Assembly: GCA_947492905.1 (NCBI GenBank)
Contig: CANLOL010000001.1
Coordinates: forward strand, 1,776,578 to 1,840,577
Source: an uncultured Sphingorhabdus sp.
GTDB taxonomy: Bacteria; Pseudomonadota; Alphaproteobacteria; Sphingomonadales; Sphingomonadaceae
Length of the DNA: 64,000 bases
Reading direction: 5' to 3'
How positions within the stretch are numbered: position 1 is the first letter of the stretch; each line of letters begins with the position of its first letter. The position numbers and the translations under genes were made by a program. Positions 1 to 64,000 of this stretch are shown in pieces. A model generated the notes under the pieces. It made no database searches. It had not been told where the DNA came from and saw only the letters and a program-made list of their open reading frames with translations.

Positions 1-2
1 AA

Positions 3-1472
<1,470 letters not shown>

Positions 1473-1505
1473 TCAAAAAAACGCTTCTTTTAGTGTGATT
1501 TCCAT

Positions 1506-2711
1506 ATGAGACCGGCTGCCCGCGTACAGGCGGCGATAGAGCTATTGGATGAAATTATAGTCGCAGCGCGTGACAATGGTTCTGCTGCGGATCATTTGGC
1601 GAGTGCTTTCTTTAAAGCCCGCAGATATGCTGGCTCTAAGGATAGGCGCGCAATAAGGGAATTGGTCTGGAATGCTATACGCCGCTTTGGAACGCGGCCA
1701 GTATCAGGGCGCAGCGCGATAATCGCAATGGCCGATGATGATAGCGATTTGGCGTTATGTTTCGATGGTTCACAATATGGCCCAGCACAGATAGCATCAG
1801 ATGAAGCGTGCGCAAAAGAGGGACTGATTCCTGAATGGATTGATTCAAGATTACCCGCCATTATTGATCAGCAGGAAAAACAGGCTTTATTGGGCAGGGC
1901 ATCGCTTGATCTACGCGTCAATATATCGCGCACCACCAGAGCAGATGCACTTACGCAATTGGAAGATGCCGAGCCTATTGGTGAGAATGGCATAAGATTA
2001 CCAACCAATAGTGCGATTACGCAATTGCCGCTCTATCGAGATGGGTTGATTGAAATTCAGGATTTTGGCAGCCAAACAATCGTTGAAGCTTGTGGTGATA
2101 TTAAGGGCAAGAAAATCCTAGATTTATGTGCAGGTGCTGGCGGTAAAACATTATCATTATTTGACAAAATATTGAAATCACAATCAGGTGAAATAGTTGC
2201 TACCGATGTTAATCGTGGCCGATTGTCCAAAATAGCGGAACGGCAAGCGCGCCTAATGAATGTCGCGCCGCATCACAGCAGCTTAGATGTCATACGCAAA
2301 ATATTGCTCAATCCGGGCCAAGAAATTGAAATGCTCGCTGAATTTACAGAGGGCTTTGATATTAGCTTAGTTGATGCGCCATGTTCAGGTGCAGGGACTT
2401 GGAGGCGCAACCCCGAAACACGCTGGCGCATGAATGCTGAGAGGTTGGAGCAAGTAAAGCGTCAACAAGCGCGCGTATTAGATATAGCGGCGCAGATGAC
2501 CAAAAAGGGCGGCTCTATCATTTTTGCGGTTTGCTCAATCCTAGAAGAAGAGGGGCCGCATCAAGTTCAAGCGTTTTTATCGCGCCATGAAAATTGGCAA
2601 GTACAATATATTGATATTGATTTTGGTCGTAATATTGGTGATGGTAAGTTATTAACACCATATCATGATGGTTGTGACGGCTTTTTCTTTGCGAGATTGG
2701 AAAAATTGTGA
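1506..2711 (+). CDS. rsmB: RsmB/NOP-type 16S rRNA (cytosine-C5) methyltransferase
   Basis: SAM-dependent RNA m5C methyltransferase of the RsmB/NOL1/NOP2/Sun family, probably acting on 16S rRNA. The N-terminal about 150 residues resemble the helical NusB-like RNA-binding region of the alphaproteobacterial members. The SAM-binding motif LCAGAGGKT sits near residue 206. Two catalytic cysteines are visible: DAPCSGAG (about residue 293) and FAVCSI (about residue 343). Length of 401 residues fits the shorter alphaproteobacterial form. It follows guaB closely and its stop overlaps the GTG of a possible longer reading of the next gene. The exact rRNA target is inferred from the family. Confidence 0.9.
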   Translation: MRPAARVQAAIELLDEIIVAARDNGSAADHLASAFFKARRYAGSKDRRAIRELVWNAIRRFGTRPVSGRSAIIAMADDDSDLALCFDGSQYGPAQIASDEACAKEGLIPEWIDSRLPAIIDQQEKQALLGRASLDLRVNISRTTRADALTQLEDAEPIGENGIRLPTNSAITQLPLYRDGLIEIQDFGSQTIVEACGDIKGKKILDLCAGAGGKTLSLFDKILKSQSGEIVATDVNRGRLSKIAERQARLMNVAPHHSSLDVIRKILLNPGQEIEMLAEFTEGFDISLVDAPCSGAGTWRRNPETRWRMNAERLEQVKRQQARVLDIAAQMTKKGGSIIFAVCSILEEEGPHQVQAFLSRHENWQVQYIDIDFGRNIGDGKLLTPYHDGCDGFFFARLEKL

Positions 2712-2776
2712 CTAAAAGTAGGGGGGGTTTAGTAGTCGATATACCACCTGAAAAATTAGATTATTGGAATTTATTT

Positions 2777-3289
2777 ATGCGTTTTTCACCCCTATTTGTC
2801 TCATTGTCTCTTTTCTTAGCAACCGTATCAAGCGTCGGTTATTCGCAAAATCAAGATGATCAAGTGAGTGCGCAGGCGCAAATTTTCATGGATCAAGCGG
2901 CGCTCGCAGTTCAAAATCAGCAATGGGATGAAGCCATAGGTTTATATGAGACAGCTCTGGCTCTGCATCCTCGCAACAGCAAGGCATATATAGCCTTAGC
3001 GCAGATTGCCGCGCAGCAAAATCTGCCGGGTAAGGCCATAACGCTCTATAAAGAAGTGCTGGAAATTAGCCCTAATAATCAAACAGCTCTAATCCAGCAG
3101 GGACAATTATTCGCACAAAAAGGGGCCATTGAACGTGCGCAGGCCAATTTATCGCGATTGAATATCTTATGCGGTGTAAATTGCGCTAATAATCAAAATC
3201 TAAAAATAGCGATTGCAGACGCATCCAACAAAGGTGAGATTCTGGCCAGTGAAATTAATGTGACACCGGAATCAGAATCTCAGAACTAA
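2777..3289 (+). CDS. Exported TPR-repeat protein
   Basis: Unrecognised as a named protein; it looks like a secreted scaffold. A start at 2777 gives a clean signal peptide (MRFSPLFVSLSLFLATVSS, cleavage near GYSQ), with a GGAA stretch just upstream. The frame is open back to a GTG at 2708, overlapping the preceding stop by 4 nt, but that reading would place 23 hydrophilic residues before the signal peptide and is less likely. Two to three tetratricopeptide repeats follow (for example AALAVQNQQWDEAIGLYETA and the NSKAYIALAQIAA block). Two cysteines lie near the C-terminus (CGVNC). Its position behind rsmB suggests co-transcription rather than shared function. Confidence 0.75.
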   Translation: MRFSPLFVSLSLFLATVSSVGYSQNQDDQVSAQAQIFMDQAALAVQNQQWDEAIGLYETALALHPRNSKAYIALAQIAAQQNLPGKAITLYKEVLEISPNNQTALIQQGQLFAQKGAIERAQANLSRLNILCGVNCANNQNLKIAIADASNKGEILASEINVTPESESQN

Positions 3290-3300
3290 TTTTATAAATA

Positions 3301-4230
3301 TTAGAAGCCATAAACCAATGTTATGCGGGTCAGCGTATCCGTATTAACAGATCCTACTGGCGGAGAGCTCTCATATTCGACTAAATATGAAATACGCGCT
3401 GAAAGAGCATTGGATAATTTTGCTTCCAATGCTGTTTCCGATGACAATGTCGTATTCGCCGATTCAATATAGGCCGTTGCATTTTCAGTAAAACGCAGGT
3501 TTTTTGAAAGCTGTTGTGAAAAATCGAGCCCTGCTAAACCAGCGAGACTTGATTGCGAACCGCCGCCAATGAAATTTGTTTGGCGAAAAGCTGGGCCAGC
3601 CTTGACGGATAATTGTGTTTTTTCATTGTCTATCACCTGATAGCCCAAACCACCAGAAGCGGTTAAACGTGATGAGAAACCTTGGAATCTATCACGCTCA
3701 TATTGACCAAGAGCAAAAGCATAGAGGCGATCATTAATTTTATAATTGGGTTCAATAGCCGCCAGATATTGCTCTCTAGTCGTCACGCCATTGGTGCGTT
3801 GAAAATCTGCAATTGCGCGGAAATTATAGCGCCATTTATTGCCTTCTTTGGTCAATTTTGCACCAGCGGTTAAGCCAGTGTTGCTGCTATTGCCAGAAGA
3901 ACGAAATGCCCCCAATTCGCCTTGGCCTGTCCAATTATCAAAAAATCCTGCTTGCTCTAACTCTTCTTGCTTAGCTTTTTCAGCTTCCGCTAATTTAATT
4001 TTTTGCTGTGCATTATAATCGCTTTCAATGGCTTCAATTTCTGCCAAATCATCTGGATTAGTTGCTTTCGCCAATTTAATAGCGACTTTCACTTCATCAT
4101 CATTGCCGCTAGCAATAGCTGCATCGATAATTGATTTAACGGGGGCGGGAAGAGCCGCCATCGCTGGTGAGGTTAACAGGATTGCGCATCCTAAGACGGG
4201 CAATGATTTGAGGGTAAGATTTTTTATCAT
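3301..4230 (-). CDS. DUF481 outer-membrane beta-barrel protein
   Basis: Predicted outer-membrane protein of the DUF481 (salt-induced YdiY-like) family. Starting at 4230 gives a good signal peptide (MIKNLTLKSLPVLGCAILL, ending SPAMA). A start at 4266 would add 12 hydrophilic residues and is less likely. After a helical, charged stretch of about 80 residues (KIKLAEAEKAKQEELEQAG), the protein alternates short beta strands to the end and finishes with an aromatic residue (LVYGF), as expected for BAM-assembled barrels. It converges on the TPR gene with only 11 nt between. Function in the family is poorly defined; a pore or structural role is only an inference. Confidence 0.8.
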   Translation of the reverse strand: MIKNLTLKSLPVLGCAILLTSPAMAALPAPVKSIIDAAIASGNDDEVKVAIKLAKATNPDDLAEIEAIESDYNAQQKIKLAEAEKAKQEELEQAGFFDNWTGQGELGAFRSSGNSSNTGLTAGAKLTKEGNKWRYNFRAIADFQRTNGVTTREQYLAAIEPNYKINDRLYAFALGQYERDRFQGFSSRLTASGGLGYQVIDNEKTQLSVKAGPAFRQTNFIGGGSQSSLAGLAGLDFSQQLSKNLRFTENATAYIESANTTLSSETALEAKLSNALSARISYLVEYESSPPVGSVNTDTLTRITLVYGF

Positions 4231-4305
4231 GCTAAGCTGGTTATTATGTAAACGCTTGTTTCGCAACAGCGTAAATCTATGTTTTGCAAGATTTTAAATC
4301 TTCAC

Positions 4306-4815
4306 TCAATCGTTTGACACCTTCAATATAGCAGAAAACTCTTGGGCCAAATTCTGGTAAATTATGCGCTTAAAGGGAACAATATTGTCGGCCAAAGCGT
4401 CTATTTTGCTCCATTTCCACTCGCTAAATTCGGGGATTTCAGTATCAATATTAATATCTTTATCCTCCCCTAAGTAACGCATAAGAAACCAATATTGCCT
4501 CTGGCCGCGCCATTTGCCTTTCCATAATTTGCCCAATAATTCTGCGGGCAATTCATAAAAATGCTCTTCTTTGCTCTGTGCAATTAATTCTACTGAATCT
4601 GCGGCAACACCCGTTTCTTCTTCTAATTCCCGAAAAGCAGCATCTTGCGCATCTTCACCCTCATCTATGCCGCCTTGGGGCATTTGCCACGCATCTTTCC
4701 ATTTGCTGGTACGATTATCATTACGCTTGGCCACGAAAACTTGATTATCGGCATTGACCAACATTATCCCGACGCATGGACGGTAAGGCAGATGCGCATA
4801 TTTTTCATCAATCAT
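4306..4815 (-). CDS. rppH: RNA pyrophosphohydrolase (Nudix)
   Basis: Removes pyrophosphate from triphosphorylated mRNA 5' ends and so begins RNA decay; in alphaproteobacteria the same family (IalA/NudH) also acts on dinucleoside polyphosphates. The Nudix box GGIDEGEDAQDAAF followed by RELEEETGV is complete (about residues 48-70), and the start MIDEKYAHLPYRPCVG and the QYWFLMRYLG segment are typical of RppH. The 169-residue length is standard. It is transcribed away from korA, with about 150 nt of shared upstream DNA. A true start at 4815 is supported by the conserved N-terminal block LPYRPCVGIML. Confidence 0.93.
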   Translation of the reverse strand: MIDEKYAHLPYRPCVGIMLVNADNQVFVAKRNDNRTSKWKDAWQMPQGGIDEGEDAQDAAFRELEEETGVAADSVELIAQSKEEHFYELPAELLGKLWKGKWRGQRQYWFLMRYLGEDKDINIDTEIPEFSEWKWSKIDALADNIVPFKRIIYQNLAQEFSAILKVSND

Positions 4816-4965
4816 GGTTTTTTGCTCTATATTTATGACATTAATCGCGATAGCGTGCCTATAGCATAAATATTGATATTGCTAGGCAACAGATTTTCTA
4901 AATTGCATAATGATAAATGCTTTAATAGAGAGAATGCTTAAAAGATTGAACGGGTAGGAATATAT

Positions 4966-6828
4966 ATGGCAAGTGCTGCAAAAGAAGCAGGCAATGAACA
5001 AGAAGCAGTGGAATCCGTTGTTGTTCGTTTCGCAGGGGATAGCGGCGATGGTATGCAGCTTACGGGCGGGCAATTTACGCTATCAACCGCTTTGGCTGGC
5101 AATGATTTGGCGACATTTCCTGATTTTCCAGCAGAGATAAGAGCGCCCCAAGGCACATTATTCGGTGTGTCCGCATTTCAGATTAATTTTGGCTCGCGCG
5201 CTATTCATACCGCCGGCGATCAACCTGATGTCCTCGTTGCCATGAATCCAGCGGCCTTAAAGGTCAATGTCGATAGTTTGAAACCTGGCGGCCTGATTAT
5301 CGCGGATAGCGGGGAATTTGGCAAAAGAAACCTCGATAAAGCCAAATATGAAACCAACCCTCTCGAAGATGGCTCGCTAGCTAAATGGCAATTGCTGGCC
5401 TTTGATATTTCGGCCTTAACATTAGAAGCCGTTAAGCCCTTTGGTCTTGGTAATAAAGAAGCCTTGCGTAGTAAAAATATGTGGACGCTTGGTCTTGCGC
5501 TTTGGATGTTCGACCGCGATCGCCAGCCTATTGTCGATTGGCTCAATAGCAAATTTGCCAAGAAACCCGAAATTGCCGAAGCCAATATAGCGGCGCTCAA
5601 TGCGGGTCATGCTTATGGTGAAACGGCTGAGCTTTCTGGCCCTGTCAAGCAAGCGGCTCTTCCCGCAGCACCCGCCGATCCTGGCCTTTACCGCACCGTG
5701 AATGGCGCAGAAGCCCTGTCATTGGGCTTGGTTGCTGGTGCGCAAATGGCGGACTTGCCCATGTTTTTTGGCGGTTATCCGATAACGCCTGCATCAGCAA
5801 TTTTGCACCATCTTTCGCGCCTAAAAGAATATGGCGTCACTACATTCCAAGCCGAAGATGAAATCGCCGCTATCGCATCTGCTATTGGTGCAAGCTATGC
5901 TGGAACATTGGGCGTTACATCATCATCTGGCCCCGGTATTGCCCTAAAAGGCGAGGCGATGGGCCTAGCGATTATGACCGAATTACCCTTGGTTATCGTC
6001 AATTCACAGCGCGGTGGCCCTTCTACGGGACTGCCGACAAAAACCGAACAATCGGATCTGTATCAAGCCGTTTATGGCCGCAATGGTGATGCGCCGATGC
6101 CCGTTATTTCGGCCCGCTCGCCATCCGATGCGTTTGAATGTGCGATAGAGGCGGTGCGCATTGCAACGCAATATATGACGCCCGTTATGCTGCTGACTGA
6201 TGGTTATATTGCCAATGCAGCCGAGCCTTGGCTCGTTCCAGATATGGGGGATTATACAGAATTTCCTGTAGAGCATATGACGCAGGCTCAAGAAGATGGA
6301 TTTAAGCCCTATGGCCGCGATGAAAAATTAGCGCGTCCTTGGGTCAAGCCCGGCACACCCGAATTGATGCACCGTATTGGCGGCATCGAAAAAGGGGTGG
6401 ACACGGGCCATATTGATTATGGCAGCGAAAACCATCAAGAAATGACCAATATTCGCCGCGATAAAGTGCTCGGCGTTGCGGATAGCATTGGCGACCAAGA
6501 GGTGGAGCTTGGCGTGGCAGGCGGTAAATTGGCGCTGATTGGTTGGGGGTCGACCTATGGCCCTATCCATCAAGCGGTGAACCGTTGCCGCGAAAAAGAC
6601 ATGGACGTAAGCCATATTCATTTGCGTTATATTTGGCCTATGCCCAAAAATCTGGGGGATTTGCTGAAAAGCTATGATCATGTGATTGTCCCTGAAATGA
6701 ACACAGGACAGCTTAAAACTGTGCTCCGCGATCAATATTTGGTTGATGCGAAGCCTTTGAACAAGGTTTCGGGCCAGCCTTTTACCATCGCAGAAATTGA
6801 AACAGCCATAGCGGAGGCGCTATCATGA
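4966..6828 (+). CDS. korA: 2-oxoacid:ferredoxin oxidoreductase, fused gamma-alpha subunit
   Basis: With KorB it oxidatively decarboxylates a 2-oxoacid (probably 2-oxoglutarate) with CoA and ferredoxin. Residues 1-190 form the gamma domain (RFAGDSGDGMQLTGGQF start), followed by the alpha domain beginning near residue 235 with the YPITPASAILHHL motif and the EDEIAAIASAIGA block. Fusion of gamma and alpha in one chain of about 620 residues is the usual architecture of the two-subunit aerobic enzymes. RBS GGTAGGA precedes the ATG. It overlaps korB by 4 nt (ATGA), so the two are translationally coupled. Substrate preference between 2-oxoglutarate and pyruvate cannot be read from sequence alone. 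Confidence 0.92.
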   Translation: MASAAKEAGNEQEAVESVVVRFAGDSGDGMQLTGGQFTLSTALAGNDLATFPDFPAEIRAPQGTLFGVSAFQINFGSRAIHTAGDQPDVLVAMNPAALKVNVDSLKPGGLIIADSGEFGKRNLDKAKYETNPLEDGSLAKWQLLAFDISALTLEAVKPFGLGNKEALRSKNMWTLGLALWMFDRDRQPIVDWLNSKFAKKPEIAEANIAALNAGHAYGETAELSGPVKQAALPAAPADPGLYRTVNGAEALSLGLVAGAQMADLPMFFGGYPITPASAILHHLSRLKEYGVTTFQAEDEIAAIASAIGASYAGTLGVTSSSGPGIALKGEAMGLAIMTELPLVIVNSQRGGPSTGLPTKTEQSDLYQAVYGRNGDAPMPVISARSPSDAFECAIEAVRIATQYMTPVMLLTDGYIANAAEPWLVPDMGDYTEFPVEHMTQAQEDGFKPYGRDEKLARPWVKPGTPELMHRIGGIEKGVDTGHIDYGSENHQEMTNIRRDKVLGVADSIGDQEVELGVAGGKLALIGWGSTYGPIHQAVNRCREKDMDVSHIHLRYIWPMPKNLGDLLKSYDHVIVPEMNTGQLKTVLRDQYLVDAKPLNKVSGQPFTIAEIETAIAEALS

Positions 6829-7856
6829 ATGAGATTACGAAAATCGAAACGACCCTAAAAGATTGGGAAACGGACCAAGAAGTACGTTGGTGTCCTGGGT
6901 GCGGTGATTATGCGATCCTAAAGGCTGTGCAGCGCACTATGCCGATGATTGGCGGCAGCCCTGCTAATACGGTTTTTGTGTCAGGCATTGGCTGTTCGAG
7001 CCGCTTTCCCTATTATATGGAGACTTATGGTTTTCATACGATACACGGCCGAGCACCCGCCGTTGCAACGGGAGTAAAGCTTGCCAATCCTGAATTGGAT
7101 GTTTGGATTATCACGGGTGATGGCGATGCCCTCTCAATTGGCGGTAATCACACAATGCATGTGCTGCGCCGTAACCTAAATTGCCAAATAATGTTGTTTA
7201 ACAATGAAATTTATGGCCTAACCAAAGGGCAATATTCGCCTACATCGCGCGAAGGCACCAACAGCCCATCTACCCCTTATGGTAGCGTCGATCATCCTGC
7301 TAGCCCCTGCGCTTTTGCGCTGGGTTCAGGTGCGCGTTTTGTTGCACGCGGCATTGATATAAATAAGAATTTACCTGATGTTTTGATGGCCGCACATGCG
7401 CATCAAGGCGCAGCATTTATTGAGATTTTTCAAAACTGTATAGTTTATAATAAAGATGTTTTCGAGGATTTTGCGGCCAAGAAAACCGCCGCCGCAACAC
7501 AGCTTTGGCTCGCCAATGGTGAACCTATGTTGTTTGAAAAAGGCGAAAAGGGCATCGCATTAGACCAAGATACAATGGCATTGAAAGTCGTTGATGTCGT
7601 GGATGGCGATTGGGAAGCTGCTGGCGTGTTGCGTCATGAAGTCACAAATCGCAGCTTAGCACATATGCTAGTTGAGCTTCAATTTGGTGAATTTCCAATG
7701 CCGCTTGGCGTAATTTATGATGATCCAAAACCAACTTTTGAAAGTGCTGTTGTCGCGCAAAATGAAGCCATTGCCGCAAATAAGAAACCTGATTTGCAAG
7801 CTTTGGTGAGCAAAGGACAGACTTGGACAGTAACTGAGGACGGCCCTGATTTGTGA
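6825..7856 (+). CDS. korB: 2-oxoacid:ferredoxin oxidoreductase, beta (TPP) subunit
   Basis: Thiamine-diphosphate-binding beta subunit partnering the preceding KorA. The CxxC pair in RWCPGCGDYAIL and the later cysteine in GIGCSSRFPYYM are expected ligands of the [4Fe-4S] cluster. The TPP/Mg motif is the GDGDALSIGGNH segment followed by NNEIYGLTKGQYSPTS. Length 343 residues is normal. No separate ferredoxin-like delta subunit is adjacent, so electrons must go to a ferredoxin encoded elsewhere. Its TGA overlaps a GTG that begins the next small gene. Assignment as Kor rather than Por is by overall resemblance and is less certain than the family. Confidence 0.92.
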   Translation: MNEITKIETTLKDWETDQEVRWCPGCGDYAILKAVQRTMPMIGGSPANTVFVSGIGCSSRFPYYMETYGFHTIHGRAPAVATGVKLANPELDVWIITGDGDALSIGGNHTMHVLRRNLNCQIMLFNNEIYGLTKGQYSPTSREGTNSPSTPYGSVDHPASPCAFALGSGARFVARGIDINKNLPDVLMAAHAHQGAAFIEIFQNCIVYNKDVFEDFAAKKTAAATQLWLANGEPMLFEKGEKGIALDQDTMALKVVDVVDGDWEAAGVLRHEVTNRSLAHMLVELQFGEFPMPLGVIYDDPKPTFESAVVAQNEAIAANKKPDLQALVSKGQTWTVTEDGPDL

Positions 7857-8149
7857 GTTTAGAGAGAAATAATCATGAATATCACATATTTATACCAATA
7901 AAATGTTGGTTATATCTCAGCGCCTTCACAATCTTACCATTTTTAATAGCCTTTGCTAATGACTACTATTCAAATTATGTAAATCCATATTTAAGCTTAT
8001 TTTTTATGGTTATTTGCTATTTGGCACCATATTATATTATTTGTAAGTTTCCAATACCATATGTGTTTCGTCTATGGTTATGTGGTTTTCATATGTTGGT
8101 AATTTTACCTATAATAACATCTTTATTTTTATACATGACCTCATTTTAA
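7853..8149 (+). CDS. Small AT-rich membrane protein
   Basis: Unrecognised. The 98-residue product has a hydrophilic start (MSLERNNHEYH) and then three probable membrane helices (around WLYLSAFTILPFLIAFA, YLSLFFMVICYLAPYYII and LWLCGFHMLVILPIITSLFL). The GTG start overlaps the korB stop by 4 nt, with a GAGGA about 13 nt upstream, which suggests translational coupling. It ends immediately before the ATG of the next gene. The DNA is visibly more AT-rich and its codon use is unlike korB (many TTA, ATA and TAT codons), so it may be a recent or fast-evolving insertion. No function is proposed. Confidence 0.6.
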   Translation: MSLERNNHEYHIFIPIKCWLYLSAFTILPFLIAFANDYYSNYVNPYLSLFFMVICYLAPYYIICKFPIPYVFRLWLCGFHMLVILPIITSLFLYMTSF

Positions 8150-9145
8150 ATGGATAATTTAACACATAGCTTGGCGGGTGCTGTCTTGGGGCAAATGGGC
8201 CTGAAGAAGAAAACAGGCCTTGCCATGCCCGCTCTTATTATTGGCGCTAACCTTCCCGATATTGATGCGGCTTGCTTTTTTTGGCTCGATGGAACGCAGC
8301 ATTTGGGGTTTCGGCGCGGCATAACGCATGGCCCGATTGCAATGGTTCTTTTGCCTGTCATATTATGCGCTCTTTTGATTGCCTATGATGCATGGCAGTC
8401 AAAGCGTGGTAAGCGACCTGAAAACCGCTTGCCTATTCATAGAGGATGGCTCCTTGCCTTGGCCTTTATTGGAACATTAAGCCACCCCGCTCTTGATTGG
8501 CTCAATAATTATGGCGTGCGCTTTTTAGAGCCTTTTTCTTCACAATGGTTTTACGGCGATACAATGTTCATCATTGATTTGTGGATATGGCTTGCTTTGG
8601 GATTGGGTATGTTTGTTTCGTTGCGGCGTGAGAAAAAACAACATATTCGCTGGTATCGGCCTGCGCTCATTTCCGGCGTGGCCGTGCTGAGCTATATCAG
8701 CGTTAATATGATGATTACGGCTGATGCTGTGTCCCGCACCGAAAATGAAATCAGCCAATCGGTTGATAGAAATCAGATTAAGCAGATAGTTGCTAGTCCT
8801 GTGCCCTTTATATTTTGGCATAGAGAGATTTTATTGGGTGATCCGAATAATTATTACCAAGCCAGCTATTCGCTGTTTGATAAAGGACGCGTTTTGGACG
8901 ATAGCCAACCAATAGAGATTTCAAAACATGCTCCGCCTATTTTAGATTTGGAAAGTTTGCGCAAAGATAACCCTGATTTAGATGCCTTTCTCTTTTGGTC
9001 GCGCATGCCCTATCATGGTGTCATCAGTGAGAATGGTGAGCAATATGGTGTTGTAGGTGATGCGCGTTTTACCGATCCTAGGGCTGCTGGACGTTTTCGG
9101 GTAAAGATTAAGCTCGAAAAAGATGTGCAATTTGTTGCGAAATGA
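8150..9145 (+). CDS. YdjM-like membrane-bound metal-dependent hydrolase
   Basis: Member of the YdjM/DUF457 family of inner-membrane proteins predicted to bind metal through conserved His and Asp residues. The signature N-terminus MDNLTHSLAGAVLGQ, the NLPDID motif, RGITHGP and HPALDWLNNYG are all present, spread through several membrane segments in the first 190 residues. The C-terminal about 130 residues are soluble and probably periplasmic. The ATG directly follows the preceding stop. The gene overlaps photolyase by 4 nt (ATGA). In other bacteria ydjM is part of the SOS regulon; the pairing with a photolyase here is in keeping with that, but no LexA-type box was identified. Confidence 0.82.
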   Translation: MDNLTHSLAGAVLGQMGLKKKTGLAMPALIIGANLPDIDAACFFWLDGTQHLGFRRGITHGPIAMVLLPVILCALLIAYDAWQSKRGKRPENRLPIHRGWLLALAFIGTLSHPALDWLNNYGVRFLEPFSSQWFYGDTMFIIDLWIWLALGLGMFVSLRREKKQHIRWYRPALISGVAVLSYISVNMMITADAVSRTENEISQSVDRNQIKQIVASPVPFIFWHREILLGDPNNYYQASYSLFDKGRVLDDSQPIEISKHAPPILDLESLRKDNPDLDAFLFWSRMPYHGVISENGEQYGVVGDARFTDPRAAGRFRVKIKLEKDVQFVAK

Positions 9146-10527
9146 GCGTTAAACCCATCATAGTCTGGTTTCGGCGGGATTTACGCCTATCCGATCAAGC
9201 CGCTCTTAATGCTGCGATAGAGACTAGGCGGCCCATAATCGCGCTCTATATATTGGATGATGTGACGCCAAAGCACCGCAAAATGGGCGCAGCATCGCGT
9301 TGGTGGTTGCACCATAGTTTGTGTTCCTTAGATGAATCGCTGCAAAAATTAGGATCAAAGCTGATATTACGCTGCGGTGAAAGCGCCGAAATATTAGAGC
9401 AATTATCGCAGGAAAGCGGCGCAGATGCTGTATATGCCATGCATCATTATGAACCATGGTGGCGCAATGCTGAAAAAGCGGTGCGTGATAAAATGACGTT
9501 GCATTTGTTTGACGGAAATTATTTGTTGCCGCCGGGTGTTTTGAAAACGGGCAGCGGTGGGCCTTATAAAATTTATACACCTTTTTGGAAGGCACTGCGC
9601 CCGCACATGCCGCCTAGGCCGCCTTTGCCAGCGCCCGATGCCATCATGACGTCAAATTTACCGAATAGTGACAATTTAGATGATTGGAATTTACTGCCCA
9701 CAAAACCAGATTGGGCAGGGGGAATGCGTAATAAATGGCAACCCGGTGAAGCAGGGGCAGCCCGTCATTCGCGCTTATTTGTTGATAAAGCAGCCTATTA
9801 TGATGAGCAGCGCAATAGCCCGTCCATAGAGGGAACTTCCTTATTATCAGCGCATTTGCATTTTGGAGAGATTTCACCTGCGACATTATGGCATGCACAT
9901 GAAAAAGCAGGCGGCAGCGTAGAGGTTTTTCTCAAAGAGATTGTCTGGCGCGATTATGCGCAAAATGTCATCACCCAATATCCCAAATATGGCAGCGAGA
10001 ATGCGCGCGAGCGATTTGATGCTCTGCCATGGCGTAATATAGAGGATGACGCCGTGAAGGCTGATTTTACGGCGTGGAAACAGGGGCGAACAGGTTATCC
10101 GATTGTCGATGCGGGTATGCGCGAATTATGGGCCACGGGCATCATGCATAACCGCGTGCGCATGATTGCAGCGAGTTTCCTTATCAAACATTTGTTGATT
10201 GATTGGCGGCATGGCGAGCAATGGTTCTGGGATACGCTGGTTGATGCTGATTATGCTAGCAATGCCGTGAATTGGCAGTGGGTTGCGGGTACAGGGATTG
10301 ATAGCAATATGTTTGTGCGCATCATGGCGCCCCTGTCGCAATCAGAGAAGTTTGATGCGGCCGATTATATCCGCAAATGGGTTCCTGAATTGGCCAATAT
10401 GGATGCTCCTTATGTCCATGATCCAGAGGAATATGGTATGACCCCCAATGCGTATCTTCGCAAAATCATTGGACATAAAGAGGCAAGAGCTAGGGCTTTA
10501 GAAGCCTATCAAATCGTCAAATCTTAG
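9142..10527 (+). CDS. phrB: Deoxyribodipyrimidine photolyase (class I CPD)
   Basis: Light-dependent repair of UV-induced pyrimidine dimers, using FAD and an antenna chromophore. The N-terminal alpha/beta domain begins IVWFRRDLRLSDQAAL; the C-terminal FAD-binding region includes FLKEIVWRDYAQN, TGYPIVDAGMRELWATG, MHNRVRM and NWQWVAGTG, and is intact. Length of 461 residues matches class I enzymes. Start overlaps the YdjM-like gene by 4 nt, so repair and membrane protein are likely co-expressed. Whether it is a CPD or another photolyase/cryptochrome subtype is inferred from these motifs and is not absolutely decided. Confidence 0.95.
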   Translation: MSVKPIIVWFRRDLRLSDQAALNAAIETRRPIIALYILDDVTPKHRKMGAASRWWLHHSLCSLDESLQKLGSKLILRCGESAEILEQLSQESGADAVYAMHHYEPWWRNAEKAVRDKMTLHLFDGNYLLPPGVLKTGSGGPYKIYTPFWKALRPHMPPRPPLPAPDAIMTSNLPNSDNLDDWNLLPTKPDWAGGMRNKWQPGEAGAARHSRLFVDKAAYYDEQRNSPSIEGTSLLSAHLHFGEISPATLWHAHEKAGGSVEVFLKEIVWRDYAQNVITQYPKYGSENARERFDALPWRNIEDDAVKADFTAWKQGRTGYPIVDAGMRELWATGIMHNRVRMIAASFLIKHLLIDWRHGEQWFWDTLVDADYASNAVNWQWVAGTGIDSNMFVRIMAPLSQSEKFDAADYIRKWVPELANMDAPYVHDPEEYGMTPNAYLRKIIGHKEARARALEAYQIVKS

Positions 10528-10540
10528 GTTAAACTTGGGC

Positions 10541-11110
10541 TTAGACAGCCTCTCTCGTGACGTAGATTTGACCAATTTCAACGCTTTGTTTCTTAGCACC
10601 AAGCTGAATGGTCAAAGCCGCTTTTCCGCCCTCTAAGGTGCGATCGGCAATGGCTTCATAGGAAATTAATTTCCACTCATTGGTAATCGTGGGTTGGAAA
10701 TCACCAAAGCCATTATAAGGCTCAAAACTCTGTTGAAGGCGCGTAGAGATTTCTGTTTCATCATCGGAACGTGCCCACATATAGATGCGTACTTTTTCGC
10801 CAGCGGCTATATTTTTAACGATAGGAACATTAATGCCTACGTCCCATTTATTGGGTGCTGCTTTTTTAATTTCAACTTGGACACTTGTACCACCTGGAAT
10901 AGCAGGCGTATCAACTTGTCGTGCTCTTAATCTAGGGCCCCATGTTTCCCATTGAAACGATAGGGGGTCATTCGCTAATTCGCCTGGTAAAGCATCGTCA
11001 ATCTGCTGCCTCGCTTGTTCGAGCGTAACGGCTTGCGTTGTGATTGTCGAAGCTTGCGTTGCGACTGTTGGAAATGACATTAAAACTGGAATTAAAATTT
11101 GGTTCAACAT
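10541..11110 (-). CDS. Exported protein with carbohydrate-binding-like fold
   Basis: Predicted secreted protein of 189 residues. An N-terminal hydrophobic signal (MLNQILIPVLMSFPTVATQ) is followed by a segment of about 35 residues and then a beta-rich domain. That domain resembles CBM4/9-type jelly rolls in its pattern: a central YMWARSDDETEISTRLQQ strand block and a final strand pair containing GAKKQSVEIGQIYVT. No catalytic motif is seen. The gene stands alone, facing photolyase, and has its own recognisable promoter upstream. The fold suggestion is pattern-based and moderate in certainty; the ligand is unknown. Confidence 0.6.
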   Translation of the reverse strand: MLNQILIPVLMSFPTVATQASTITTQAVTLEQARQQIDDALPGELANDPLSFQWETWGPRLRARQVDTPAIPGGTSVQVEIKKAAPNKWDVGINVPIVKNIAAGEKVRIYMWARSDDETEISTRLQQSFEPYNGFGDFQPTITNEWKLISYEAIADRTLEGGKAALTIQLGAKKQSVEIGQIYVTREAV

Positions 11111-11133
11111 TACTCAATCTCCTATTCAACCTT

Positions 11134-11161
11134 ATAATATAAAATATGACAACCATGTCAA
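11134..11161 (-). promoter_or_regulatory. Sigma-70-type promoter with overlapping dyad
   Basis: On the minus strand a perfect -35 hexamer TTGACA (11161-11156) is followed after 16 nt by TATTAT (11139-11134), just ahead of the exported-protein start at 11110. A short inverted repeat, TGACA (11147-11151) and TGTCA (11156-11160), overlaps the -35 and could bind a repressor. Seen directly in sequence; activity is inferred. Confidence 0.5.
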
Positions 11162-11274
11162 TTTATAGCTTTATGATTATATAAAAATTTATATTTAGCA
11201 AAGCGAAGATGAATATAAGCTGATATATTGGAGATACTCAACAGAGCATAGAGAGATGCAATGCATCCTATATT

Positions 11275-11988
11275 TTATTTGCCTAATGCTAAATAATGAC
11301 CAGTTTCAAAGCCTTTATCTATCAAATCTAAGATTGATTGTGCAACTATAATCGGTTCTTTCACGCTATTTGGATCTTCACCAGGATAGGCTTTTGCGCG
11401 CATAGCCGTTCTGGTGCGACCTGGATCGACTATAGCTACTTTGATTTTAGATAAATTTGCGACTTCTTCTGCGTAGCTGAGCAATAAATTTTCAAATGCT
11501 GCTTTTGATGCTCCATATCCGCCCCAAAATGCACGCGCATTTCTGCCGACGCTGGACGATAATCCAATGACGCTGGCATTCGCACTTTTGCGCAACATAG
11601 GATCGAAATAAGCGATTAATGCCTGTTGCGATAATAGATTTAATGTCAAAACTTCATTGAATATTTTAGGGTCCATTTGCGATACAGGGCCAAGATTACC
11701 GAGTATAGCCGCATTAAGAACCATGACATCCAAATGCCCCCAACGTCCTTCAATGGCAGTGGCAAGGCGCGAAATACTGTCACCATCGGTTAAATCAAGC
11801 GGCGCTATTGTGGCGCTGCCGCCATTTGCAAAAATTTCTTCTTCGACGGATTCTAGGGTTTTGCTGTTGCGCGCGCACAATATGACATGATAGCCATTGG
11901 ATGCTAATATTTTTGCGGTGGCAGCTCCAATACCTTGGCTTGCACCTGTTACTAAAGCTAATTTTTCTTGATTATCTGCCATGTTCAA
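11275..11988 (-). CDS. Short-chain dehydrogenase/reductase
   Basis: Classical SDR of 237 residues. The Rossmann motif TGASQGIGAATA lies at the N-terminus, NAAILG near residue 91 is the NNAG-type stabilising motif, and YGASKAA supplies the catalytic Tyr and Lys. The cofactor could be NADPH, given the CARNSKT stretch after the second strand. The substrate cannot be assigned from sequence. An internal ATG at 11982 is an equally possible start. It lies 16 nt downstream of purF on the same strand, so it may be read from the purF promoter. About 160 nt of AT-rich DNA separates it from the exported protein gene on the other side. Confidence 0.88.
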   Translation of the reverse strand: MNMADNQEKLALVTGASQGIGAATAKILASNGYHVILCARNSKTLESVEEEIFANGGSATIAPLDLTDGDSISRLATAIEGRWGHLDVMVLNAAILGNLGPVSQMDPKIFNEVLTLNLLSQQALIAYFDPMLRKSANASVIGLSSSVGRNARAFWGGYGASKAAFENLLLSYAEEVANLSKIKVAIVDPGRTRTAMRAKAYPGEDPNSVKEPIIVAQSILDLIDKGFETGHYLALGK

Positions 11989-12004
11989 TCCGCTTTATGC
12001 CAGC

Positions 12005-13462
12005 TTAGCCTACTTTTTCATTCAGCAATATCAATTGATCGGGCTGCGACATTTCATCTTGATCGGTTAAGCTTGTGGGATAATTACCTGTAAAACAAGC
12101 ATCGCAATATTGGGGTTGTGCGCTGTTGCGTTTTTCAACACCAAGGGCGCGATAAAGCCCATCAATACTTATGAAGGCTAGGCTATCCGCTTGAATGAAT
12201 TGACGCATCTCTTCTAAATTCATCTGGCTAGCCAGCAATTTAGAGCGCTCAGGCGTATCAACACCGTAAAAACAACTATGTGATGTTGGCGGACTAGCGA
12301 TGCGCATATGCACCTCTGCAGCGCCAGCTTCGCGCATCATTTGGACGATCTTTAGGCTAGTCGTGCCGCGCACAATACTGTCATCGACCAATATAATCTT
12401 TTTACCCTTAACCAAAACACGATTGGCATTATGTTTTAATTTAACACCCAAATGCCGCACGCCATCGCCGGGTTGGATGAATGTTCTACCAACATAATGC
12501 GATCTGATAATCCCCAATTCAAAGGGTATTTTGGCTTCTTCGGCATATCCCAAAGCAGCGGGCGTACCGCTATCGGGGACAGGAATGACATAATCCGCAT
12601 CGACGGGTATTTCTTTGGCCAATTCTGCGCCAATGGATTTGCGCACTGTGTAAACGCTATTTCCATCGACTATGGAGTCGGGACGCGAGAAATAGACATG
12701 CTCAAATATGCAAGGACGCGCTTTTTGCGGCGCAAAGGGCGTATGCGAATGTAGCTCATTATCGCGCACAATTACAATTTCACCGGGCTCAACTGATCGG
12801 ACGTATTCCGCGCCCACAACATCCAAAGCTACGGTTTCAGAAGCGAATATATAGCTATCGCCCAATTTGCCGATGACCAAAGGACGAATACCTAAGGGAT
12901 CACGGCATGCAATCATGCCTTCTGAGGTAAGACAAAGCAGAGAATAAGCGCCTTCGACTTGTTTTAATGCATCGATAAGGCGGTCAATCAATGTTCTATA
13001 GCCCGATGTTGCGACCAAATGAATGATGACTTCTGTATCGGATGTCGATTGAAAAATAGAGCCTCGGCGAACCAATTCTTTTTTCAATTTCTCAGCGTTT
13101 GAAATATTGCCATTGTGCGCAACGGCAAATCCGCCTGATACTAAATCAGCGAATAGAGGCTGAACATTGCGCAGGGAAGTTTCACCACTTGTGGAATATC
13201 GCACATGACCAACCGCAAAATCACCTGCAAGAGGGCCCATTGTATCTTCGCTATCGAAATTGCCAGCGACATGGCCCATTGCGCGGTGGGTTTGAAAATC
13301 TTTGCCATTAAAGGCTGTGATACCGGCCGCTTCTTGGCCACGATGCTGTAATGCATGGAGGCCTAATGCCGTCATAGCAGCTGCGCCTTGAGCATTGCAT
13401 GCTCCAAAAATTCCGCATTCTTCGCGTAACTTATCATCATCAAAAGGGTGCGTGGTCAACAT
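12005..13462 (-). CDS. purF: Amidophosphoribosyltransferase
   Basis: Catalyses the first committed step of purine synthesis: PRPP plus glutamine to phosphoribosylamine. It is an N-terminal nucleophile amidotransferase; the sequence EECGIFGA implies that the first 15 residues are a propeptide removed to expose Cys16. The PRPP loop VDDSIVRGTTS is present. Four cysteines fit the [4Fe-4S] ligands of the Bacillus-type enzyme: PCIFEH, HSCFYG and the C-terminal YCDACF pair. Length of 485 residues is normal. Transcribed divergently from hisI across a 151-nt region containing a dyad. Confidence 0.97.
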   Translation of the reverse strand: MLTTHPFDDDKLREECGIFGACNAQGAAAMTALGLHALQHRGQEAAGITAFNGKDFQTHRAMGHVAGNFDSEDTMGPLAGDFAVGHVRYSTSGETSLRNVQPLFADLVSGGFAVAHNGNISNAEKLKKELVRRGSIFQSTSDTEVIIHLVATSGYRTLIDRLIDALKQVEGAYSLLCLTSEGMIACRDPLGIRPLVIGKLGDSYIFASETVALDVVGAEYVRSVEPGEIVIVRDNELHSHTPFAPQKARPCIFEHVYFSRPDSIVDGNSVYTVRKSIGAELAKEIPVDADYVIPVPDSGTPAALGYAEEAKIPFELGIIRSHYVGRTFIQPGDGVRHLGVKLKHNANRVLVKGKKIILVDDSIVRGTTSLKIVQMMREAGAAEVHMRIASPPTSHSCFYGVDTPERSKLLASQMNLEEMRQFIQADSLAFISIDGLYRALGVEKRNSAQPQYCDACFTGNYPTSLTDQDEMSQPDQLILLNEKVG

Positions 13463-13540
13463 GGTATGGCGAATCCTAAATGACTGGTGTGCGCCCGCTA
13501 TAGGACAGCAAATTCAATTTGTCTTTAATTTGTCATAATA

Positions 13541-13568
13541 ACATTCGCTTTATCGAATATGTTGTTAT
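13541..13568. promoter_or_regulatory. Imperfect dyad between purF and hisI
   Basis: Arms ATTCG (13543-13547) and CGAAT (13554-13558) are separated by 6 nt, and the symmetry extends imperfectly outward (AACA on the left, TGTT on the right). It lies in the middle of the divergent purF/hisI control region, where an operator would be expected. No regulator is identified, and the arms are short enough to occur by chance. Confidence 0.25.
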
Positions 13569-13613
13569 AAAATAAGCAAATTAAGCCATGAATATTTAGA
13601 GAGTTACCCATTA

Positions 13614-13979
13614 ATGAGCGATGTTGATAGAGAGAAGGGTCTGAAATTTAATCCTAAATTTGATTCTAATGGACTGGTAACGGCTGTCATTACGGATGCT
13701 AATGATGGTCAGCTATTGATGGTGGGTTTCATGAATCAAGAGGCGATTGATAAAACGCTTGAGAGCGAGATTGTTCATTTCTATTCGCGCAGCCGCCAGA
13801 AATTATGGAAAAAAGGGGAAACCAGCGGTCATATATTGAATGTATCAGATATAAGGGTTGATTGTGATCAAGATGCTTTGTGGATAATAGCAAATCCCGC
13901 TGGCCCAACATGCCACACTGGCGTGAAAAGCTGTTTCTATAGGCGAATGAACGGAGATTCTATGGAGAGAATAGAATGA
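13614..13979 (+). CDS. hisI: Phosphoribosyl-AMP cyclohydrolase
   Basis: Third step of histidine synthesis: opens the purine ring of phosphoribosyl-AMP. The 121-residue protein is the stand-alone HisI domain, without the HisE pyrophosphohydrolase fusion. Typical motifs are visible: [27 protein letters not shown], and the metal-binding region VDCDQDALW followed by PTCHTG. It overlaps the next gene (a lipoprotein) by 4 nt (ATGA). No other his gene is in the window, so the pathway is dispersed. Start MSDVDREKG gives a normal N-terminus. Confidence 0.96.
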
Positions 13980-14524
13980 AGCCGAGTATCTTTATGGGGC
14001 TGATTATGGGCCTAATCCTATCGCTTTCCGCTTGTAAGAATGAGGTGGAAGATAATAGCCAAGAAACGCAATCGAGCGCAGATTTGGATCAAGCCGCTAT
14101 TAATGCTGGCATATTGACCGATCCTGATGACGTTAAATTAGAAGGCCGCTTTGAAACGCGCAACGATATTGGAACCGATAAATTTTGCGCCATTAAAACG
14201 GGTGATGAAGATTATAATGTCGGTATATTGGCTGTATTTGGAGCGGATAGTTTTTGTGAAGGACGCGGCATAGCTAATCTTGATGGAGAAAATTTGAATA
14301 TCACACTCAATCAAAGCTCAAAAAAAATTAGCGAAGATTGTGAGTTTACGGCCAGCTTTGACGGTGTTTCATTGCAAATCCCCGGCGTATTGCCAGAAGT
14401 TTGCGCCAAATTTTGTAATAATAGAGCGAGTTTGTCGGGAACCCAATATTTCCAAATTGAAAATGGGAATGAAGCAGCAAAAAAATCCAATGGCAGAGAG
14501 CTTAAGCCGCTCTGCAAAGGTTAA
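13976..14524 (+). CDS. Putative lipoprotein
   Basis: Unrecognised protein of 182 residues with a lipoprotein signal peptide: [20 protein letters not shown], where LSAC is a good lipobox and the cysteine at residue 20 would be lipidated. The rest is an acidic linker and then a compact domain with several cysteines (FCAIKTG, SFCEGRG, EDCEF, EVCAKFC), which may form disulfides in the periplasm. Translationally coupled to hisI by a 4-nt overlap, although a functional link is not obvious. Followed by a strong bidirectional terminator. Confidence 0.7.
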
Positions 14525-14556
14525 ATCTTTATAAAATAAAGTCTGGTTGAATCAAA

Positions 14557-14588
14557 AAAGCCATCGCAAATCTCTCTGCGACGGCTTT
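14557..14588. terminator. Bidirectional intrinsic terminator
   Basis: Hairpin with a 12-bp stem and one mismatch: AAAGCCATCGCA (14557-14568) pairs with TGCGACGGCTTT (14577-14588) around an 8-nt loop. The stem is flanked by A-rich and T-rich sequence, so it can serve both the lipoprotein gene on the plus strand and the SPOR gene on the minus strand. Confidence 0.8.
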
Positions 14589-14610
14589 AATTTGTTTATA
14601 AGATATTGTG

Positions 14611-15663
14611 TTACTTCTGCAAAGAGAAGCAGCCTTGACCTGCGGCTTTAACTTTCGTGCACATTGCATTGGCCTGCGCACGGGTTGAAAACGGACCTGC
14701 TTGAAGACGCGTTACATTGCCAACGGTTACCAAATAAGGCTGAACATTTTGTAGATCGCTGACGCGGCCTTCCAATCTATTCCATAGAGATTTAGCGCCA
14801 TCTTGTTTGCCAAATGCACCCAATTGGATGCGGAAATCACCATTTGCAGCTGGTCTGGTGGTTGATGGTACAACTGCTGGACGCGTTGTCGCAGCAACAG
14901 GAGCTGCTGGAGCAGAGTCGTTCAAAAATGGAGCGCCCGGTGCACTTGCAACTTGCGTAGGAGAGGGGGCGGGGATTTGTGAAGGTGGCAAAGTCACGGG
15001 CTTAGCAACTGGTGCTGCTGGAGAAGTATCTAGATCAAATCCAGCCAATTGCTGCGCTTTTATGCTGCGCTCTGATTGCTCTAAATTACCAGCCATTGTA
15101 ATGCCTTGTTGACGCTGACTAAGCGGAATGAAACGATCCATCTGTGCAAGGCTGCGTGATGCAGGGCCAAGACCTGAGGAAGATGCACGTGTCATTAAGG
15201 CATAGGCGCGAACCCAATCCTTGCTAACATTATTGCCGTTGAACAATTCAGTAGCAAATAAATATTGCGAACGCGGCTCGCCGCGTGCTGCTGATTTTTC
15301 TAGGAAAGGAATAGCATCTGTCACTCTGCCTTGATAATGTAGCAAATGACCATAGCTATCGCCGGCTTGCAGATGGCCTTGATCGGCTGCTTTTTTATAC
15401 CAATCTAATGCTGTATCTAAATTAGCCTCAACGCCGCGGCCCAATTTATAAGCTTGTCCAAGATTGAATTGGGCATCTGCATTTCCATTAAGAGCTTCAG
15501 GACGCCATTCGCTGACTGCTGTATCATAATCACCGCGCGACCAAGCATCTACGCCGTCTTTGACATCGGCATGGGCAATTGTAGAAGTGAACGCCATTGA
15601 TGATAATAGACCCAACAATAGAGTCTTTTTGATTGGGTTTAATTTAATAGCTTGATTTTGCAT
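14611..15663 (-). CDS. Sel1-repeat and SPOR-domain envelope protein
   Basis: Exported 350-residue protein. A signal peptide (ending STIAHA) leads into Sel1/TPR-like repeats (DAQFNLGQAYKLGRGVEANL, ALDWYKKAADQGHLQAGDSY, PRSQYLFATELFNG). A proline/alanine-rich linker of about 90 residues then leads to a C-terminal SPOR domain (DFRIQLGAFGKQDGAKSLW to the end). SPOR domains bind denuded glycan strands at division sites, so a septal periplasmic role is likely. It is divergent from the ParA-like gene and has the same general build as the SPOR protein at 17553, so the two may act together. A perfect CtrA-type box lies about 60 nt upstream. Confidence 0.85.
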   Translation of the reverse strand: MQNQAIKLNPIKKTLLLGLLSSMAFTSTIAHADVKDGVDAWSRGDYDTAVSEWRPEALNGNADAQFNLGQAYKLGRGVEANLDTALDWYKKAADQGHLQAGDSYGHLLHYQGRVTDAIPFLEKSAARGEPRSQYLFATELFNGNNVSKDWVRAYALMTRASSSGLGPASRSLAQMDRFIPLSQRQQGITMAGNLEQSERSIKAQQLAGFDLDTSPAAPVAKPVTLPPSQIPAPSPTQVASAPGAPFLNDSAPAAPVAATTRPAVVPSTTRPAANGDFRIQLGAFGKQDGAKSLWNRLEGRVSDLQNVQPYLVTVGNVTRLQAGPFSTRAQANAMCTKVKAAGQGCFSLQK

Positions 15664-15724
15664 ACAAATGCTCCTGATATCACGCGAGTTTATTACTATG
15701 AGACCGAGAAATAGCGAAAAATAA

Positions 15725-15740
15725 TTAACAATGTTTTAAC
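15725..15740. promoter_or_regulatory. CtrA-type binding site
   Basis: TTAACAATGTTTTAAC matches the Caulobacter CtrA consensus TTAA-N7-TTAAC with no mismatch. It lies 62 nt upstream of the SPOR gene start and about 300 nt from the ParA-like gene. A ChpT homologue, the phosphotransferase that feeds CtrA, is encoded at 34989. In AT-rich DNA a few such matches are expected by chance, so location is the main support. Confidence 0.5.
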
Positions 15741-15856
15741 TATAATGACTTTTTTCTAAATTTTTCAAAATTAGGGCAATTGATTATAATATTTTTTGGC
15801 GCTTCAAATCCAATTTGTATGAAAATGTAAAATATTTTGAGAAATAATTTTTTATA

Positions 15857-15872
15857 ATGACGTCATAACGTC
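15857..15872. promoter_or_regulatory. ATGACGTCAT palindrome with adjoining AACGTC
   Basis: A perfect 10-bp palindrome (15857-15866) is followed directly by AACGTC, repeating the ACGTC core. It is the only GC-containing island in an AT-rich control region and may be an operator for the ParA or SPOR genes. No protein is assigned. Confidence 0.3.
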
Positions 15873-16044
15873 TTTTCATAATTTATATATAGATAACAAT
15901 ATCTTATATGTTATTAATATCTATTCACTTTGCAAATTAATGCCAGTGCGAGACCATAATCCTAATATTATTTTATAATGTTAACCAGTTAATAACCCTG
16001 TTCTGGCACATAGCGTATCACAACATTTAACAAAGGGGAATGAC

Positions 16045-16764
16045 GTGCGGGTTCTCGCATTGGCATCACAAAAAGGCGGTTCTGGAAAAACTACATTATC
16101 CGGACATCTCGCTGTACAAGCACAATTGGCCGGAGCAGGTCCAGTTGTCCTTATAGATATCGATCCACAAGGCTCATTGGCTGAATGGTGGAATGAGAGA
16201 GAGGCTGATTTACCAGCTTTTGCTCAAACCACTGTTGCGCGATTGGCCACTGATTTGGCTATGCTGCGTCAACAAGGCTTTAAATTGGCCGTGATTGATA
16301 CACCGCCTGCTATCACTATGGCAATCCAAAGTGTTATATCAGTAGCTGAGCTTATCGTCGTACCGACGCGACCTAGCCCGCATGACTTGCGTGCCGTGGG
16401 TGCTACGGTTGATCTGTGTGAGCGCGCTGGCAAGCCTTTGATCTTCGTAGTGAATGGTGCAACGCCAAAGGCTAAGATTACATCAGAAGCTGCTGTTGCT
16501 TTATCACAACATGGTACGGTTGCCCCTATTACATTGCATCACCGTACTGATTTTGCGGCTTCTATGATTGATGGCCGTACTGTTATGGAAGTTGATCCAA
16601 AAGGCCGTTCTGCAAATGAAGTAGTCGATCTTTGGTCTTATATTTCTGACCGTCTTGAAAAGAATTTCCGCCGTACTGTTTTTAGTGCTCCTGCAGCAGC
16701 AAGTTCACACGCGCCCGCTACCCGTCCCATGGGTAATTTTGGTCGCCGTGTATTTGGGTCTTAA
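16045..16764 (+). CDS. ParA-like deviant Walker ATPase
   Basis: ParA/MinD-superfamily ATPase of 239 residues. The deviant Walker A motif KGGSGKTT is at residues 10-17, with the signature Lys10 used in the ATP sandwich dimer. VLIDIDPQGSLAEWW (about 34-48) is switch I and VIDTPPA (about 92-98) is the Walker B/switch II region. There is no N-terminal helix-turn-helix, so this is the small VirC1/type Ib-like or chromosomal positioning class rather than a large plasmid ParA. The start is GTG at 16045 with AGGGGA 5-10 nt upstream. No parB or parS-like gene is adjacent; instead an RHH protein and a SPOR protein follow, implying cell-pole, septum or envelope positioning. Confidence 0.88.
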   Translation: MRVLALASQKGGSGKTTLSGHLAVQAQLAGAGPVVLIDIDPQGSLAEWWNEREADLPAFAQTTVARLATDLAMLRQQGFKLAVIDTPPAITMAIQSVISVAELIVVPTRPSPHDLRAVGATVDLCERAGKPLIFVVNGATPKAKITSEAAVALSQHGTVAPITLHHRTDFAASMIDGRTVMEVDPKGRSANEVVDLWSYISDRLEKNFRRTVFSAPAAASSHAPATRPMGNFGRRVFGS

Positions 16765-16780
16765 TCGAGGGTAATGAATC

Positions 16781-17497
16781 ATGAGCGAAGCTAAACCATT
16801 TGCTTCATTGTCATCAGGATTATTGGCTCGTAAAGGGGCCGCTAAGCCCGCTATGCGTCGTCCAAACACGGTTTTTAACCCAGAGCATGTTCAGGAAAAT
16901 GGACAAGATGATTTGGGTTGGAATGATATGGGCTATGATGTTGACCCAGATATTTCAAAAGAAGCTCCTACCGAAAAGCCGGCGAACCCTCTTGCGAGAG
17001 CAATTGCGGTTCCAAAACCAGAAGTGAAGCAGCAGCAAGATCGAATTGCTGCTCAGCTTCAAATTGCAAAAGAAACAGATGAAGCGGCTGATGAGCCTGC
17101 AATAGAAGAACTGAAAGCAGATGAAGCTAATGTTGCGCCCATCGCTTCCATTTCACAAATTGCTGAAAAACAGGCTGAAGCGTCAAATATCGAAGCCGAA
17201 GTTCAGCCACAGATTGAACCTGCGGCCCTGAAACCATCGGCCCTGAAATCTATAGCCCTGAAATCTGTAGTTCAGAAACCCATAGTCAAGAAAGCTAAGG
17301 CTGCAAAGAAAACAACCAGTGCCAAAACTAAGGCAGCTTTCACTCTAAGGCTTGATCCCGAGCGCCACTTAAAATTGCGATTAGCATGCGCAATCAACAA
17401 TATTTCTGCTCAGAAATTTGTGACCGATGCTTTGGATAAAAAATTAAGCGAGATGGATCAAATCGATCATCTTAGCGATCAGATAATTGAGAAGTAA
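16781..17497 (+). CDS. Disordered protein with C-terminal ribbon-helix-helix-like domain
   Basis: No named family recognised. Of 238 residues, about the first 180 are low-complexity, with acidic and lysine/alanine-rich stretches and short imperfect repeats (ALKPSALKSIALKS). The C-terminal about 50 residues (AFTLRLDPERHLKLRLACAI onward, with ISAQKFVTDALDKKL) resemble a MetJ/Arc-type ribbon-helix-helix: one strand followed by two helices. This layout recalls small RHH partners of ParA proteins such as ParG, though these normally have a much shorter flexible arm. It lies 16 nt after the ATPase gene, with a GAGGG RBS, so a functional pair is likely. Confidence 0.75.
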   Translation: MSEAKPFASLSSGLLARKGAAKPAMRRPNTVFNPEHVQENGQDDLGWNDMGYDVDPDISKEAPTEKPANPLARAIAVPKPEVKQQQDRIAAQLQIAKETDEAADEPAIEELKADEANVAPIASISQIAEKQAEASNIEAEVQPQIEPAALKPSALKSIALKSVVQKPIVKKAKAAKKTTSAKTKAAFTLRLDPERHLKLRLACAINNISAQKFVTDALDKKLSEMDQIDHLSDQIIEK

Positions 17498-17552
17498 AAT
17501 GTCAAAGAAATTAATGAGTAGTATTAAGAAATCAGTCAGCAGAGGTAACGCC

Positions 17553-18992
17553 ATGAACAGCAAGACCATTATTAAATTAACACTATCGGCGGCCATTGTA
17601 GCAGTGCCTACAACTGGTTGTGCAAGTTTCATTAACAAACAGTCTAATATTTCTAGCACTGCGGATGCAGGACAGGAAAAAGCTGCTAAATGGGCTGCTA
17701 AAGCTGATAAATATATGGCCGCGGGTGATATTGATAAGGCTGTTGTAAATGCGGAGCGTGCTGTTGAGGCGGATTTCCGTAACAGTGCTTATCGTTCTAC
17801 TTTGGCACGTGGTTATATCGCGCAAGGCCGATTTAATTCTGCTGAACGCACGCTACAAGATGTATTAGATTTGGGACAAAAAGACCCAAGAACAATCATT
17901 AGCCTAGCATTATTGCGCACATCACAAGGCAAAACAGCATCTGCTATCAGCCTATTGGATAGCTATCGTGATATATTGCCTGCTGGTGATTATGGACTAG
18001 CTCTTGCGGTTGCTGGTGATAAAAAACGCTCAGTTGAAACGCTTGAATCTGGTGTCAGAAATTCAAACACTGCTCAGCTACGTCAAAACTTGGCTCTTGC
18101 TTATGCTCTTAACGGTCAATGGCGTGAAGCGCGTGTGATGGCTTCTCAAGATCTTACGGGTTCGCAAGTGAATGAGAATATCTCCAAATGGGCACAATAT
18201 GCACGTCCTAATGCTTATCAGCAGCGCGTTGCCGGTTTATTGGGTGTTAGCCCACAACAAGATAGCGGCCAACCTGTGCGTTTAGCATTGGACAGCCGTA
18301 GCAATCCAAATGTTGATTTTGCTGCAAATACAGCCAGCGGCGAATTACCAGCCATTGGCCCAGCACCTGTTTCTTTGGTTGATAATTTCTCAGCTGCAAA
18401 AGAAAATGATGTAAAAGTTGCACCATCTGTTGTGAAAACTGTTTCTATTCCAGCTTCTAAGCCAGCTCCTTTAATTCAGGCCCCTAAAGGTCCGTCTAAA
18501 TCTGCTGCTAAAGCACCCGTTAAACTAGCATCTTCTGCGCCATCAAAATTCATAGTAGAAGGCGCAAATGGCTCTGTTAAAGGCAGCGCTCCAAAGCCAG
18601 CTGTGGCTAAAGTGGCACCAAAGAAAGCTGCCGCTAAACCAGCTGCGAAAAAGCCTGTTAAATTGGCTCTTGCTAATACTGCACCGCGTAAAACAGCATC
18701 GCGTAGATTAGCAGGTGGTGCTTATATGATCCAATTGGGTGCTTTTTCTTCTTCAAAAAATGCACAGGCCGCTTGGAACAAATTAACGAACGAATATAAT
18801 GTTTTAAAACCATTTCGTTCAGCAAGTTCTGTGGTAAATTCAAACGGACGTCAGCTATATCGTCTAGCAGCTATGGGTTTCGGAAATTTAGAATCCGCAA
18901 CTTCAGTCTGTAATAGAATTAAATCAAAAGGCGGTAGCTGTATTGTTCGTAAAAATAGCAATAAAGCACCAGTGAGACTAGCCAGTAGATAA
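17553..18992 (+). CDS. TPR and SPOR-domain envelope protein
   Basis: Third gene of the ParA group. A start at 17553 is favoured because AGAGG lies 8 nt upstream and the product then begins with a signal sequence (MNSKTIIKLTLSAAIVAVPT) ending TTGC, a marginal lipobox. The frame extends upstream to 17487, overlapping the RHH gene. Residues about 40-200 contain TPR-like helical repeats (AAKADKYMAAGDIDKAVVNA, FNSAERTLQDVLDLGQ). A long Ala/Lys/Pro linker follows. The C-terminal about 75 residues are a SPOR domain (GGAYMIQLGAFSSSKNAQAA onward). Same architecture as the SPOR protein at 14611. Confidence 0.82.
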   Translation: MNSKTIIKLTLSAAIVAVPTTGCASFINKQSNISSTADAGQEKAAKWAAKADKYMAAGDIDKAVVNAERAVEADFRNSAYRSTLARGYIAQGRFNSAERTLQDVLDLGQKDPRTIISLALLRTSQGKTASAISLLDSYRDILPAGDYGLALAVAGDKKRSVETLESGVRNSNTAQLRQNLALAYALNGQWREARVMASQDLTGSQVNENISKWAQYARPNAYQQRVAGLLGVSPQQDSGQPVRLALDSRSNPNVDFAANTASGELPAIGPAPVSLVDNFSAAKENDVKVAPSVVKTVSIPASKPAPLIQAPKGPSKSAAKAPVKLASSAPSKFIVEGANGSVKGSAPKPAVAKVAPKKAAAKPAAKKPVKLALANTAPRKTASRRLAGGAYMIQLGAFSSSKNAQAAWNKLTNEYNVLKPFRSASSVVNSNGRQLYRLAAMGFGNLESATSVCNRIKSKGGSCIVRKNSNKAPVRLASR

Positions 18993-19045
18993 ATTTATTT
19001 ACGGCTAATATCTATAAATCTGAGGTCTTGACCTTAGCAATGCCA

Positions 19046-19083
19046 TAAAAGGCGGCGGATCAATATATGATCTTGCCGCCTTT
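19046..19083 (-). terminator. Intrinsic terminator embedded in the 3' end of the dihydroorotase-like gene
   Basis: AAAGGCGGC (19048-19056) pairs perfectly with GCCGCCTTT (19075-19083), and the inner GATC pair (19058-19061 with 19069-19072) extends the stem. On the minus strand the stem is followed by a TTTTA run. The last seven codons and the TGA of the gene (stop at 19062-19060) lie inside the hairpin. It may also stop transcripts arriving from the SPOR gene. Confidence 0.75.
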
Positions 19084-20265
19084 CATCATATGCCGAACCC
19101 GGCCTTGGACCGGCAACCTATCAAATGGGGTATTGCCTGCTTTGCCTTGCATCGCATTACCATCCACTTGCCATGGAGCATCGCTATCGATTAAAATAAT
19201 ATCGGCTTCTAATCCGACATTTATATCGCCAGCATTTATCCCCAATATTTTGGCGGGATTACGGCTTAATAGATCGAATAATCTATCGATAGATATGACA
19301 CCATCGCGCACCAAGTTGAGCGATAGCGATAATAATGTTTCCGCTCCTGCCATACCAGGTGTTGCCTCTGAAAAGGGAAGACGTTTTTCTTCGGGCGCTC
19401 TTGGATCATGGCCCGATGCTATCACATCAATAGTACCATCCCTAATAGCTTCGATACAGGCTAAGCGGTCATCTTCGCTGCGCAGAGGAGGGGATAAGCG
19501 CGTAAATGTGCGAAACCCTGTCATTGCTGTGTCGGATAAAAATAGATGCGCGGGAGTGATACCGCAGGTTACTTTTAAGCCACGCGATTTGGCGTCTCTT
19601 ATTAGATCAAGGCCTCTTTTTGTGGTGACTTGACGATAATGGATATGCACATCGGCTTCTTCGGCTAAATACATATCGCTGGAAATTGACATGACTTCGG
19701 ATAGAGCAGGGGCATTGGAAAGCCCCAGCATAGTGGCTGTTTCGCCCGATGTCGCAACGCTGTCGCGGGTTAATCCTATATCTTCGCTATGCACAAAAAG
19801 AGGCAGATTAAGCGCGGCGCAATATTCCATAACCCGCAGCATAGTCTCGCTAGCAATGATATTATCATGGCCCGTCGCAACGCCCATTGCGCCCGCTTCT
19901 TTCATTAATGCTATCTCTGCTAAATGCGTGCCTTCTAGGTTTTTCGTCGCAGCCGCTAGGGGGTGCACCCAAAAATCAGGTTTACCTTTTAGGGCAGCAT
20001 AACGAATGGTCGCAGGATCATCATGGCAAGGGTTTTGATCGGGCATTAATGCTGCGCGGGTTATGCCGCCAAAACGAAAGGCCGGTTTATCTGTGCTAAA
20101 AACACCCAAATCGATAATGCCGGGGGCTAATAATAATCCCTTAGCGTCAAATATTTGTGCATCATTGTCGCTCTTTTGTCCGATATTTGTAATAATACCA
20201 TTTTCACAGCTAATAGTGTCAACGGCTTCGCCATTTAGCGTTTTGAAGTTTTGAATATGCATCAT
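19060..20265 (-). CDS. pyrX: Dihydroorotase-like protein, probably non-catalytic (PyrX type)
   Basis: Amidohydrolase-fold protein of 401 residues related to class I dihydroorotase. The catalytic HxH metal motif that normally follows PGxID is missing: the sequence reads [13 protein letters not shown]. The usual TDHAP region reads ASGHDPRAP. Loss of these ligands resembles the inactive PyrC-prime/PyrX subunit that assembles with aspartate transcarbamoylase in Pseudomonas. Start chosen at 20265, giving an ATGA overlap with pyrB; the longer frame from 20313 would run into pyrB. Downstream of pyrB in one operon, consistent with a structural partner role. An active dihydroorotase should be encoded elsewhere. 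It may be annotated as pyrC. Confidence 0.8.
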
Positions 20266-21257
20266 GTCCAACCCTCCGTATTGCGGGCTTTTCGGGTTAA
20301 AATATCGAGACATGCCATGCGCACCGCTACACCCATTTCCACTTGTTCGGTTATGGCCGATAATTTGGCATCATCGGCAACGCTGCTCTCAATTTCAACG
20401 CCTCTGTTCATTGGGCCAGGGTGCATGATAAGAACATCATCTTTAGCCAGAGAAAGACGCTGTTCATTCAATCCATAGAGGAAGTTATATTCGCGCCCTG
20501 ATGGAATGAAATCCCCTTGCATACGCTCATTTTGAAGCCTTAACATCATGATGACATCGCATCCCTCAATCGCTTGTTCAAAATTGGTGTAGCGTTTGAC
20601 GCCAAAAGCTTCCAAAGTTTTCGGCACTAGGGACGGCGGGCCGACAACGCGCACCTCAGCACCCAATAGTTTGAGGCAATATATGTTGGAACGCGCAACG
20701 CGGCTGTGCAAAATATCGCCGCATATCGTAACGATTTGCCCCTCGACATTGCCTTTGCGCCGCATGATGGTCAGCGCATCCAATAAAGCCTGTGTGGGAT
20801 GTTCATTCGTTCCATCACCAGCATTGAGCACGGGGCAATCCACTTTATCGGATATAAGCTGCACCGCGCCAGAGCTGCCATGACGGATAACAATAGCATC
20901 AGCATGCATAGCATTAAGCGTGACAGCAGTATCGATTAATGTTTCGCCTTTTTTGATGCTCGATTGCGCGGCATGCATATTCACAACATCCGCGCCCAGT
21001 CGTTTTCCTGCTATTTCAAATGATAATAATGTGCGCGTAGAATTTTCAAAAAAAGCATTAATTATGGTCAGGCCCGCAAGCGACTCATCGCGCTTTGAGG
21101 CTTTGGATTTATTGAGTTTGACCCATTTTTCGGCTTGATCGAGAATATAAAGAATTTCCCAAGATTGCAGTCCAGCAATGCCCAATAAATGCGTGTGCGG
21201 AAATGCAGAAGCCCCGCTGGGGAATCTGCTGTCATTTGTGCTTATATCATTTGTCAT
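20262..21257 (-). CDS. pyrB: Aspartate carbamoyltransferase catalytic subunit
   Basis: Condenses carbamoyl phosphate with aspartate in pyrimidine synthesis. The carbamoyl-phosphate loop [23 protein letters not shown] and [10 protein letters not shown] motifs are intact. The 331-residue length is typical of the class that works with a dihydroorotase-like partner instead of PyrI. The downstream gene overlaps by 4 nt and encodes exactly such a partner. Start at 21257 gives an N-terminal extension of about 20 residues before the first helix ([20 protein letters not shown]), which is usual for this class. Confidence 0.96.
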
Positions 21258-21319
21258 TAAAGCGATGCTATTAAGCGGTTATTGCGCAATATTCAACCAT
21301 AGTATTTGATGGAGTGCAT

Positions 21320-21778
21320 TTATATGTTGGTTAGCGCATCAATTGCGCCCTGCAATATATAGGCTGCTGCTCCATTATCTATGCGTTCTGCGCGTTTAGC
21401 GCGGCTAACATCATTATCAATCATGGCCCGTTCAACCGCTTGGGTGGACCATCTTTCATCCCATAATAATATGGGCAGGCCCAAATCTTCGATATTTTTG
21501 GCAAAAGCGCGGCTTGATTGTGAACGCGGGCTTTCGCTGCCATCCAAATTAATCGGCAGACCTATCACTATGCCTTTGGTCTCTCTTTGCGCGATAATAT
21601 CCTGTAATTTGATTTTATCTTTTGAGAATTTGCTGCGTTTAATCAGCTGATGCGGCGTTGCAATGCTCCAACGTTCATCACAAAAAGCCGTGCCAATGGT
21701 TTTGCTGCCGACATCCAAGGCGCATAATATACCACTCTGCAAAAATTGAATATAATCAGAGGCCTTATCGGTTATCAT
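21320..21778 (-). CDS. ruvX: Holliday-junction resolvase-like nuclease RuvX/YqgF
   Basis: RNase H-fold protein needed for pre-16S rRNA 5' end processing in bacteria. The family core is visible: [18 protein letters not shown], the [15 protein letters not shown] block and [15 protein letters not shown]. Start at 21778 produces a normal 152-residue protein and an ATGA overlap with the preceding hydrolase gene. The frame from 21832 would add 18 residues lying inside that gene and is rejected. It precedes pyrB by 62 nt on the same strand. Confidence 0.92.
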
Positions 21779-22902
21779 TGCTGCGAAAAGGCCTTGATAC
21801 GGGCTTGAGCATCTTTGCGTATATTGATCCAAAATAGCGGATAATCATACACATGATAATTATTGCCGGGCAGTACATATGGCCCTAATTCTGGCGGGTC
21901 ACCGATGAGCAAGAAGCCATCCTTATTGCAACGCGCTGGCACAGATTTATCAACCAATTCGCCTTCGGTAAGGTCTGCATTGGGGACCAATGTCCCTAGA
22001 TTTTCCTGCGCAGTTGTTATTAGATTTTGTCCACCCGATACAGGGTTGGTGCAAATGATTTTTGAACCTGCACGCGATTTACCATCGAATCCAATGCTTT
22101 TGTCATATATATTTTTGAGCTGCGAATAATCGGCGGGTTCGGCAAAGCTCTGCCAGCTTAAGATACAGCCGCTTTGATTGTTTTTTTTGCAAGCCGGAAG
22201 CCCCAAATATGGCGCATCATTATTGATGGATATAGGCCAGCCGACTACATAGGCTGCTGCGATACGGTTTGTTAAATCTGTATTGGCAATGCGATCTTTG
22301 AGCAAATTCATCAAATGCAAAGATCCTTGGCTATGCCCTGCTAATATTATCGGACGATTGATGCTATCGGCAGAATCAATATCCGCAATGAATCGATCAA
22401 AAGCTAGCAACACATCGGCATAGGCTGCTTCTTGTGCCAATTGCCCTTCTTTTGCGCTGGTCAAAAAAGCGCCAAAGGCCGCTTGGCGGTATCGCGGCGC
22501 CCATATATCGCCCGAAGCGTTAAACACGGATGCCATGCCGCGCAAAAATAAGCGCGCGCGCGATTGGGATTGCGCATCATCAAGCGGGGCATTCCAATAT
22601 TCTTTGCTTAAATAAGACGTTGGATGAATGAAAAATATAGCTGCATTGCCTTTTGCTTCATCCTTTAATCCATCGGGTTTCCATAGGGTTGGATTATTGT
22701 CAAAGCGCGCTTTATCACCGCGTGAAAACCACATGCTATTTTCATCATAGACGCTGGGTTCTAATGTTTCGACCTCAGTAAATTCAATGTCAGGTACAAA
22801 GGCAAATTCCGATAATTCATATTGATAGAGCCGCAGGATAAAACCTGCTGCAATTATCAACACTATTATAACCGCGATAATATATAAAAATTTTCGTGCC
22901 AA
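21775..22902 (-). CDS. DUF3089 alpha/beta-hydrolase-like exported or anchored protein
   Basis: Protein of 375 residues with an N-terminal membrane anchor ([19 protein letters not shown]) and a large extracytoplasmic domain of the DUF3089 family. The nucleophile elbow GHSQGSLH supplies a serine; the [10 protein letters not shown] segment near residue 91 is characteristic of the family. Four or more cysteines in the middle ([18 protein letters not shown]) may form disulfides. The substrate is unknown; an esterase or lipase-like activity is only inferred. Coupled to ruvX by a 4-nt overlap. Tandem 14-bp repeats lie directly upstream. Confidence 0.8.
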
Positions 22903-22914
22903 AATTTGGGACCT

Positions 22915-22962
22915 TTAATGATAAGCAATTAATGAAAAGCAATCATGCCTCTTTAATGAAAG
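22915..22962. repeat. Tandem 14-bp direct repeats with a third partial copy
   Basis: TTAATGATAAGCAA (22915-22928) is followed without a gap by TTAATGAAAAGCAA (22929-22942); a third partial copy TTAATGAAAG lies at 22953-22962. They sit in the 176-nt region between the divergent DUF3089 gene and gatC, next to the DUF3089 start, and may be iterated regulator sites or slippage products. Confidence 0.5.
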
Positions 22963-23078
22963 TTAGACTTTTAGCAATTCGCATTTTATCATCGCTTATT
23001 ACATTAGAGACTAAAATTATTGCCAATCGGCTGCGCTTCTCTCTTGATAGTCGATTGCGGCGGTGCTAGCGGGTTTTT

Positions 23079-23381
23079 ATGTCTGTAGATAAAGAAACTG
23101 TCACCAAAATCGCGTCCTTGGCCCGCATCGCAATTAGCGATGATGAAGCCAATGCGCTTGTTCCTGAACTTAACAATATTTTGGGCTGGGTAGATCAATT
23201 GGGCGAGGTTGATGTCAGCGGCGTAGAGCCAATGACCGCCGTTATCCCCAATGAATTGCGTATGCGCGAAGATATTATCAATGCTGATCCCTTAACGGGC
23301 GGCGGTGTGCGTGATAAAATTCTCGCCAATGCGCCCGATGCCGAAGATGGATTTTTTGCTGTGCCGAAAGTGATTGAATGA
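23079..23381 (+). CDS. gatC: Asp-tRNA(Asn)/Glu-tRNA(Gln) amidotransferase subunit C
   Basis: Small scaffold subunit of the GatCAB complex that converts Glu-tRNA(Gln) (and Asp-tRNA(Asn)) to the amidated form. The 100-residue protein has the usual motifs: [31 protein letters not shown] and LREDI-like MREDIIN, and ends FFAVPKVIE. It overlaps gatA by 4 nt (ATGA). Presence of GatCAB implies that tRNA(Gln) charging is indirect in this organism. Confidence 0.96.
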
Positions 23382-24862
23382 CTGATATAACAGAATTAGG
23401 AATTGCGGCCATCCGTGATGGTGTCGCAAGTGGTGATTTTACCGCTGTAGAAGTGGCAGAAGCTTTTAACGCCAATGTAGCAGCAGCATCTGCGCTCAAT
23501 GCCTTTATCGTTGAAACGCCGGAAATAGCGATCAGCATGGCAAAGGCCGTGGATGATGACCGCGCTGCGGGCAAAGATTTGGGCAAAATGGCGGGCGTCC
23601 CCATTGGGATGAAAGATTTATTCTGCACCGATGGCACGCAAACCACAGCGGCTAGTAATATATTGGGCGGTTTTATACCGCAATATGAATCGACTGTATC
23701 TGCAAACCTCTGGAAAGCAGGGGCAGGGATGCTCGGCAAGCTTAACCTTGACCAATTTGCTATGGGTTCTTCCAATGAAACGAGCGCTTTTGGTAATGTG
23801 ATCTCGCCTTGGCGTATTGGCGGTGGTAATAATGCACCATTAGCACCTGGGGGTTCTTCGGGTGGTTCATCAACGGCTGTTTCTGCGCGGCTCTGTCCAG
23901 CAGCCACTGGCACTGATACGGGCGGCTCTATTCGTCAACCCGCCGCATTTACTGGAATTACAGGGATTAAGCCAACCTATGGTCGTTGTTCGCGTTGGGG
24001 CGTTGTGGCCTTTGCTTCGTCGCTCGATCAAGCAGGGCCAATGGCTCATGATGTGCGTGATTGTGCGATCATGCTTGAATCTATGGCGGGTTTTGATCCC
24101 AAAGATACGACGTCGCTTGATTTGCCAGTACCCAATTGGCAAGCGGCCCTGAACAGCGATTTGAAAGGCAAAAAAGTCGGTGTTCCGCGCGAATATCGCA
24201 TGGAAGGCACCGATCAGGACATTTTAGATAGCTGGGATCAAGGTATTGCTTGGCTCAAAGATGCAGGCGCTGAAATAGTCGATATATCCTTGCCGCACAC
24301 CAAATATGCTTTGCCCGCTTATTATATTATCGCACCAGCTGAAGCTTCATCAAACCTATCGCGCTATGATGGCGTGCGTTATGGCATGCGCGAAGTGCCA
24401 GAGGGCGCTAACCTACAAGATATGTATGCAGCCACCCGTAGCGCTGGATTTGGAGCAGAGGTAAAGCGCCGCATCATGATTGGCACTTATGTGCTTAGCG
24501 CTGGTTTTTATGATGCATATTACACCCAAGCGCAGAAAGTTCGCACATTGATCTCGCAGGATTTTAAGGCGGCTTTTCAGCAATGTGATGTGATTTTGGC
24601 ACCAACCACGCCCACGGCATCTTTCCCATTGAATGATAAAAATAAAGATCCGCTTTCTATGTATTTGAACGATGTCTTTGCTGTTCCAGCCTCTATGGCG
24701 GGATTGCCAGCAATGTCGGTTCCCTGCGGCCTTAACAAAGATGGTCTGCCTTTGGGATTGCAAATCATTGGTAATATGTTGGATGAGCAAAGCGTGTTGA
24801 ATGCTGGTTTAGCGATTGAAGAACGTGCTGGCTTTACCGCACGTCCGGATAAATGGTGGTGA
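23378..24862 (+). CDS. gatA: Asp-tRNA(Asn)/Glu-tRNA(Gln) amidotransferase subunit A
   Basis: Amidase subunit that releases ammonia from glutamine for GatB. The amidase-signature triad is complete: Lys79 in PIGMKDLFC, the cis-serine near 160 in [10 protein letters not shown], and the nucleophile near Ser184 in [13 protein letters not shown]. Length 494 is standard. Sits between gatC and gatB in one coupled operon; gatB begins one nucleotide after its stop codon. Confidence 0.97.
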
Positions 24863-24863
24863 T

Positions 24864-26366
24864 ATGACTAAGAAATACACAGTTCAAGGCGCTACTGGCG
24901 AGTTTGAGGTCGTTATCGGCCTAGAGGTTCATGCGCAAATCAGCTCGCAATCAAAATTATTTTCAGGGTCATCGACCGAATTTGGGGCGCAGCCCAACAG
25001 TCAAGTATCTTTGATTGATGCGGCTATGCCTGGAATGCTGCCCGTTCCGAACATGGAATGTATGCGCCAAGCGGTGCGCACTGGCATGGCATTGGGCGCG
25101 CAAATTAATAAATATTCGCGCTTTGACCGTAAAAATTATTTCTATGCTGACCTGCCGCAAGGCTATCAAATATCGCAGCTTTATCACCCGATCGTGGGCG
25201 AGGGCGAGATTGAAGTTACTTTGGATGAGAAAGACCCTGATAGCGCGACCAAGAAAATTGGCGTTGAGCGTATTCATGTGGAGCAAGATGCGGGCAAATT
25301 AATGCACGATCAACACCCAACCAGCAGCTATGTAGATTTGAATCGTTGCGGCGTTGCTTTGATGGAGATTGTATCGAAACCAGATATGACTTCCCCTCAA
25401 GAAGCAGGGGCTTATGTTAAGAAGCTAAGGTCAATTCTGCGTTATGTGGGCTCATGCGATGGCAATATGGAGCAAGGCTCTATGCGCGCCGATGTGAATG
25501 TCAGTGTGCGCCGCCCTGGTGAAGAATTGGGCACGCGCACAGAAACCAAAAATGTGAACTCGATTCGCTTTTTGATGCAAGTTGTAGAGATTGAGGCGCG
25601 TCGCCAAGTTGATTTGATCGAAGATGGCGGTGAAGTTGTCCAAGAAACGCGCCTATTCGATCCAAATCGTATGGAAACGCGCTCTATGCGCTCCAAGGAA
25701 GATGCGCATGATTATCGCTATTTTCCAGACCCTGATCTTTTGCCTGTGGAATTGGATGATGCGTTCCTAGAGGAATGTAAGCAAAGTTTACCCGAATTAC
25801 CGGACGAAAAGCGCGAACGTTATGAGAATGAGCTTGGTCTTACGGCTTATAATGCCGCAGTTTTAACGGCAGAATCCGAAACATCCTTTTGGTTTGAGGA
25901 ATTACTGGCGCAAAGCGTTGAGCGCACAGGCAAATCGGATAAAGATTTGGCCAAACAATGCGCAAATTGGCTCTTGTCAGAGCTTTTTGGTGCGCTGAAT
26001 AAACTTGGCGTAACATTAGAAGAAAGCCCCGTTTCGCCATCTCAAGGCGCAGAGCTTCTTTCATTGGTGGCTGATGGCACTATTTCCGGTAAAATAGCTA
26101 AAGATGTGTTTGAGATAATGCTAGAAACCAAACAAGGCGCTGAGCAAATTGTCGAAGAGAAAGGCTTGAAGCAAGTTTCTGATACGGGCGCAATTGAGGC
26201 GGCCATTAACGATATTATTGCTGCTAATGAAGATAAGGTAGAGCAATATCGCGGCGGTAATGAGCGTTTGTTAGGATTTTTTGTGGGCCAAACGATGAAA
26301 GCGATGCAAGGCAAAGCTAATCCGCAAATTGTGAATGAGATATTAAAGAAAAAGCTTGATAGTTAA
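24864..26366 (+). CDS. gatB: Asp-tRNA(Asn)/Glu-tRNA(Gln) amidotransferase subunit B
   Basis: ATP-dependent kinase/transamidase subunit that activates the mischarged aminoacyl-tRNA. Conserved blocks are seen: [47 protein letters not shown] and the C-terminal YqeY-like tail domain ([12 protein letters not shown] to [13 protein letters not shown]). The ATG at 24864 directly follows the gatA stop; the frame extends to 24816 inside gatA, but the first residues there are not family-like. Length 500 is normal. Confidence 0.97.
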
Positions 26367-26390
26367 TCCGATTATTGCTCATTTAATTTT

Positions 26391-27722
26391 ATGAGCATTA
26401 ATTCATACGCATTTGGAAAATTGATACTGATTATATTGGTATCTTTTTCCATGCTCTCTATGCAAATTTCCATGACTGCTTATGCGCACTCTGCAACTGC
26501 TTATCATCTAACTAATGATGAGGTGAATGCAGAGAAGACTGTCGAGACGACTGCCGATACGACTGCCGATACAGCGGACTATGATTTTAGCATAAATATT
26601 GATGCGAGTTATAAACCAACAACCGAGTTGGAAAAATCATTATGGGAAGAAGCCGATAAGATTGAGGCTGATTTTAAGAAAAATTCCAGCAAAATTATCG
26701 ATGATCCAGAACTCAATGCTTATGTAAAAGAGGTCTTATGCAAAACCGTTGGCAATGCGCGGTGCGCGCCCATAAGGCTCTATCTGGTGCGCACTACAAG
26801 TTTTAATGCTCTGATGGCGCCGAATGGCATGATGCAAGTCTGGTCGGGCTTGCTGATTCGTATGAAAGATGAAGCGCAGCTTGCGTCCATATTGGCGCAT
26901 GAATATGCGCATTATGTGCGCCGGCATAGCCTGCAAGCTGTGGTGCTGGCAAAGAATATAGAATCGGCTAGCTATGTTCCTTATGTGGGCCTATTCGCTT
27001 CTTTGGGAACAGTAGGTTCTTTATTTGCATTTAGCCGAGAGATGGAGAGCGAAGCGGACAGGCTCGCATTAGAATATATTTATGATGCTGGCTATAAACC
27101 GCAATCCTCAGCTGATGTTTGGAAGCAATTATTGGCTGAATCGGAATTAACGGAAAAAAAGAAATCTAAGGATAGCCTCTTTACTAGCTTTTTCTCGACC
27201 CACCCTACCAGCGAAGATCGCATGCAAACCTTGTCTGATTTGGCGCAAAGCAAAGACCCAAGCAAAGCTATATTTACCAATAAAGCGCAATATAGGGCGG
27301 CACTTGGTGGTTGGTGGCCGAAATTTATAGATGATCAAATTAAGGCTAAAAATTTCAAAGCTGGCGAGTTTTTGGTGGACCAATTGGCGCTCAATGGTTG
27401 GGATGCCGATCTTTATTTCGCAAAAGCAGAGCTGCTGCGCAAACGTGGTGAAAAAGATGATTTTGCAAAGGCCGCAGAATTTTATCAAAAATCGATTGAT
27501 GCTGGATCGCAAAAACCTGAAATTTGGCGCGGTATGGGCCTATCGTTGATGCGCGATAATAAAAAAGAAGAAGGCAAAGCTGTTTTGCTGGAATATTTGA
27601 AGCGTCTGCCTGATGCGGTGGATAAACGCATGATTAGATTGTTAACAGGAACAAAAGATCAGCCAGAGAATCCTGCTACAGAAGACAGCAAAGAAAATAT
27701 AAACCTAGCAGATTCTAAATGA
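26391..27722 (+). CDS. M48 family metalloprotease with TPR-like tail
   Basis: Periplasmic zinc protease related to BepA/YfgC and LoiP. An N-terminal hydrophobic signal (FGKLILIILVSFSMLSMQIS) precedes a Thr/Asp-rich linker made by a 12-bp DNA repeat. The zinc motif is LAHEYAH (His170, His174) and the third ligand is in MESEADRLALEY. The C-terminal third contains helical repeats (FYQKSIDAGSQKPEIWRGMG). Proteins of this class process or degrade misassembled outer-membrane proteins. It follows gatB by 24 nt on the same strand. Confidence 0.9.
   Translation: MSINSYAFGKLILIILVSFSMLSMQISMTAYAHSATAYHLTNDEVNAEKTVETTADTTADTADYDFSINIDASYKPTTELEKSLWEEADKIEADFKKNSSKIIDDPELNAYVKEVLCKTVGNARCAPIRLYLVRTTSFNALMAPNGMMQVWSGLLIRMKDEAQLASILAHEYAHYVRRHSLQAVVLAKNIESASYVPYVGLFASLGTVGSLFAFSREMESEADRLALEYIYDAGYKPQSSADVWKQLLAESELTEKKKSKDSLFTSFFSTHPTSEDRMQTLSDLAQSKDPSKAIFTNKAQYRAALGGWWPKFIDDQIKAKNFKAGEFLVDQLALNGWDADLYFAKAELLRKRGEKDDFAKAAEFYQKSIDAGSQKPEIWRGMGLSLMRDNKKEEGKAVLLEYLKRLPDAVDKRMIRLLTGTKDQPENPATEDSKENINLADSK
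26537..26572 (+). repeat. Three-copy 12-bp tandem repeat inside the M48 gene
   Basis: GACTGTCGAGAC is followed by two identical GACTGCCGATAC units. The repeat is in frame and encodes TVET-TADT-TADT in the linker between signal peptide and protease domain. Copy number can change without frameshift. Confidence 0.7.
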
Positions 27723-27888
27723 TGGGGCATTCAGACTATGGATGATCCGATAATTTGGTTAAAATAAGTGAATATTTGGCCTTTTATAGGCTTAGAATGA
27801 AAATAATTTCGTTTTTCACCCTATAATGCATAGGATAGGCTTGCCCTTTTCATCAAGCTTGTATAGACGCGCCCATGAAATAACACAT

Positions 27889-27973
27889 GCGGGCGTGGCG
27901 GAATTGGTAGACGCGCCAGATTTAGGTTCTGGTATCGCAAGGTGTGGGGGTTCGAGTCCCTTCGCCCGCACCA
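27889..27973 (+). tRNA. tRNA-Leu (anticodon UAG)
   Basis: Acceptor stem GCGGGCG (27889-27895) pairs with CGCCCGC (27963-27969), followed by A and an encoded CCA. The anticodon arm CCAGA/TCTGG encloses TTTAGGT, so the anticodon is TAG (reads CUN leucine codons, CUA in particular). The long variable arm ATCGCAAGGTGTG and the GGTTCGAGTCC T-arm fit a class II tRNA-Leu. It stands alone between the M48 gene and tig. Confidence 0.97.
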
Positions 27974-28046
27974 TCAATATTTTCACGAATATATATGTTC
28001 GTGCGCAATATTGACGGTCATAAGAGTTTATAGAGAGCAAAAAATC

Positions 28047-29606
28047 ATGCAAAGTGTTGAAACGCTGAACGAAGGCCTAAAAAGAGCCTATACCATCACC
28101 ATCAAAGCCAAAGATATTGAAAGCCGCATTGACGCTGAAGTGAAGAAAATCGCTCCGCAAGTCAAAATGCCTGGTTTCAGAGCTGGTAAAGTTCCCGCTA
28201 ATCTTGTGCGTAAAATGCATGGTGATGCATTGACCCAAGAAGCTTTGAACGGTTCTATCCAAGAAAGCGTCGATAAAGCGATTAATGATAATAAACTGCG
28301 CCCAGCCGTGCAACCTCAAGTGAATTTGAGCGAAGATTATGCTGCGGGTAAAGATGTTGTTCTTTCAATGGAATTGGAAGTGCTTCCTGAAATTACAACA
28401 CCAGAGATTGAAGGCTTGGAACTTGAGCGTTTAACAGTTGAAGTTAGCGACAAAGAAGTTGATGCTGCTGTTGAAAAATTAGCAGCTGGACAAAAGAATT
28501 TCGAAACTGCTGCTAAATCGTACAAAGCAGCAACGGGCGATCAGGTCATTATTGATTTTGAAGGCAAAATAGATGGCGTTCCATTTGATGGCGGTAAAGG
28601 CGAATCAATGGCGGTAGAAATTGGCTCTGGTCAATTAATCCCAGGTTTCGAAGATCAATTAATCGGTTTGAAAGCCAATGATGACACCATCATCAATGTA
28701 ACCTTTCCAGAAGATTACAATGCAGAAAACCTAAAAGGCAAAGACGCGACATTCGATATTGTTGTTGGTGAAGTGAAAAAACCAACCGAAGTCAAAATTG
28801 ACGATGATATGGCGAAAAACTTTGGCCTAGAAGGTTTAGAGCAATTGCGCGGCCTGCTTAAAACGCAAGTTGAACAAGAATTAAATGGCCTAACCCGTAC
28901 TTACATGAAGCGCCAATTGCTTGATACTTTGGCTGCGGATCACGATTTTGATGTTCCGTCTTCTATGGCTGAAACAGAGTTTGAACAAATTTGGCAACAG
29001 TTAGAGCAAGAAGCTGCGCGCGAAGCTGATCCTGAAGCTGCAAAAGCTGAGATGGAAAAAGATCGCGAAGAATATCGTGATATTGCGGTTCGCCGTGTTC
29101 GCCTTGGCCTATTGCTATCAGAAATTGGTCATGCACAAGGCGTTGAAGTAACGCAGCAAGAGATGCAAATGTTGATCGCGCAAGCGGCGCAACAATATGG
29201 CCCAGAAGATCGTGAAAAATTCACACAATATATTCAAAACACACCTATGGCAGCAGCCCAGCTTCGTGCTCCTATGTTCGAAGATAAGGTGGTCGATGTA
29301 TTGTTTGAAAAAGCAAAAGTTTCTGAAAAAACTGTTTCTCGTGAGGAATTAGAGGCTGCTATCGAAGCCGATCCCGAAGAAACAAAAAAGAAAAAGCCTG
29401 CTAAAAAGAAAGCTGCTGCTAAAAAAGCACCTGCGAAGAAAGAGGCCGCTAAAAAAGAAACGGATAAGAAACCAGCAGCGAAAAAAGCTGATGATAAAGC
29501 AGAAACCAAAAAGGCGCCTGCGAAGAAGGCTCCGGCTAAAAAAGCACCCGCTAAGAAGCCTGCTGCTAAAAAAGCACCTGCTAAGAAAGCAGCCGCTAAG
29601 AAATAA
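28047..29606 (+). CDS. tig: Trigger factor with Lys/Ala-rich C-terminal tail
   Basis: Ribosome-bound chaperone and peptidyl-prolyl isomerase. The ribosome-binding loop is recognisable (MPGFRAGKVPANLVRKMHG, the GFRxGKxP signature), the FKBP domain is at about residues 155-245 (GDQVIIDFEGKIDGVPFDGG), and the helical C-terminal domain runs to about residue 435. After this come about 75 extra residues built from AKKAPAKK-type units. Start at 28047 (MQSVETLNEGLKR) is family-like; the frame runs upstream through the tRNA and is not used. It heads a tig-clpP-clpX group, the classical bacterial order. Confidence 0.96.
   Translation: MQSVETLNEGLKRAYTITIKAKDIESRIDAEVKKIAPQVKMPGFRAGKVPANLVRKMHGDALTQEALNGSIQESVDKAINDNKLRPAVQPQVNLSEDYAAGKDVVLSMELEVLPEITTPEIEGLELERLTVEVSDKEVDAAVEKLAAGQKNFETAAKSYKAATGDQVIIDFEGKIDGVPFDGGKGESMAVEIGSGQLIPGFEDQLIGLKANDDTIINVTFPEDYNAENLKGKDATFDIVVGEVKKPTEVKIDDDMAKNFGLEGLEQLRGLLKTQVEQELNGLTRTYMKRQLLDTLAADHDFDVPSSMAETEFEQIWQQLEQEAAREADPEAAKAEMEKDREEYRDIAVRRVRLGLLLSEIGHAQGVEVTQQEMQMLIAQAAQQYGPEDREKFTQYIQNTPMAAAQLRAPMFEDKVVDVLFEKAKVSEKTVSREELEAAIEADPEETKKKKPAKKKAAAKKAPAKKEAAKKETDKKPAAKKADDKAETKKAPAKKAPAKKAPAKKPAAKKAPAKKAAAKK
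29380..29604 (+). repeat. Lys-Ala-Pro repeat region encoding the trigger-factor tail
   Basis: Irregular repeats of codons for KKAPAKK and KKAAAKK units, similar to histone H1-like proteins. The repetition extends from about residue 445 to the stop. It also generates spurious Phe/Leu-rich open frames on the other strand. Confidence 0.75.
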
Positions 29607-29612
29607 TTTTTC

Positions 29613-29655
29613 TGGCGCAGTATGGGCTGAATTTTTGGTCCACAATACTGCGCCA
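29613..29655 (+). terminator. Intrinsic terminator after tig
   Basis: A perfect 11-bp stem, TGGCGCAGTAT (29613-29623) with ATACTGCGCCA (29645-29655), encloses a 21-nt loop, and is followed by a T-rich segment (TAAATTTATTTAT). It begins 7 nt after the tig stop and should separate tig from clpP transcription. Confidence 0.7.
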
Positions 29656-29688
29656 TAAATTTATTTATCGCCTTGGATCATTTTTATC

Positions 29689-29720
29689 CTTGAAACTGTC
29701 GGCATTAGAACAGATATAAA
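29689..29720 (+). promoter_or_regulatory. Candidate promoter for clpP
   Basis: CTTGAAA (29689-29695) and TATAAA (29715-29720) are separated by 19 nt, 40 nt before the clpP ATG. The upstream element resembles the -35 of RpoH (sigma-32) promoters, but the spacing and downstream element do not match its CCCCAT-type -10, so a housekeeping promoter is equally possible. Confidence 0.3.
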
Positions 29721-29759
29721 CCAGACAGTAATTCGCCAAATATCATAAGGGGCATAGCC

Positions 29760-30374
29760 ATGTTAGACCAAGATCTCGTTACCAAAAATATCATGGTTGG
29801 AATGCAATCCGCCCGCGACCAGTCATTTTTCGATATTTTCTCTGCTCTTTTGCAAGAACGGATCATTTTCGTAACAGGGCCCGTTGAAGATAATATGGCG
29901 GCTATGATCTCCGCTCAATTGCTCTATTTGGAATCGAGCAACCCTAAAAAAGACATATGGATGTATATTAATTCACCCGGCGGTGTTGTGACTGCGGGTA
30001 TGGCGATCCACGATACTATGAAATATATTCGTCCCAAAGTTGGTACAGTTTGTATTGGCCAAGCGGCATCTATGGGCAGCTTTTTGTTGGCTGCTGGCGA
30101 ACCTGGTATGCGCTATGCCATGACCAATGCGCGTATCATGGTGCATCAACCCTCTGGCGGTGCACAGGGCATGGCGTCTGATATTCAAATTCAAGCACAA
30201 GAAATCTTGCGTATTAAAAAGCGTATGAATGATCTTTATGCTGAATATACAGGCAAGCCGCTTAAAGACATTGAAAAAGCTATGGATAGAGATACATTTT
30301 TAGAAGCCGAGGAAGCCAAGAAATTTGGTTTAATCGACGAAGTATTCTCTAAACGACCAGAAGCCGCTGAGTGA
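29760..30374 (+). CDS. clpP: ATP-dependent Clp protease proteolytic subunit
   Basis: Serine protease that forms a double heptameric ring with ClpX or ClpA caps. Catalytic residues align: Ser104 ([10 protein letters not shown]), His129 (MVHQPSGG) and Asp178 (DRDTFL). Length of 204 residues is normal. The [10 protein letters not shown] start lies just after an AAGGGG-like RBS (ATAAGGGGCATAGCC). Followed after 160 nt by clpX on the same strand, so the pair may be separately promoted. Confidence 0.98.
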
Positions 30375-30534
30375 GACACTTAAATTTCTATTGATGCTTT
30401 AAGGCAACTTTATAAAAATAAAATTGTTAACTCTATATGATAAGCGCAAACAATATAGTTTACGCTATTGCCAAACCTTGCCTTCGCTCTACCATAGAGG
30501 GAATCAGTAATTACATTCGTTTTTTGAGGATTTT

Positions 30535-31809
30535 ATGACCAAATTGACCGGCTCAGACAATAAAAGCACTTTATATTGTTCCTTCTGTGGGAAATCTCAA
30601 CATGAGGTGCGCAAATTAATAGCTGGGCCAACTGTCTTCATTTGCGATGAATGCGTTGAACTCTGTAATGATATTATTCGCGAGGAAATTAAAGGCGCTG
30701 GTACTGTCCGCAAAGATGGCGAAGTACCTAGCCCGCAAGAGATTTGCGATTTGCTCAATGATTATGTGATTGGTCAGGCACAGGCCAAGCGCGTGCTTTC
30801 TGTGGCGGTTCATAACCATTATAAGCGCCTCAATCATGCTGAGAAAAATAAAGATGTAGAGCTAGCGAAATCTAATATTTTGCTTGTTGGTCCAACAGGG
30901 TGCGGTAAAACATTATTGGCGCAAACATTGGCCAAAACATTTGATGTGCCGTTCACAATGGCCGATGCTACAACATTGACAGAGGCTGGCTATGTTGGCG
31001 AAGATGTTGAAAATATCATCTTAAAGCTGCTCCAAGCATCTGATTATAATGTTGAAAAAGCGCAGCGCGGTATCGTTTATATTGATGAAATTGATAAAAT
31101 CACACGTAAGACAGAGAACCCATCTATCACGCGCGATGTGTCGGGTGAGGGCGTTCAACAAGCATTGCTTAAGCTTATGGAAGGCACAACCGCCTCTGTT
31201 CCTCCGCAAGGTGGGCGCAAGCATCCTCAACAAGAATTTCTGCAAGTTGATACCACCAACATATTGTTCATCGCTGGCGGTGCATTTGCGGGATTAGAGA
31301 AAATAATCAGCAACCGCCTTGAAGGAAAATCCATTGGTTTTGGTGCTAATGTTGCCGATCCTGATGAGCGTAAGACAGGCGAAGTCTTGAAACAAACTGA
31401 GCCTGAAGATTTGCTAAAATTTGGTTTGATTCCAGAATTTGTTGGCCGTTTGCCTGTGCTGGCAACTTTGGAAGATTTGGATATTCCCGCCTTAGTGCAA
31501 ATTTTATCAGAGCCTAAAAATGCTCTTGTAAAACAATATCGTAAGCTGTTTTCCATGGAAGATACTGAACTTACATTTACCGATGATGCGCTAGAAGCAG
31601 TTGCTAAAAAAGCGATTGAACGTAAAACGGGTGCGCGCGGATTGCGTTCTATTTTAGAAGCTATCTTGCTCGATACTATGTTTGAACTTCCTGGATTAGA
31701 CGGCGTAACCGAAATAGTGGTTGATAAAGACGTCGTAGAGGGCCGCAAAGAGCCTGTTCGCGTTATTGAGAAAAAGAAGAAACAAACCAAAAAAGAAGAT
31801 GCAGCGTAA
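30535..31809 (+). CDS. clpX: ATP-dependent Clp protease ATP-binding subunit ClpX
   Basis: AAA+ unfoldase that feeds ClpP; in alphaproteobacteria it degrades CtrA among other substrates. The N-terminal zinc-binding domain has the CSFCGK and CDECVELC cysteine pairs. Walker A is GPTGCGKT, Walker B is [10 protein letters not shown], and the substrate/ClpP loops are present (AGYVGEDVE; the ClpP-contact IGF appears as KSIGFGANV). The 424-residue length is standard. Ends in a lysine-rich tail. It converges on mtgA with 20 nt between. Confidence 0.98.
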
Positions 31810-31829
31810 ACGCTAAATTCTCTTAGATT

Positions 31830-32522
31830 TTAATATAAACATCCATCAAGGCCATTGCGTTTCACTACACCCATTCGTGCAGCGATTGTGCGGCCATAGC
31901 GGCGTGTGAAACCGCTGGGGGCGATAACCGCGCGTTTCTTGGGCGAGGGCAAAGCTGCAGCTATTTTAGCGGCTTCGTTAACGCTCAAATTTTGGGCTGA
32001 TTTTCCATAATAGCGCTGCGCGCCAGCCTCTATACCATAAGTGCCGATACCCGTTTCCGCTATGTTGAGATAAACTTCCATGATGCGCTGTTTGCCCCAG
32101 ATTTTCTCAATCAAATATGTGAAATAAGCCTCTAACCCTTTACGGAAATAACCGCCGCCCTGCCATAAGAAAGCGTTTTTGGCCGTTTGTTGGCTAATGG
32201 TAGAGCCGCCGCGCAATCTTTTGCCTTGGCGATTATTCTCTATGGCTTTTTGAATGGCTTGCGCATCGAAACCATCATGGGCGCAAAATTTGCTATCCTC
32301 GGCGGCGATAACAGCGCGCGGAATATCGCTATCTATAGCGCTTAAATCAACCCATTCACGCTGCGCGCCATTTTTATCCATCACCATAGTTGCGGTGATA
32401 GGGACGGGGATAAATTTATATATTACGATCCACAACAGGCTGAATAATAAGAAATATATGGCAATTTTTAAGAAGAAAAAGAATAGTTTAAGGATGAAAG
32501 AGCCTTGTTTTGCTTTTGCCAT
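31830..32522 (-). CDS. mtgA: Monofunctional biosynthetic peptidoglycan transglycosylase
   Basis: GT51 glycosyltransferase that polymerises lipid II into glycan strands at the inner membrane. An N-terminal membrane segment (FFFLKIAIYFLLFSLLWIVI) is followed by the GT51 motifs: AAEDSKFCAHDGFD with the catalytic Glu, GGSTISQQTAKNAFLW, KIWGKQRIMEVYLNIAETG. No transpeptidase domain follows, so it is the monofunctional type. Length 230. Lies downstream of rpoH on the same strand with 20 nt between. Confidence 0.95.
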   Translation of the reverse strand: MAKAKQGSFILKLFFFFLKIAIYFLLFSLLWIVIYKFIPVPITATMVMDKNGAQREWVDLSAIDSDIPRAVIAAEDSKFCAHDGFDAQAIQKAIENNRQGKRLRGGSTISQQTAKNAFLWQGGGYFRKGLEAYFTYLIEKIWGKQRIMEVYLNIAETGIGTYGIEAGAQRYYGKSAQNLSVNEAAKIAAALPSPKKRAVIAPSGFTRRYGRTIAARMGVVKRNGLDGCLY

Positions 32523-32542
32523 CCTTAAACTTTCAAATCACC

Positions 32543-33454
32543 TTAAGCCAGCGCGTTTTGACCGATAATATTTTTATCAGTAGCAATGCGCAGCATAGCT
32601 TTCTGAAGCTTTTCAAATGAACGTGCTTCAATCTGACGAATACGTTCGCGGCTCACAGAATAGATTTTGCTTAATTCTTCGAGTGTTTTTGGGGAATCCA
32701 CCAAACGGCGTTCGGTTAAAATATGTTTCTCCCGATCATTCAAATCCGCCATAGCTTCACCTAGCATTTCATGACGCAAATGCGCTTCTTGCTGATCGGC
32801 TATTGCCTTGTCTTGTAACGGCTCTTTATCTTCGAGCCAATCTTGGACTTGGCCTTCGCCATCATCGCTCATGGGCATGTTAAGCGAGCTATCGCCACCA
32901 CGCGCCATACGGCGATCCATATTGACGACTTCTTGCTCGCTCACGCCCAAATCGGTTGATATTTTGGCGACATCTTCGGGCTTTAACTCGCCATCTTCAA
33001 AGGCTTGAAGGTTATTTTTCATCCGGCGCAAATTAAAGAATAATTTCTTTTGTGCGGCCGTGGTGCCAATCTTAACGAGGCTCCAACTTCTGAGGATGAA
33101 TTCTTGCATAGAAGCACGGATCCACCACATGGCATATGTTGCCAAGCGGAAACCGCGATCAGGATCAAATTTCTTAACGCCTTGCATCAGACCGATATTA
33201 CCCTCTGAAATGAGGTCGCTGACGGGCAGGCCATAGCCCCGATAGCCCATTGCTATTTTAGAGACCAATCGCAAATGCGATGTAACAAGCTGTGCTGCGG
33301 CATCGCTATCTTCATGATTTTGATAGCGTTTTGCGAGCATAAACTCTTGATCTGGAGTCAAAATGGGATATTTTTTAATTTCTGCTAAATATTGATTAAG
33401 GCTTGCATCCCCCCCTAGGGCTGGGATTGTGGCCGGAACATTCTTCTTAGACAT
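32543..33454 (-). CDS. rpoH: RNA polymerase heat-shock sigma factor RpoH
   Basis: Sigma-32 family. Start at 33454 is preceded by AAGGAAG and gives a normal 303-residue protein; the open frame to 33496 adds 14 residues without an RBS. Region 2 is the YPILTPDQEFMLAKRYQ to GFRLATYAMWWIRASMQEFI block. The RpoH-specific box QKKLFFNLRRMKNNL is present. Region 4.2 is seen in TLEELSKIYSVSRERIRQIE. It probably controls clpP, clpX and other chaperone genes nearby, but this is known biology of the family, not seen here. Confidence 0.96.
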   Translation of the reverse strand: MSKKNVPATIPALGGDASLNQYLAEIKKYPILTPDQEFMLAKRYQNHEDSDAAAQLVTSHLRLVSKIAMGYRGYGLPVSDLISEGNIGLMQGVKKFDPDRGFRLATYAMWWIRASMQEFILRSWSLVKIGTTAAQKKLFFNLRRMKNNLQAFEDGELKPEDVAKISTDLGVSEQEVVNMDRRMARGGDSSLNMPMSDDGEGQVQDWLEDKEPLQDKAIADQQEAHLRHEMLGEAMADLNDREKHILTERRLVDSPKTLEELSKIYSVSRERIRQIEARSFEKLQKAMLRIATDKNIIGQNALA

Positions 33455-33529
33455 ATTCACTTCCTTTATATTCTTACTGCCACTGGGCCTCATCAAGCAC
33501 CCTTTGGTCAGCGGTTTTACTGATTCATC

Positions 33530-34471
33530 TTATACTTCGATTTCCCTTAACAATTCCTGCATATCTGCTGGAAGGTTACTCTCAAAATATATTTTTTCTT
33601 CAGTAATAGGATGAATAAACCCTAACACAGCGGCATGCAAGGCCTGTCTGTCGAAATTAGAGTATATTGGTCGACTTTTGATGCGTTTTTGTCGAACATT
33701 ATAAATTTGATCCCCAATTAAGGGGTGTCCAATATGTTTCATATGAACCCGAATCTGATGTGTACGGCCCGTTTCAAGCGTGCAGCGGACCAAGGCTGCC
33801 TCATGCAAATAATGCTCAACTTTGTAATGGGTAATGGCATGTTTGCCTTTTCCAGATTCCAAAACATCCATTTTTTTGCGGTGATGCGGCGATCGTCCAA
33901 TTTGTGTTGCAATAGTTGCTTTAGCTTCTTTGGGTCTGCCTGAAACGATAGCAAGATATTGGCGATCAATATCATGGGCTGCAAATAATGTGCTTAGGCC
34001 GCTGTGCGCTGCATCGCTCTTGGCCGCGACAATAAGGCCAGATGTATCTCGATCAATTCTATGCACTATACCGGGGCGCTCTACCCCGCCTATACCCGAC
34101 AATGTGCCATTACAGTGATAGAGTAGGGCATTTACCAATGTGCCATCATCATGGCCAGCCGATGGATGCACCACCAATCCAGCAGGTTTGTCTATTATGA
34201 TTAAGTGATCATCTTCATACACCACATTAAGCGGTATATCCTGCGCTATTGCTTTGTCGGCTTTGGGCATAGGAATATGGAGGGTGAAGCTTTTGCCTTC
34301 ATATTTTTTGCTTGATGCGGATAAGATTGTTTGATTGTCGATTGATAAGGCGCCATCCAATATTAAAGCCTTTATCCGCTCGCGCGATAAATCAGGTAAA
34401 ATAGAGGCGAGGGCCGTATCAAGCCTGCCACTGCCTATTATGCCTTCTTTTATGGATTTTTCTGCGCTCAT
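33530..34471 (-). CDS. rluD: 23S rRNA pseudouridine synthase, RluD type
   Basis: Pseudouridine synthase of the RluA/RluD family. An N-terminal S4 domain (GRLDTALASILPDLSRERIK) precedes the catalytic domain with HRIDRDTSGLIVAAKS, in which the Asp after HRI is the nucleophile. The TGRTHQIRVHMKHIGHPLIGD block is typical. Length 313 is as expected. Modifies uridines in helix 69 of 23S rRNA by analogy. Head-to-head with the JAMM gene with only 7 nt between start codons, so their promoters must overlap each other's coding sequence. Confidence 0.94.
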   Translation of the reverse strand: MSAEKSIKEGIIGSGRLDTALASILPDLSRERIKALILDGALSIDNQTILSASSKKYEGKSFTLHIPMPKADKAIAQDIPLNVVYEDDHLIIIDKPAGLVVHPSAGHDDGTLVNALLYHCNGTLSGIGGVERPGIVHRIDRDTSGLIVAAKSDAAHSGLSTLFAAHDIDRQYLAIVSGRPKEAKATIATQIGRSPHHRKKMDVLESGKGKHAITHYKVEHYLHEAALVRCTLETGRTHQIRVHMKHIGHPLIGDQIYNVRQKRIKSRPIYSNFDRQALHAAVLGFIHPITEEKIYFESNLPADMQELLREIEV

Positions 34472-34478
34472 TGGTTAG

Positions 34479-34904
34479 ATGTGGGGCATGATATTATCAT
34501 TATCAAGTCATGATTATAATCAATTGCAGATTTGGGCAAAGCTAGCCTATCCCATGGAATGTTGTGGTTTGATTTGGGCTAAAAATAATAGAAAATCGCA
34601 TATATCAAAGCTAGAATTGACTAAAAATATTGCGTCTAACCCACTTAAATATTTTGAAATTGATCCAAAATCATTATTTGATGCCAATCGAAAAACGCGC
34701 GCATCAGATAATATGATAATCGGTATATTCCATTCGCACCCTAATGGGCTTGAGACGCCCTCTCAGCAAGATGCAGCGGATGTTAATGAAATGGGGCAAA
34801 TATGGATGATTATTGCAAAGGACAGTGTTAAAGCTTGGATAAGCGCTGAAAATGGTGAATTACATAATATATTTAACCCTATTGTAATCAATATTATCAA
34901 TTAA
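34479..34904 (+). CDS. JAMM/Mov34 metalloprotease-like protein
   Basis: Stand-alone JAB1/MPN+ domain of 141 residues. The zinc-protease signature is complete: Glu27 in PMECCGLIW, then His85-x-His87-Pro in FHSHPNG, and Ser95-x2-Asp98 in PSQQD. Bacterial members of this family (Mec+/CysO-type) cleave sulfur-carrier proteins or act in siderophore or cysteine pathways, but no ubiquitin-like partner is next to it. An alternative ATG lies at 34488. It precedes chpT by 84 nt. Confidence 0.85.
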   Translation: MWGMILSLSSHDYNQLQIWAKLAYPMECCGLIWAKNNRKSHISKLELTKNIASNPLKYFEIDPKSLFDANRKTRASDNMIIGIFHSHPNGLETPSQQDAADVNEMGQIWMIIAKDSVKAWISAENGELHNIFNPIVINIIN

Positions 34905-34988
34905 GAGGTTGAAACCTAAGTTAAGCCAAGGCAATGGATTATTTTGAGGTTGCTATAATAATATCTGCATTTTTTTGAGGAATTTTTC

Positions 34989-35636
34989 ATGTCAGACCAT
35001 AATATAGATTTAGCGAGTTTATTATGTTCGCGTTTATGCCACGATTTGCTGAGCCCCGTTGGTGCTATGAACAATGGCTTGGAATTATTGGCCGATGAGA
35101 ATGATCCTGAAATGCAAAAAAGATGCATGGAATTATTATCGGAAAGCGCTGCATCTGCGGCAAATAAGTTGAAGTTTTTTCGTTTGGCTTTTGGTGCCGC
35201 GGGTGGTTTTGGCCCAAACGTTGATCCAAAAGAAGCAAAAGCGGTTATTGAATCTATGCTAAAAGCAGGGCGCACCGAACTTATTTGGTCCGTTCCTGAT
35301 GAATTAATGCCCAAAAATGCGATCAAAATATTATTGAACCTTGCCTTGATTGCGAATGAAGCGATGGTTCGGGGAGGCACATTACAAATCGGCGCAGAAG
35401 TGCGCGATAGCGAATCTGAAATCGTAATTGGTGGCAGCGGCCCAAAGGTGATTTTTGATGATAATATCAAGCAAACATTATTGGGCAATATGGACTCATC
35501 CAAAATAGACAGCCGCACTGCGGCGGCTTGGATGGTGCATGATTTAGCCAATAGAGGCGGCGGTACGGTGCAAATTAATCAGAGCGATAATGAAAATTTT
35601 GTTATCGGTGCTATTGCAAAAAAATTGGATAATTAA
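34989..35636 (+). CDS. chpT: Histidine phosphotransferase ChpT
   Basis: Relays phosphate from the CckA hybrid kinase to CtrA and CpdR in the alphaproteobacterial cell-cycle circuit. The dimerisation/phosphoacceptor helix reads LLCSRLCHDLLSPVGAMNNG with His18 as the phosphorylation site. The C-terminal half is a degenerate kinase ATPase-like fold without nucleotide-binding motifs, ending IGAIAKKLDN. Length 215 is normal. RBS TTGAGGAA precedes the ATG. It lies 121 nt upstream of cheA on the same strand. Confidence 0.92.
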   Translation: MSDHNIDLASLLCSRLCHDLLSPVGAMNNGLELLADENDPEMQKRCMELLSESAASAANKLKFFRLAFGAAGGFGPNVDPKEAKAVIESMLKAGRTELIWSVPDELMPKNAIKILLNLALIANEAMVRGGTLQIGAEVRDSESEIVIGGSGPKVIFDDNIKQTLLGNMDSSKIDSRTAAAWMVHDLANRGGGTVQINQSDNENFVIGAIAKKLDN

Positions 35637-35698
35637 TCTTTGCATATGCCTATTTTCGCCTAAAATCAGTATATTTTATTATCGTTAATTCGCTCAAA

Positions 35699-35715
35699 TT
35701 AGAAATATATTAACC
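35699..35715. promoter_or_regulatory. CtrA-like box upstream of cheA
   Basis: TTAG (35699-35702), seven nucleotides, then TTAACC (35710-35715): one mismatch to TTAA-N7-TTAAC. It lies 43 nt before the cheA ATG, where a CtrA-regulated promoter would be expected, directly after chpT. Single near-match in AT-rich DNA, so only moderately convincing. Confidence 0.4.
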
Positions 35716-35757
35716 ATCTTCCTCCATGCCATCATTAATAATGTATGGAATGATGAT

Positions 35758-38208
35758 ATGATGGACGAGCTAATTAATGATTTTATCGCTGAAACCCGCG
35801 ATAATCTTGAATCCCTAACATCTCAGATATTAAATTGGGAGAAAAACCCCAATGATAGCGAGTCTGTCGATAGTATATTTCGCTTTGTCCATACGGTGAA
35901 AGGAAGCTGCGGTTTTCTGGATTTACCGCGTTTATTAGCGCTCAGCCATGCTGCGGAAGATATAATGTCAGAGGCAAGAGATGGCAAAATATTGCCAACC
36001 AAGTCTCTAGTATCATCGGTTTTATCGGTTGTAGATCGTATCGCGATTTTGACAAATGCAATAGAAACAAAGCAAGATGTGAAAGATAATGACGCTGATT
36101 TAATTGCGGATCTCTATAAAGAATTAGAAGGTGCAAGGACTTCTGAAATTAATCAGCCATCTGCAAAGCCGACCGATAGCCAATCACCAATTTCAGCGGG
36201 TATCACTATTGATGCAATCGAAGAAAAGCCCGTAGAGCAGAATGATGACATCATAGAGATGTTCAATAACCCACAAGAGGTTAGCGAAAATAAAACTATA
36301 AGAGTTTCTCTTAATCTGCTGAATAATCTGATGTCAGGCGTATCCGATCTTGTTTTGGCAAGAAATGAAGTATCGCGCAAATTAAACGAAGTTTTGGATA
36401 AATCAGACGTTGATGTTGTTTTTGGCCGTTTGACAGCTTCTGTATCGGAAATGCGCGATGCCGTTAGTTTGATGCGCATGCAAAATATAGATCATTTATT
36501 TTCCGCTTTGCCCCGATTGGTGCGCGATATATGCGAAGAGCTAGATAAGGATATTGATCTTAAGATTGATGGCGGCGAAGTTGAGGTTGATCGCGAGATG
36601 ATAGAAGCTTTGCGCGATCCGCTAAAGCATATTATTCGTAATGCTGCCGATCATGGTATTGAGAGCAAAGAAGAGAGAATAGCGGCGGGCAAGAGCCCCA
36701 CCGGAACGATCAAAATTAATGCACGGCAAATGGGCAATCAGATTTTGATTGAAATTATTGATGATGGTTCTGGCATAAATTTGAATAGCTTGGGCCAAAA
36801 AGTTGTTGGGACAAAATTAAAAACGCCCACACAATGGGATGCAATGTCCGAAAAAGCAAAATTAGACATGATTTTCTCACCGGGTATTTCTACGGCAGAG
36901 AGCGTCACTGCTATTTCTGGTCGCGGTGTTGGGATGGACGTTGTGCGCACCAATATCATGAACATTAGCGGCGCAATAAGCGTAGAAAACAACGAAGGGC
37001 AGGGTCTTAAACTAACGCTTAGTTTGCCGCTGACGCTTTCTATCATTGCAGGTTTATCAATGCGTTGCGGCGATCAAATGTTCGCAATTTCTCGAAATTC
37101 TGTGCAAGAATTGATTTTGAAAAATAACAAAAATGTATCCATAGAAGAAATTGGCGGTTCAAAAATCGCTTGTATTAGGGGCGAGAGATTTCCCTATGCG
37201 CGCCTATCGGATTTGGTCGGCATAGGTGAAACTGCCGAGCAATCCTATAATAGTAGAACATTGGTGGTCGTTAAACCAGCTTTGGGTAAAAGCTATGTTA
37301 TCGATGTGGATGCCGTTATCGATAATGAAGAATTGGTCGTTAAGCCAGGCGCTCCGCTTCTTATGGCATCAGGGCTTTATACAGGGACATCACTGCCTGA
37401 TAATGGGCGTCCATTGTTGCTATTAGATGCGAATGCCGTTGCCGATAAAATTTGTATCAATAATGCTGATAATGTGACCGAAGAAACATCAGACGAGGAT
37501 AAAAAAAGCGAAGAAGCCAAATTATCCTCTGCATTATTGTTTGAAACGATAGAAGGCGAGCAAAAGGCTATTAGATTGGCTGTATTAGACAGGTTAGAAG
37601 AAGTCGAAGCCAAATATATTGGCAAAAGCGGCGGAATTAAACGCGTAAAAATCAAAGAGAAATTATACGAGATATTTGGGTTAAAAGAAATCCCTGACGA
37701 TGGGATTGTGAAATTATTGCGATTATCCGATGGCGAGAGATGGAAGTTTTTAGCCGTTAAAGAAGTTGTCGATATTATCAAATTAGACGAAAATATTGCG
37801 CCAAGCCTCTATCCTGAGCAAACAGAAGGCGTATTGACCCTTGATGATCGTCAAGTGGAGTTGATGAATCCTTATCAATTCTTTGAACATGATACTGCCG
37901 TTCAAGTGAATGAAAATCAAAAACCGCTCTGTTATATTGATAGCAGCGATAATGATGATTGGAGCAATAAGATGTTATTGCCTCTCTTAAATGCTGCGGG
38001 TTACCGTATTTCAACCGATAAAGAAGATGCGCAAAATGCTGATGTTATTTTGACCTTAGAAGGCGAAAATAATCATAATGAATTTGATGCAGATAATTGC
38101 GTAAACTTGCGCAAAAATATGGCTGCTAATGAAAATGAGAATAGCATTTATAGATATGATCGCTTGGGATTATTGGCTGCTATCGAAGAAAAAATTGCTA
38201 AAGGATAA
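35758..38208 (+). CDS. cheA: Chemotaxis histidine kinase CheA with a second CheW and degenerate receiver domain
   Basis: Core kinase of chemotaxis. The N-terminal HPt domain has His45 in FRFVHTVKGSCGFL; the dimerisation region is at about 175-235; the ATPase has N box HIIRNAADHGIES, G1 IIDDGSGIN and G2 GRGVGMDVV; a CheW domain follows to about residue 560. Unlike E. coli CheA, about 230 more residues follow: a second CheW-like domain (about 585-700) and a receiver-like fold (about 720-816) in which the phosphoacceptor strand reads ADVILTLE, so no aspartate is in the usual place. An ATG one codon later is an alternative start. cheW follows with a 1-nt overlap. Confidence 0.93.
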   Translation: MMDELINDFIAETRDNLESLTSQILNWEKNPNDSESVDSIFRFVHTVKGSCGFLDLPRLLALSHAAEDIMSEARDGKILPTKSLVSSVLSVVDRIAILTNAIETKQDVKDNDADLIADLYKELEGARTSEINQPSAKPTDSQSPISAGITIDAIEEKPVEQNDDIIEMFNNPQEVSENKTIRVSLNLLNNLMSGVSDLVLARNEVSRKLNEVLDKSDVDVVFGRLTASVSEMRDAVSLMRMQNIDHLFSALPRLVRDICEELDKDIDLKIDGGEVEVDREMIEALRDPLKHIIRNAADHGIESKEERIAAGKSPTGTIKINARQMGNQILIEIIDDGSGINLNSLGQKVVGTKLKTPTQWDAMSEKAKLDMIFSPGISTAESVTAISGRGVGMDVVRTNIMNISGAISVENNEGQGLKLTLSLPLTLSIIAGLSMRCGDQMFAISRNSVQELILKNNKNVSIEEIGGSKIACIRGERFPYARLSDLVGIGETAEQSYNSRTLVVVKPALGKSYVIDVDAVIDNEELVVKPGAPLLMASGLYTGTSLPDNGRPLLLLDANAVADKICINNADNVTEETSDEDKKSEEAKLSSALLFETIEGEQKAIRLAVLDRLEEVEAKYIGKSGGIKRVKIKEKLYEIFGLKEIPDDGIVKLLRLSDGERWKFLAVKEVVDIIKLDENIAPSLYPEQTEGVLTLDDRQVELMNPYQFFEHDTAVQVNENQKPLCYIDSSDNDDWSNKMLLPLLNAAGYRISTDKEDAQNADVILTLEGENNHNEFDADNCVNLRKNMAANENENSIYRYDRLGLLAAIEEKIAKG

Positions 38209-38648
38209 TGGCTATGGAAAATCTATTTCTTGTTGTTGAATTTGCGGGTGAGAGAGTAGCGATACCAAGCCATGAAGTCGAATCCGTGGTACGCGTCGAA
38301 AATATAGTATCTGTACCTGGAGCTAGCCCCGTTATCGCGGGTTTATTTGCGTTAAGAAGCCGTGTTCTAACCTTAATCGATACACAATATCTTGTGACGC
38401 AAGAGAGCCGCACAGTGAATAAGGGTGATTTTTGCGTGGTCACAGAGATTGATGGCCATCCCTATGGCTTAATCGTCGATAGAGTTGAGGATGTCGTCAC
38501 TGTCGCGCAGGAAGACTTAATGCATATAGGTTTCGCCAATGGAAAATGGCGCGCGATAAGCAACGGAATGATAACCCATGACGACAAATTATTGTTATTA
38601 TTAAATTCAAGATCGCTCGTAAAAGTAGAAATACAAACCGCTGCATGA
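38208..38648 (+). CDS. cheW: Chemotaxis coupling protein CheW
   Basis: Links chemoreceptors to CheA. The 146-residue protein is one CheW domain: LVVEFAGERVAIPSHEVESV, PGASPVIAGLFALRSRVLTL and the IVDRVEDVV segment are typical. The ATG overlaps the cheA stop by 1 nt with AAGGAT just upstream; an ATG two codons later is also possible. About 70 nt separate it from cheY. No receptor gene is found in the window. Confidence 0.94.
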   Translation: MAMENLFLVVEFAGERVAIPSHEVESVVRVENIVSVPGASPVIAGLFALRSRVLTLIDTQYLVTQESRTVNKGDFCVVTEIDGHPYGLIVDRVEDVVTVAQEDLMHIGFANGKWRAISNGMITHDDKLLLLLNSRSLVKVEIQTAA

Positions 38649-38717
38649 GTAAAATTAACTATTCGATAATATAAAAATGCTACTCATCGTGAATAACAAC
38701 ATAGGGCGGTGCTTCAA

Positions 38718-39083
38718 ATGAAATCATGTTTAATAGTCGATGATAGTAAAGTTATCAGAAAAGTTGCACGTCACATCTTAGAAACGATGAATTTTGAAGT
38801 GCATGAAGCATGTGATGGTCAGGAAGCGCTCAATTCTTGCTTGGAAAATAAGCATGATGTTATTTTGCTCGATTGGAACATGCCGATCATGAGCGGGATG
38901 GATTTTTTGAAAAAATATCGGTTAAGCGAAAATAATAATGACGCTAAAGTGATCTTCTGCACAACAGAAAATGGTATTGGTCATATCCAAGCCGCTATTT
39001 CTGCGGGTGCTGATGAATATGTAATGAAGCCCTTTGATCGGACAACATTAGAGAGTAAATTGCAAATTGTTGGATGTTCATAA
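38718..39083 (+). CDS. cheY: CheY-like single-domain response regulator
   Basis: Single receiver domain of 121 residues. The acidic pair is Asp8-Asp9 (IVDDSKV), the phosphoacceptor is Asp52 in LLDWNMP, and the conserved Lys104 is in VMKPFD. Within a cheAWYBR operon this should carry the signal to the flagellar motor or act as a phosphate sink. ATG at 38718 is chosen; a GTG at 38709 would add three residues and lies too near the GGGCGG to be translated efficiently. Nine nucleotides separate it from cheB. Confidence 0.95.
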   Translation: MKSCLIVDDSKVIRKVARHILETMNFEVHEACDGQEALNSCLENKHDVILLDWNMPIMSGMDFLKKYRLSENNNDAKVIFCTTENGIGHIQAAISAGADEYVMKPFDRTTLESKLQIVGCS

Positions 39084-39092
39084 TCCAAAAAT

Positions 39093-40154
39093 ATGACATA
39101 TTATGCAAAAAATCTTACGTTAGATAATGTTGCAAACAAGATTAAAGTGGTCTTGGTTGATGATAGTAAAGTTGTATTATCAATATTTGAACGTGTTTTA
39201 ATATCGAGCGGTATTATTGAAATCGTTGGCACAGCCAATAGTGCGAGCGAAGCGCTTATCCTTATGGATCAAGTAAATCCCGATATTATTTTATTAGATA
39301 TAGAAATGCCCAATCGTTCAGGATTGGATGCTCTGCCAGATATTATTGCTAAATCTGGGGATGGTAAAGTTATCATTGTTAGCGCATTTGTAGATAGTAG
39401 CGGCCCTTCGGCTATTAAAGCATTATCATTGGGCGCTTGTGATACATTAGCAAAGCCCGGTAAAGGCGGCGCTAATAGCGGTTTTTCTAAACAATTATTA
39501 GATAAGATAGTCCGCCTGAGTAGCTATGATCAAACAGAAATCCTTGAACAAGATTTAAGCGATGATGATATTAATGTTCTGCATAAACCAGAGATAATCT
39601 GCTTGGGCGCATCAACCGGCGGTATCCCTGCTATTCAAGAGTTTTTGAAAAATCTATCCAAAGATGTCACAGCGCCCATTTTTATTGCGCAGCATCTTCC
39701 AGAGGCTTTTATCAGCTATTTCGCGCGGCAGTTAAGTCTGGGTAATAGAGACGTTATCACAGTAGATGATCGAGAAATTATCGAAGATAATAAAATTTAT
39801 TTGGCGTCAGGCAATGGCCATATGGTGATTAAACAATCCCTCAATGATAAATATGCAAGCCGATTAAGCACATATAAATTTAGCAATTATACACCTTCGG
39901 TTGATGCTCTTTTTCATTCAGCGGCTAAAATATATGACTCCAAAGTATTGGGCTTAGTATTGAGCGGCATGGGCCAAGATGGCGCCGAGGGTGCGCAATC
40001 ATTATATGAAAAACAATCTACCATTTGGACGCAAGATCAATCCTCTAGCGTTATATGGGGCATGCCCGGCAGCGTTGCTAATAAAGGGTTGAGCAGTGCA
40101 CAATTAAGCCCAAAAAATATGGCCCATACATTGAATAGGATATTTGAATCATGA
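39093..40154 (+). CDS. cheB: Chemotaxis protein-glutamate methylesterase CheB
   Basis: Demethylates receptors for adaptation. The N-terminal receiver has Asp69 (LLDIEMPN) and the C-terminal methylesterase has the triad Ser174 (GASTGGIPA), His201 (AQHLPEAF) and Asp296 (GMGQDGAEG). Length 353 is normal. It overlaps cheR by 4 nt (ATGA). The linker between the domains is rather acidic (EILEQDLSDDDIN). Confidence 0.96.
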   Translation: MTYYAKNLTLDNVANKIKVVLVDDSKVVLSIFERVLISSGIIEIVGTANSASEALILMDQVNPDIILLDIEMPNRSGLDALPDIIAKSGDGKVIIVSAFVDSSGPSAIKALSLGACDTLAKPGKGGANSGFSKQLLDKIVRLSSYDQTEILEQDLSDDDINVLHKPEIICLGASTGGIPAIQEFLKNLSKDVTAPIFIAQHLPEAFISYFARQLSLGNRDVITVDDREIIEDNKIYLASGNGHMVIKQSLNDKYASRLSTYKFSNYTPSVDALFHSAAKIYDSKVLGLVLSGMGQDGAEGAQSLYEKQSTIWTQDQSSSVIWGMPGSVANKGLSSAQLSPKNMAHTLNRIFES

Positions 40155-40978
40155 ATATCCATTCTAGCGCAAAATCCTTTGAAATATTATCAAACTTATT
40201 AGAAGAGCGCACTGGGCAAACCCTTTCACCAGAGCGGCATTGGCGCATACAAACCTCTTTGCAACCAATTATGAGAGAGCATAGTATTCCAGATATTGAT
40301 ACATTGGTATCAGTAATCTTATCTAATGCGAATAGGGGGCTTGAAACTGATTGTTTGGAGGCAATTTTGAATAATGAGAGTTGTTTCTTTCGGGATCAAG
40401 CGAGCTTTGCCCTTTTAACGGGGCCTGTCTTGGACGCGATAAGACAGAATAAAGAAAAAGAAAAAAGATTGCGAATTTGGTGCTCTGCTTGCTCTTTTGG
40501 GCAAGAAGCTGTTTCTATGGCAATTGCATTGTCAGAGAATTTCCAAAAATGGAATGGCTGGAATATTGAGATATTAGGTTCTGATGTATCCAATCAAGCC
40601 ATAAATCGCGCGAAAAAAGGGCTTTATAGCCAATTTGAGGTACAGCGCGGATTGCCGATTGGATTGCTGGTGAAATATTTCAATCAAGTCGATCAAGATT
40701 GGCAAGTCGATCAAAAGATTATGAATATGATACAATATCGTAATTATAATTTGGTCAGCGATAATAAATTTGTCGGTAAATTTGATCTTATTCTATGCCG
40801 CAATATGCTTATGTATCTGAGCGAAGATAATAGATTGAAAGCATTTCAAAACATTGAAAAAGCATTGAACCCTAATGCTTATTTAATGATGGGTTCTGCC
40901 GAAACAGTCGCAAGCTATAGCAGCAAATTAGAACCATGTCAGGATTATAGAGGCTTTTATAAACGCAACTTAACTTAA
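40151..40978 (+). CDS. cheR: Chemotaxis protein methyltransferase CheR
   Basis: Methylates receptor glutamates using SAM. The N-terminal helical domain includes LNNESCFFRDQASF; the SAM-binding domain has IWCSACSFGQEAVSMAI, ILGSDVSNQAINRAKKGLYS and the FDLILCRNMLMYL motif. Length 275 is standard. Last gene of the visible che operon; 59 nt of non-coding DNA precede the amidase gene. Confidence 0.96.
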   Translation: MNIHSSAKSFEILSNLLEERTGQTLSPERHWRIQTSLQPIMREHSIPDIDTLVSVILSNANRGLETDCLEAILNNESCFFRDQASFALLTGPVLDAIRQNKEKEKRLRIWCSACSFGQEAVSMAIALSENFQKWNGWNIEILGSDVSNQAINRAKKGLYSQFEVQRGLPIGLLVKYFNQVDQDWQVDQKIMNMIQYRNYNLVSDNKFVGKFDLILCRNMLMYLSEDNRLKAFQNIEKALNPNAYLMMGSAETVASYSSKLEPCQDYRGFYKRNLT

Positions 40979-41037
40979 GCGGCTATATTTCCATTATCAA
41001 CATTGGCAATTTCATCGTTATGGATTAATGCTATTGC

Positions 41038-41709
41038 ATGATCTGGACACCATCACCCAATTTCGGCACGCGCAAGCTTCCTATATCCATGTTGGTTATG
41101 CATTATACAGGGATGCAGGATGGCCCATCTGCGATAAATTGGTTGGCCAATCCTGAATCAGGTGTTTCTGCGCATTATGTCGTAGAAGAAGATGGCCAAA
41201 TCATTCATATGGTGAAAGAAGAAAACCGCGCCCATCATGCGGGCTTATCATATTGGCGCGGCATAAGTGACGTCAATAGCGCGAGCATCGGCATAGAGAT
41301 TGTAAATCCTGGGCATGAATGGGGCTATCGACCATTTCCAAAAGAGCAGATGAAATCGGTCAAAAAATTAGCCAAAAAAATAATCAAGCGCCACAATATT
41401 ACGCCGCATAATGTGATTGGCCATAGCGATATAGCCCCCGATAGAAAGCAAGACCCTGGCGAATTATTTGATTGGGAATATCTTGCTAAACATGGATTGG
41501 CCATTAAACGACCCTCCGATAATCTGCTTGATCCTCTATGGAATGAAGATAATTTTATTCAAAAATTACAATATTACGGCTATGGCAATGCGTCCAATGA
41601 TAAGATGATAACCGCATTCCAACGCCGTTTTCGTCCGCACAAAGTGGATGGCAAAATGGATGAAGAATGCCGTTCCATATTATATGCATTATTGTTGGAA
41701 GTCGGATAA
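41038..41709 (+). CDS. N-acetylmuramoyl-L-alanine amidase, AmpD type
   Basis: Zinc amidase (Amidase_2) that removes peptides from anhydromuropeptides or murein. Zinc ligands are in LVMHYTGM and GHSDIAPDRKQDPG; NRAHHAGLSYWRG and SIGIEIVNPG are family motifs. The C-terminal about 60 residues form a PG_binding_1-like helical domain (FIQKLQYYGYGNASND to ILYALLLEVG). No signal peptide is seen, so it is likely cytosolic in muropeptide recycling (AmpD-like), though AmiD is the alternative. The start codon has no good RBS. Confidence 0.9.
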   Translation: MIWTPSPNFGTRKLPISMLVMHYTGMQDGPSAINWLANPESGVSAHYVVEEDGQIIHMVKEENRAHHAGLSYWRGISDVNSASIGIEIVNPGHEWGYRPFPKEQMKSVKKLAKKIIKRHNITPHNVIGHSDIAPDRKQDPGELFDWEYLAKHGLAIKRPSDNLLDPLWNEDNFIQKLQYYGYGNASNDKMITAFQRRFRPHKVDGKMDEECRSILYALLLEVG

Positions 41710-41729
41710 ATTTCTGTTATTCAGGCTAT

Positions 41730-42100
41730 ATCAGAGGGTTGGGCGACCGCGTGAAGGCTTTTGCTGGAACGAGGAAAGTCCGGGCTCCATGGAATAAAAC
41801 TACCGGTTAATTGCCGGCGAGGGCAACCTTAGGGAAAGTGCAACAGAGAGTAGACCTCATATCTTTGATATGTGAATTTGAAAGGGTGCGGTAAGAGCGC
41901 ACCGCGTGATTGGCAACAATCATGGCATGGTAAACCCTAGTTGGAGCAAAACCAAATAGGAACAACAGGATTTCGGTCCAGCTATATTCCAAAGCAGTTG
42001 TTCGGGTTGGTTGCTTGAGGATGAGAGCAATCTCATTCCTAGATGAATGGTCGCACAGGTGCTTCGCACTGGACAGAACCCGGCTTATAAACCCTCTGAT
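41730..42100 (+). ncRNA. rnpB: RNase P RNA (class A)
   Basis: Ribozyme component of RNase P. The terminal helix pairs ATCAGAGGGTT (41730-41740) with AACCCTCTGAT (42090-42100). Conserved cores are visible: GGAACGAGGAAAGTCCGGGCTCC in two halves around 41769-41790, AGGGAAAGTGCAACAGAGAG (41831-41850), and GACAGAACCCGGCTTA near 42073. A T-run follows the terminal helix and probably ends transcription. Boundaries are from the P1 pairing and could shift by a few bases. Confidence 0.95.
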
Positions 42101-42162
42101 AATTTTTTTATTGTATCATTCTTTGGTGGCAAAAATTCAAATAGGGCGCTAATAGGCTGATT

Positions 42163-42699
42163 ATGGCAGGTAAGAGACGAAAAGATAGTTGGGGTTTTCC
42201 GCGTTGGGGAAGCTATGAAGGTGGCCGCGAGGCGCAGACAGTCAAATTATGCGATCGGCATAATTGTAATGAAGCAGGGACATGTCCTGCGCCAAAATCA
42301 CCCAATAACCCAGACAGATGGATGTTTTGCGAAAAACATGCGGCCGAATATAATCGGGGTTGGGATTATTTCGAAGGTCTCGATAAAGAAGAAGCAGAAG
42401 CCAGAGAAGCGCAGGAAAAAAGCGATTATTCTGGCTATAAAGAAACCGCCCACTATGGATGGATGGGCAGTGGCGATGGCAGCCGCAGCCGTGATGAGAT
42501 GACGGCGCTTGATTTTTTTGATCTTGATAGCGATGCCACTATGGATGAAATTAAATTAGCATGGCGAAAAATTGCCAAAGAAACGCATCCAGATGTTAAT
42601 CCCGGTAATAAAGAAGCTGAAACAAAATTTCAGCAAGGGCAAGCGGCATTTGATGTGCTGAAAATGGCCGAAGAGCAGCGTGTTTGGAAGGGTATTTAA
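42163..42699 (+). CDS. J-domain protein with N-terminal Cys/His-rich region
   Basis: DnaJ-class cochaperone of 178 residues. The J domain is C-terminal (about 115-175), with HPD at 142-144 (ETHPDVNPG). The N-terminal half contains Cys30, His33, Cys35, Cys41, Cys56 and His59, a set that could bind zinc or a cofactor (KLCDRHNCNEAGTC and MFCEKHAAEYN). Such a build is common in alphaproteobacterial hypothetical J proteins, but its client is unknown. It ends inside the start of the next gene. Confidence 0.85.
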   Translation: MAGKRRKDSWGFPRWGSYEGGREAQTVKLCDRHNCNEAGTCPAPKSPNNPDRWMFCEKHAAEYNRGWDYFEGLDKEEAEAREAQEKSDYSGYKETAHYGWMGSGDGSRSRDEMTALDFFDLDSDATMDEIKLAWRKIAKETHPDVNPGNKEAETKFQQGQAAFDVLKMAEEQRVWKGI

Positions 42700-43219
42700 T
42701 ATCATTCGCTTCATTAAACTATCATTATTCGCGGCTCTAACCTTTCCGGCGATTGGTCATGCGAATGATGCTAACGCAGAGCTAAATGAAAAAGCTGCAA
42801 TGGAAAAATTAAACTTCTTAGTCGGCAATTGGGCTGGCCAGGGGGTTTCTTATAATGTTGATGGCACTGCATCTAATTATTTTGATGAAGAATTTGTTCG
42901 TTATGACCTTGATGGCAAAATATTACTGATAAATGCGCGCGGCAGCAATGATGGGGTAACCAACTATCAACTGCATACTGTTATCCATTATGACATAATA
43001 TCCAAAAATTATATTTATTCGCCCTATTCTGGCAAAGTAACGCGGCCATTCACATGCAATTTAACGGATAAAAATCAATTTATTTGCTATACAAAGATGC
43101 AGAATTTTCGATTAATATTCCAGCGTTTACCTGATGGTAGATGGAATGAATATGGGGAACGTAAGACTAAGGATGGTTGGCAAAAAACGTTTGAAACCAT
43201 TTTATCTGAAACCCAATGA
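42680..43219 (+). CDS. Exported beta-barrel-like protein with GxWxGxG motif
   Basis: Predicted secreted protein of 179 residues. The GTG start at 42680 overlaps the end of the J-protein gene by 20 nt; a signal peptide follows (FIKLSLFAALTFPAIGHA). The mature part begins with FLVGNWAGQG, matching the GxWxGxG pattern of nitrobindin-like (THAP4) barrels, and continues as predicted beta strands (VRYDLDGKILLINARG). It could also belong to a DUF1579/lipocalin-like group. No heme ligand could be assigned. It converges with sufE, whose stop lies 5 nt away. Confidence 0.65.
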   Translation: MFGRVFNIIRFIKLSLFAALTFPAIGHANDANAELNEKAAMEKLNFLVGNWAGQGVSYNVDGTASNYFDEEFVRYDLDGKILLINARGSNDGVTNYQLHTVIHYDIISKNYIYSPYSGKVTRPFTCNLTDKNQFICYTKMQNFRLIFQRLPDGRWNEYGERKTKDGWQKTFETILSETQ

Positions 43220-43224
43220 AAATA

Positions 43225-43629
43225 TCACAAATAGCGTTTTGCCGTTTCTTGGATTAGAGCAATCATATTCGGTATGCCTTGCGTACGATTGGATGATAAT
43301 TGCGCCGTCAAATTAAACGGAGCAAGCTTCTCTTTAATATCCACTTTAGAAATATCAGCGGCGCTTTTATTTTGCACAGACAGCAGCACAAGCGCGATAA
43401 TCCCTTTGGTAATAGAGGCATTACTATCGGCTAGGAAATTCAGGCTGCCATCATCATTTTGCGTTGGGTAAACCCATACTGATGCACTGCATCCGCGCAC
43501 TAAGGTTGCATCATTTTTGAGCGCCTCTGGCATTTCGGGCAGCTCGCGGCCCAAATCTATCAATAAACGATAGCGGTCATCTGCATCTAAAAAGTCATAT
43601 TCTTCATATATATCATCAAATTTGCTCAT
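43225..43629 (-). CDS. sufE: Cysteine desulfuration protein SufE
   Basis: Accepts sulfur from a SufS-type desulfurase for Fe-S cluster assembly. The active cysteine is Cys47 in LVRGCSASVWV. Length 134 residues and the YEEYDFLDADDRYRLLIDLG opening are typical. No sufBCDS gene is adjacent. It is transcribed in the same direction as the psp small genes that lie upstream, 57 nt from the last of them. Confidence 0.94.
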   Translation of the reverse strand: MSKFDDIYEEYDFLDADDRYRLLIDLGRELPEMPEALKNDATLVRGCSASVWVYPTQNDDGSLNFLADSNASITKGIIALVLLSVQNKSAADISKVDIKEKLAPFNLTAQLSSNRTQGIPNMIALIQETAKRYL

Positions 43630-43685
43630 GGCGGCGCATTAGCACCGAGGCTATGATGAGTCATTAGCAAAATTAACTATTAAAC

Positions 43686-43931
43686 CTATATATCAATGCC
43701 CGCTGCGATAGCTTCTAGCTTGCGCACGCGCTCTTTCAAATCGGCAACTTCGATACGCGACATGGTGGATGGTTCATTATGACTATTATCATCTTGTAGA
43801 TTGTTCAGCTCTGATCTTTTAAGATCAATCCATTGGTTCCACATACGAACCACTGTATATGCTGTCACGAGCAAAGCAAAAAGGCTTACGCTGGCGAAGG
43901 CGATATAAAAATTGGCGTCTTGGTTCATCAT
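43686..43931 (-). CDS. PspB-like small membrane protein (last of array)
   Basis: 81 residues. One membrane helix (FYIAFASVSLFALLVTAYTV) near the N-terminus, then a short basic segment (RMWNQWIDLKR) and a C-terminal heptad-like coil (VADLKERVRKLEAIAAG). The RVRKLEAI core is close to the PspB C-terminus (RxRxxxLExI). It lacks the EIxxLR end seen in its neighbours. RBS AAAGGAG lies right before the ATG. Shares operon orientation with four other small genes; likely partner of PspA/PspC at the inner membrane, but function is inferred. Confidence 0.7.
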   Translation of the reverse strand: MMNQDANFYIAFASVSLFALLVTAYTVVRMWNQWIDLKRSELNNLQDDNSHNEPSTMSRIEVADLKERVRKLEAIAAGIDI

Positions 43932-43963
43932 AAACTCCTTTCCTATTTTCCACTAATCTCAGA

Positions 43964-44224
43964 TTATGTGTTACGCAGGCTTTCGATTTCGCGATCAAGG
44001 TCAATCGCTTTATTATTGTCGGTAACGATACGTTCTAATATTTGAACACGTTCTTTTAAGTCTCTAATTTCTTGTTGTTGCTTGCTATTTTCTTGAGGGA
44101 TTAGGAGACTTTTATCACCTTTTTTATCTTCCACCATGCCATGCTTAGCTAAATGTTTGGTACGAAATATGCTGCCGATAGTGACTATGATGACGATGGC
44201 TACTACCATTTCAAACGGATTCAT
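43964..44224 (-). CDS. Psp-array small membrane protein with EIxxLR tail
   Basis: 86 residues with an N-terminal membrane helix (MVVAIVIIVTIGSIFRT) and a charged coil. The tail RVQILERIVTD followed by REIESLR matches the tails of the proteins at 44239, 44526, 44873 and of PspC. RBS AAGGAA is 9 nt from the start. No named family is recognised beyond this PspB/PspC-like coil. Part of the psp array. Confidence 0.7.
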   Translation of the reverse strand: MNPFEMVVAIVIIVTIGSIFRTKHLAKHGMVEDKKGDKSLLIPQENSKQQQEIRDLKERVQILERIVTDNNKAIDLDREIESLRNT

Positions 44225-44238
44225 GTGGGCTTTCCTTA

Positions 44239-44514
44239 TTAATTTAGGGGTTTATCGCGCAGATCTTCTATTTCATTTGCGAGGCTAGAGGCTTTATCAG
44301 TTACTAATCGTTCTAAGACTTGAACGCGTTTTTCTAAATAGTCGGTTTTAGCGGCATATTGCGCCGTTTTTTCAGCAGCCATTTCCGATTGGAGCTTAAG
44401 CTGCTCACGCTTAAATTCTATCCATGGTCTGACATAAATTTTACCAACAACGGCAATAATGCCTAATGATATACCCATGATAATGGATGTTAATGGTATA
44501 AGTATCGGATCCAT
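44239..44514 (-). CDS. Psp-array small membrane protein with EIxxLR tail
   Basis: 91 residues. Membrane helix near the N-terminus (LTSIIMGISLGIIAVVGKIY), then a basic amphipathic stretch (RPWIEFKREQLKLQSE) and the shared tail RVQVLERLVTD with NEIEDLR. RBS AAAGGAC precedes ATG. The IEFKREQL part parallels IDLKRSEL in the 81-residue protein, supporting a common origin. No catalytic motif. Confidence 0.7.
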   Translation of the reverse strand: MDPILIPLTSIIMGISLGIIAVVGKIYVRPWIEFKREQLKLQSEMAAEKTAQYAAKTDYLEKRVQVLERLVTDKASSLANEIEDLRDKPLN

Positions 44515-44525
44515 TTTTATGTCCT

Positions 44526-44864
44526 TTAATGCTTTGGTTCGCGCAAAGCTTCGATTTCACTGGTTAATTTATGCGTGTCATCAACAATGATTTTTTCAAC
44601 ATTCGCCATACGATCTTTTATTGAGCCCAATTCGGCGCGTAATTGCGCATTTTCTTGGCTTAATAATTTTACGCGCTCGGCTGCTTCTTGATCGGTTTTG
44701 GGATATACTGCTTGTCCCCATGCGCCATCTAATGGATAGCCATTTTTGATGCGCAATCTGGTTGTATAAATCCATCCTGCTATTCCAGCAGCGGCAATGG
44801 TCAATCCTCCAAATACAATGGCGGGTATATAGGGTATTATTGTGGCGGCGGCGTCTACTGACAT
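44526..44864 (-). CDS. Psp-array small membrane protein with EIxxLR tail
   Basis: 112 residues, the longest of the array. A membrane helix (AIVFGGLTIAAAGIAGWIYT) is followed by a loop RIKNGYPLDGAWGQAV similar to RARHGYALEDEWGGKT in the 96-residue neighbour, and by a coiled coil with the tail RMANVEKIIVD and SEIEALR. Start preceded by AGGAACC. These similarities show duplication from a common ancestor. Confidence 0.7.
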   Translation of the reverse strand: MSVDAAATIIPYIPAIVFGGLTIAAAGIAGWIYTTRLRIKNGYPLDGAWGQAVYPKTDQEAAERVKLLSQENAQLRAELGSIKDRMANVEKIIVDDTHKLTSEIEALREPKH

Positions 44865-44872
44865 TATGGTTC

Positions 44873-45163
44873 CTATCTTAAATTTTCTATTTCTTCAGAA
44901 AGACGCGAAGATGAGTCGGTGGCGATACGTTCTAAAACTGCAATACGCTCTTCTAAATGGGATATTTTTCCCGTTAGATTTTCATTTTCATTTGTGAGCA
45001 ATTCAATTTTGCGTTCAGTATCTGGTGAAGAAGGACCAGTTTTTCCGCCCCATTCATCCTCTAATGCATAGCCATGCCGTGCACGGAGCCAATTGTTAAT
45101 CAGCCAACCACCGGTTGAAATTGCGATGATAGCTATAACAAAAAATGGACTTCCCCAACTCAT
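44873..45163 (-). CDS. Psp-array small membrane protein with EIxxLR tail
   Basis: 96 residues. Short N-terminal helix (FFVIAIIAISTGGWLI), a GYALEDEWGG loop, and a coil ending RIAVLERIATD with EEIENLR at the very C-terminus. Strong RBS AGGAGG upstream. First gene after pspC, 22 nt behind it. Paralogous to the 112-residue protein through the GYxL..xWG loop. Confidence 0.72.
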   Translation of the reverse strand: MSWGSPFFVIAIIAISTGGWLINNWLRARHGYALEDEWGGKTGPSSPDTERKIELLTNENENLTGKISHLEERIAVLERIATDSSSRLSEEIENLR

Positions 45164-45184
45164 ATATTCCTCCTGATTTTATAA

Positions 45185-45565
45185 TTAACGTAAGCTATCG
45201 ATTTCATCGGCCAGCTGTTTATTGCTGCTGGTGTAGTAAATTTCTAAATCAGCAAGACGGTGATCTATTTCTCTGAAATGAGATTTTAATTCGCGTGTCG
45301 TCCGTGCAGGGGATTGACGCACACCTTGCCAAAATTTTTGTTGCTGAGCATCTTCATAGAGATGAAGCGGTTTCTTATCGCCAAGCATGGCTGCCGCTAC
45401 ATAGGCTATTAAGGTCCATGGAAATCCACCCATAAATGTCAACAAGACTGCGCCTAAACGTATCCATGTTGAATCAATTCCGGTATAATCTGCAATTCCA
45501 GCGCAGACGCCTTTCCATTTGGCATTTTGCTTATCGAGGTAAAACTTGGTTCTATCACTAGCCAT
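45185..45565 (-). CDS. pspC: Phage-shock protein C (PspC domain)
   Basis: Inner-membrane PspC-family protein; relieves PspA repression and protects the membrane. Start at 45565 has GGGAGG at optimal distance; the frame to 45631 lies in pspB. The PspC domain is residues 1-65 (WKGVCAGIADYTGIDSTWIR, a membrane helix with TFMGGFPWTLIAYVAAAML). A C-terminal coil has RLADLEIYYTS and ends DEIDSLR, the same ending as the small genes downstream. The start codon lies 2 nt beyond the pspB stop. Confidence 0.9.
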   Translation of the reverse strand: MASDRTKFYLDKQNAKWKGVCAGIADYTGIDSTWIRLGAVLLTFMGGFPWTLIAYVAAAMLGDKKPLHLYEDAQQQKFWQGVRQSPARTTRELKSHFREIDHRLADLEIYYTSSNKQLADEIDSLR

Positions 45566-45566
45566 C

Positions 45567-45857
45567 TTACTTCCTCCCTTCGGCTTGATTTTCATCACGG
45601 GTAATAAATTTCTGCCTATCGTCATTGGCAATGCGGCGCGGTGTCCATTCTGGATTCTCTTGCGCGGTTAGGCGTTCTACAGTTTCAAGGCGCTCTTCCA
45701 GACGGCGGCTAAGAGCGTTCATTTCCTCTAGCACCCGTTCATCATCGTTGGTGAGTGTAGCCGCTGTCTTCCATTTGGTAACATAATGAAATATCAACCA
45801 AGGCAAGCCTATGAACAATACTCCAAAAAGGCTAATGGGAACAAAAATACCTTCCAT
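45567..45857 (-). CDS. pspB: Phage-shock protein B
   Basis: Small inner-membrane PspB-like protein of 96 residues. A membrane helix (FVPISLFGVLFIGLPWLIFH) is followed by a cytosolic coil (RVLEEMNALSRRLEERLETV) and NPEW, close to E. coli PspB. With PspC it senses membrane stress and recruits PspA. RBS AAGGGAG precedes its ATG; it lies directly behind pspA. Confidence 0.88.
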   Translation of the reverse strand: MEGIFVPISLFGVLFIGLPWLIFHYVTKWKTAATLTNDDERVLEEMNALSRRLEERLETVERLTAQENPEWTPRRIANDDRQKFITRDENQAEGRK

Positions 45858-45860
45858 CTC

Positions 45861-46538
45861 TTATACTCCCTTCTTTGTATCTAATGCTTTTTTCATGGCT
45901 TCTAATTCTTCATCAATCTCATCGACGGATTCCAGCGCAGCGATTTCATCGCCAAGGCTTTGTGGGCCTTCATTGCCCATGCCCAATGCTTCGGCACGCC
46001 CTTCAGTATAATCAACCTCGCGTTCCAACACATCAAATCGCGAGAATGCTTCTTGGACCTTATCGCCATTATACATAGTGCGTAATTTTACTCTGTTTTC
46101 GGCGCTTTCCAAGCGAGTCATCAATCCATTTTGTCGTGATCGTGCATCGGCTAATTTCTTTTGCAGCATCGAAATATCTTTTTCATTGGCGCTCAGAGCA
46201 TCGCTTAATACAGCAACCTCTGCGCTGAGTTGAAAATGCATTTCGCTGGCTTTGCGTTTTTCGACCAATGCTGCTTTTGCTAAATCTTCGCGGCCTTTAG
46301 ACAGGGCCAATTGCGCTTTGTCTGTCCAATCATTTTGCAGCGCATCTAATTTTTCAATATGGCGGGTTAATTCTTTTTTATCCGCAATTGTTCTGGCAGC
46401 AGAGGCACGAACTTCGACCAATGTTTCTTCCATTTCCAAAATTATCATGCGGATCATTTTGGTAGGATCTTCTGATTTGTCGAGCATGTCGGCAAAGTTG
46501 GCGGCGACTATGTCGCGTGTTCGTGAAAATATACCCAT
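45861..46538 (-). CDS. pspA: Phage-shock protein A
   Basis: Peripheral membrane ESCRT-III-like protein that stabilises stressed inner membrane and inhibits PspF. Begins MGIFSRTRDIVAANFADMLD, the amphipathic N-helix typical of PspA/Vipp1, and consists of long helices (MIRMIILEMEETLVEVRASA) ending with ALDTKKGV. Start at 46538 is chosen because it gives the standard N-terminus and GGAG lies 7 nt upstream. The frame continues open to 46775; that 79-codon extension is treated separately. Confidence 0.95.
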   Translation of the reverse strand: MGIFSRTRDIVAANFADMLDKSEDPTKMIRMIILEMEETLVEVRASAARTIADKKELTRHIEKLDALQNDWTDKAQLALSKGREDLAKAALVEKRKASEMHFQLSAEVAVLSDALSANEKDISMLQKKLADARSRQNGLMTRLESAENRVKLRTMYNGDKVQEAFSRFDVLEREVDYTEGRAEALGMGNEGPQSLGDEIAALESVDEIDEELEAMKKALDTKKGV

Positions 46539-46943
46539 AGGGAAACTCCGTTTTGTTTGTAGGTATTGGCGAGAATATTCTTTATCTTTATAGACGGGCG
46601 CGATCAGAGCCAAGCTTTTTTGAGAGGCATTTGGAGAGAGAGGTTGAGCCTCATTTTGGGGGATTGGCACTAGCTCTGATCGCACATCCGGGCCGCTAAG
46701 TGAATTTTGATGAGCGTTTGGGGACATTTCACTTGAGGGCCCAGAAGGTGTATTGCTAGATATGTTGCTGTTCATTGCTTTTACTTTCTATCGTCTCACC
46801 CCATGTTTAAGTGAACTTAGCCATTACTTATCAAGAAGCGTGCCAATTTTTAAGATATTGAAATATATAGATAAAGCAATATTTCTGAAATTTACATATA
46901 GTATTTATTGCTAATATTCTGAATTTAATGCTAATGTTTGGGA
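46539..46943. other. 405-nt psp control region with in-frame pspA extension
   Basis: Region between pspA and pspF start codons. It holds a sigma-54 promoter facing pspA and, between it and pspA, about 280 nt of leader. From 46775 to 46539 that leader is open in the pspA frame (79 codons, rich in Ser, Asn, Pro and Gln), with only a weak RBS for the ATG at 46775. Beyond the promoter, to 46937, DNA is AT-rich and probably carries PspF enhancer sites. No RNA gene was recognised. Confidence 0.55.
46831..46845 (-). promoter_or_regulatory. Sigma-54 promoter for the psp operon
   Basis: On the minus strand TGGCACGCTTCTTGA (46845-46831) matches TGGCAC-N5-TTGC at the -24 element perfectly and at the -12 in TTG, with A for C. 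It points toward pspA. A PspF-type activator with the GAFTGA loop is encoded divergently about 100 nt away. RpoN itself is not in the window. Confidence 0.75.
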
Positions 46944-48014
46944 ATGGAACGCGCGAGTCAATTTATTGGACAATCAACTGCATTTTTGGATGCCTTAGAT
47001 CGCGCTAGCCAAGCCGCGACCCTAGAACGGCCCGTTTTGGTGGTTGGTGAGCGCGGTACAGGCAAGGAATTAATAGCCGAGAGACTGCATCGCTTAAGTT
47101 TGCGCTGGGATGGGCCTTTAATAACAATGAATTGTGCAGCTTTGCCAGAAACCTTAATAGAAGCCGAATTATTCGGCCATGAGGCAGGGGCTTTTACTGG
47201 AGCAACCAAAGCAAGAGCAGGGCGTTTTGAAGAAGCCGATGGCGGAACATTATTTTTGGATGAATTGGGAACGCTCTCTATGGGTGCGCAAGAGAGGTTA
47301 TTGCGCGCCGTTGAATATGGCGAAATCAACCGTATTGGTTCATCAAATCCCATCAGAGTTGATGTCCGTATAGTCGGTGCAACCAATGAGAATCTTCCTA
47401 AAATGGTGGATGATTATAGGTTTAGAGCTGATTTGCTCGACCGTTTATCATTTGAAGTAATTACCCTGCCTCCATTGCGCGCGCGCGATGGTGATGTAGA
47501 AGTATTGGCCGATCATTTTGGCCGCAGAATGGCCGCAGAATTAAGCTGGGATAGCTGGCCTGGTTTTGATGATATGGCTAAAAAAGAGTTAGACAATTAC
47601 GCTTGGCCCGGCAATGTGCGCGAATTGCGCAATGTGGTAGAGCGCGCCGTTTACCGATCTGGTAATGCCAATGTAGCGATTAACCGCATAGAGTTTGATC
47701 CCTTTGAGTCCATATGGACACCCAGTGGTTCGAACAATTCGGCGGCCTCTCCATTCCCGCCAAATAAACCTGATAATGATAGTATACCCCATAATGATGG
47801 CATCATTGAGAGTGAAGCAGTTCAAAGCAGTGAGCATGTTATCCCAGCCATTGATATTGATGATTTCCGCAAAGCATCGGAAACATATGAAAAAATGATA
47901 TTAGAAGCGGCTATGGAAAAGCATCGCTATAATCAGCGTCAAACCGCTGCTGCTCTAAATCTTAGCTATGATCAATTGCGCCATTGCCTTAAAAAATATG
48001 ATATGTTGGGTTGA
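46944..48014 (+). CDS. pspF: Sigma-54-dependent activator PspF
   Basis: AAA+ enhancer-binding protein that opens sigma-54 promoters. The central domain has Walker A GERGTGKE (about 35-42), the sigma-54 contact loop GAFTGA (82-87), and Walker B TLFLDELG. The C-terminal Fis-like helix-turn-helix is in YNQRQTAAALNLSYDQLRHC. There is no N-terminal sensor domain, which is the PspF hallmark; PspA controls it by direct binding. An upstream TTG at 46938 is an alternative start. Divergent from pspA. Confidence 0.93.
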   Translation: MERASQFIGQSTAFLDALDRASQAATLERPVLVVGERGTGKELIAERLHRLSLRWDGPLITMNCAALPETLIEAELFGHEAGAFTGATKARAGRFEEADGGTLFLDELGTLSMGAQERLLRAVEYGEINRIGSSNPIRVDVRIVGATNENLPKMVDDYRFRADLLDRLSFEVITLPPLRARDGDVEVLADHFGRRMAAELSWDSWPGFDDMAKKELDNYAWPGNVRELRNVVERAVYRSGNANVAINRIEFDPFESIWTPSGSNNSAASPFPPNKPDNDSIPHNDGIIESEAVQSSEHVIPAIDIDDFRKASETYEKMILEAAMEKHRYNQRQTAAALNLSYDQLRHCLKKYDMLG

Positions 48015-48122
48015 AGGCTTTGATATTTGACATGACTTTTCAGCACTATGTCATTATGGAGAAGATATATTTATCAACCATCTAACCTAAGTATAAGTAA
48101 TTAACAAAATAAAGGACGTACT

Positions 48123-48743
48123 ATGACATTCATTCTTCCTGATTTGCCCTATGCAAAAGATAGTTTCGGCGACATTATTTCTGCGGAAACATTTGATTAT
48201 CACCACGGTAAACATCACAATGCTTATGTTGGAAAAACCAATGAATTTGTAGCAGCAGATAGCAGCCTATCAGGCGCTAGCCTCTCTAAAGTCGTGCAAA
48301 TCGCCAAAGACACAGGCAATGCAGGATTGTTCAACAATAGTGCGCAAATTTGGAATCATAGCTTTTACTGGCTTGGCCTTTCACCTGAAAAACAAGCTCC
48401 TACCGGCAAATTGAAAGATATGATCGATGATGCATTTGGTTCAACCGAAGGCTTTATCGAAAAATTCAAAGCAGAAGGCGTTGGACATTTTGCGAGCGGT
48501 TGGGCTTGGTTGATTTTGAACAATGGTAAGCTTGAGATTACATCATTGCATGATGCAGATACGCCTATTACCCATGGTATGACACCATTATTGACGCTCG
48601 ACGTTTGGGAACATGCTTATTATGTGGATTATCGCAATGCTCGTCCTAGCTATCTCGATGCTTTATTAGAAAATAGCATTAATTGGGATTTCGTTGCGCA
48701 GAATTTAGATGGCAATGGTGTTTCTCGCGCTGACCAAGGCTAA
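48123..48743 (+). CDS. sodB: Superoxide dismutase (Fe/Mn)
   Basis: Converts superoxide to hydrogen peroxide and oxygen. Metal ligands are in YHHGKHHNAYVG, WNHSFYWLGLSP and DVWEHAYYVDYRN. The FNNSAQIWNHSFYW block with Gln/Gly neighbours suggests the iron enzyme, but metal type cannot be fixed from sequence. Length 206 is normal. The start has RBS AAGGACG. Followed by a good terminator. Confidence 0.96.
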   Translation: MTFILPDLPYAKDSFGDIISAETFDYHHGKHHNAYVGKTNEFVAADSSLSGASLSKVVQIAKDTGNAGLFNNSAQIWNHSFYWLGLSPEKQAPTGKLKDMIDDAFGSTEGFIEKFKAEGVGHFASGWAWLILNNGKLEITSLHDADTPITHGMTPLLTLDVWEHAYYVDYRNARPSYLDALLENSINWDFVAQNLDGNGVSRADQG

Positions 48744-48773
48744 ATTTAAGCACTATATTTAATATTTTAGAGA

Positions 48774-48807
48774 GCCTCAAAACTTGAAATATAGTTTTGG
48801 GGCTTTT
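48774..48807 (+). terminator. Intrinsic terminator after sodB
   Basis: GCCTCAAAACT (48774-48784) pairs with AGTTTTGGGGC (48793-48803) with one G-T pair around an 8-nt loop, then TTTT. It lies 30 nt behind the sodB stop. Confidence 0.85.
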
Positions 48808-48885
48808 CTATGCCCATAATTTTGTTAAGAGAATGAGAGACTTTGGTTTTTATCATATATGTGAAACCAGATTGAGGGGTAAATA

Positions 48886-50511
48886 GTGTCTGAAGCCACA
48901 ATAGAAAAACATGTTCCGAGCAAAAAAGAAATTAGATTGGTTATCGCCGCTTCTTCGGCGGGAACGATTTTTGAATGGTATGATTTTTTCATTTACGGCA
49001 CTTTGGCAGCTATTATCGGGACGACATTTTTCCCAAGCGGCAATCAGACATTAGAGACATTATTGGTGTGGGCTGGATTTGCCGTTGGCTTTGGATTTCG
49101 TCCATTGGGCGCTGTATTATTTGGGTTTCTTGGTGATAAAGTAGGCCGAAAATATACATTTTTGGTTACTGTTACCCTGATGGGCATTGCAACTGCTGGC
49201 GTTGGATTATTGCCATCTGCGGCAACCATAGGAATAGCAGCTCCCATTATCATTATATTATTGCGTATTTTACAAGGGCTAGCGCTTGGCGGTGAATATG
49301 GCGGTGCGGCTATATATGTTGCAGAACATAGCCCGCCTGAAAAACGCGGTTTTTATACCAGCTTCATACAAGCGAGCGTAGCAGGCGGTTTCGTGCTTAG
49401 CCTTATTGTCGTATTGTCCTGCCGTTATTTAATGCCCGAAGATGTATGGCTGGATTGGGGCTGGCGCGTGCCATTTTTACTATCACTCATATTGCTAGCA
49501 ATATCTTTATGGATGCGTTTGAAACTCTCTGAAAGTCCCGTATTTAAGGCTATGAAAGCAGCGGGAGAAATTGCGAAAAACCCTGTAAAAGAAAGCTTTA
49601 CTTATCCTGGGAACACCAAGCGCATATTGGTTGCATTATTTGGTGTTGCTGCGGGCCTAACCGTAATTTGGTACACGGCTATGTTTAGCGGATTAACGTT
49701 CTTGAAGGGGCCGATGCGCGTTGAGCCCATTGTTGCCGAAATGATAGTCGGTTTGGCAGCGGCATGCGGGCTTGGCTTCTTTATTTATTTTGGGAAATTA
49801 TCCGATAAAATTGGCCGTAAGAAACCAATCATCTGGGGATATGCGCTTACTATATTTGCTGTATTTCCGCTGTTTTGGATTATTGGCAGCCAAGCCAACC
49901 CCAATTTATCCGATTCATTGGAAAAAGCACCAATAAGCATTAGCGGTTCACAATGTGATTATAACCCCTTTGCCGATACACAAGAGAGCCAATGCGGTAA
50001 TATTATCCAATCCATTGCCAGTAAGTCTCTGCCTTATGAAATAATATCATCAGATATAGCTCCAGTGCTTAAAATTGGTGATAATAGCATAGAGGGACTA
50101 AAATATGAAAATGATGCACAAACCAAAGAAAGCAATGCCATCATTGATGCAGCTTTTGCAGATGCAGGATATGATTTCGCGCCAGTTACACCGCCAGCAC
50201 AAAATATTGTCTTCATCATTTTCGCATTGGTAGGATTAAGCGCATTATCTGGTGCTACCTATGGCCCTGTGGCTGCATTATTGTCCGAAATGTTCCCAGC
50301 AAAAGTGCGTTACAGCAGCATGTCGATACCTTATCATATAGGCGCTGGATATTTTGGCGGGTTTTTACCATTAATAGCCAGTGTAATTGTAGCCTTTACC
50401 GGCGATCTTTACGCAGGACTTTGGTATACAATAGCCATTACCTTCATTGCATTGGTCGTGGGCGCATTAGGATTGCCCAATGGAAAAATAACCGAGTTTG
50501 AGGATGGTTGA
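48886..50511 (+). CDS. MHS-family major facilitator transporter with large periplasmic insert
   Basis: Proton/solute symporter of the MFS metabolite:H+ symporter (ProP/KgtP/ShiA-like) family. The start IEKHVPSKKEIRLVIAASSAGTIFEWYDFF contains the signature FEWYDFFIYG, and GDKVGRKYT is the A-like loop motif; about 12 membrane helices are visible. Between helices near residues 345 and 445 lies an insert of about 90 residues with a Cys pair (SQCDYNPFADTQESQCGN) and no membrane segment. GTG start preceded by GAGGGG. Substrate unknown. Its stop overlaps alr, suggesting an operon. Confidence 0.88.
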   Translation: MSEATIEKHVPSKKEIRLVIAASSAGTIFEWYDFFIYGTLAAIIGTTFFPSGNQTLETLLVWAGFAVGFGFRPLGAVLFGFLGDKVGRKYTFLVTVTLMGIATAGVGLLPSAATIGIAAPIIIILLRILQGLALGGEYGGAAIYVAEHSPPEKRGFYTSFIQASVAGGFVLSLIVVLSCRYLMPEDVWLDWGWRVPFLLSLILLAISLWMRLKLSESPVFKAMKAAGEIAKNPVKESFTYPGNTKRILVALFGVAAGLTVIWYTAMFSGLTFLKGPMRVEPIVAEMIVGLAAACGLGFFIYFGKLSDKIGRKKPIIWGYALTIFAVFPLFWIIGSQANPNLSDSLEKAPISISGSQCDYNPFADTQESQCGNIIQSIASKSLPYEIISSDIAPVLKIGDNSIEGLKYENDAQTKESNAIIDAAFADAGYDFAPVTPPAQNIVFIIFALVGLSALSGATYGPVAALLSEMFPAKVRYSSMSIPYHIGAGYFGGFLPLIASVIVAFTGDLYAGLWYTIAITFIALVVGALGLPNGKITEFEDG

Positions 50512-51556
50512 ACCCATAGCGACAGCGCAATTGCAAATTAATCTATCCGCAATTGTTGAAAATTGGAAAACCTTAAACACAATATCGGGCTGCGCTGGTG
50601 CGGCCGTAAAGGCTAATGCTTATGGCCTCGGCGCTGAGCAAGTTAGCAAAGCTCTCTATGAAGCAGGGTGTCGTGATTTTTTTGTGGCCAATTGGGATGA
50701 AGCCAATCAATTAAAGCATATAATTCCGCAAAATATGATTTCAGTCTTAAATGGCATAGATGACGACAATATTGAATTTGCCAAAGCGCATGAATTCAAA
50801 CCGGTTCTTAACACACCCTATCAGATAATATTATGGCGTGAAAATGGTGGGCTCTGTGATCTTATGCTCGATAGCGGCATTAACCGCCTTGGCATAGCAA
50901 AGGATCAGATGGATGCATCATTATTTGATGGTCTTAATATTGATATTGCGATGAGCCATTTGGCATCAGCCGATGAAGATAGCGCTAATAATGAAACCCA
51001 GCGCACAACTTATGACAATATGCGTGCTAACATAGGTTCAAGAAGAAATAGCCTTGCCAATAGCGCAGGCATAATGCTGGGTACTGATTATCATTATGAT
51101 CTATCTAGGCCCGGTATTGCCCTATATGGCGGCATAGTATGCGATGCTTTAAATGCATATATAAAGCCAGTTGTTTCGATAAAGGCTAGGGTATTACAGA
51201 CCCGAATGATCCGTAAGGGGCAGGGCATTGGTTATAATTCAACCTATATATGTCCCGAAGATATGATGGTAGCCACAGCTTCGCTTGGATATGCAGATGG
51301 TTATATGCGAAATTTCTCTAGCTCTGGATTAGAGAGCAAGGGATTTGCGTCTTTTGAGGATAGAAAGCTACCTATAATTGGCCGTATATCCATGGATTTG
51401 ATTACCCTAGATACTAGAGAATCAGTCAATATTGTTGAGGGAGATTGGATAGAAATTGATTTTAATCTCTCTGAAATATCCAAATTATCCTCTATTTCCC
51501 AATATGAATTGCTAACAAATTTAGGAAATCGTCATGTTCGTCAATATGATTGCTGA
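50504..51556 (+). CDS. alr: Alanine racemase
   Basis: PLP enzyme converting L- to D-alanine for peptidoglycan. The PLP lysine is in AAVKANAYGLGAEQV; the C-terminal domain provides the catalytic tyrosine in GIGYNSTYICPEDM, and the SLGYADGYMR and GRISMDLITLD blocks are typical. Length about 350 is normal. ATG at 50504 overlaps the transporter stop by 8 nt; a TTG at 50498 would add two residues. Whether it supplies D-Ala or serves in alanine degradation cannot be decided from sequence. Confidence 0.93.
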   Translation: MVEPIATAQLQINLSAIVENWKTLNTISGCAGAAVKANAYGLGAEQVSKALYEAGCRDFFVANWDEANQLKHIIPQNMISVLNGIDDDNIEFAKAHEFKPVLNTPYQIILWRENGGLCDLMLDSGINRLGIAKDQMDASLFDGLNIDIAMSHLASADEDSANNETQRTTYDNMRANIGSRRNSLANSAGIMLGTDYHYDLSRPGIALYGGIVCDALNAYIKPVVSIKARVLQTRMIRKGQGIGYNSTYICPEDMMVATASLGYADGYMRNFSSSGLESKGFASFEDRKLPIIGRISMDLITLDTRESVNIVEGDWIEIDFNLSEISKLSSISQYELLTNLGNRHVRQYDC

Positions 51557-51670
51557 ATGAATATTCTACATCATATATATAGATGTATAACAGCATAATG
51601 CATTGATATATTATTATAATATTTAATTTTATATTTTGGAGACTTGCTATTCTCATGAAATTATAAATAT

Positions 51671-51687
51671 ATTAATGTTGCATTAAT
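51671..51687. promoter_or_regulatory. Palindromic CtrA-type site before the TonB receptor
   Basis: ATTAATGTTGCATTAAT is a perfect 7-bp inverted repeat with a 3-nt centre; it also fits TTAA-N7-TTAA (51672-51686). It lies about 100 nt before the receptor start in AT-rich DNA without other features. It may be a CtrA site, another operator, or chance. Confidence 0.4.
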
Positions 51688-51787
51688 GAGACATAAAAAA
51701 ACAAATTAATCGCATAGATAAATTACCACTTTTATGAAATGCACAATTGAGCCATGTATTATATGTTCAATTTTGAGGGAAAAAATT

Positions 51788-54700
51788 ATGAAAACTAGAT
51801 ATTCAGTATTACTCTCAACAGCTGCAAGTATGGCCTTAGTGTCAACTCCTGCATATGCCCAAGAGGCAGAAGCACCGGATGAAGTTGTTGAAGAAGTCTC
51901 TGATGACGATGAGCAGGTTATTACAGTTACAGGTAGTCGTATTCGTGTTCCAAATCTTGAGGGTACAGAGCCAACAACGAGTATTGACCAAGAATTTATT
52001 CAGCAACGTAACTTTGTTAACGTAGCTGACGCACTTAATGATCTACCGCAAATTCGTGGTTCGGTAACACCAAATGGTGGTCAGTCCGCTTTTGGTCAAG
52101 GCGTTAACTTCATTAATAACTTCGGTCTTGGTTCAAACAGAACTCTTACATTGATCAATGGCCGTCGTGTTGTTTCTTCAAACACTCCATCATTGTTCGG
52201 TCCTGGTGCAGCTGGTCTGCAAGTTGATACGAACATTATTCCAACCGCACTTGTTAAGCGTGTTGACATTGTGTCAACTGCAGGTGCACCGGTTTATGGT
52301 TCAGATGCTATTTCAGGTACATTGAACTTCATCCTAGATGATGAATATGATGGTTTATCACTAAACGCGACTTCATTTATCACTGAAGAAGGTGATAACT
52401 TCACTTATCGTTTTGAGGGTGTGTGGGGCACTTCTTTTGCTGATGGTCGCGGTAATTTGCAAATTTCATCATTCTACACAGAAACAGAAGGTTTGTTGCA
52501 ATCTCAACGTGACTTCTTCCGTGCTCAGTTAGAATCTAACCCAAATATCACAGATACAAACAGGGTTAATCAAAACTTAGGTATTAACACCAGCCCTACC
52601 GATGGCATTCCAACCAATGCTTTTTTCCGTGATGTTACCTTGCCATTTTTGAGCAATGGTGGTGTTATTACAGGCACTAACGGAAATACTTTCGGTGGCC
52701 CTGCTTCATTATTCTCTGCTACACCTTTTGGTTTCGATACAGATGGCAACTTAAATCCATTTGAATTTGGTACTGGTATTGGTGGTATTCGTGCAACGGG
52801 TGGTGAAGGTTTCCGTTTTGTCGACTTTGGTCAAATTACTTCTGATTTGCGCCGTTTTGGTGTCAATGTATTTGCCAATTATGATGTTACAGACAATATT
52901 AACGTCTTTACCGAACTGCAATATTACGATGCACGCGCAGATGAATTGGTTCAACAGCCAACATTTAACACACCATTATTTGGCGGCGTAAGCAGCGGTT
53001 TGGTCTTTCAAGTGGATAACCCATTCTTGTCTGAACAAGCACAAAATGTTCTGACCTCTAATGGTGTTACCTCTTTCACAGTATCACGTGCTAATGCCGG
53101 TATTGCCGATTTAACTGGCTTCGCTGAAACAGAATTCTTGCGCGGTGTTGTTGGTGCTCGTGGTGATTTTGAATTGTTCAACAATGGCTGGAATTGGGAA
53201 GCATCTTTCAACTATGGACAAGTTGAGATTAATGATAACCGTCAAGACATTAATGCGCAAAATTTCATTAACGCAACAAATGTGACAACAGATGTAAACG
53301 GTAATATTGTTTGTGACGCTACACCTACAACTCCAGTTCAAGCTGGGTTGCTACCTGTAGCTGATCCAAACTGTGTGCCATTTAACTTCTTCGGAAACAA
53401 TAATACACCAGAAGCAATTGCTTATATCTTAAATGATAGTGTTGCTGAGAATATTCTTGAGCAAGTAGTTTTCAACATCAACGTTGGTGGTCCGATATTT
53501 GATTTGAATGGTAACTCAGTAGCTGTAAACATTGGTTATGAGCATCGTGATGAAAGTGGTAATTTCCAACCATCTTCTTTTGACCAAGATGGTCTAGGTC
53601 GCGGCGCTGCTGTTCAACCCGTTTCTGGTTCGTTCAATCTGGATGAAGTATTTGGTGAATTATATGTACCAATTATTTCGCCAAGCAATGATACCTTCAT
53701 TCATAAGTTAGATCTATTTGCTCGTGGACGTTATGTTGATAACACTGTTAATGGCGGCTTTACGTCTTGGGCAGTTGGCGGTGCATTTGCTCCGATTGAA
53801 GACATTGAAATTCGTTCTAATTTCACACGTTCTTTCCGTGCTCCTGCTATTGGTGAATTATTCTTACCAACATCAAATGCTTTTGCTGTTATTCCAGATC
53901 TTTGCTTTAATACCGCTCAAGGTCTTGGTGCTGGCGGCAATGTTCCCGAAATTCGTGAAGCAAACTGTACTGCATTCAATGCTGCATTGAATGCACTTGG
54001 TAATGATCGCTCACAGCCATTCTTATCAAGTACAGCAACTGTGCCAATCACGGCAGGTGGTAACCCGAATCTTGGTAACGAACAAGCAGATAGCTACACA
54101 GTTGGCGCTATCATTAGACCTAGATTTATACCTAACCTATCAATAACATTCGATTATATTAATATTGCAATTACTGATCAAATTCTACAATTTGGTGCAG
54201 GTGCTATTGCAATCGGCTGTTTTGATAACCCTGAATTTGATACATCAGATGTGTTTAATGCGAACGCTTCATGTGCTTCACTCGGCAGGGTTTTCGATCA
54301 GGCAGTTGCTACAAATATTGGTGATGTTAATACCGATCCACTAAATCCAGGTGTGTCAACAGGCTTTGCTAACGGTAGCTTCATTGATTATGAAGGTCTT
54401 CAAGGTACATTTAACTATGCCACTGGTTTAGATGGTATAGGTTTGCCAGGTAGATTATCTTTACGCGGCGATTTGACTGTTGTTCTTCGTCGTGAAGCAG
54501 ATACTGCTATCATTCCAGGCAGCCCAACACAGCCAACAGATGGCTTAATTGGTGACCCTGAATTCGCAGCTCAGTTTACTGTTATTTATAATGATGATGA
54601 TTGGGGAATGGGTGTTACTGCTAACTATGTTGGCGAGCAAATATTCAGCCGAAACAACCGTTCATTCGGTGGCCCGAATGATTTCCGTGAATTCGATTCA

Positions 54701-54889
54701 TTACCTGACTTTGTTGTAATTGATTACAACGTTACATTCAGAACAGATGATAACTTCAGATTTAACTTTGTTGTTAACAACTTGTTCAACCGTCAGGGCT
54801 TCAGAATTGGACCTAATTCTGACGAAATAGCATTCTTAAACGATGCTTTCGGTCGTAGTTTCTCACTAAGTATCACTAAAGATTTCTAA
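51788..54889 (+). CDS. TonB-dependent outer-membrane receptor
   Basis: Large gated outer-membrane barrel of 1033 residues. Start at 51788 has GAGGG upstream and gives a signal peptide (MKTRYSVLLSTAASMALVST, ending AYAQ). An acidic linker precedes a TonB-box-like EQVITVTGSRI. The plug domain includes NVADALNDLPQIRG and LINGRRVVSS; a 22-strand-type barrel follows and ends in phenylalanine (SLSITKDF). This resembles the Sphingomonas/Caulobacter type that takes up sugars, peptides or other nutrients instead of iron. Codon use favours GGT, CGT, AAC and TTC, suggesting high expression. Substrate unknown; single gene with its own terminator. Confidence 0.93.
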   Translation: MKTRYSVLLSTAASMALVSTPAYAQEAEAPDEVVEEVSDDDEQVITVTGSRIRVPNLEGTEPTTSIDQEFIQQRNFVNVADALNDLPQIRGSVTPNGGQSAFGQGVNFINNFGLGSNRTLTLINGRRVVSSNTPSLFGPGAAGLQVDTNIIPTALVKRVDIVSTAGAPVYGSDAISGTLNFILDDEYDGLSLNATSFITEEGDNFTYRFEGVWGTSFADGRGNLQISSFYTETEGLLQSQRDFFRAQLESNPNITDTNRVNQNLGINTSPTDGIPTNAFFRDVTLPFLSNGGVITGTNGNTFGGPASLFSATPFGFDTDGNLNPFEFGTGIGGIRATGGEGFRFVDFGQITSDLRRFGVNVFANYDVTDNINVFTELQYYDARADELVQQPTFNTPLFGGVSSGLVFQVDNPFLSEQAQNVLTSNGVTSFTVSRANAGIADLTGFAETEFLRGVVGARGDFELFNNGWNWEASFNYGQVEINDNRQDINAQNFINATNVTTDVNGNIVCDATPTTPVQAGLLPVADPNCVPFNFFGNNNTPEAIAYILNDSVAENILEQVVFNINVGGPIFDLNGNSVAVNIGYEHRDESGNFQPSSFDQDGLGRGAAVQPVSGSFNLDEVFGELYVPIISPSNDTFIHKLDLFARGRYVDNTVNGGFTSWAVGGAFAPIEDIEIRSNFTRSFRAPAIGELFLPTSNAFAVIPDLCFNTAQGLGAGGNVPEIREANCTAFNAALNALGNDRSQPFLSSTATVPITAGGNPNLGNEQADSYTVGAIIRPRFIPNLSITFDYINIAITDQILQFGAGAIAIGCFDNPEFDTSDVFNANASCASLGRVFDQAVATNIGDVNTDPLNPGVSTGFANGSFIDYEGLQGTFNYATGLDGIGLPGRLSLRGDLTVVLRREADTAIIPGSPTQPTDGLIGDPEFAAQFTVIYNDDDWGMGVTANYVGEQIFSRNNRSFGGPNDFREFDSLPDFVVIDYNVTFRTDDNFRFNFVVNNLFNRQGFRIGPNSDEIAFLNDAFGRSFSLSITKDF

Positions 54890-54910
54890 TCTTTATAAAT
54901 TTAATATGAT

Positions 54911-54941
54911 AAAGGGGCGGTTGTTAATCGCCCCTTTTTTT
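54911..54941 (+). terminator. Intrinsic terminator after the TonB receptor
   Basis: AAGGGGCG (54912-54919) pairs with CGCCCCTT (54929-54936) around a 9-nt loop and is followed by a run of T to 54941. A textbook Rho-independent terminator 20 nt behind the stop. Confidence 0.95.
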
Positions 54942-55001
54942 ATGTTTGTTGCACTGCATCATAATTACAGCTATGTAAAAATTTATTAGAGGTAATTCAG
55001 C

Positions 55002-55556
55002 ATGGCTCAGAGCAAAAAAAAATCTAAAGGTGATGGTCCCATCATCATAAAAAAATATGCCAATCGTAGGCTATATAATACAGATTCATCTTCTTATATT
55101 ACCCTAGATTTTTTGGCAGAGATGACCCGCAAAGATATTGATTTTAATGTCATTGATGCAAAGTCTGGCGATGACATAACGCATAGCATATTAACGCAAA
55201 TCATTATGGAAGAAGAGGCCAATGGTGAAACATTGCTTCCAGTTGGTTTCCTTAAACAGATAATTTCTATGTATGGAAACAGCATGCAATCGATGGTGCC
55301 ACAATTCCTTGATGCTTCTATGACGAATTTTCGCAAAAACCATAAACAGATTCAAGAAGTGTTAGAAAATGTAGTTACATCGGGGCCTTTCGGCAATATT
55401 GCAAAACAGAATATTGAATTTGCAAAGGCCGCTAGGGACGCATTATTGCCAACCTCTAAAACAAATATTGATAATAGTTCTAAAGATGTTGAGATTGCGG
55501 CTTTGAAAAAACAAATGGCCGAATTACAAGCTAAATTAGATAATTTAGACACATAA
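55002..55556 (+). CDS. phaR: Polyhydroxyalkanoate synthesis repressor PhaR
   Basis: DNA- and PHA-granule-binding repressor of phasin genes. The N-terminal PHB/PHA accumulation regulator domain is visible: IIIKKYANRRLYNTDSSSYI, FNVIDAKSGDDITHSILTQI. The C-terminal half has the PHB_acc repeat and a coil (EIAALKKQMAELQAKLDN). Length 184 is standard. No PHA synthase gene lies nearby. RBS GAGGTAA precedes the ATG. Confidence 0.95.
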   Translation: MAQSKKKSKGDGPIIIKKYANRRLYNTDSSSYITLDFLAEMTRKDIDFNVIDAKSGDDITHSILTQIIMEEEANGETLLPVGFLKQIISMYGNSMQSMVPQFLDASMTNFRKNHKQIQEVLENVVTSGPFGNIAKQNIEFAKAARDALLPTSKTNIDNSSKDVEIAALKKQMAELQAKLDNLDT

Positions 55557-55581
55557 TTTAGACAGTTTAAAGAGATATATT

Positions 55582-57114
55582 TTGATAAAACATGCTTTAA
55601 GTGCGCATCGCGCAAATGATTTTTCTGCTTGGTACCAAGAATTAATAACAGCGGCTGATTTGGCCGAAGACAGCGGTGTTCGCGGCTGTATGATTATGCG
55701 TCCTTGGGGCTATGGTATATGGGAGCGTATTCAATATTTGCTCGATCAGAAAATCAAAGAAACAGGGCATGAAAATTGCTATTTTCCGCTATTTATTCCT
55801 TTGTCCTATTTTGCCAAAGAGGCTGAGCATGTCGATGGTTTTGCCAAAGAAATGGCCGTTGTTACGCATCATCGCTTAAAAGGTGGCGAAGATGGGCTTG
55901 CTGTTGATCCTGATGCAAAGCTTGAAGAGCCATTGGTTGTAAGGCCAACGTCTGAGACGGTTATCGGTACGGCTTTTTCCCGTTGGTTGCAAAGCTGGCG
56001 CGATTTGCCACTAATGTATAATCAATGGGCCAATGTTGTACGCTGGGAAATGCGAACGCGCATGTTCCTGCGAACCAGCGAATTTTTATGGCAAGAAGGG
56101 CATACCGCCCATGCGGATAAAGAAGGTGCTATGGAAGAGACGCTCAAAATATTAGAGCTATACCGTTCTTTTTCCGAAGATTGCTTAGCTATGCCCGTGA
56201 TTACTGGCGAAAAAACCGAAGATGAACGTTTCCCAGGTGCAGATGCGACCTATTCTATAGAGGCCATGATGCAAGATGGTAAAGCCTTGCAAGCTGGAAC
56301 ATCGCATTATTTGGGGCAAAATTTTTCCAAAGCACAAAATATTCGTTATCAAGATAAAGAGGGTGAATTTCAATTTGCGCATACCACAAGCTGGGGCGCT
56401 TCAACGCGTCTTATCGGCGGAGTGATCATGACGCATGGTGATGATGATGGTTTGCGTGTGCCGCCGCTTATTGCACCGCAGCAAATAGTGATTATCCCAA
56501 TGCTGCGCGATAAACCAGAAGATGCTCCTATTTTGGAATATTGCGACACTATAGCTGCTCAGCTCCGCACTCATTCTCCATTTGGAGAAAAATTACGCGT
56601 GATTGTCGATAGAAAAGGGGCCAAGGCGCAGAATAAACGCTGGTCTTGGGTGCGCAAAGGCGCGCCTTTGATATTAGAAATTGGTGGACGCGATGTAGAA
56701 GGCGGCAATATATCTCTTATAGATCGCAGCCATCTTTATAATGAAAATGGAAAAATTGCCTTTCAATCCATGCCGCAGCAGGAGTTTATTGATAATGCTA
56801 CGGATCGATTAGAAGCTATACAAGAGGCTTTATATAGCGAAGCAAAGGTTAGATTGGATGATAATATTCATCGACATGTCACTGATTTTTCTGAATTAGA
56901 GGAATTCTTTGCTAAATCTAATAAAAACCCTGGTTGGCTAGAAGTGCAATGGGGCAAACCAAGCGGTGAAGCGCTTGATAAGGTGGTTGAACGCTTGAAA
57001 AAATTAAAGCTTACCATACGCAACGCGCCGCAAAATGCTGATGCTGCGGATGGCCCATGTATTTTTACCGGTGAGAATGCGGTAGAGCGCATATTAATAG
57101 GCCGTTCCTATTGA
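55582..57114 (+). CDS. proS: Prolyl-tRNA synthetase, archaeal/eukaryote-like type
   Basis: Class II synthetase charging tRNA(Pro). Motif 1 region GVRGCMIMRPWGYGIWERIQ, motif 2 RWEMRTRMFLRTSEFLWQEGHTA (part) and motif 3 as ...GASTRLIGGVIMTHGDDDG are present. The editing INS domain of the E. coli type is missing and the C-terminus has the extra domain that ends in Tyr, so this is the archaeal/eukaryotic type (ProS type 3). TTG at 55582 is the chosen start because the family-like ALSAHRANDFSAWYQE begins directly after; the RBS is weak (AAAGAGA). Overlaps rnr by 4 nt. Confidence 0.94.
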   Translation: MIKHALSAHRANDFSAWYQELITAADLAEDSGVRGCMIMRPWGYGIWERIQYLLDQKIKETGHENCYFPLFIPLSYFAKEAEHVDGFAKEMAVVTHHRLKGGEDGLAVDPDAKLEEPLVVRPTSETVIGTAFSRWLQSWRDLPLMYNQWANVVRWEMRTRMFLRTSEFLWQEGHTAHADKEGAMEETLKILELYRSFSEDCLAMPVITGEKTEDERFPGADATYSIEAMMQDGKALQAGTSHYLGQNFSKAQNIRYQDKEGEFQFAHTTSWGASTRLIGGVIMTHGDDDGLRVPPLIAPQQIVIIPMLRDKPEDAPILEYCDTIAAQLRTHSPFGEKLRVIVDRKGAKAQNKRWSWVRKGAPLILEIGGRDVEGGNISLIDRSHLYNENGKIAFQSMPQQEFIDNATDRLEAIQEALYSEAKVRLDDNIHRHVTDFSELEEFFAKSNKNPGWLEVQWGKPSGEALDKVVERLKKLKLTIRNAPQNADAADGPCIFTGENAVERILIGRSY

Positions 57115-59546
57115 CCGATAGTGCACCAAAAAAATCGAAAAAATCTCTTAAAAAGCGCGTTCGTAAAGACCGTGTTGTTGGAAAATCGGGCGACAAAGCA
57201 AAACGTCGCCTCTTATCTGCTAAGACCAAAGCGTCTCGAAAGTCGAAATATCCTGCTGGATTGCCCAATAAAGATCAGCTTATGGAGTTTATCAATCAGA
57301 GCCATAGCAAGGTTGGAAAACGCGAGATTGCCAAAGCCTTTGGGTTAAAGGCGCAAGAGAAAATCGCACTTAAAGCTTTGCTGCGCGATATGGCGGATGA
57401 AGGGTTAATAGATGGGGAAGGGCGCGCTTTTCATAAAATGGGCGGCGTACCCAAGGTTACCGTTCTGAAAATCACCGCTATTGATGGTAAAACCCCTATT
57501 GCTGTTCCTGAAAAATGGGAAGCTGAAGGTATCCCCGCCCCAAAGATTAAAGTCATTGAAAAAGGACAAAAAAGCCGCAGTAGTGCGCTTGGTGTTGGTG
57601 ATAGAATATTGGCGCGCACCCAAGAATCTGGCTCTGGTTGGCAAGCTTTTCCTATGAAAAAATTGGCGCAATCAGATAGCCAAATGCTGGGGATTATTTC
57701 AAAAGATCATAAAGACCGGCATTGGCTCAAATCGGTGGATAAAAAAATCCGCTATGACACATTAGTAAGCGATATGGGGGATGCCAAAGTTGGTGATCTG
57801 GTGCTGGCTGATATTGCGAAACATCGCACGCAAAGCAGCGCAAAGGTCAGCGAAATATTGGGCGATCCGCTTTCTGGGCGCACCGTCAGTCAAATAGCTA
57901 TTCATAAATTTGATATTCCCAATATTTTTCCGCAAGCCGTTGAGCAAGAGGCATCAGATGTTCTTAAGTTACCAATCATTGATGATGAACGTGAGGATTT
58001 ACGCCATTTACCGATAGTTGCAATTGATCCGCGTGATGCGCGCGATTATGATGATGCATTATGGGCGCAAGCCGATGATGATCCATCGAATGCAGGCGGA
58101 TATAAGGCGATTATCGCCATAGCCGATGTCAGCCATTATGTGCGTCCAGGCAGTGCATTGGATACAGAAGCACAAAAGCGCGGAAATAGCGTTTATTTTC
58201 CAGACTTGGTCGTCCCCATGCTGCCGCATACATTATCTTCGGACAAATGTTCGTTAAAATCTGGCGAAGATAGAGCCGCACTAACATGTCAGATTATCAT
58301 TGATAAAAATGGCAAAGTGACGTCATGGCGTTTCAAACGCGCAACCATAAGGATTTCAGCCAATATTGCCTATGAAGATGCGCAAGGGGCTATTGATGGT
58401 ACGCTTGAGAAAGGCCATACAGCCTATGATTATCTAAAACCATCTTTACAACCTTTATGGGATTGCTGGGCGCTTCTTGCTAAGGCGCGCGATAAGCGTC
58501 AGCCGCTGGCTTTGGATTTGCCCGAACGGCGCATTACAATTGATGAAAATGGCTCTGTTACTGGCGTAGCTGTGCGAGAACGTCTTGATGCGCATATGTT
58601 GGTCGAAGATTTTATGATTGCGGCCAATGTGGCAGCAGCTAAGGCTTTAGAGAGCAAAAAATCTGACCTTATATACCGTGTACATGAAGCACCAGCGCGT
58701 GAAAAATTAGTTGCTCTCAAAGATTTTCTAAAATCTTATGATATGCCCTTTGCTATGGGGCAGGTGATTACCCCTGCTATATTTAATGCTTTGCTCAAGA
58801 AGATTGACGATGAAGAGAGCAAACCACAGATTATGATTCAAGTGCTACGCAGCCAGACGCAGGCTTATTATAGCCCTAAAAATGGTTCGCACTTTGGCCT
58901 AGCATTGACAAGCTATGCCCATTTTACCAGTCCAATACGCCGCTATGCTGATCTGATTGTGCATCGCGCGCTCGTTGGTTCTTTTGGTTTAGAAGTAGCT
59001 GCCCCTAAATTAAAAAATATTCCGGAAACCAGCGCACTAACAGCCGATATTGCAGCCAAACTTTCCGATATTAGCGAGGCCATAAGCCGCACAGAACGCC
59101 GAGCTATGGAAGCTGAGCGCGAAACGACAGATCGCTATGTGGCGGCCTATCTCTCCACCAAATTGGGTGAAACAATTAATGCGCGTATCACAGGCGTGCA
59201 AAATTTTGGATTCTTTGCCACGGTAGAAGATATTGGCGGTGATGGATTAGTGCCTATTTCATCTTTGCGCGGCGATTATTACATCCATGATGAAGCTTCT
59301 CAAACGCTCACAGGCGAGCGCAATGGCCAAGTCTATAAGCCCGGTATGACATTAGAATTGGTAATAGCCGAGGCTAATCCAGCGAGCGGCGCGCTCAAAT
59401 TTGAGCTGCCCGATAGCGGCGGTAAAGCTGGCAACTATGTTCCTAACCGTCCGAACATTAAACGTTCTGGCAAAAGAAATGGAAATTATAAAATTGGAAC
59501 AAGAGGGCGTCCCAAAAATATAAAACATAAAGGTAAAAGAAAGTAA
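57111..59546 (+). CDS. rnr: Ribonuclease R
   Basis: Processive 3'-5' exoribonuclease. Order of domains: a Lys-rich N-terminus with winged helix (FGLKAQEKIALKALLRDM), cold-shock domains, the RNB catalytic domain with DPRDARDYDDALWAQ (catalytic Asps) and SPIRRYADLIVHRAL, the S1 domain near residues 700-780 (INARITGVQNFGFFATVEDI) and a basic tail rich in Arg and Lys. 811 residues is normal. Start TTG at 57111 lies within the proS stop (TTGA). Confidence 0.95.
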   Translation: MTDSAPKKSKKSLKKRVRKDRVVGKSGDKAKRRLLSAKTKASRKSKYPAGLPNKDQLMEFINQSHSKVGKREIAKAFGLKAQEKIALKALLRDMADEGLIDGEGRAFHKMGGVPKVTVLKITAIDGKTPIAVPEKWEAEGIPAPKIKVIEKGQKSRSSALGVGDRILARTQESGSGWQAFPMKKLAQSDSQMLGIISKDHKDRHWLKSVDKKIRYDTLVSDMGDAKVGDLVLADIAKHRTQSSAKVSEILGDPLSGRTVSQIAIHKFDIPNIFPQAVEQEASDVLKLPIIDDEREDLRHLPIVAIDPRDARDYDDALWAQADDDPSNAGGYKAIIAIADVSHYVRPGSALDTEAQKRGNSVYFPDLVVPMLPHTLSSDKCSLKSGEDRAALTCQIIIDKNGKVTSWRFKRATIRISANIAYEDAQGAIDGTLEKGHTAYDYLKPSLQPLWDCWALLAKARDKRQPLALDLPERRITIDENGSVTGVAVRERLDAHMLVEDFMIAANVAAAKALESKKSDLIYRVHEAPAREKLVALKDFLKSYDMPFAMGQVITPAIFNALLKKIDDEESKPQIMIQVLRSQTQAYYSPKNGSHFGLALTSYAHFTSPIRRYADLIVHRALVGSFGLEVAAPKLKNIPETSALTADIAAKLSDISEAISRTERRAMEAERETTDRYVAAYLSTKLGETINARITGVQNFGFFATVEDIGGDGLVPISSLRGDYYIHDEASQTLTGERNGQVYKPGMTLELVIAEANPASGALKFELPDSGGKAGNYVPNRPNIKRSGKRNGNYKIGTRGRPKNIKHKGKRK

Positions 59547-59555
59547 GTATAGATA

Positions 59556-59574
59556 TTTAGATGATTAATCTAAA
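59556..59574. terminator. Weak hairpin between rnr and the stress protein gene
   Basis: TTTAGAT (59556-59562) pairs with ATCTAAA (59568-59574) around 5 nt. It is AT-only except for one G-C pair at each arm and lies between convergent genes. Possible weak bidirectional terminator. Confidence 0.35.
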
Positions 59575-59580
59575 AATATT

Positions 59581-60036
59581 CTAACTTAATCTATCCAAAT
59601 CCTCATTGCTCAAACCACCGGGTATAACCATGATTGGGCAGGGTAAATCTCCGCACCCATTGCCCGTAAAGTGAGACACCAATGGACCCGGAGGGCCACT
59701 AGGCGCTGCACCAAGCACCAGAGCCGCGACATTAGGGTTTTCTTCTAGCATTGCGCGTACAATTTTAACGCCTTGACCTTGTTTGACTGTGATTATCGGG
59801 CGAATGCCAGATTCTTCCAATATTTCCCCCGCAGAGGAAACAAGCAATTCTTCGGCGCGTAATTGCGCTTCTTCGGTAATTGTTGCTTGTACATTGCCCC
59901 AAGGCACAATTTCGGTTGGTTCAACCAAGGCCAATATGTGAATCGCGCCATTTGTTTTGGATGCACGGTGCGATGCAAAGCGCAAAGCGGTTTTGGCTTC
60001 ATCAGTTTCATCAATAACCACAAAATAGGTACGCAT
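59581..60036 (-). CDS. Universal stress protein (UspA family)
   Basis: Single-domain UspA-like protein of 151 residues. The start at 60036 (MRTYFVVIDETDEAKTALRF) gives a normal N-terminus with AGGGGTGG upstream; the frame to 60063 adds nine residues. The ATP-loop region near VLGAAPSGPPGP and HFTGNG is present but altered from the common G-2x-G-9x-G(S/T) pattern, so nucleotide binding is uncertain. Ends near PIMVIPGGLSNED. Converges with rnr; divergent from pdhC. Confidence 0.88.
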   Translation of the reverse strand: MRTYFVVIDETDEAKTALRFASHRASKTNGAIHILALVEPTEIVPWGNVQATITEEAQLRAEELLVSSAGEILEESGIRPIITVKQGQGVKIVRAMLEENPNVAALVLGAAPSGPPGPLVSHFTGNGCGDLPCPIMVIPGGLSNEDLDRLS

Positions 60037-60254
60037 TAATCCACCCCTCTTAATTTGTAACAAATGCCCTAATACGGTTAATATGGTTTCATCTGTTTCA
60101 ATATATTCCTAGATTGCGCGAAATAAAATATATTTGCAACCAATAGCCGCTTGACGTTGGGTAATGCTTAGCATTATTTGGCTTGATAAGAGTTAATCTA
60201 TAAGAATCATTATTTCAATTTTTCGCAAATGCGAACCTTAATCGAAAGCCCAAT

Positions 60255-61532
60255 ATGCCCATATCCCTTAAAATGCCTGCTCTATCGCCCACTATGGAAG
60301 AAGGTAGCCTTGCTACTTGGCTCGTAAAAGAGGGGGATACTATCTCTTCTGGTGATTTAATGGCTGAAATTGAAACCGATAAAGCGACGATGGAGTTTGA
60401 GGCGGTTGATGAAGGTGTATTGGCGAAAATATTAATACCCGCTGGAACGGACAATGTAAAAGTGGGCGAAGTTATCGCTATATTGGCCGAAGATGGCGAA
60501 GATATTGGTGATATTGATCTTAGCGGTGAAGCGCCCAAAGCTGCTGGACCTGTAGAGGCTAGCCCAGAGAAAACCGAAGAAGCGCCCAAAACGAGAGCTC
60601 CAGAAAAAGCAGCGGCGCCAGCCTCTTCCTCTGATCGTATCAAAGCGAGCCCATTAGCGCGGCGTTTGGCGGCCGATAAAGGCCTTGATCTGGCTACTAT
60701 TTCCGGCAGCGGCCCGAAAGGGCGTATCGTAAAAGCCGATATTGAGAATGCTCAAAGCGCGCCAAAGGCTGCATCTGCTCAGCAGACTGCCGCACCTACT
60801 GCGCCTGCCATGGCGCAAAGTGCGCCCGTTGATCCAGGTGATATTCCGCATGAAGTGCAGAAATTATCAAATATGCGCAAAACTATTGCCCGCCGCTTAA
60901 CCGAAGCAAAGCAAACTATTCCGCATATTTATCTCACCGTGGATATTAATCTCGATAAATTGCTCAAATTACGTAGCGAATTAAACGCAGGATTAGAGGC
61001 TCGCGGCGTCAAATTATCCGTCAATGACTTGCTCATTAAGGCTCTCGCGCAAGCATTGGTGGCTGTTCCTAAATGCAATGTCAGCTTTGCTGGCGATAAT
61101 CTTATCCAATATCATAGAGCTGATATATCAGTGGCGGTGAGCATTGATGGCGGTTTGATTACACCTATCGTGGCCAATGCGAATGAAAAATCGCTTTCCG
61201 CTATTAGCAATGAAGTGAAAGACTTGGCAGGACGCGCCAAAGACGGCAAATTGCAACCGCATGAATATCAAGGCGGCACAGCATCGCTATCCAATATGGG
61301 CATGTTTGGTATCAAACAATTTGATGCCGTTATTAACCCACCTCAAGCCATGATTATGGCGATTAGTGCAGGCGAAAAACGCCCTGCGGTTATTGATGAT
61401 AGCTTGCAAATTGCCACAATGATGAGCGCAACGGGCAGCTTTGATCACCGTGCGATTGATGGTGCGGACGGCGCACAATTGATGAAGACATTCAAGGAAT
61501 TGGTTGAAAATCCATTGAGCATGCTCGCATGA
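60255..61532 (+). CDS. pdhC: Pyruvate dehydrogenase E2 (dihydrolipoamide acetyltransferase)
   Basis: Core of the pyruvate dehydrogenase complex. One lipoyl domain with Lys43 in [15 protein letters not shown], an Ala/Pro linker, a peripheral-subunit-binding domain ([20 protein letters not shown]), and the catalytic domain with His398 in [11 protein letters not shown]. Length 425 is usual. The E1 genes (pdhA, pdhB) are not upstream; a stress protein gene is there instead. It overlaps the next small gene by 4 nt and is followed further on by lpd, which supports the complex. Confidence 0.94.
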
Positions 61533-61750
61533 GCGATGAGACCAAAGACTATTTCAAAGAACAAGCTCTAAGCGGCGATAGCGGATTTGCCATTGCCTTT
61601 GCCCTGCTTGAATTGGCGGATGCACAAGAAAGAACAGCGCTGAAATTAGGGCGTTTGGGCTTTGATGGGCCGTCAAATAGCGCTGGCGGATTAGAGGGTG
61701 TCTCGCTCTCTCTCGAAGATATAGCCAAGGCAATTAAAGATAAAGATTGA
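61529..61750 (+). CDS. Small acidic conserved-looking protein between pdhC and lpd
   Basis: 73 residues, cytosolic and acidic, unrecognised. The ATGA overlap with pdhC and good frame make it a genuine gene. It consists mainly of predicted helix ([20 protein letters not shown]) with a conserved-looking [17 protein letters not shown] loop. It could be a small accessory of the dehydrogenase complex, but this rests on position only. Confidence 0.65.
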
Positions 61751-61766
61751 GTGTGAAAGGGATATT

Positions 61767-62237
61767 ATGAATTTTGATGATCTATATCCTGAGCGTTCGA
61801 TTACGACTATGTTGTTGGCCACCATGTTGGCAAGCTTTATAACGTCCATAATTGTTGGAATATTTGCATTGGGCTATGCCCTGACTCAAGCTGAGACAAT
61901 AGATATTTTGGCAATTCTTGCTTTCCCATTATATTTTTTGCCAATATTTTTATTCTGTGTAGCTACTTCCATCATCCCGATGATGCTTTTGGGACCACCG
62001 CTTGCTCATCAAACTGTTAAATTAATTAAACCCAATAGTTTGAGTAATATAGTTATATTATATGGATTCGGTATCTTTTTGGGAATGCTTGTCAGCACTT
62101 TCATTTTCTATTCTATGGGTGGCGGAGTGGATTTGCTCATGTCCATTGGCGCTATTTGGGGCGTTTCCGCAGCCTATATGTGGGATAAATTAATGTTAAA
62201 ACCTTCTCCCGAAGATAATGATAAGGAATATGTGTAA
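61767..62237 (+). CDS. Membrane protein between pdhC and lpd
   Basis: 156 residues with about four membrane helices (MLLATMLASFITSIIVGIFA, ILAFPLYFLPIFLFCVATSI, NIVILYGFGIFLGMLVSTFI and VDLLMSIGAIWGVSAAYMW). A short cytosolic tail ends in EDNDKEYV. No family recognised; it somewhat recalls AT-rich membrane proteins at 7853 and 63629. It begins 16 nt behind the previous gene and ends directly before lpd. Confidence 0.65.
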   Translation: MNFDDLYPERSITTMLLATMLASFITSIIVGIFALGYALTQAETIDILAILAFPLYFLPIFLFCVATSIIPMMLLGPPLAHQTVKLIKPNSLSNIVILYGFGIFLGMLVSTFIFYSMGGGVDLLMSIGAIWGVSAAYMWDKLMLKPSPEDNDKEYV

Positions 62238-63629
62238 ATGTCAAATTATGATCTAGTGGTATTGGGCAGTGGCCCTGGCGGATATGTAGCGGCGATACGC
62301 GGCGCGCAACTTGGTCAAAAAGTAGCGATTGTTGAGCGCGAAAATCTTGGCGGCATTTGCCTGAATTGGGGCTGCATTCCTACAAAAGCACTGCTGCGTA
62401 GTGCTGAGATTTATCATTATATGAACCATGCCAAAGATTATGGTTTAGCGGCCGATAATATTCGCGCTGATATTGATGCTGTGGTGAAACGTTCGCGCGG
62501 CGTCGCTAAACAGCTAAATCAGGGCATTGGCCATTTGATGAAAAAAAATAAGATTACCGTGCATATGGGCGATGGTAAATTGCTTGGTAAGGGCAAATTA
62601 TCAGTCACCAAAGATGGCAAGGTTGAAACGCTCACCGCAAAAAATATAATTGTGGCGACTGGCGCGCGGGCGAGGGACTTACCGTTCGCCAAAGCAGATG
62701 GAAAACGTATTTGGACCTATCGTCATGCAATGGTGCCGCCCGAAATGCCAAAGAAATTATTGGTGATTGGATCAGGCGCTATCGGTATTGAATTTGCAAG
62801 CTTTTATAATGATATGGGTGCGGACGTTACCGTCGTTGAGATGATGGACCGCATTGTACCTGTGGAAGATCATGAAGTTTCTGCATTCCTAGAAAAATCG
62901 CTTAAAAAGCAAGGCATGACCATTATGACGGGCGCTGGTGTGGAAAGCATCAAAACGAGCACAAGCGGCGTTAGCGCAGAGATTAAAGATAGCAAAGGTA
63001 AGGTCGCAAAAAGCGATTTTACCCATGTGATTGTTGCGGTGGGCATTGTTCCCAATACCGAAAATATCGGCTTAGAGGAGCTGGGTATTAAAACTGATCG
63101 TGGTCATATTGTTACCAATCCGATGTGCCAAACCAATAATGCGGGTATCTATGCCATTGGTGATGTGACGCAGCCGCCTTGGCTTGCGCATAAAGCATCG
63201 CATGAAGGCGTGATTGCAGCAGAAGCTATTGCGGGCGGCCATCCGCACGAAATGGACCCGCTCAATATTCCGGGTTGTACCTATTGCCATCCGCAAATTG
63301 CCAGCGTTGGTTTGACCGAAGCAAAGGCTAAAGAAGCAGGATATACTCTCAAAATTGGCAATTTCCCATTCATTGGTAATGGTAAAGCGATTGCATTGGG
63401 TGAAGCCGAGGGCTTTATTAAAACCATATTTGACGCCAAAACCGGTGAATTGCTGGGCGCGCATATGATTGGTGCAGAAGTTACCGAGCTAATCCAAGGC
63501 TATACAGTGGGTAAAACGCTCGAAACGACCGAAGAGGAATTGGGCAATACGGTATTCCCGCATCCAACATTGAGCGAGATGATGCACGAAAGCGTATTAT
63601 CGGCTTATGGTAAGGCGCTACATATTTGA
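62238..63629 (+). CDS. lpd: Dihydrolipoyl dehydrogenase (E3)
   Basis: Flavoprotein that reoxidises dihydrolipoamide of 2-oxoacid dehydrogenase complexes. FAD motif GSGPGGYVAAIRG, redox disulfide Cys41-Cys46 in GGICLNWGCIPTK, NAD motif IGSGAIGIEFASF, and the C-terminal HPTLSEMMHES with the catalytic His-Glu pair. Length 463 is normal. The ATG begins directly after the membrane-protein stop; the stop overlaps the next ATG by one base. Serves the PDH E2 encoded just upstream by inference. Confidence 0.96.
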   Translation: MSNYDLVVLGSGPGGYVAAIRGAQLGQKVAIVERENLGGICLNWGCIPTKALLRSAEIYHYMNHAKDYGLAADNIRADIDAVVKRSRGVAKQLNQGIGHLMKKNKITVHMGDGKLLGKGKLSVTKDGKVETLTAKNIIVATGARARDLPFAKADGKRIWTYRHAMVPPEMPKKLLVIGSGAIGIEFASFYNDMGADVTVVEMMDRIVPVEDHEVSAFLEKSLKKQGMTIMTGAGVESIKTSTSGVSAEIKDSKGKVAKSDFTHVIVAVGIVPNTENIGLEELGIKTDRGHIVTNPMCQTNNAGIYAIGDVTQPPWLAHKASHEGVIAAEAIAGGHPHEMDPLNIPGCTYCHPQIASVGLTEAKAKEAGYTLKIGNFPFIGNGKAIALGEAEGFIKTIFDAKTGELLGAHMIGAEVTELIQGYTVGKTLETTEEELGNTVFPHPTLSEMMHESVLSAYGKALHI

Positions 63630-64000
63630 TGGAATCGAGTGCACCAAATAAATCTGATGAGATTGTTTATAAGATTGATTTTAAAACAAAAACACTTGGT
63701 TGTTTGGTTTCTTTGATGTTGTTCTTTGGAGCAATTATAGGGTTTATGAGCATTACAAACAGGCCAGAAGAATTGACGGGTCGTTATTCTGGTGTAATTA
63801 AAATATTTGCAAGTTTGAATGAAAAAGGAGCTCCCTGGGGGGCTATCATAATTTTATTATTATTTTTGATTATTTCTATACCATCTATACTTAAGTTAAT
63901 GGATAAAACTGCAATTTATTATAATTATGACTATGTTTGGGTTCGGCATAAATTTAAGTATAAAAAAATTAGTTGGAAGAGTATATCTTCGTGCGGATTT
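63629..64000 (+). CDS. Membrane protein, truncated by the window edge
   Basis: The frame from ATG 63629 is open to the last base (124 codons). It contains two membrane helices (LGCLVSLMLFFGAIIGFM and AIIIILLLFLIISIPSIL; the second begins PWGAII) and then a soluble part with YYNYDYVWVRHKFKYKKISW, resembling the start of a small beta-rich PH-like or YcxB-like domain. DNA is AT-rich like the other small membrane genes. It overlaps the lpd stop by one base. No function assigned. Confidence 0.65.
   Translation, partial: MESSAPNKSDEIVYKIDFKTKTLGCLVSLMLFFGAIIGFMSITNRPEELTGRYSGVIKIFASLNEKGAPWGAIIILLLFLIISIPSILKLMDKTAIYYNYDYVWVRHKFKYKKISWKSISSCGF

Follow-up and report, generated by a model that had tools for sequence, protein, structure and literature searches.

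An ordered array of small membrane protein genes with a PspB/PspC-type tail in the psp locus of sphingomonads

The psp locus of an uncultured Sphingorhabdus sp., contained in the 64,000-nucleotide stretch of DNA analysed here (the window), carries five genes for small membrane proteins between pspC and sufE. Profile links and shuffle controls bear out the suggestion of a first-pass annotation of this DNA that these genes form one family with a PspB/PspC-type tail, grown by duplication. On balance we lean towards reading the array as a set of PspB-derived small membrane proteins, duplicated in tandem and since diverged, which together with PspB and PspC would provide docking and signalling for PspA. 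PspB duplication is already in print, in one line; the main texts of the literature searched yielded no earlier account of the ordered array or its groups, of its being nearly confined to one family, or of unlinked relatives that co-occur with PspA.

The array genes, their order and their predicted topology

On the minus strand the genes follow one another as pspA, pspB, pspC, g96, g112, g91, g86, g81 and sufE. The first three exceed the cut-offs of their models, namely pspA (45861..46775; TIGR02977, 269 bits against 242.95), which has an N-terminal extension of unsure reality, pspB (45567..45857; TIGR02976, 78.8 bits against 51.7) and pspC (45185..45565, with the ATG at 45565; TIGR02978, 124 bits against 104). 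Divergent from pspA lies pspF (46938..48014, plus strand; TIGR02974, 477 bits, cut-off 443.55), encoding the sigma54 activator. The five consecutive small genes earlier read 3' of pspC are present as minus-strand ORFs of 96, 112, 91, 86 and 81 amino acids (45163-43686), followed by sufE (43225..43629, minus strand; PF02657), the downstream boundary of the array. A strong ribosome-binding site had been assigned to each of them; judged by eye, this stands for g96 and g81, while those of g112, g91 and g86 are only moderate.

The product of g96 (44873..45163) combines one membrane helix with a HGYxLEDEWGG loop, a coil and a tail (44876-44947). That of g112 (44526..44864) has one membrane helix, a KNGYPLDGAWG loop and a long helix containing the tail (44541-44612), and that of g91 (44239..44514) one membrane helix, an EKxAQYA segment and the tail (44257-44328). 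The most PspB-like of the five is g86 (43964..44224; tail 43973-44050), and the last, g81 (43686..43931), encodes one membrane helix and the conserved end ADLKERVRKLEAIAAGIDI, without EIxxLR.

The five array ORFs are real genes, with dN/dS values of 0.09-0.17 against the nearest relative. This is locus L133, the nearest by g112 among the best 80 of 385 matches, and the ratios are 0.121 for g96, 0.156 for g112, 0.151 for g91, 0.094 for g86 and 0.173 for g81, the comparison genes pspA, pspB, pspC and sufE giving 0.120, 0.162, 0.032 and 0.077. Against L037, g96, g112 and g91 give 0.058, 0.102 and 0.081, the synonymous sites of g86 and g81 being saturated. Saturation affects most ratios in two more distant pairs, where g81 has values of 0.255 and 0.175; no g91 was found in L146 for this comparison.

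Upstream of pspA, the pspF-pspA interval holds a sigma54 -24/-12-like site with one mismatch (TGGCACGCTTCTTGAT; 46830..46845, minus strand), scoring 18.2 of a maximum of 20.7. Across the whole window the number of such sites equals the chance expectation. Among 81 psp loci, 63 have a site scoring at least 17 of 20.7 within 450 nt 5' of the usual PspA start, as against 7/81 for control stretches inside pspC. Scans of the region for sigma70-type promoters (12 vs 9.3 shuffled) and terminators (6 vs 4.1) stay near the shuffled expectation.

These 81 loci comprise the window and 80 loci surrounding PspC or g112 matches, chosen by hand from different genera. As a small gene we counted any ORF on the pspC strand lying no more than 4.5 kb beyond pspC and matching the tail at E<1. 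The resulting 290 small genes run in the same direction as pspA, pspB and pspC, with a median gap of 17 nt. Clustering of their products yields five groups with one window gene in each: g91 in group 0, g86 in group 1, g81 in group 2, g112 in group 3 and g96 in group 4. The order 0*-4*-3-0*-1-2, in which any group may be absent, fits 61 of the 64 loci of the window's sphingomonad family (f1), a pattern written after seeing the data and fitted trivially by two single-gene loci; the loci that break it are L072, L081 and L084. When genes are shuffled within loci (2000 trials), the order fits 6.9 loci on average and 15 at most. Group 1 is present in 63/64 f1 loci, group 2 in 58, being the final array gene in all 58, group 0 in 57 (with 87 copies), group 3 in 46 and group 4 in 31. 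Group 2 has a mean column identity of 47% over 25 sequences. Each group keeps motifs of its own, such as EKAAQYA in group 0 and ADLKERIRKLEAIAxGVDL in group 2, with GYPL..xWG in groups 3 and 4; the GYxL..xWG loop noticed earlier in g112 and g96 is thus real and largely conserved in their groups. The array proteins had also been described as interchangeable sensors or PspA recruitment platforms, a view against which this fixed order and the group-specific motifs argue.

Basic residues (K/R) are more numerous after the membrane helix than before it in all 290 small proteins, and so the tails should be cytosolic; a hydropathy peak above 1.6 is present in 279/290. In the predicted topology a short N-terminus lies outside, a single helix crosses the membrane and the coil is cytosolic.

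The shared tail

As first written, the tail pattern matches none of the proteins, since two of its spacings are off by one. With spacings of x2 and x4, R[VIML]xx[LV]Exxxx[DS]x(6-9)EI[DE]xLR, it matches PspC, g96, g112, g91 and g86 and misses PspB and g81, the two proteins already noted to lack the EIxxLR end. The PspC tail (RLADLEIYYTSSNKQLADEIDSLR; 45188..45259, minus strand) fits this corrected pattern and falls within a predicted helix, and a coil segment of PspB (RRLEERLETVERL; 45669..45707, minus strand) corresponds to the first part of the common tail. A scan of all 4566 ORFs from the 81 loci finds the corrected pattern 140 times, with 105 occurrences in small genes, 35 in PspC and none in other ORFs.

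A profile of 119 small-gene tails, built without PspB or PspC, was run on the same 4566 ORFs of the 81 loci. At E<1 it matches PspC in 67/81 loci and PspB in 59/81; outside these and the array it matches 17 ORFs, all of them PspA (best E=0.0072); in the matches listed their positions in the protein vary, and we take them as coil noise. The 81 PspC tails have a median of 12.5 bits against this profile, compared with 0.9 for heptad-preserving shuffles and 4.7 for reversed tails. The 95th percentile of the shuffles is exceeded by 69/81 PspC tails and by 81/81 PspB segments; 10/81 PspC tails lie above all 1603 shuffles, and 39 PspB segments above every shuffle. Failure of the tails to align beyond chance had been set beforehand as a refuting outcome; the likeness found to PspC and PspB tails exceeds chance. 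It was also asked whether the tails are predicted coils, and a helical tail is seen in the two single chains modelled with AlphaFold2, models of this kind being silent on partners. The g112 model (mean pLDDT 79.5, pTM 0.37) has one helix at 3-40 and a second, long one at 58-108 that contains the tail, joined by a loop in which a short helix lies, with pLDDT of 82-96 in the ten-residue blocks of 61-110; in the PspC model (mean pLDDT 71.9, pTM 0.46) the helix spans 86-125.

Short coils weakly match many unrelated coiled coils, and so the array proteins might be generic small membrane coils with a resemblance due to chance and be unrelated to Psp function. The 17 weak PspA matches could be read in this way; indeed, in a PDB search the unlinked relatives of the array proteins matched generic coiled coils (E between 0.004 and 1), in many cases haemagglutinin stalks. 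PDB sequence searches with a PspC profile and the window's PspB gave no PspB or PspC structure. Against a chance resemblance stand the lower scores of register-preserving shuffles and reversed tails, the fixed place and order of the array and the co-occurrence of its unlinked relatives with PspA, and we regard it as very improbable.

By profile comparison groups 0, 1, 3 and 4 are linked to one another and group 2 is joined only through groups 0 and 1. The profile-profile probabilities among the four are 98.7-99.9%, and they reach 71.5-93.2% against PspB and 85.1-93.8% against PspC, PspB and PspC themselves giving 23% in direct comparison. Group 2 gives 94% with groups 0 and 1, as against 6% and 2% with groups 3 and 4, and no direct likeness of g81 to PspB (0.5%) or PspC (0.2%) is shown.

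None of the window's five proteins exceeds any Pfam or NCBIfam cut-off. Four of them, g81 being the exception, have sub-threshold matches to PspB or PspC models. PspB (PF06667, TIGR02976) resembles the array proteins in its single N-terminal membrane helix and its cytosolic coil with an RxxxxE core, and g86 in particular aligns to TIGR02976 over residues 4-71 (E=0.0035; 17.6 bits, the best of the five, cut-off 51.7). In contrast, most array groups have an EIxxL end in place of the xPx[WFY] end of PspB, a pattern set by eye that occurs in 69/81 PspB and 1/290 small proteins. With the C-terminal segment of PspC (TIGR02978, NF007973) the array has the tail in common, down to the T[DS] and EI[DE]xLR positions, whereas the PspC domain PF04024 is unmatched in all five.

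Spread of the array and unlinked relatives

PspC is present in 284/296 genomes of the window's order, and g112 or a near relative in 189/296 (E<=1e-3), from 44 of 79 genera. Genera with g112 loci, among the best 80 of 385 matches, include Sphingorhabdus, Sphingopyxis, Sphingomonas, Sphingobium, Novosphingobium, Erythrobacter, Qipengyuania, Stakelama, Blastomonas and others. Conservation of gene order in several genera had been proposed as a check on the array, and the order is kept in many sphingomonad genera. In family f1, 62/64 loci have at least two small genes (range 1-8, 287 genes in total); of the 17 loci that represent other families of the order, 14 lack small genes and three have one. 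The array lies beside pspA, pspB and pspC and is co-directional with them in 64/64 f1 loci, a nearness that is partly by choice because PspC or g112 matches guided the choice of loci. Within the genome of the window itself, the profile of g91 matches this psp locus only; as a single sequence g91 gave one additional match elsewhere (E=0.126), and counting was done with profiles.

A sufE match is present in 62/64 f1 loci. In the 17 loci of other families eight have one, four at 140-272 bases and four at 1.5-3.9 kb after pspC, and in the other nine sufE was not found within the examined stretch. The loci with sufE shortly after pspC suggest that the array may have been inserted into an older pspABC-sufE arrangement.

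Relatives of the array proteins, one or a few in number, also occur away from psp in other Pseudomonadota. The group-4 profile matches 26/299 genomes of the phylum, 13 in f1, two in the alphaproteobacterial family f153 and 11 elsewhere, and the group-1 profile 4/240 genomes of the class, f1 accounting for three. Profile A6, made from the unlinked relatives, has matches at E<=1e-4 in at least 35/299 genomes of the phylum, its counts being lower bounds for the limited number of candidates scored per genome. Outside f1, 14 genomes have an A6 match more than 5 kb from PspA, and all 14 have a PspA over the cut-off, the figure for PspA in the sample being 29/286. Sixteen ten-kilobase stretches from the 13 non-f1 genomes matched by the group-4 profile hold no match at E<=1e-4 to the window's PspA, PspB, PspC, PspF or SufE, a search in which a diverged PspB could be missed.

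We scanned ten such proteins, nine unlinked relatives and one encoded in an f1 genome away from psp (L245). Nine of the ten match Pfam PspB at E<=0.022, none over the cut-off (best 24.0 against 25.6). TIGR02976 matches one unlinked relative at E=2.2e-10 and reaches 40.7 bits in the best of the ten, below its cut-off. The second half of PspC models also matches unlinked relatives below cut-off, at 1.3e-6 and 1.6e-6; the latter value belongs to NF007973, a 119-position model which we take to represent PspC of the E. coli type, and the alignment covers its positions 52-119. The L245 protein has a DUF6487-like N-terminus before the tail (PF20097, E=1.5e-4; 22.5 bits, cut-off 24).

In the order of genome G538, at least 40/124 genomes match A6 at E<=1e-6, 37 of them with an unlinked match. 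PspA (E<=1e-40) is found in 36 of these 37 genomes vs 33 of the 87 others (Fisher p=5.7e-11), a p-value that, like the other genome-level ones, overstates the association because the genomes are related and the co-occurrence with PspA is clustered. Twelve of the genomes with an unlinked gene were already in the phylum sample, and 11 of these gave A6 its rows; leaving out the 12, PspA is found in 24/25 vs 33/87 (p=7e-8). Counted by family, among the families listed, it is found in 8/8 with unlinked genes vs 9/19 others (p=0.011). The exception at genome level, G829, is a 670-contig draft in which an unlinked relative is present and PspA is not found at E<=1e-40. A sigma54-like site at shuffle p<0.05 lies upstream of only 5/17 genes of unlinked relatives, gene starts being approximated as 70 codons before the stop, which is suggestive.

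Candidate roles and comparison with known Psp proteins

The function of the tail may be approached by analogy with E. coli, where mutating the leucine zipper, in PspC or in its 40-119 fragment, abolishes the interaction with PspA and leaves that with PspB intact (PMC3068692). PspC 69-119 gives psp induction with PspB, and binds PspA only when PspB is present (PMC3068692). The zipper needed for PspA binding lies in the segment that aligns with the array tails, and so the array might supply further PspA-docking tails. The co-occurrence of unlinked relatives with PspA also points, indirectly, to a link with PspA. Two topologies have been proposed for E. coli PspC (PMC3068692), and cytosolic array tails would fit the one whose C-terminus can meet PspA. 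A different view comes from Yersinia, where Gueguen et al. regard the zipper as the receiver of the signal (cited in PMC3068692).

The course of events we envisage begins with tandem duplication and divergence, which would have added PspB-derived genes to the pspABC operon between pspC and sufE. Under envelope stress the membrane or juxtamembrane parts of the array proteins would change state, and their tails would then recruit PspA, by which PspF would be freed and PspA placed on the membrane. In this proposal we infer the origin from PspB, the binding of PspA, the sensing of stress, the formation of heteromers and a division of labour between the groups. If so, the array suggests a sphingomonad membrane repair system with several docking points where E. 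coli has two.

Alternatively, the tails might do no more than build heteromers of PspB, PspC and array proteins, PspA binding PspC alone and the extra proteins tuning the abundance or gating of PspC. The predicted helices of the g112 and PspC tails would suit such assemblies, as would the ability of E. coli PspB to bind both itself and PspC (PMC3068692). However, the PspB-PspB and PspB-PspC contacts in E. coli are independent of the PspB zipper, and it is PspA, not PspB, that PspC zipper mutants lose (PMC3068692); we therefore consider this scenario distinctly improbable.

PspD and PspG of Enterobacteria are small membrane proteins. The array proteins could be effectors and not sensors, induced along with PspA and, like E. 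coli PspD or PspG, guarding the membrane or the proton-motive force by themselves, with a tail that merely keeps them near PspA or each other. Besides PspA-C, the PspF regulon also includes PspD and PspG, and the array lies 3' of pspC, where E. coli, with the operon order pspABCDE, has pspD and pspE (PMC9239133). Many loci have lost individual members, which would also suit additive effectors. Yet no PspD or PspG model is among the matches listed for the five proteins, and what they have in common with PspC is precisely the segment which signals to PspA (PMC3068692). We judge effectors unlikely, though deserving of some weight.

Returning to the docking reading, a wider version of it, which we put forward tentatively and rather doubt, sees Psp sensing as modular. 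A PspA-docking tail that is portable would have come to stand behind many different membrane helices and even a zinc-ribbon-like domain, the array would be a heteromeric set of specialised receptors, unlinked receptors would exist in many other Pseudomonadota, and each would signal its own kind of envelope stress to a common PspA/PspF switch. A locus may have as many as eight divergent tail proteins; together with the unlinked relatives these offer many variants of the presumed PspA-docking segment. The array thereby makes it testable whether contact with PspA is made by the tail alone and whether different membrane parts report different stresses, and bears on how PspB and PspC perceive stress and signal to PspA.

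In the literature searched, no paper joined PspB, PspC and Sphingomonas, or pspA, Sphingomonadales and phage shock. Psp genes are merely mentioned for Novosphingobium and Qipengyuania (PMC5443232, PMC9241875). The words "sphingo" and "erythrobacter" are absent from the main text of PMC11237479, and "sphingo" also from that of PMC9239133, which gives PspB in 26% of phyla. The main text of Ravi et al. 2024 (PMC11237479) describes a PspC fused to a divergent C-terminal PspB and, in one line, PspB duplicates in an operon (AOL22920.1). The latter are perhaps the same phenomenon as the array, recorded there without groups, order, tail or copy number. In our own sample, the sole small protein with an xPx[WFY] end is a plain PspB duplicate, found in L100.

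Tail proteins encoded away from psp operons

Seventeen genes for tail proteins unlinked to psp operons were scanned for upstream sigma54-like sites, their starts being approximated as 70 codons before the stop, and five of them (in stretches L230, L233, L235, L239, and L240) carry such a site with a shuffle p<0.05. Judged by these upstream sequences, it is as if some unlinked relatives belonged to a PspF regulon, similarly to pspG of Enterobacteria.

The neighborhoods of some of these relatives were read by eye. In stretches L228 (3832-5437) and L238 (about 4597-6195), the unlinked relative lies beside genes that resemble those for an ECF sigma factor and a partner membrane protein. Stretches L242 and L243, from an alphaproteobacterial family outside the window's order, each hold a pair of adjacent short tail genes (about 4700-5400), with coaBC-like and dut-like genes nearby; PspA is present elsewhere in both genomes. 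In the sphingomonad-family genome G030, a gene located away from psp (L245, 4228-4617) encodes a protein that joins a DUF6487-like, zinc-ribbon-looking N-terminus to an array-type tail at its C-terminal end, with no membrane helix evident by eye.

Tail-profile matches and a second PspB within psp loci

Among the proteins of the 81 psp loci other than those of the array, PspB, and PspC, the tail profile matched none but PspA, and that weakly, in 17 loci (E 0.007-1); among the matches listed, the position within PspA varies from locus to locus. Locus L100, from another family of the order, has a plain PspB duplicate after pspC, ending in DAEVPGWR. Its minus-strand ORF occupies 2407-2631 of the reverse-complemented sequence, or roughly 7371-7595 if numbering starts at the reversed end.

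The N-terminal extension of pspA

In the window, an in-frame extension of 79 codons (46539-46775) precedes the usual MGIFSR start of pspA. Comparison with two near relatives gives pN/pS of 0.154/0.309 and 0.243/0.413 for the extension, and selection there is weaker than across pspA as a whole, so that this segment may represent a leader instead of protein.
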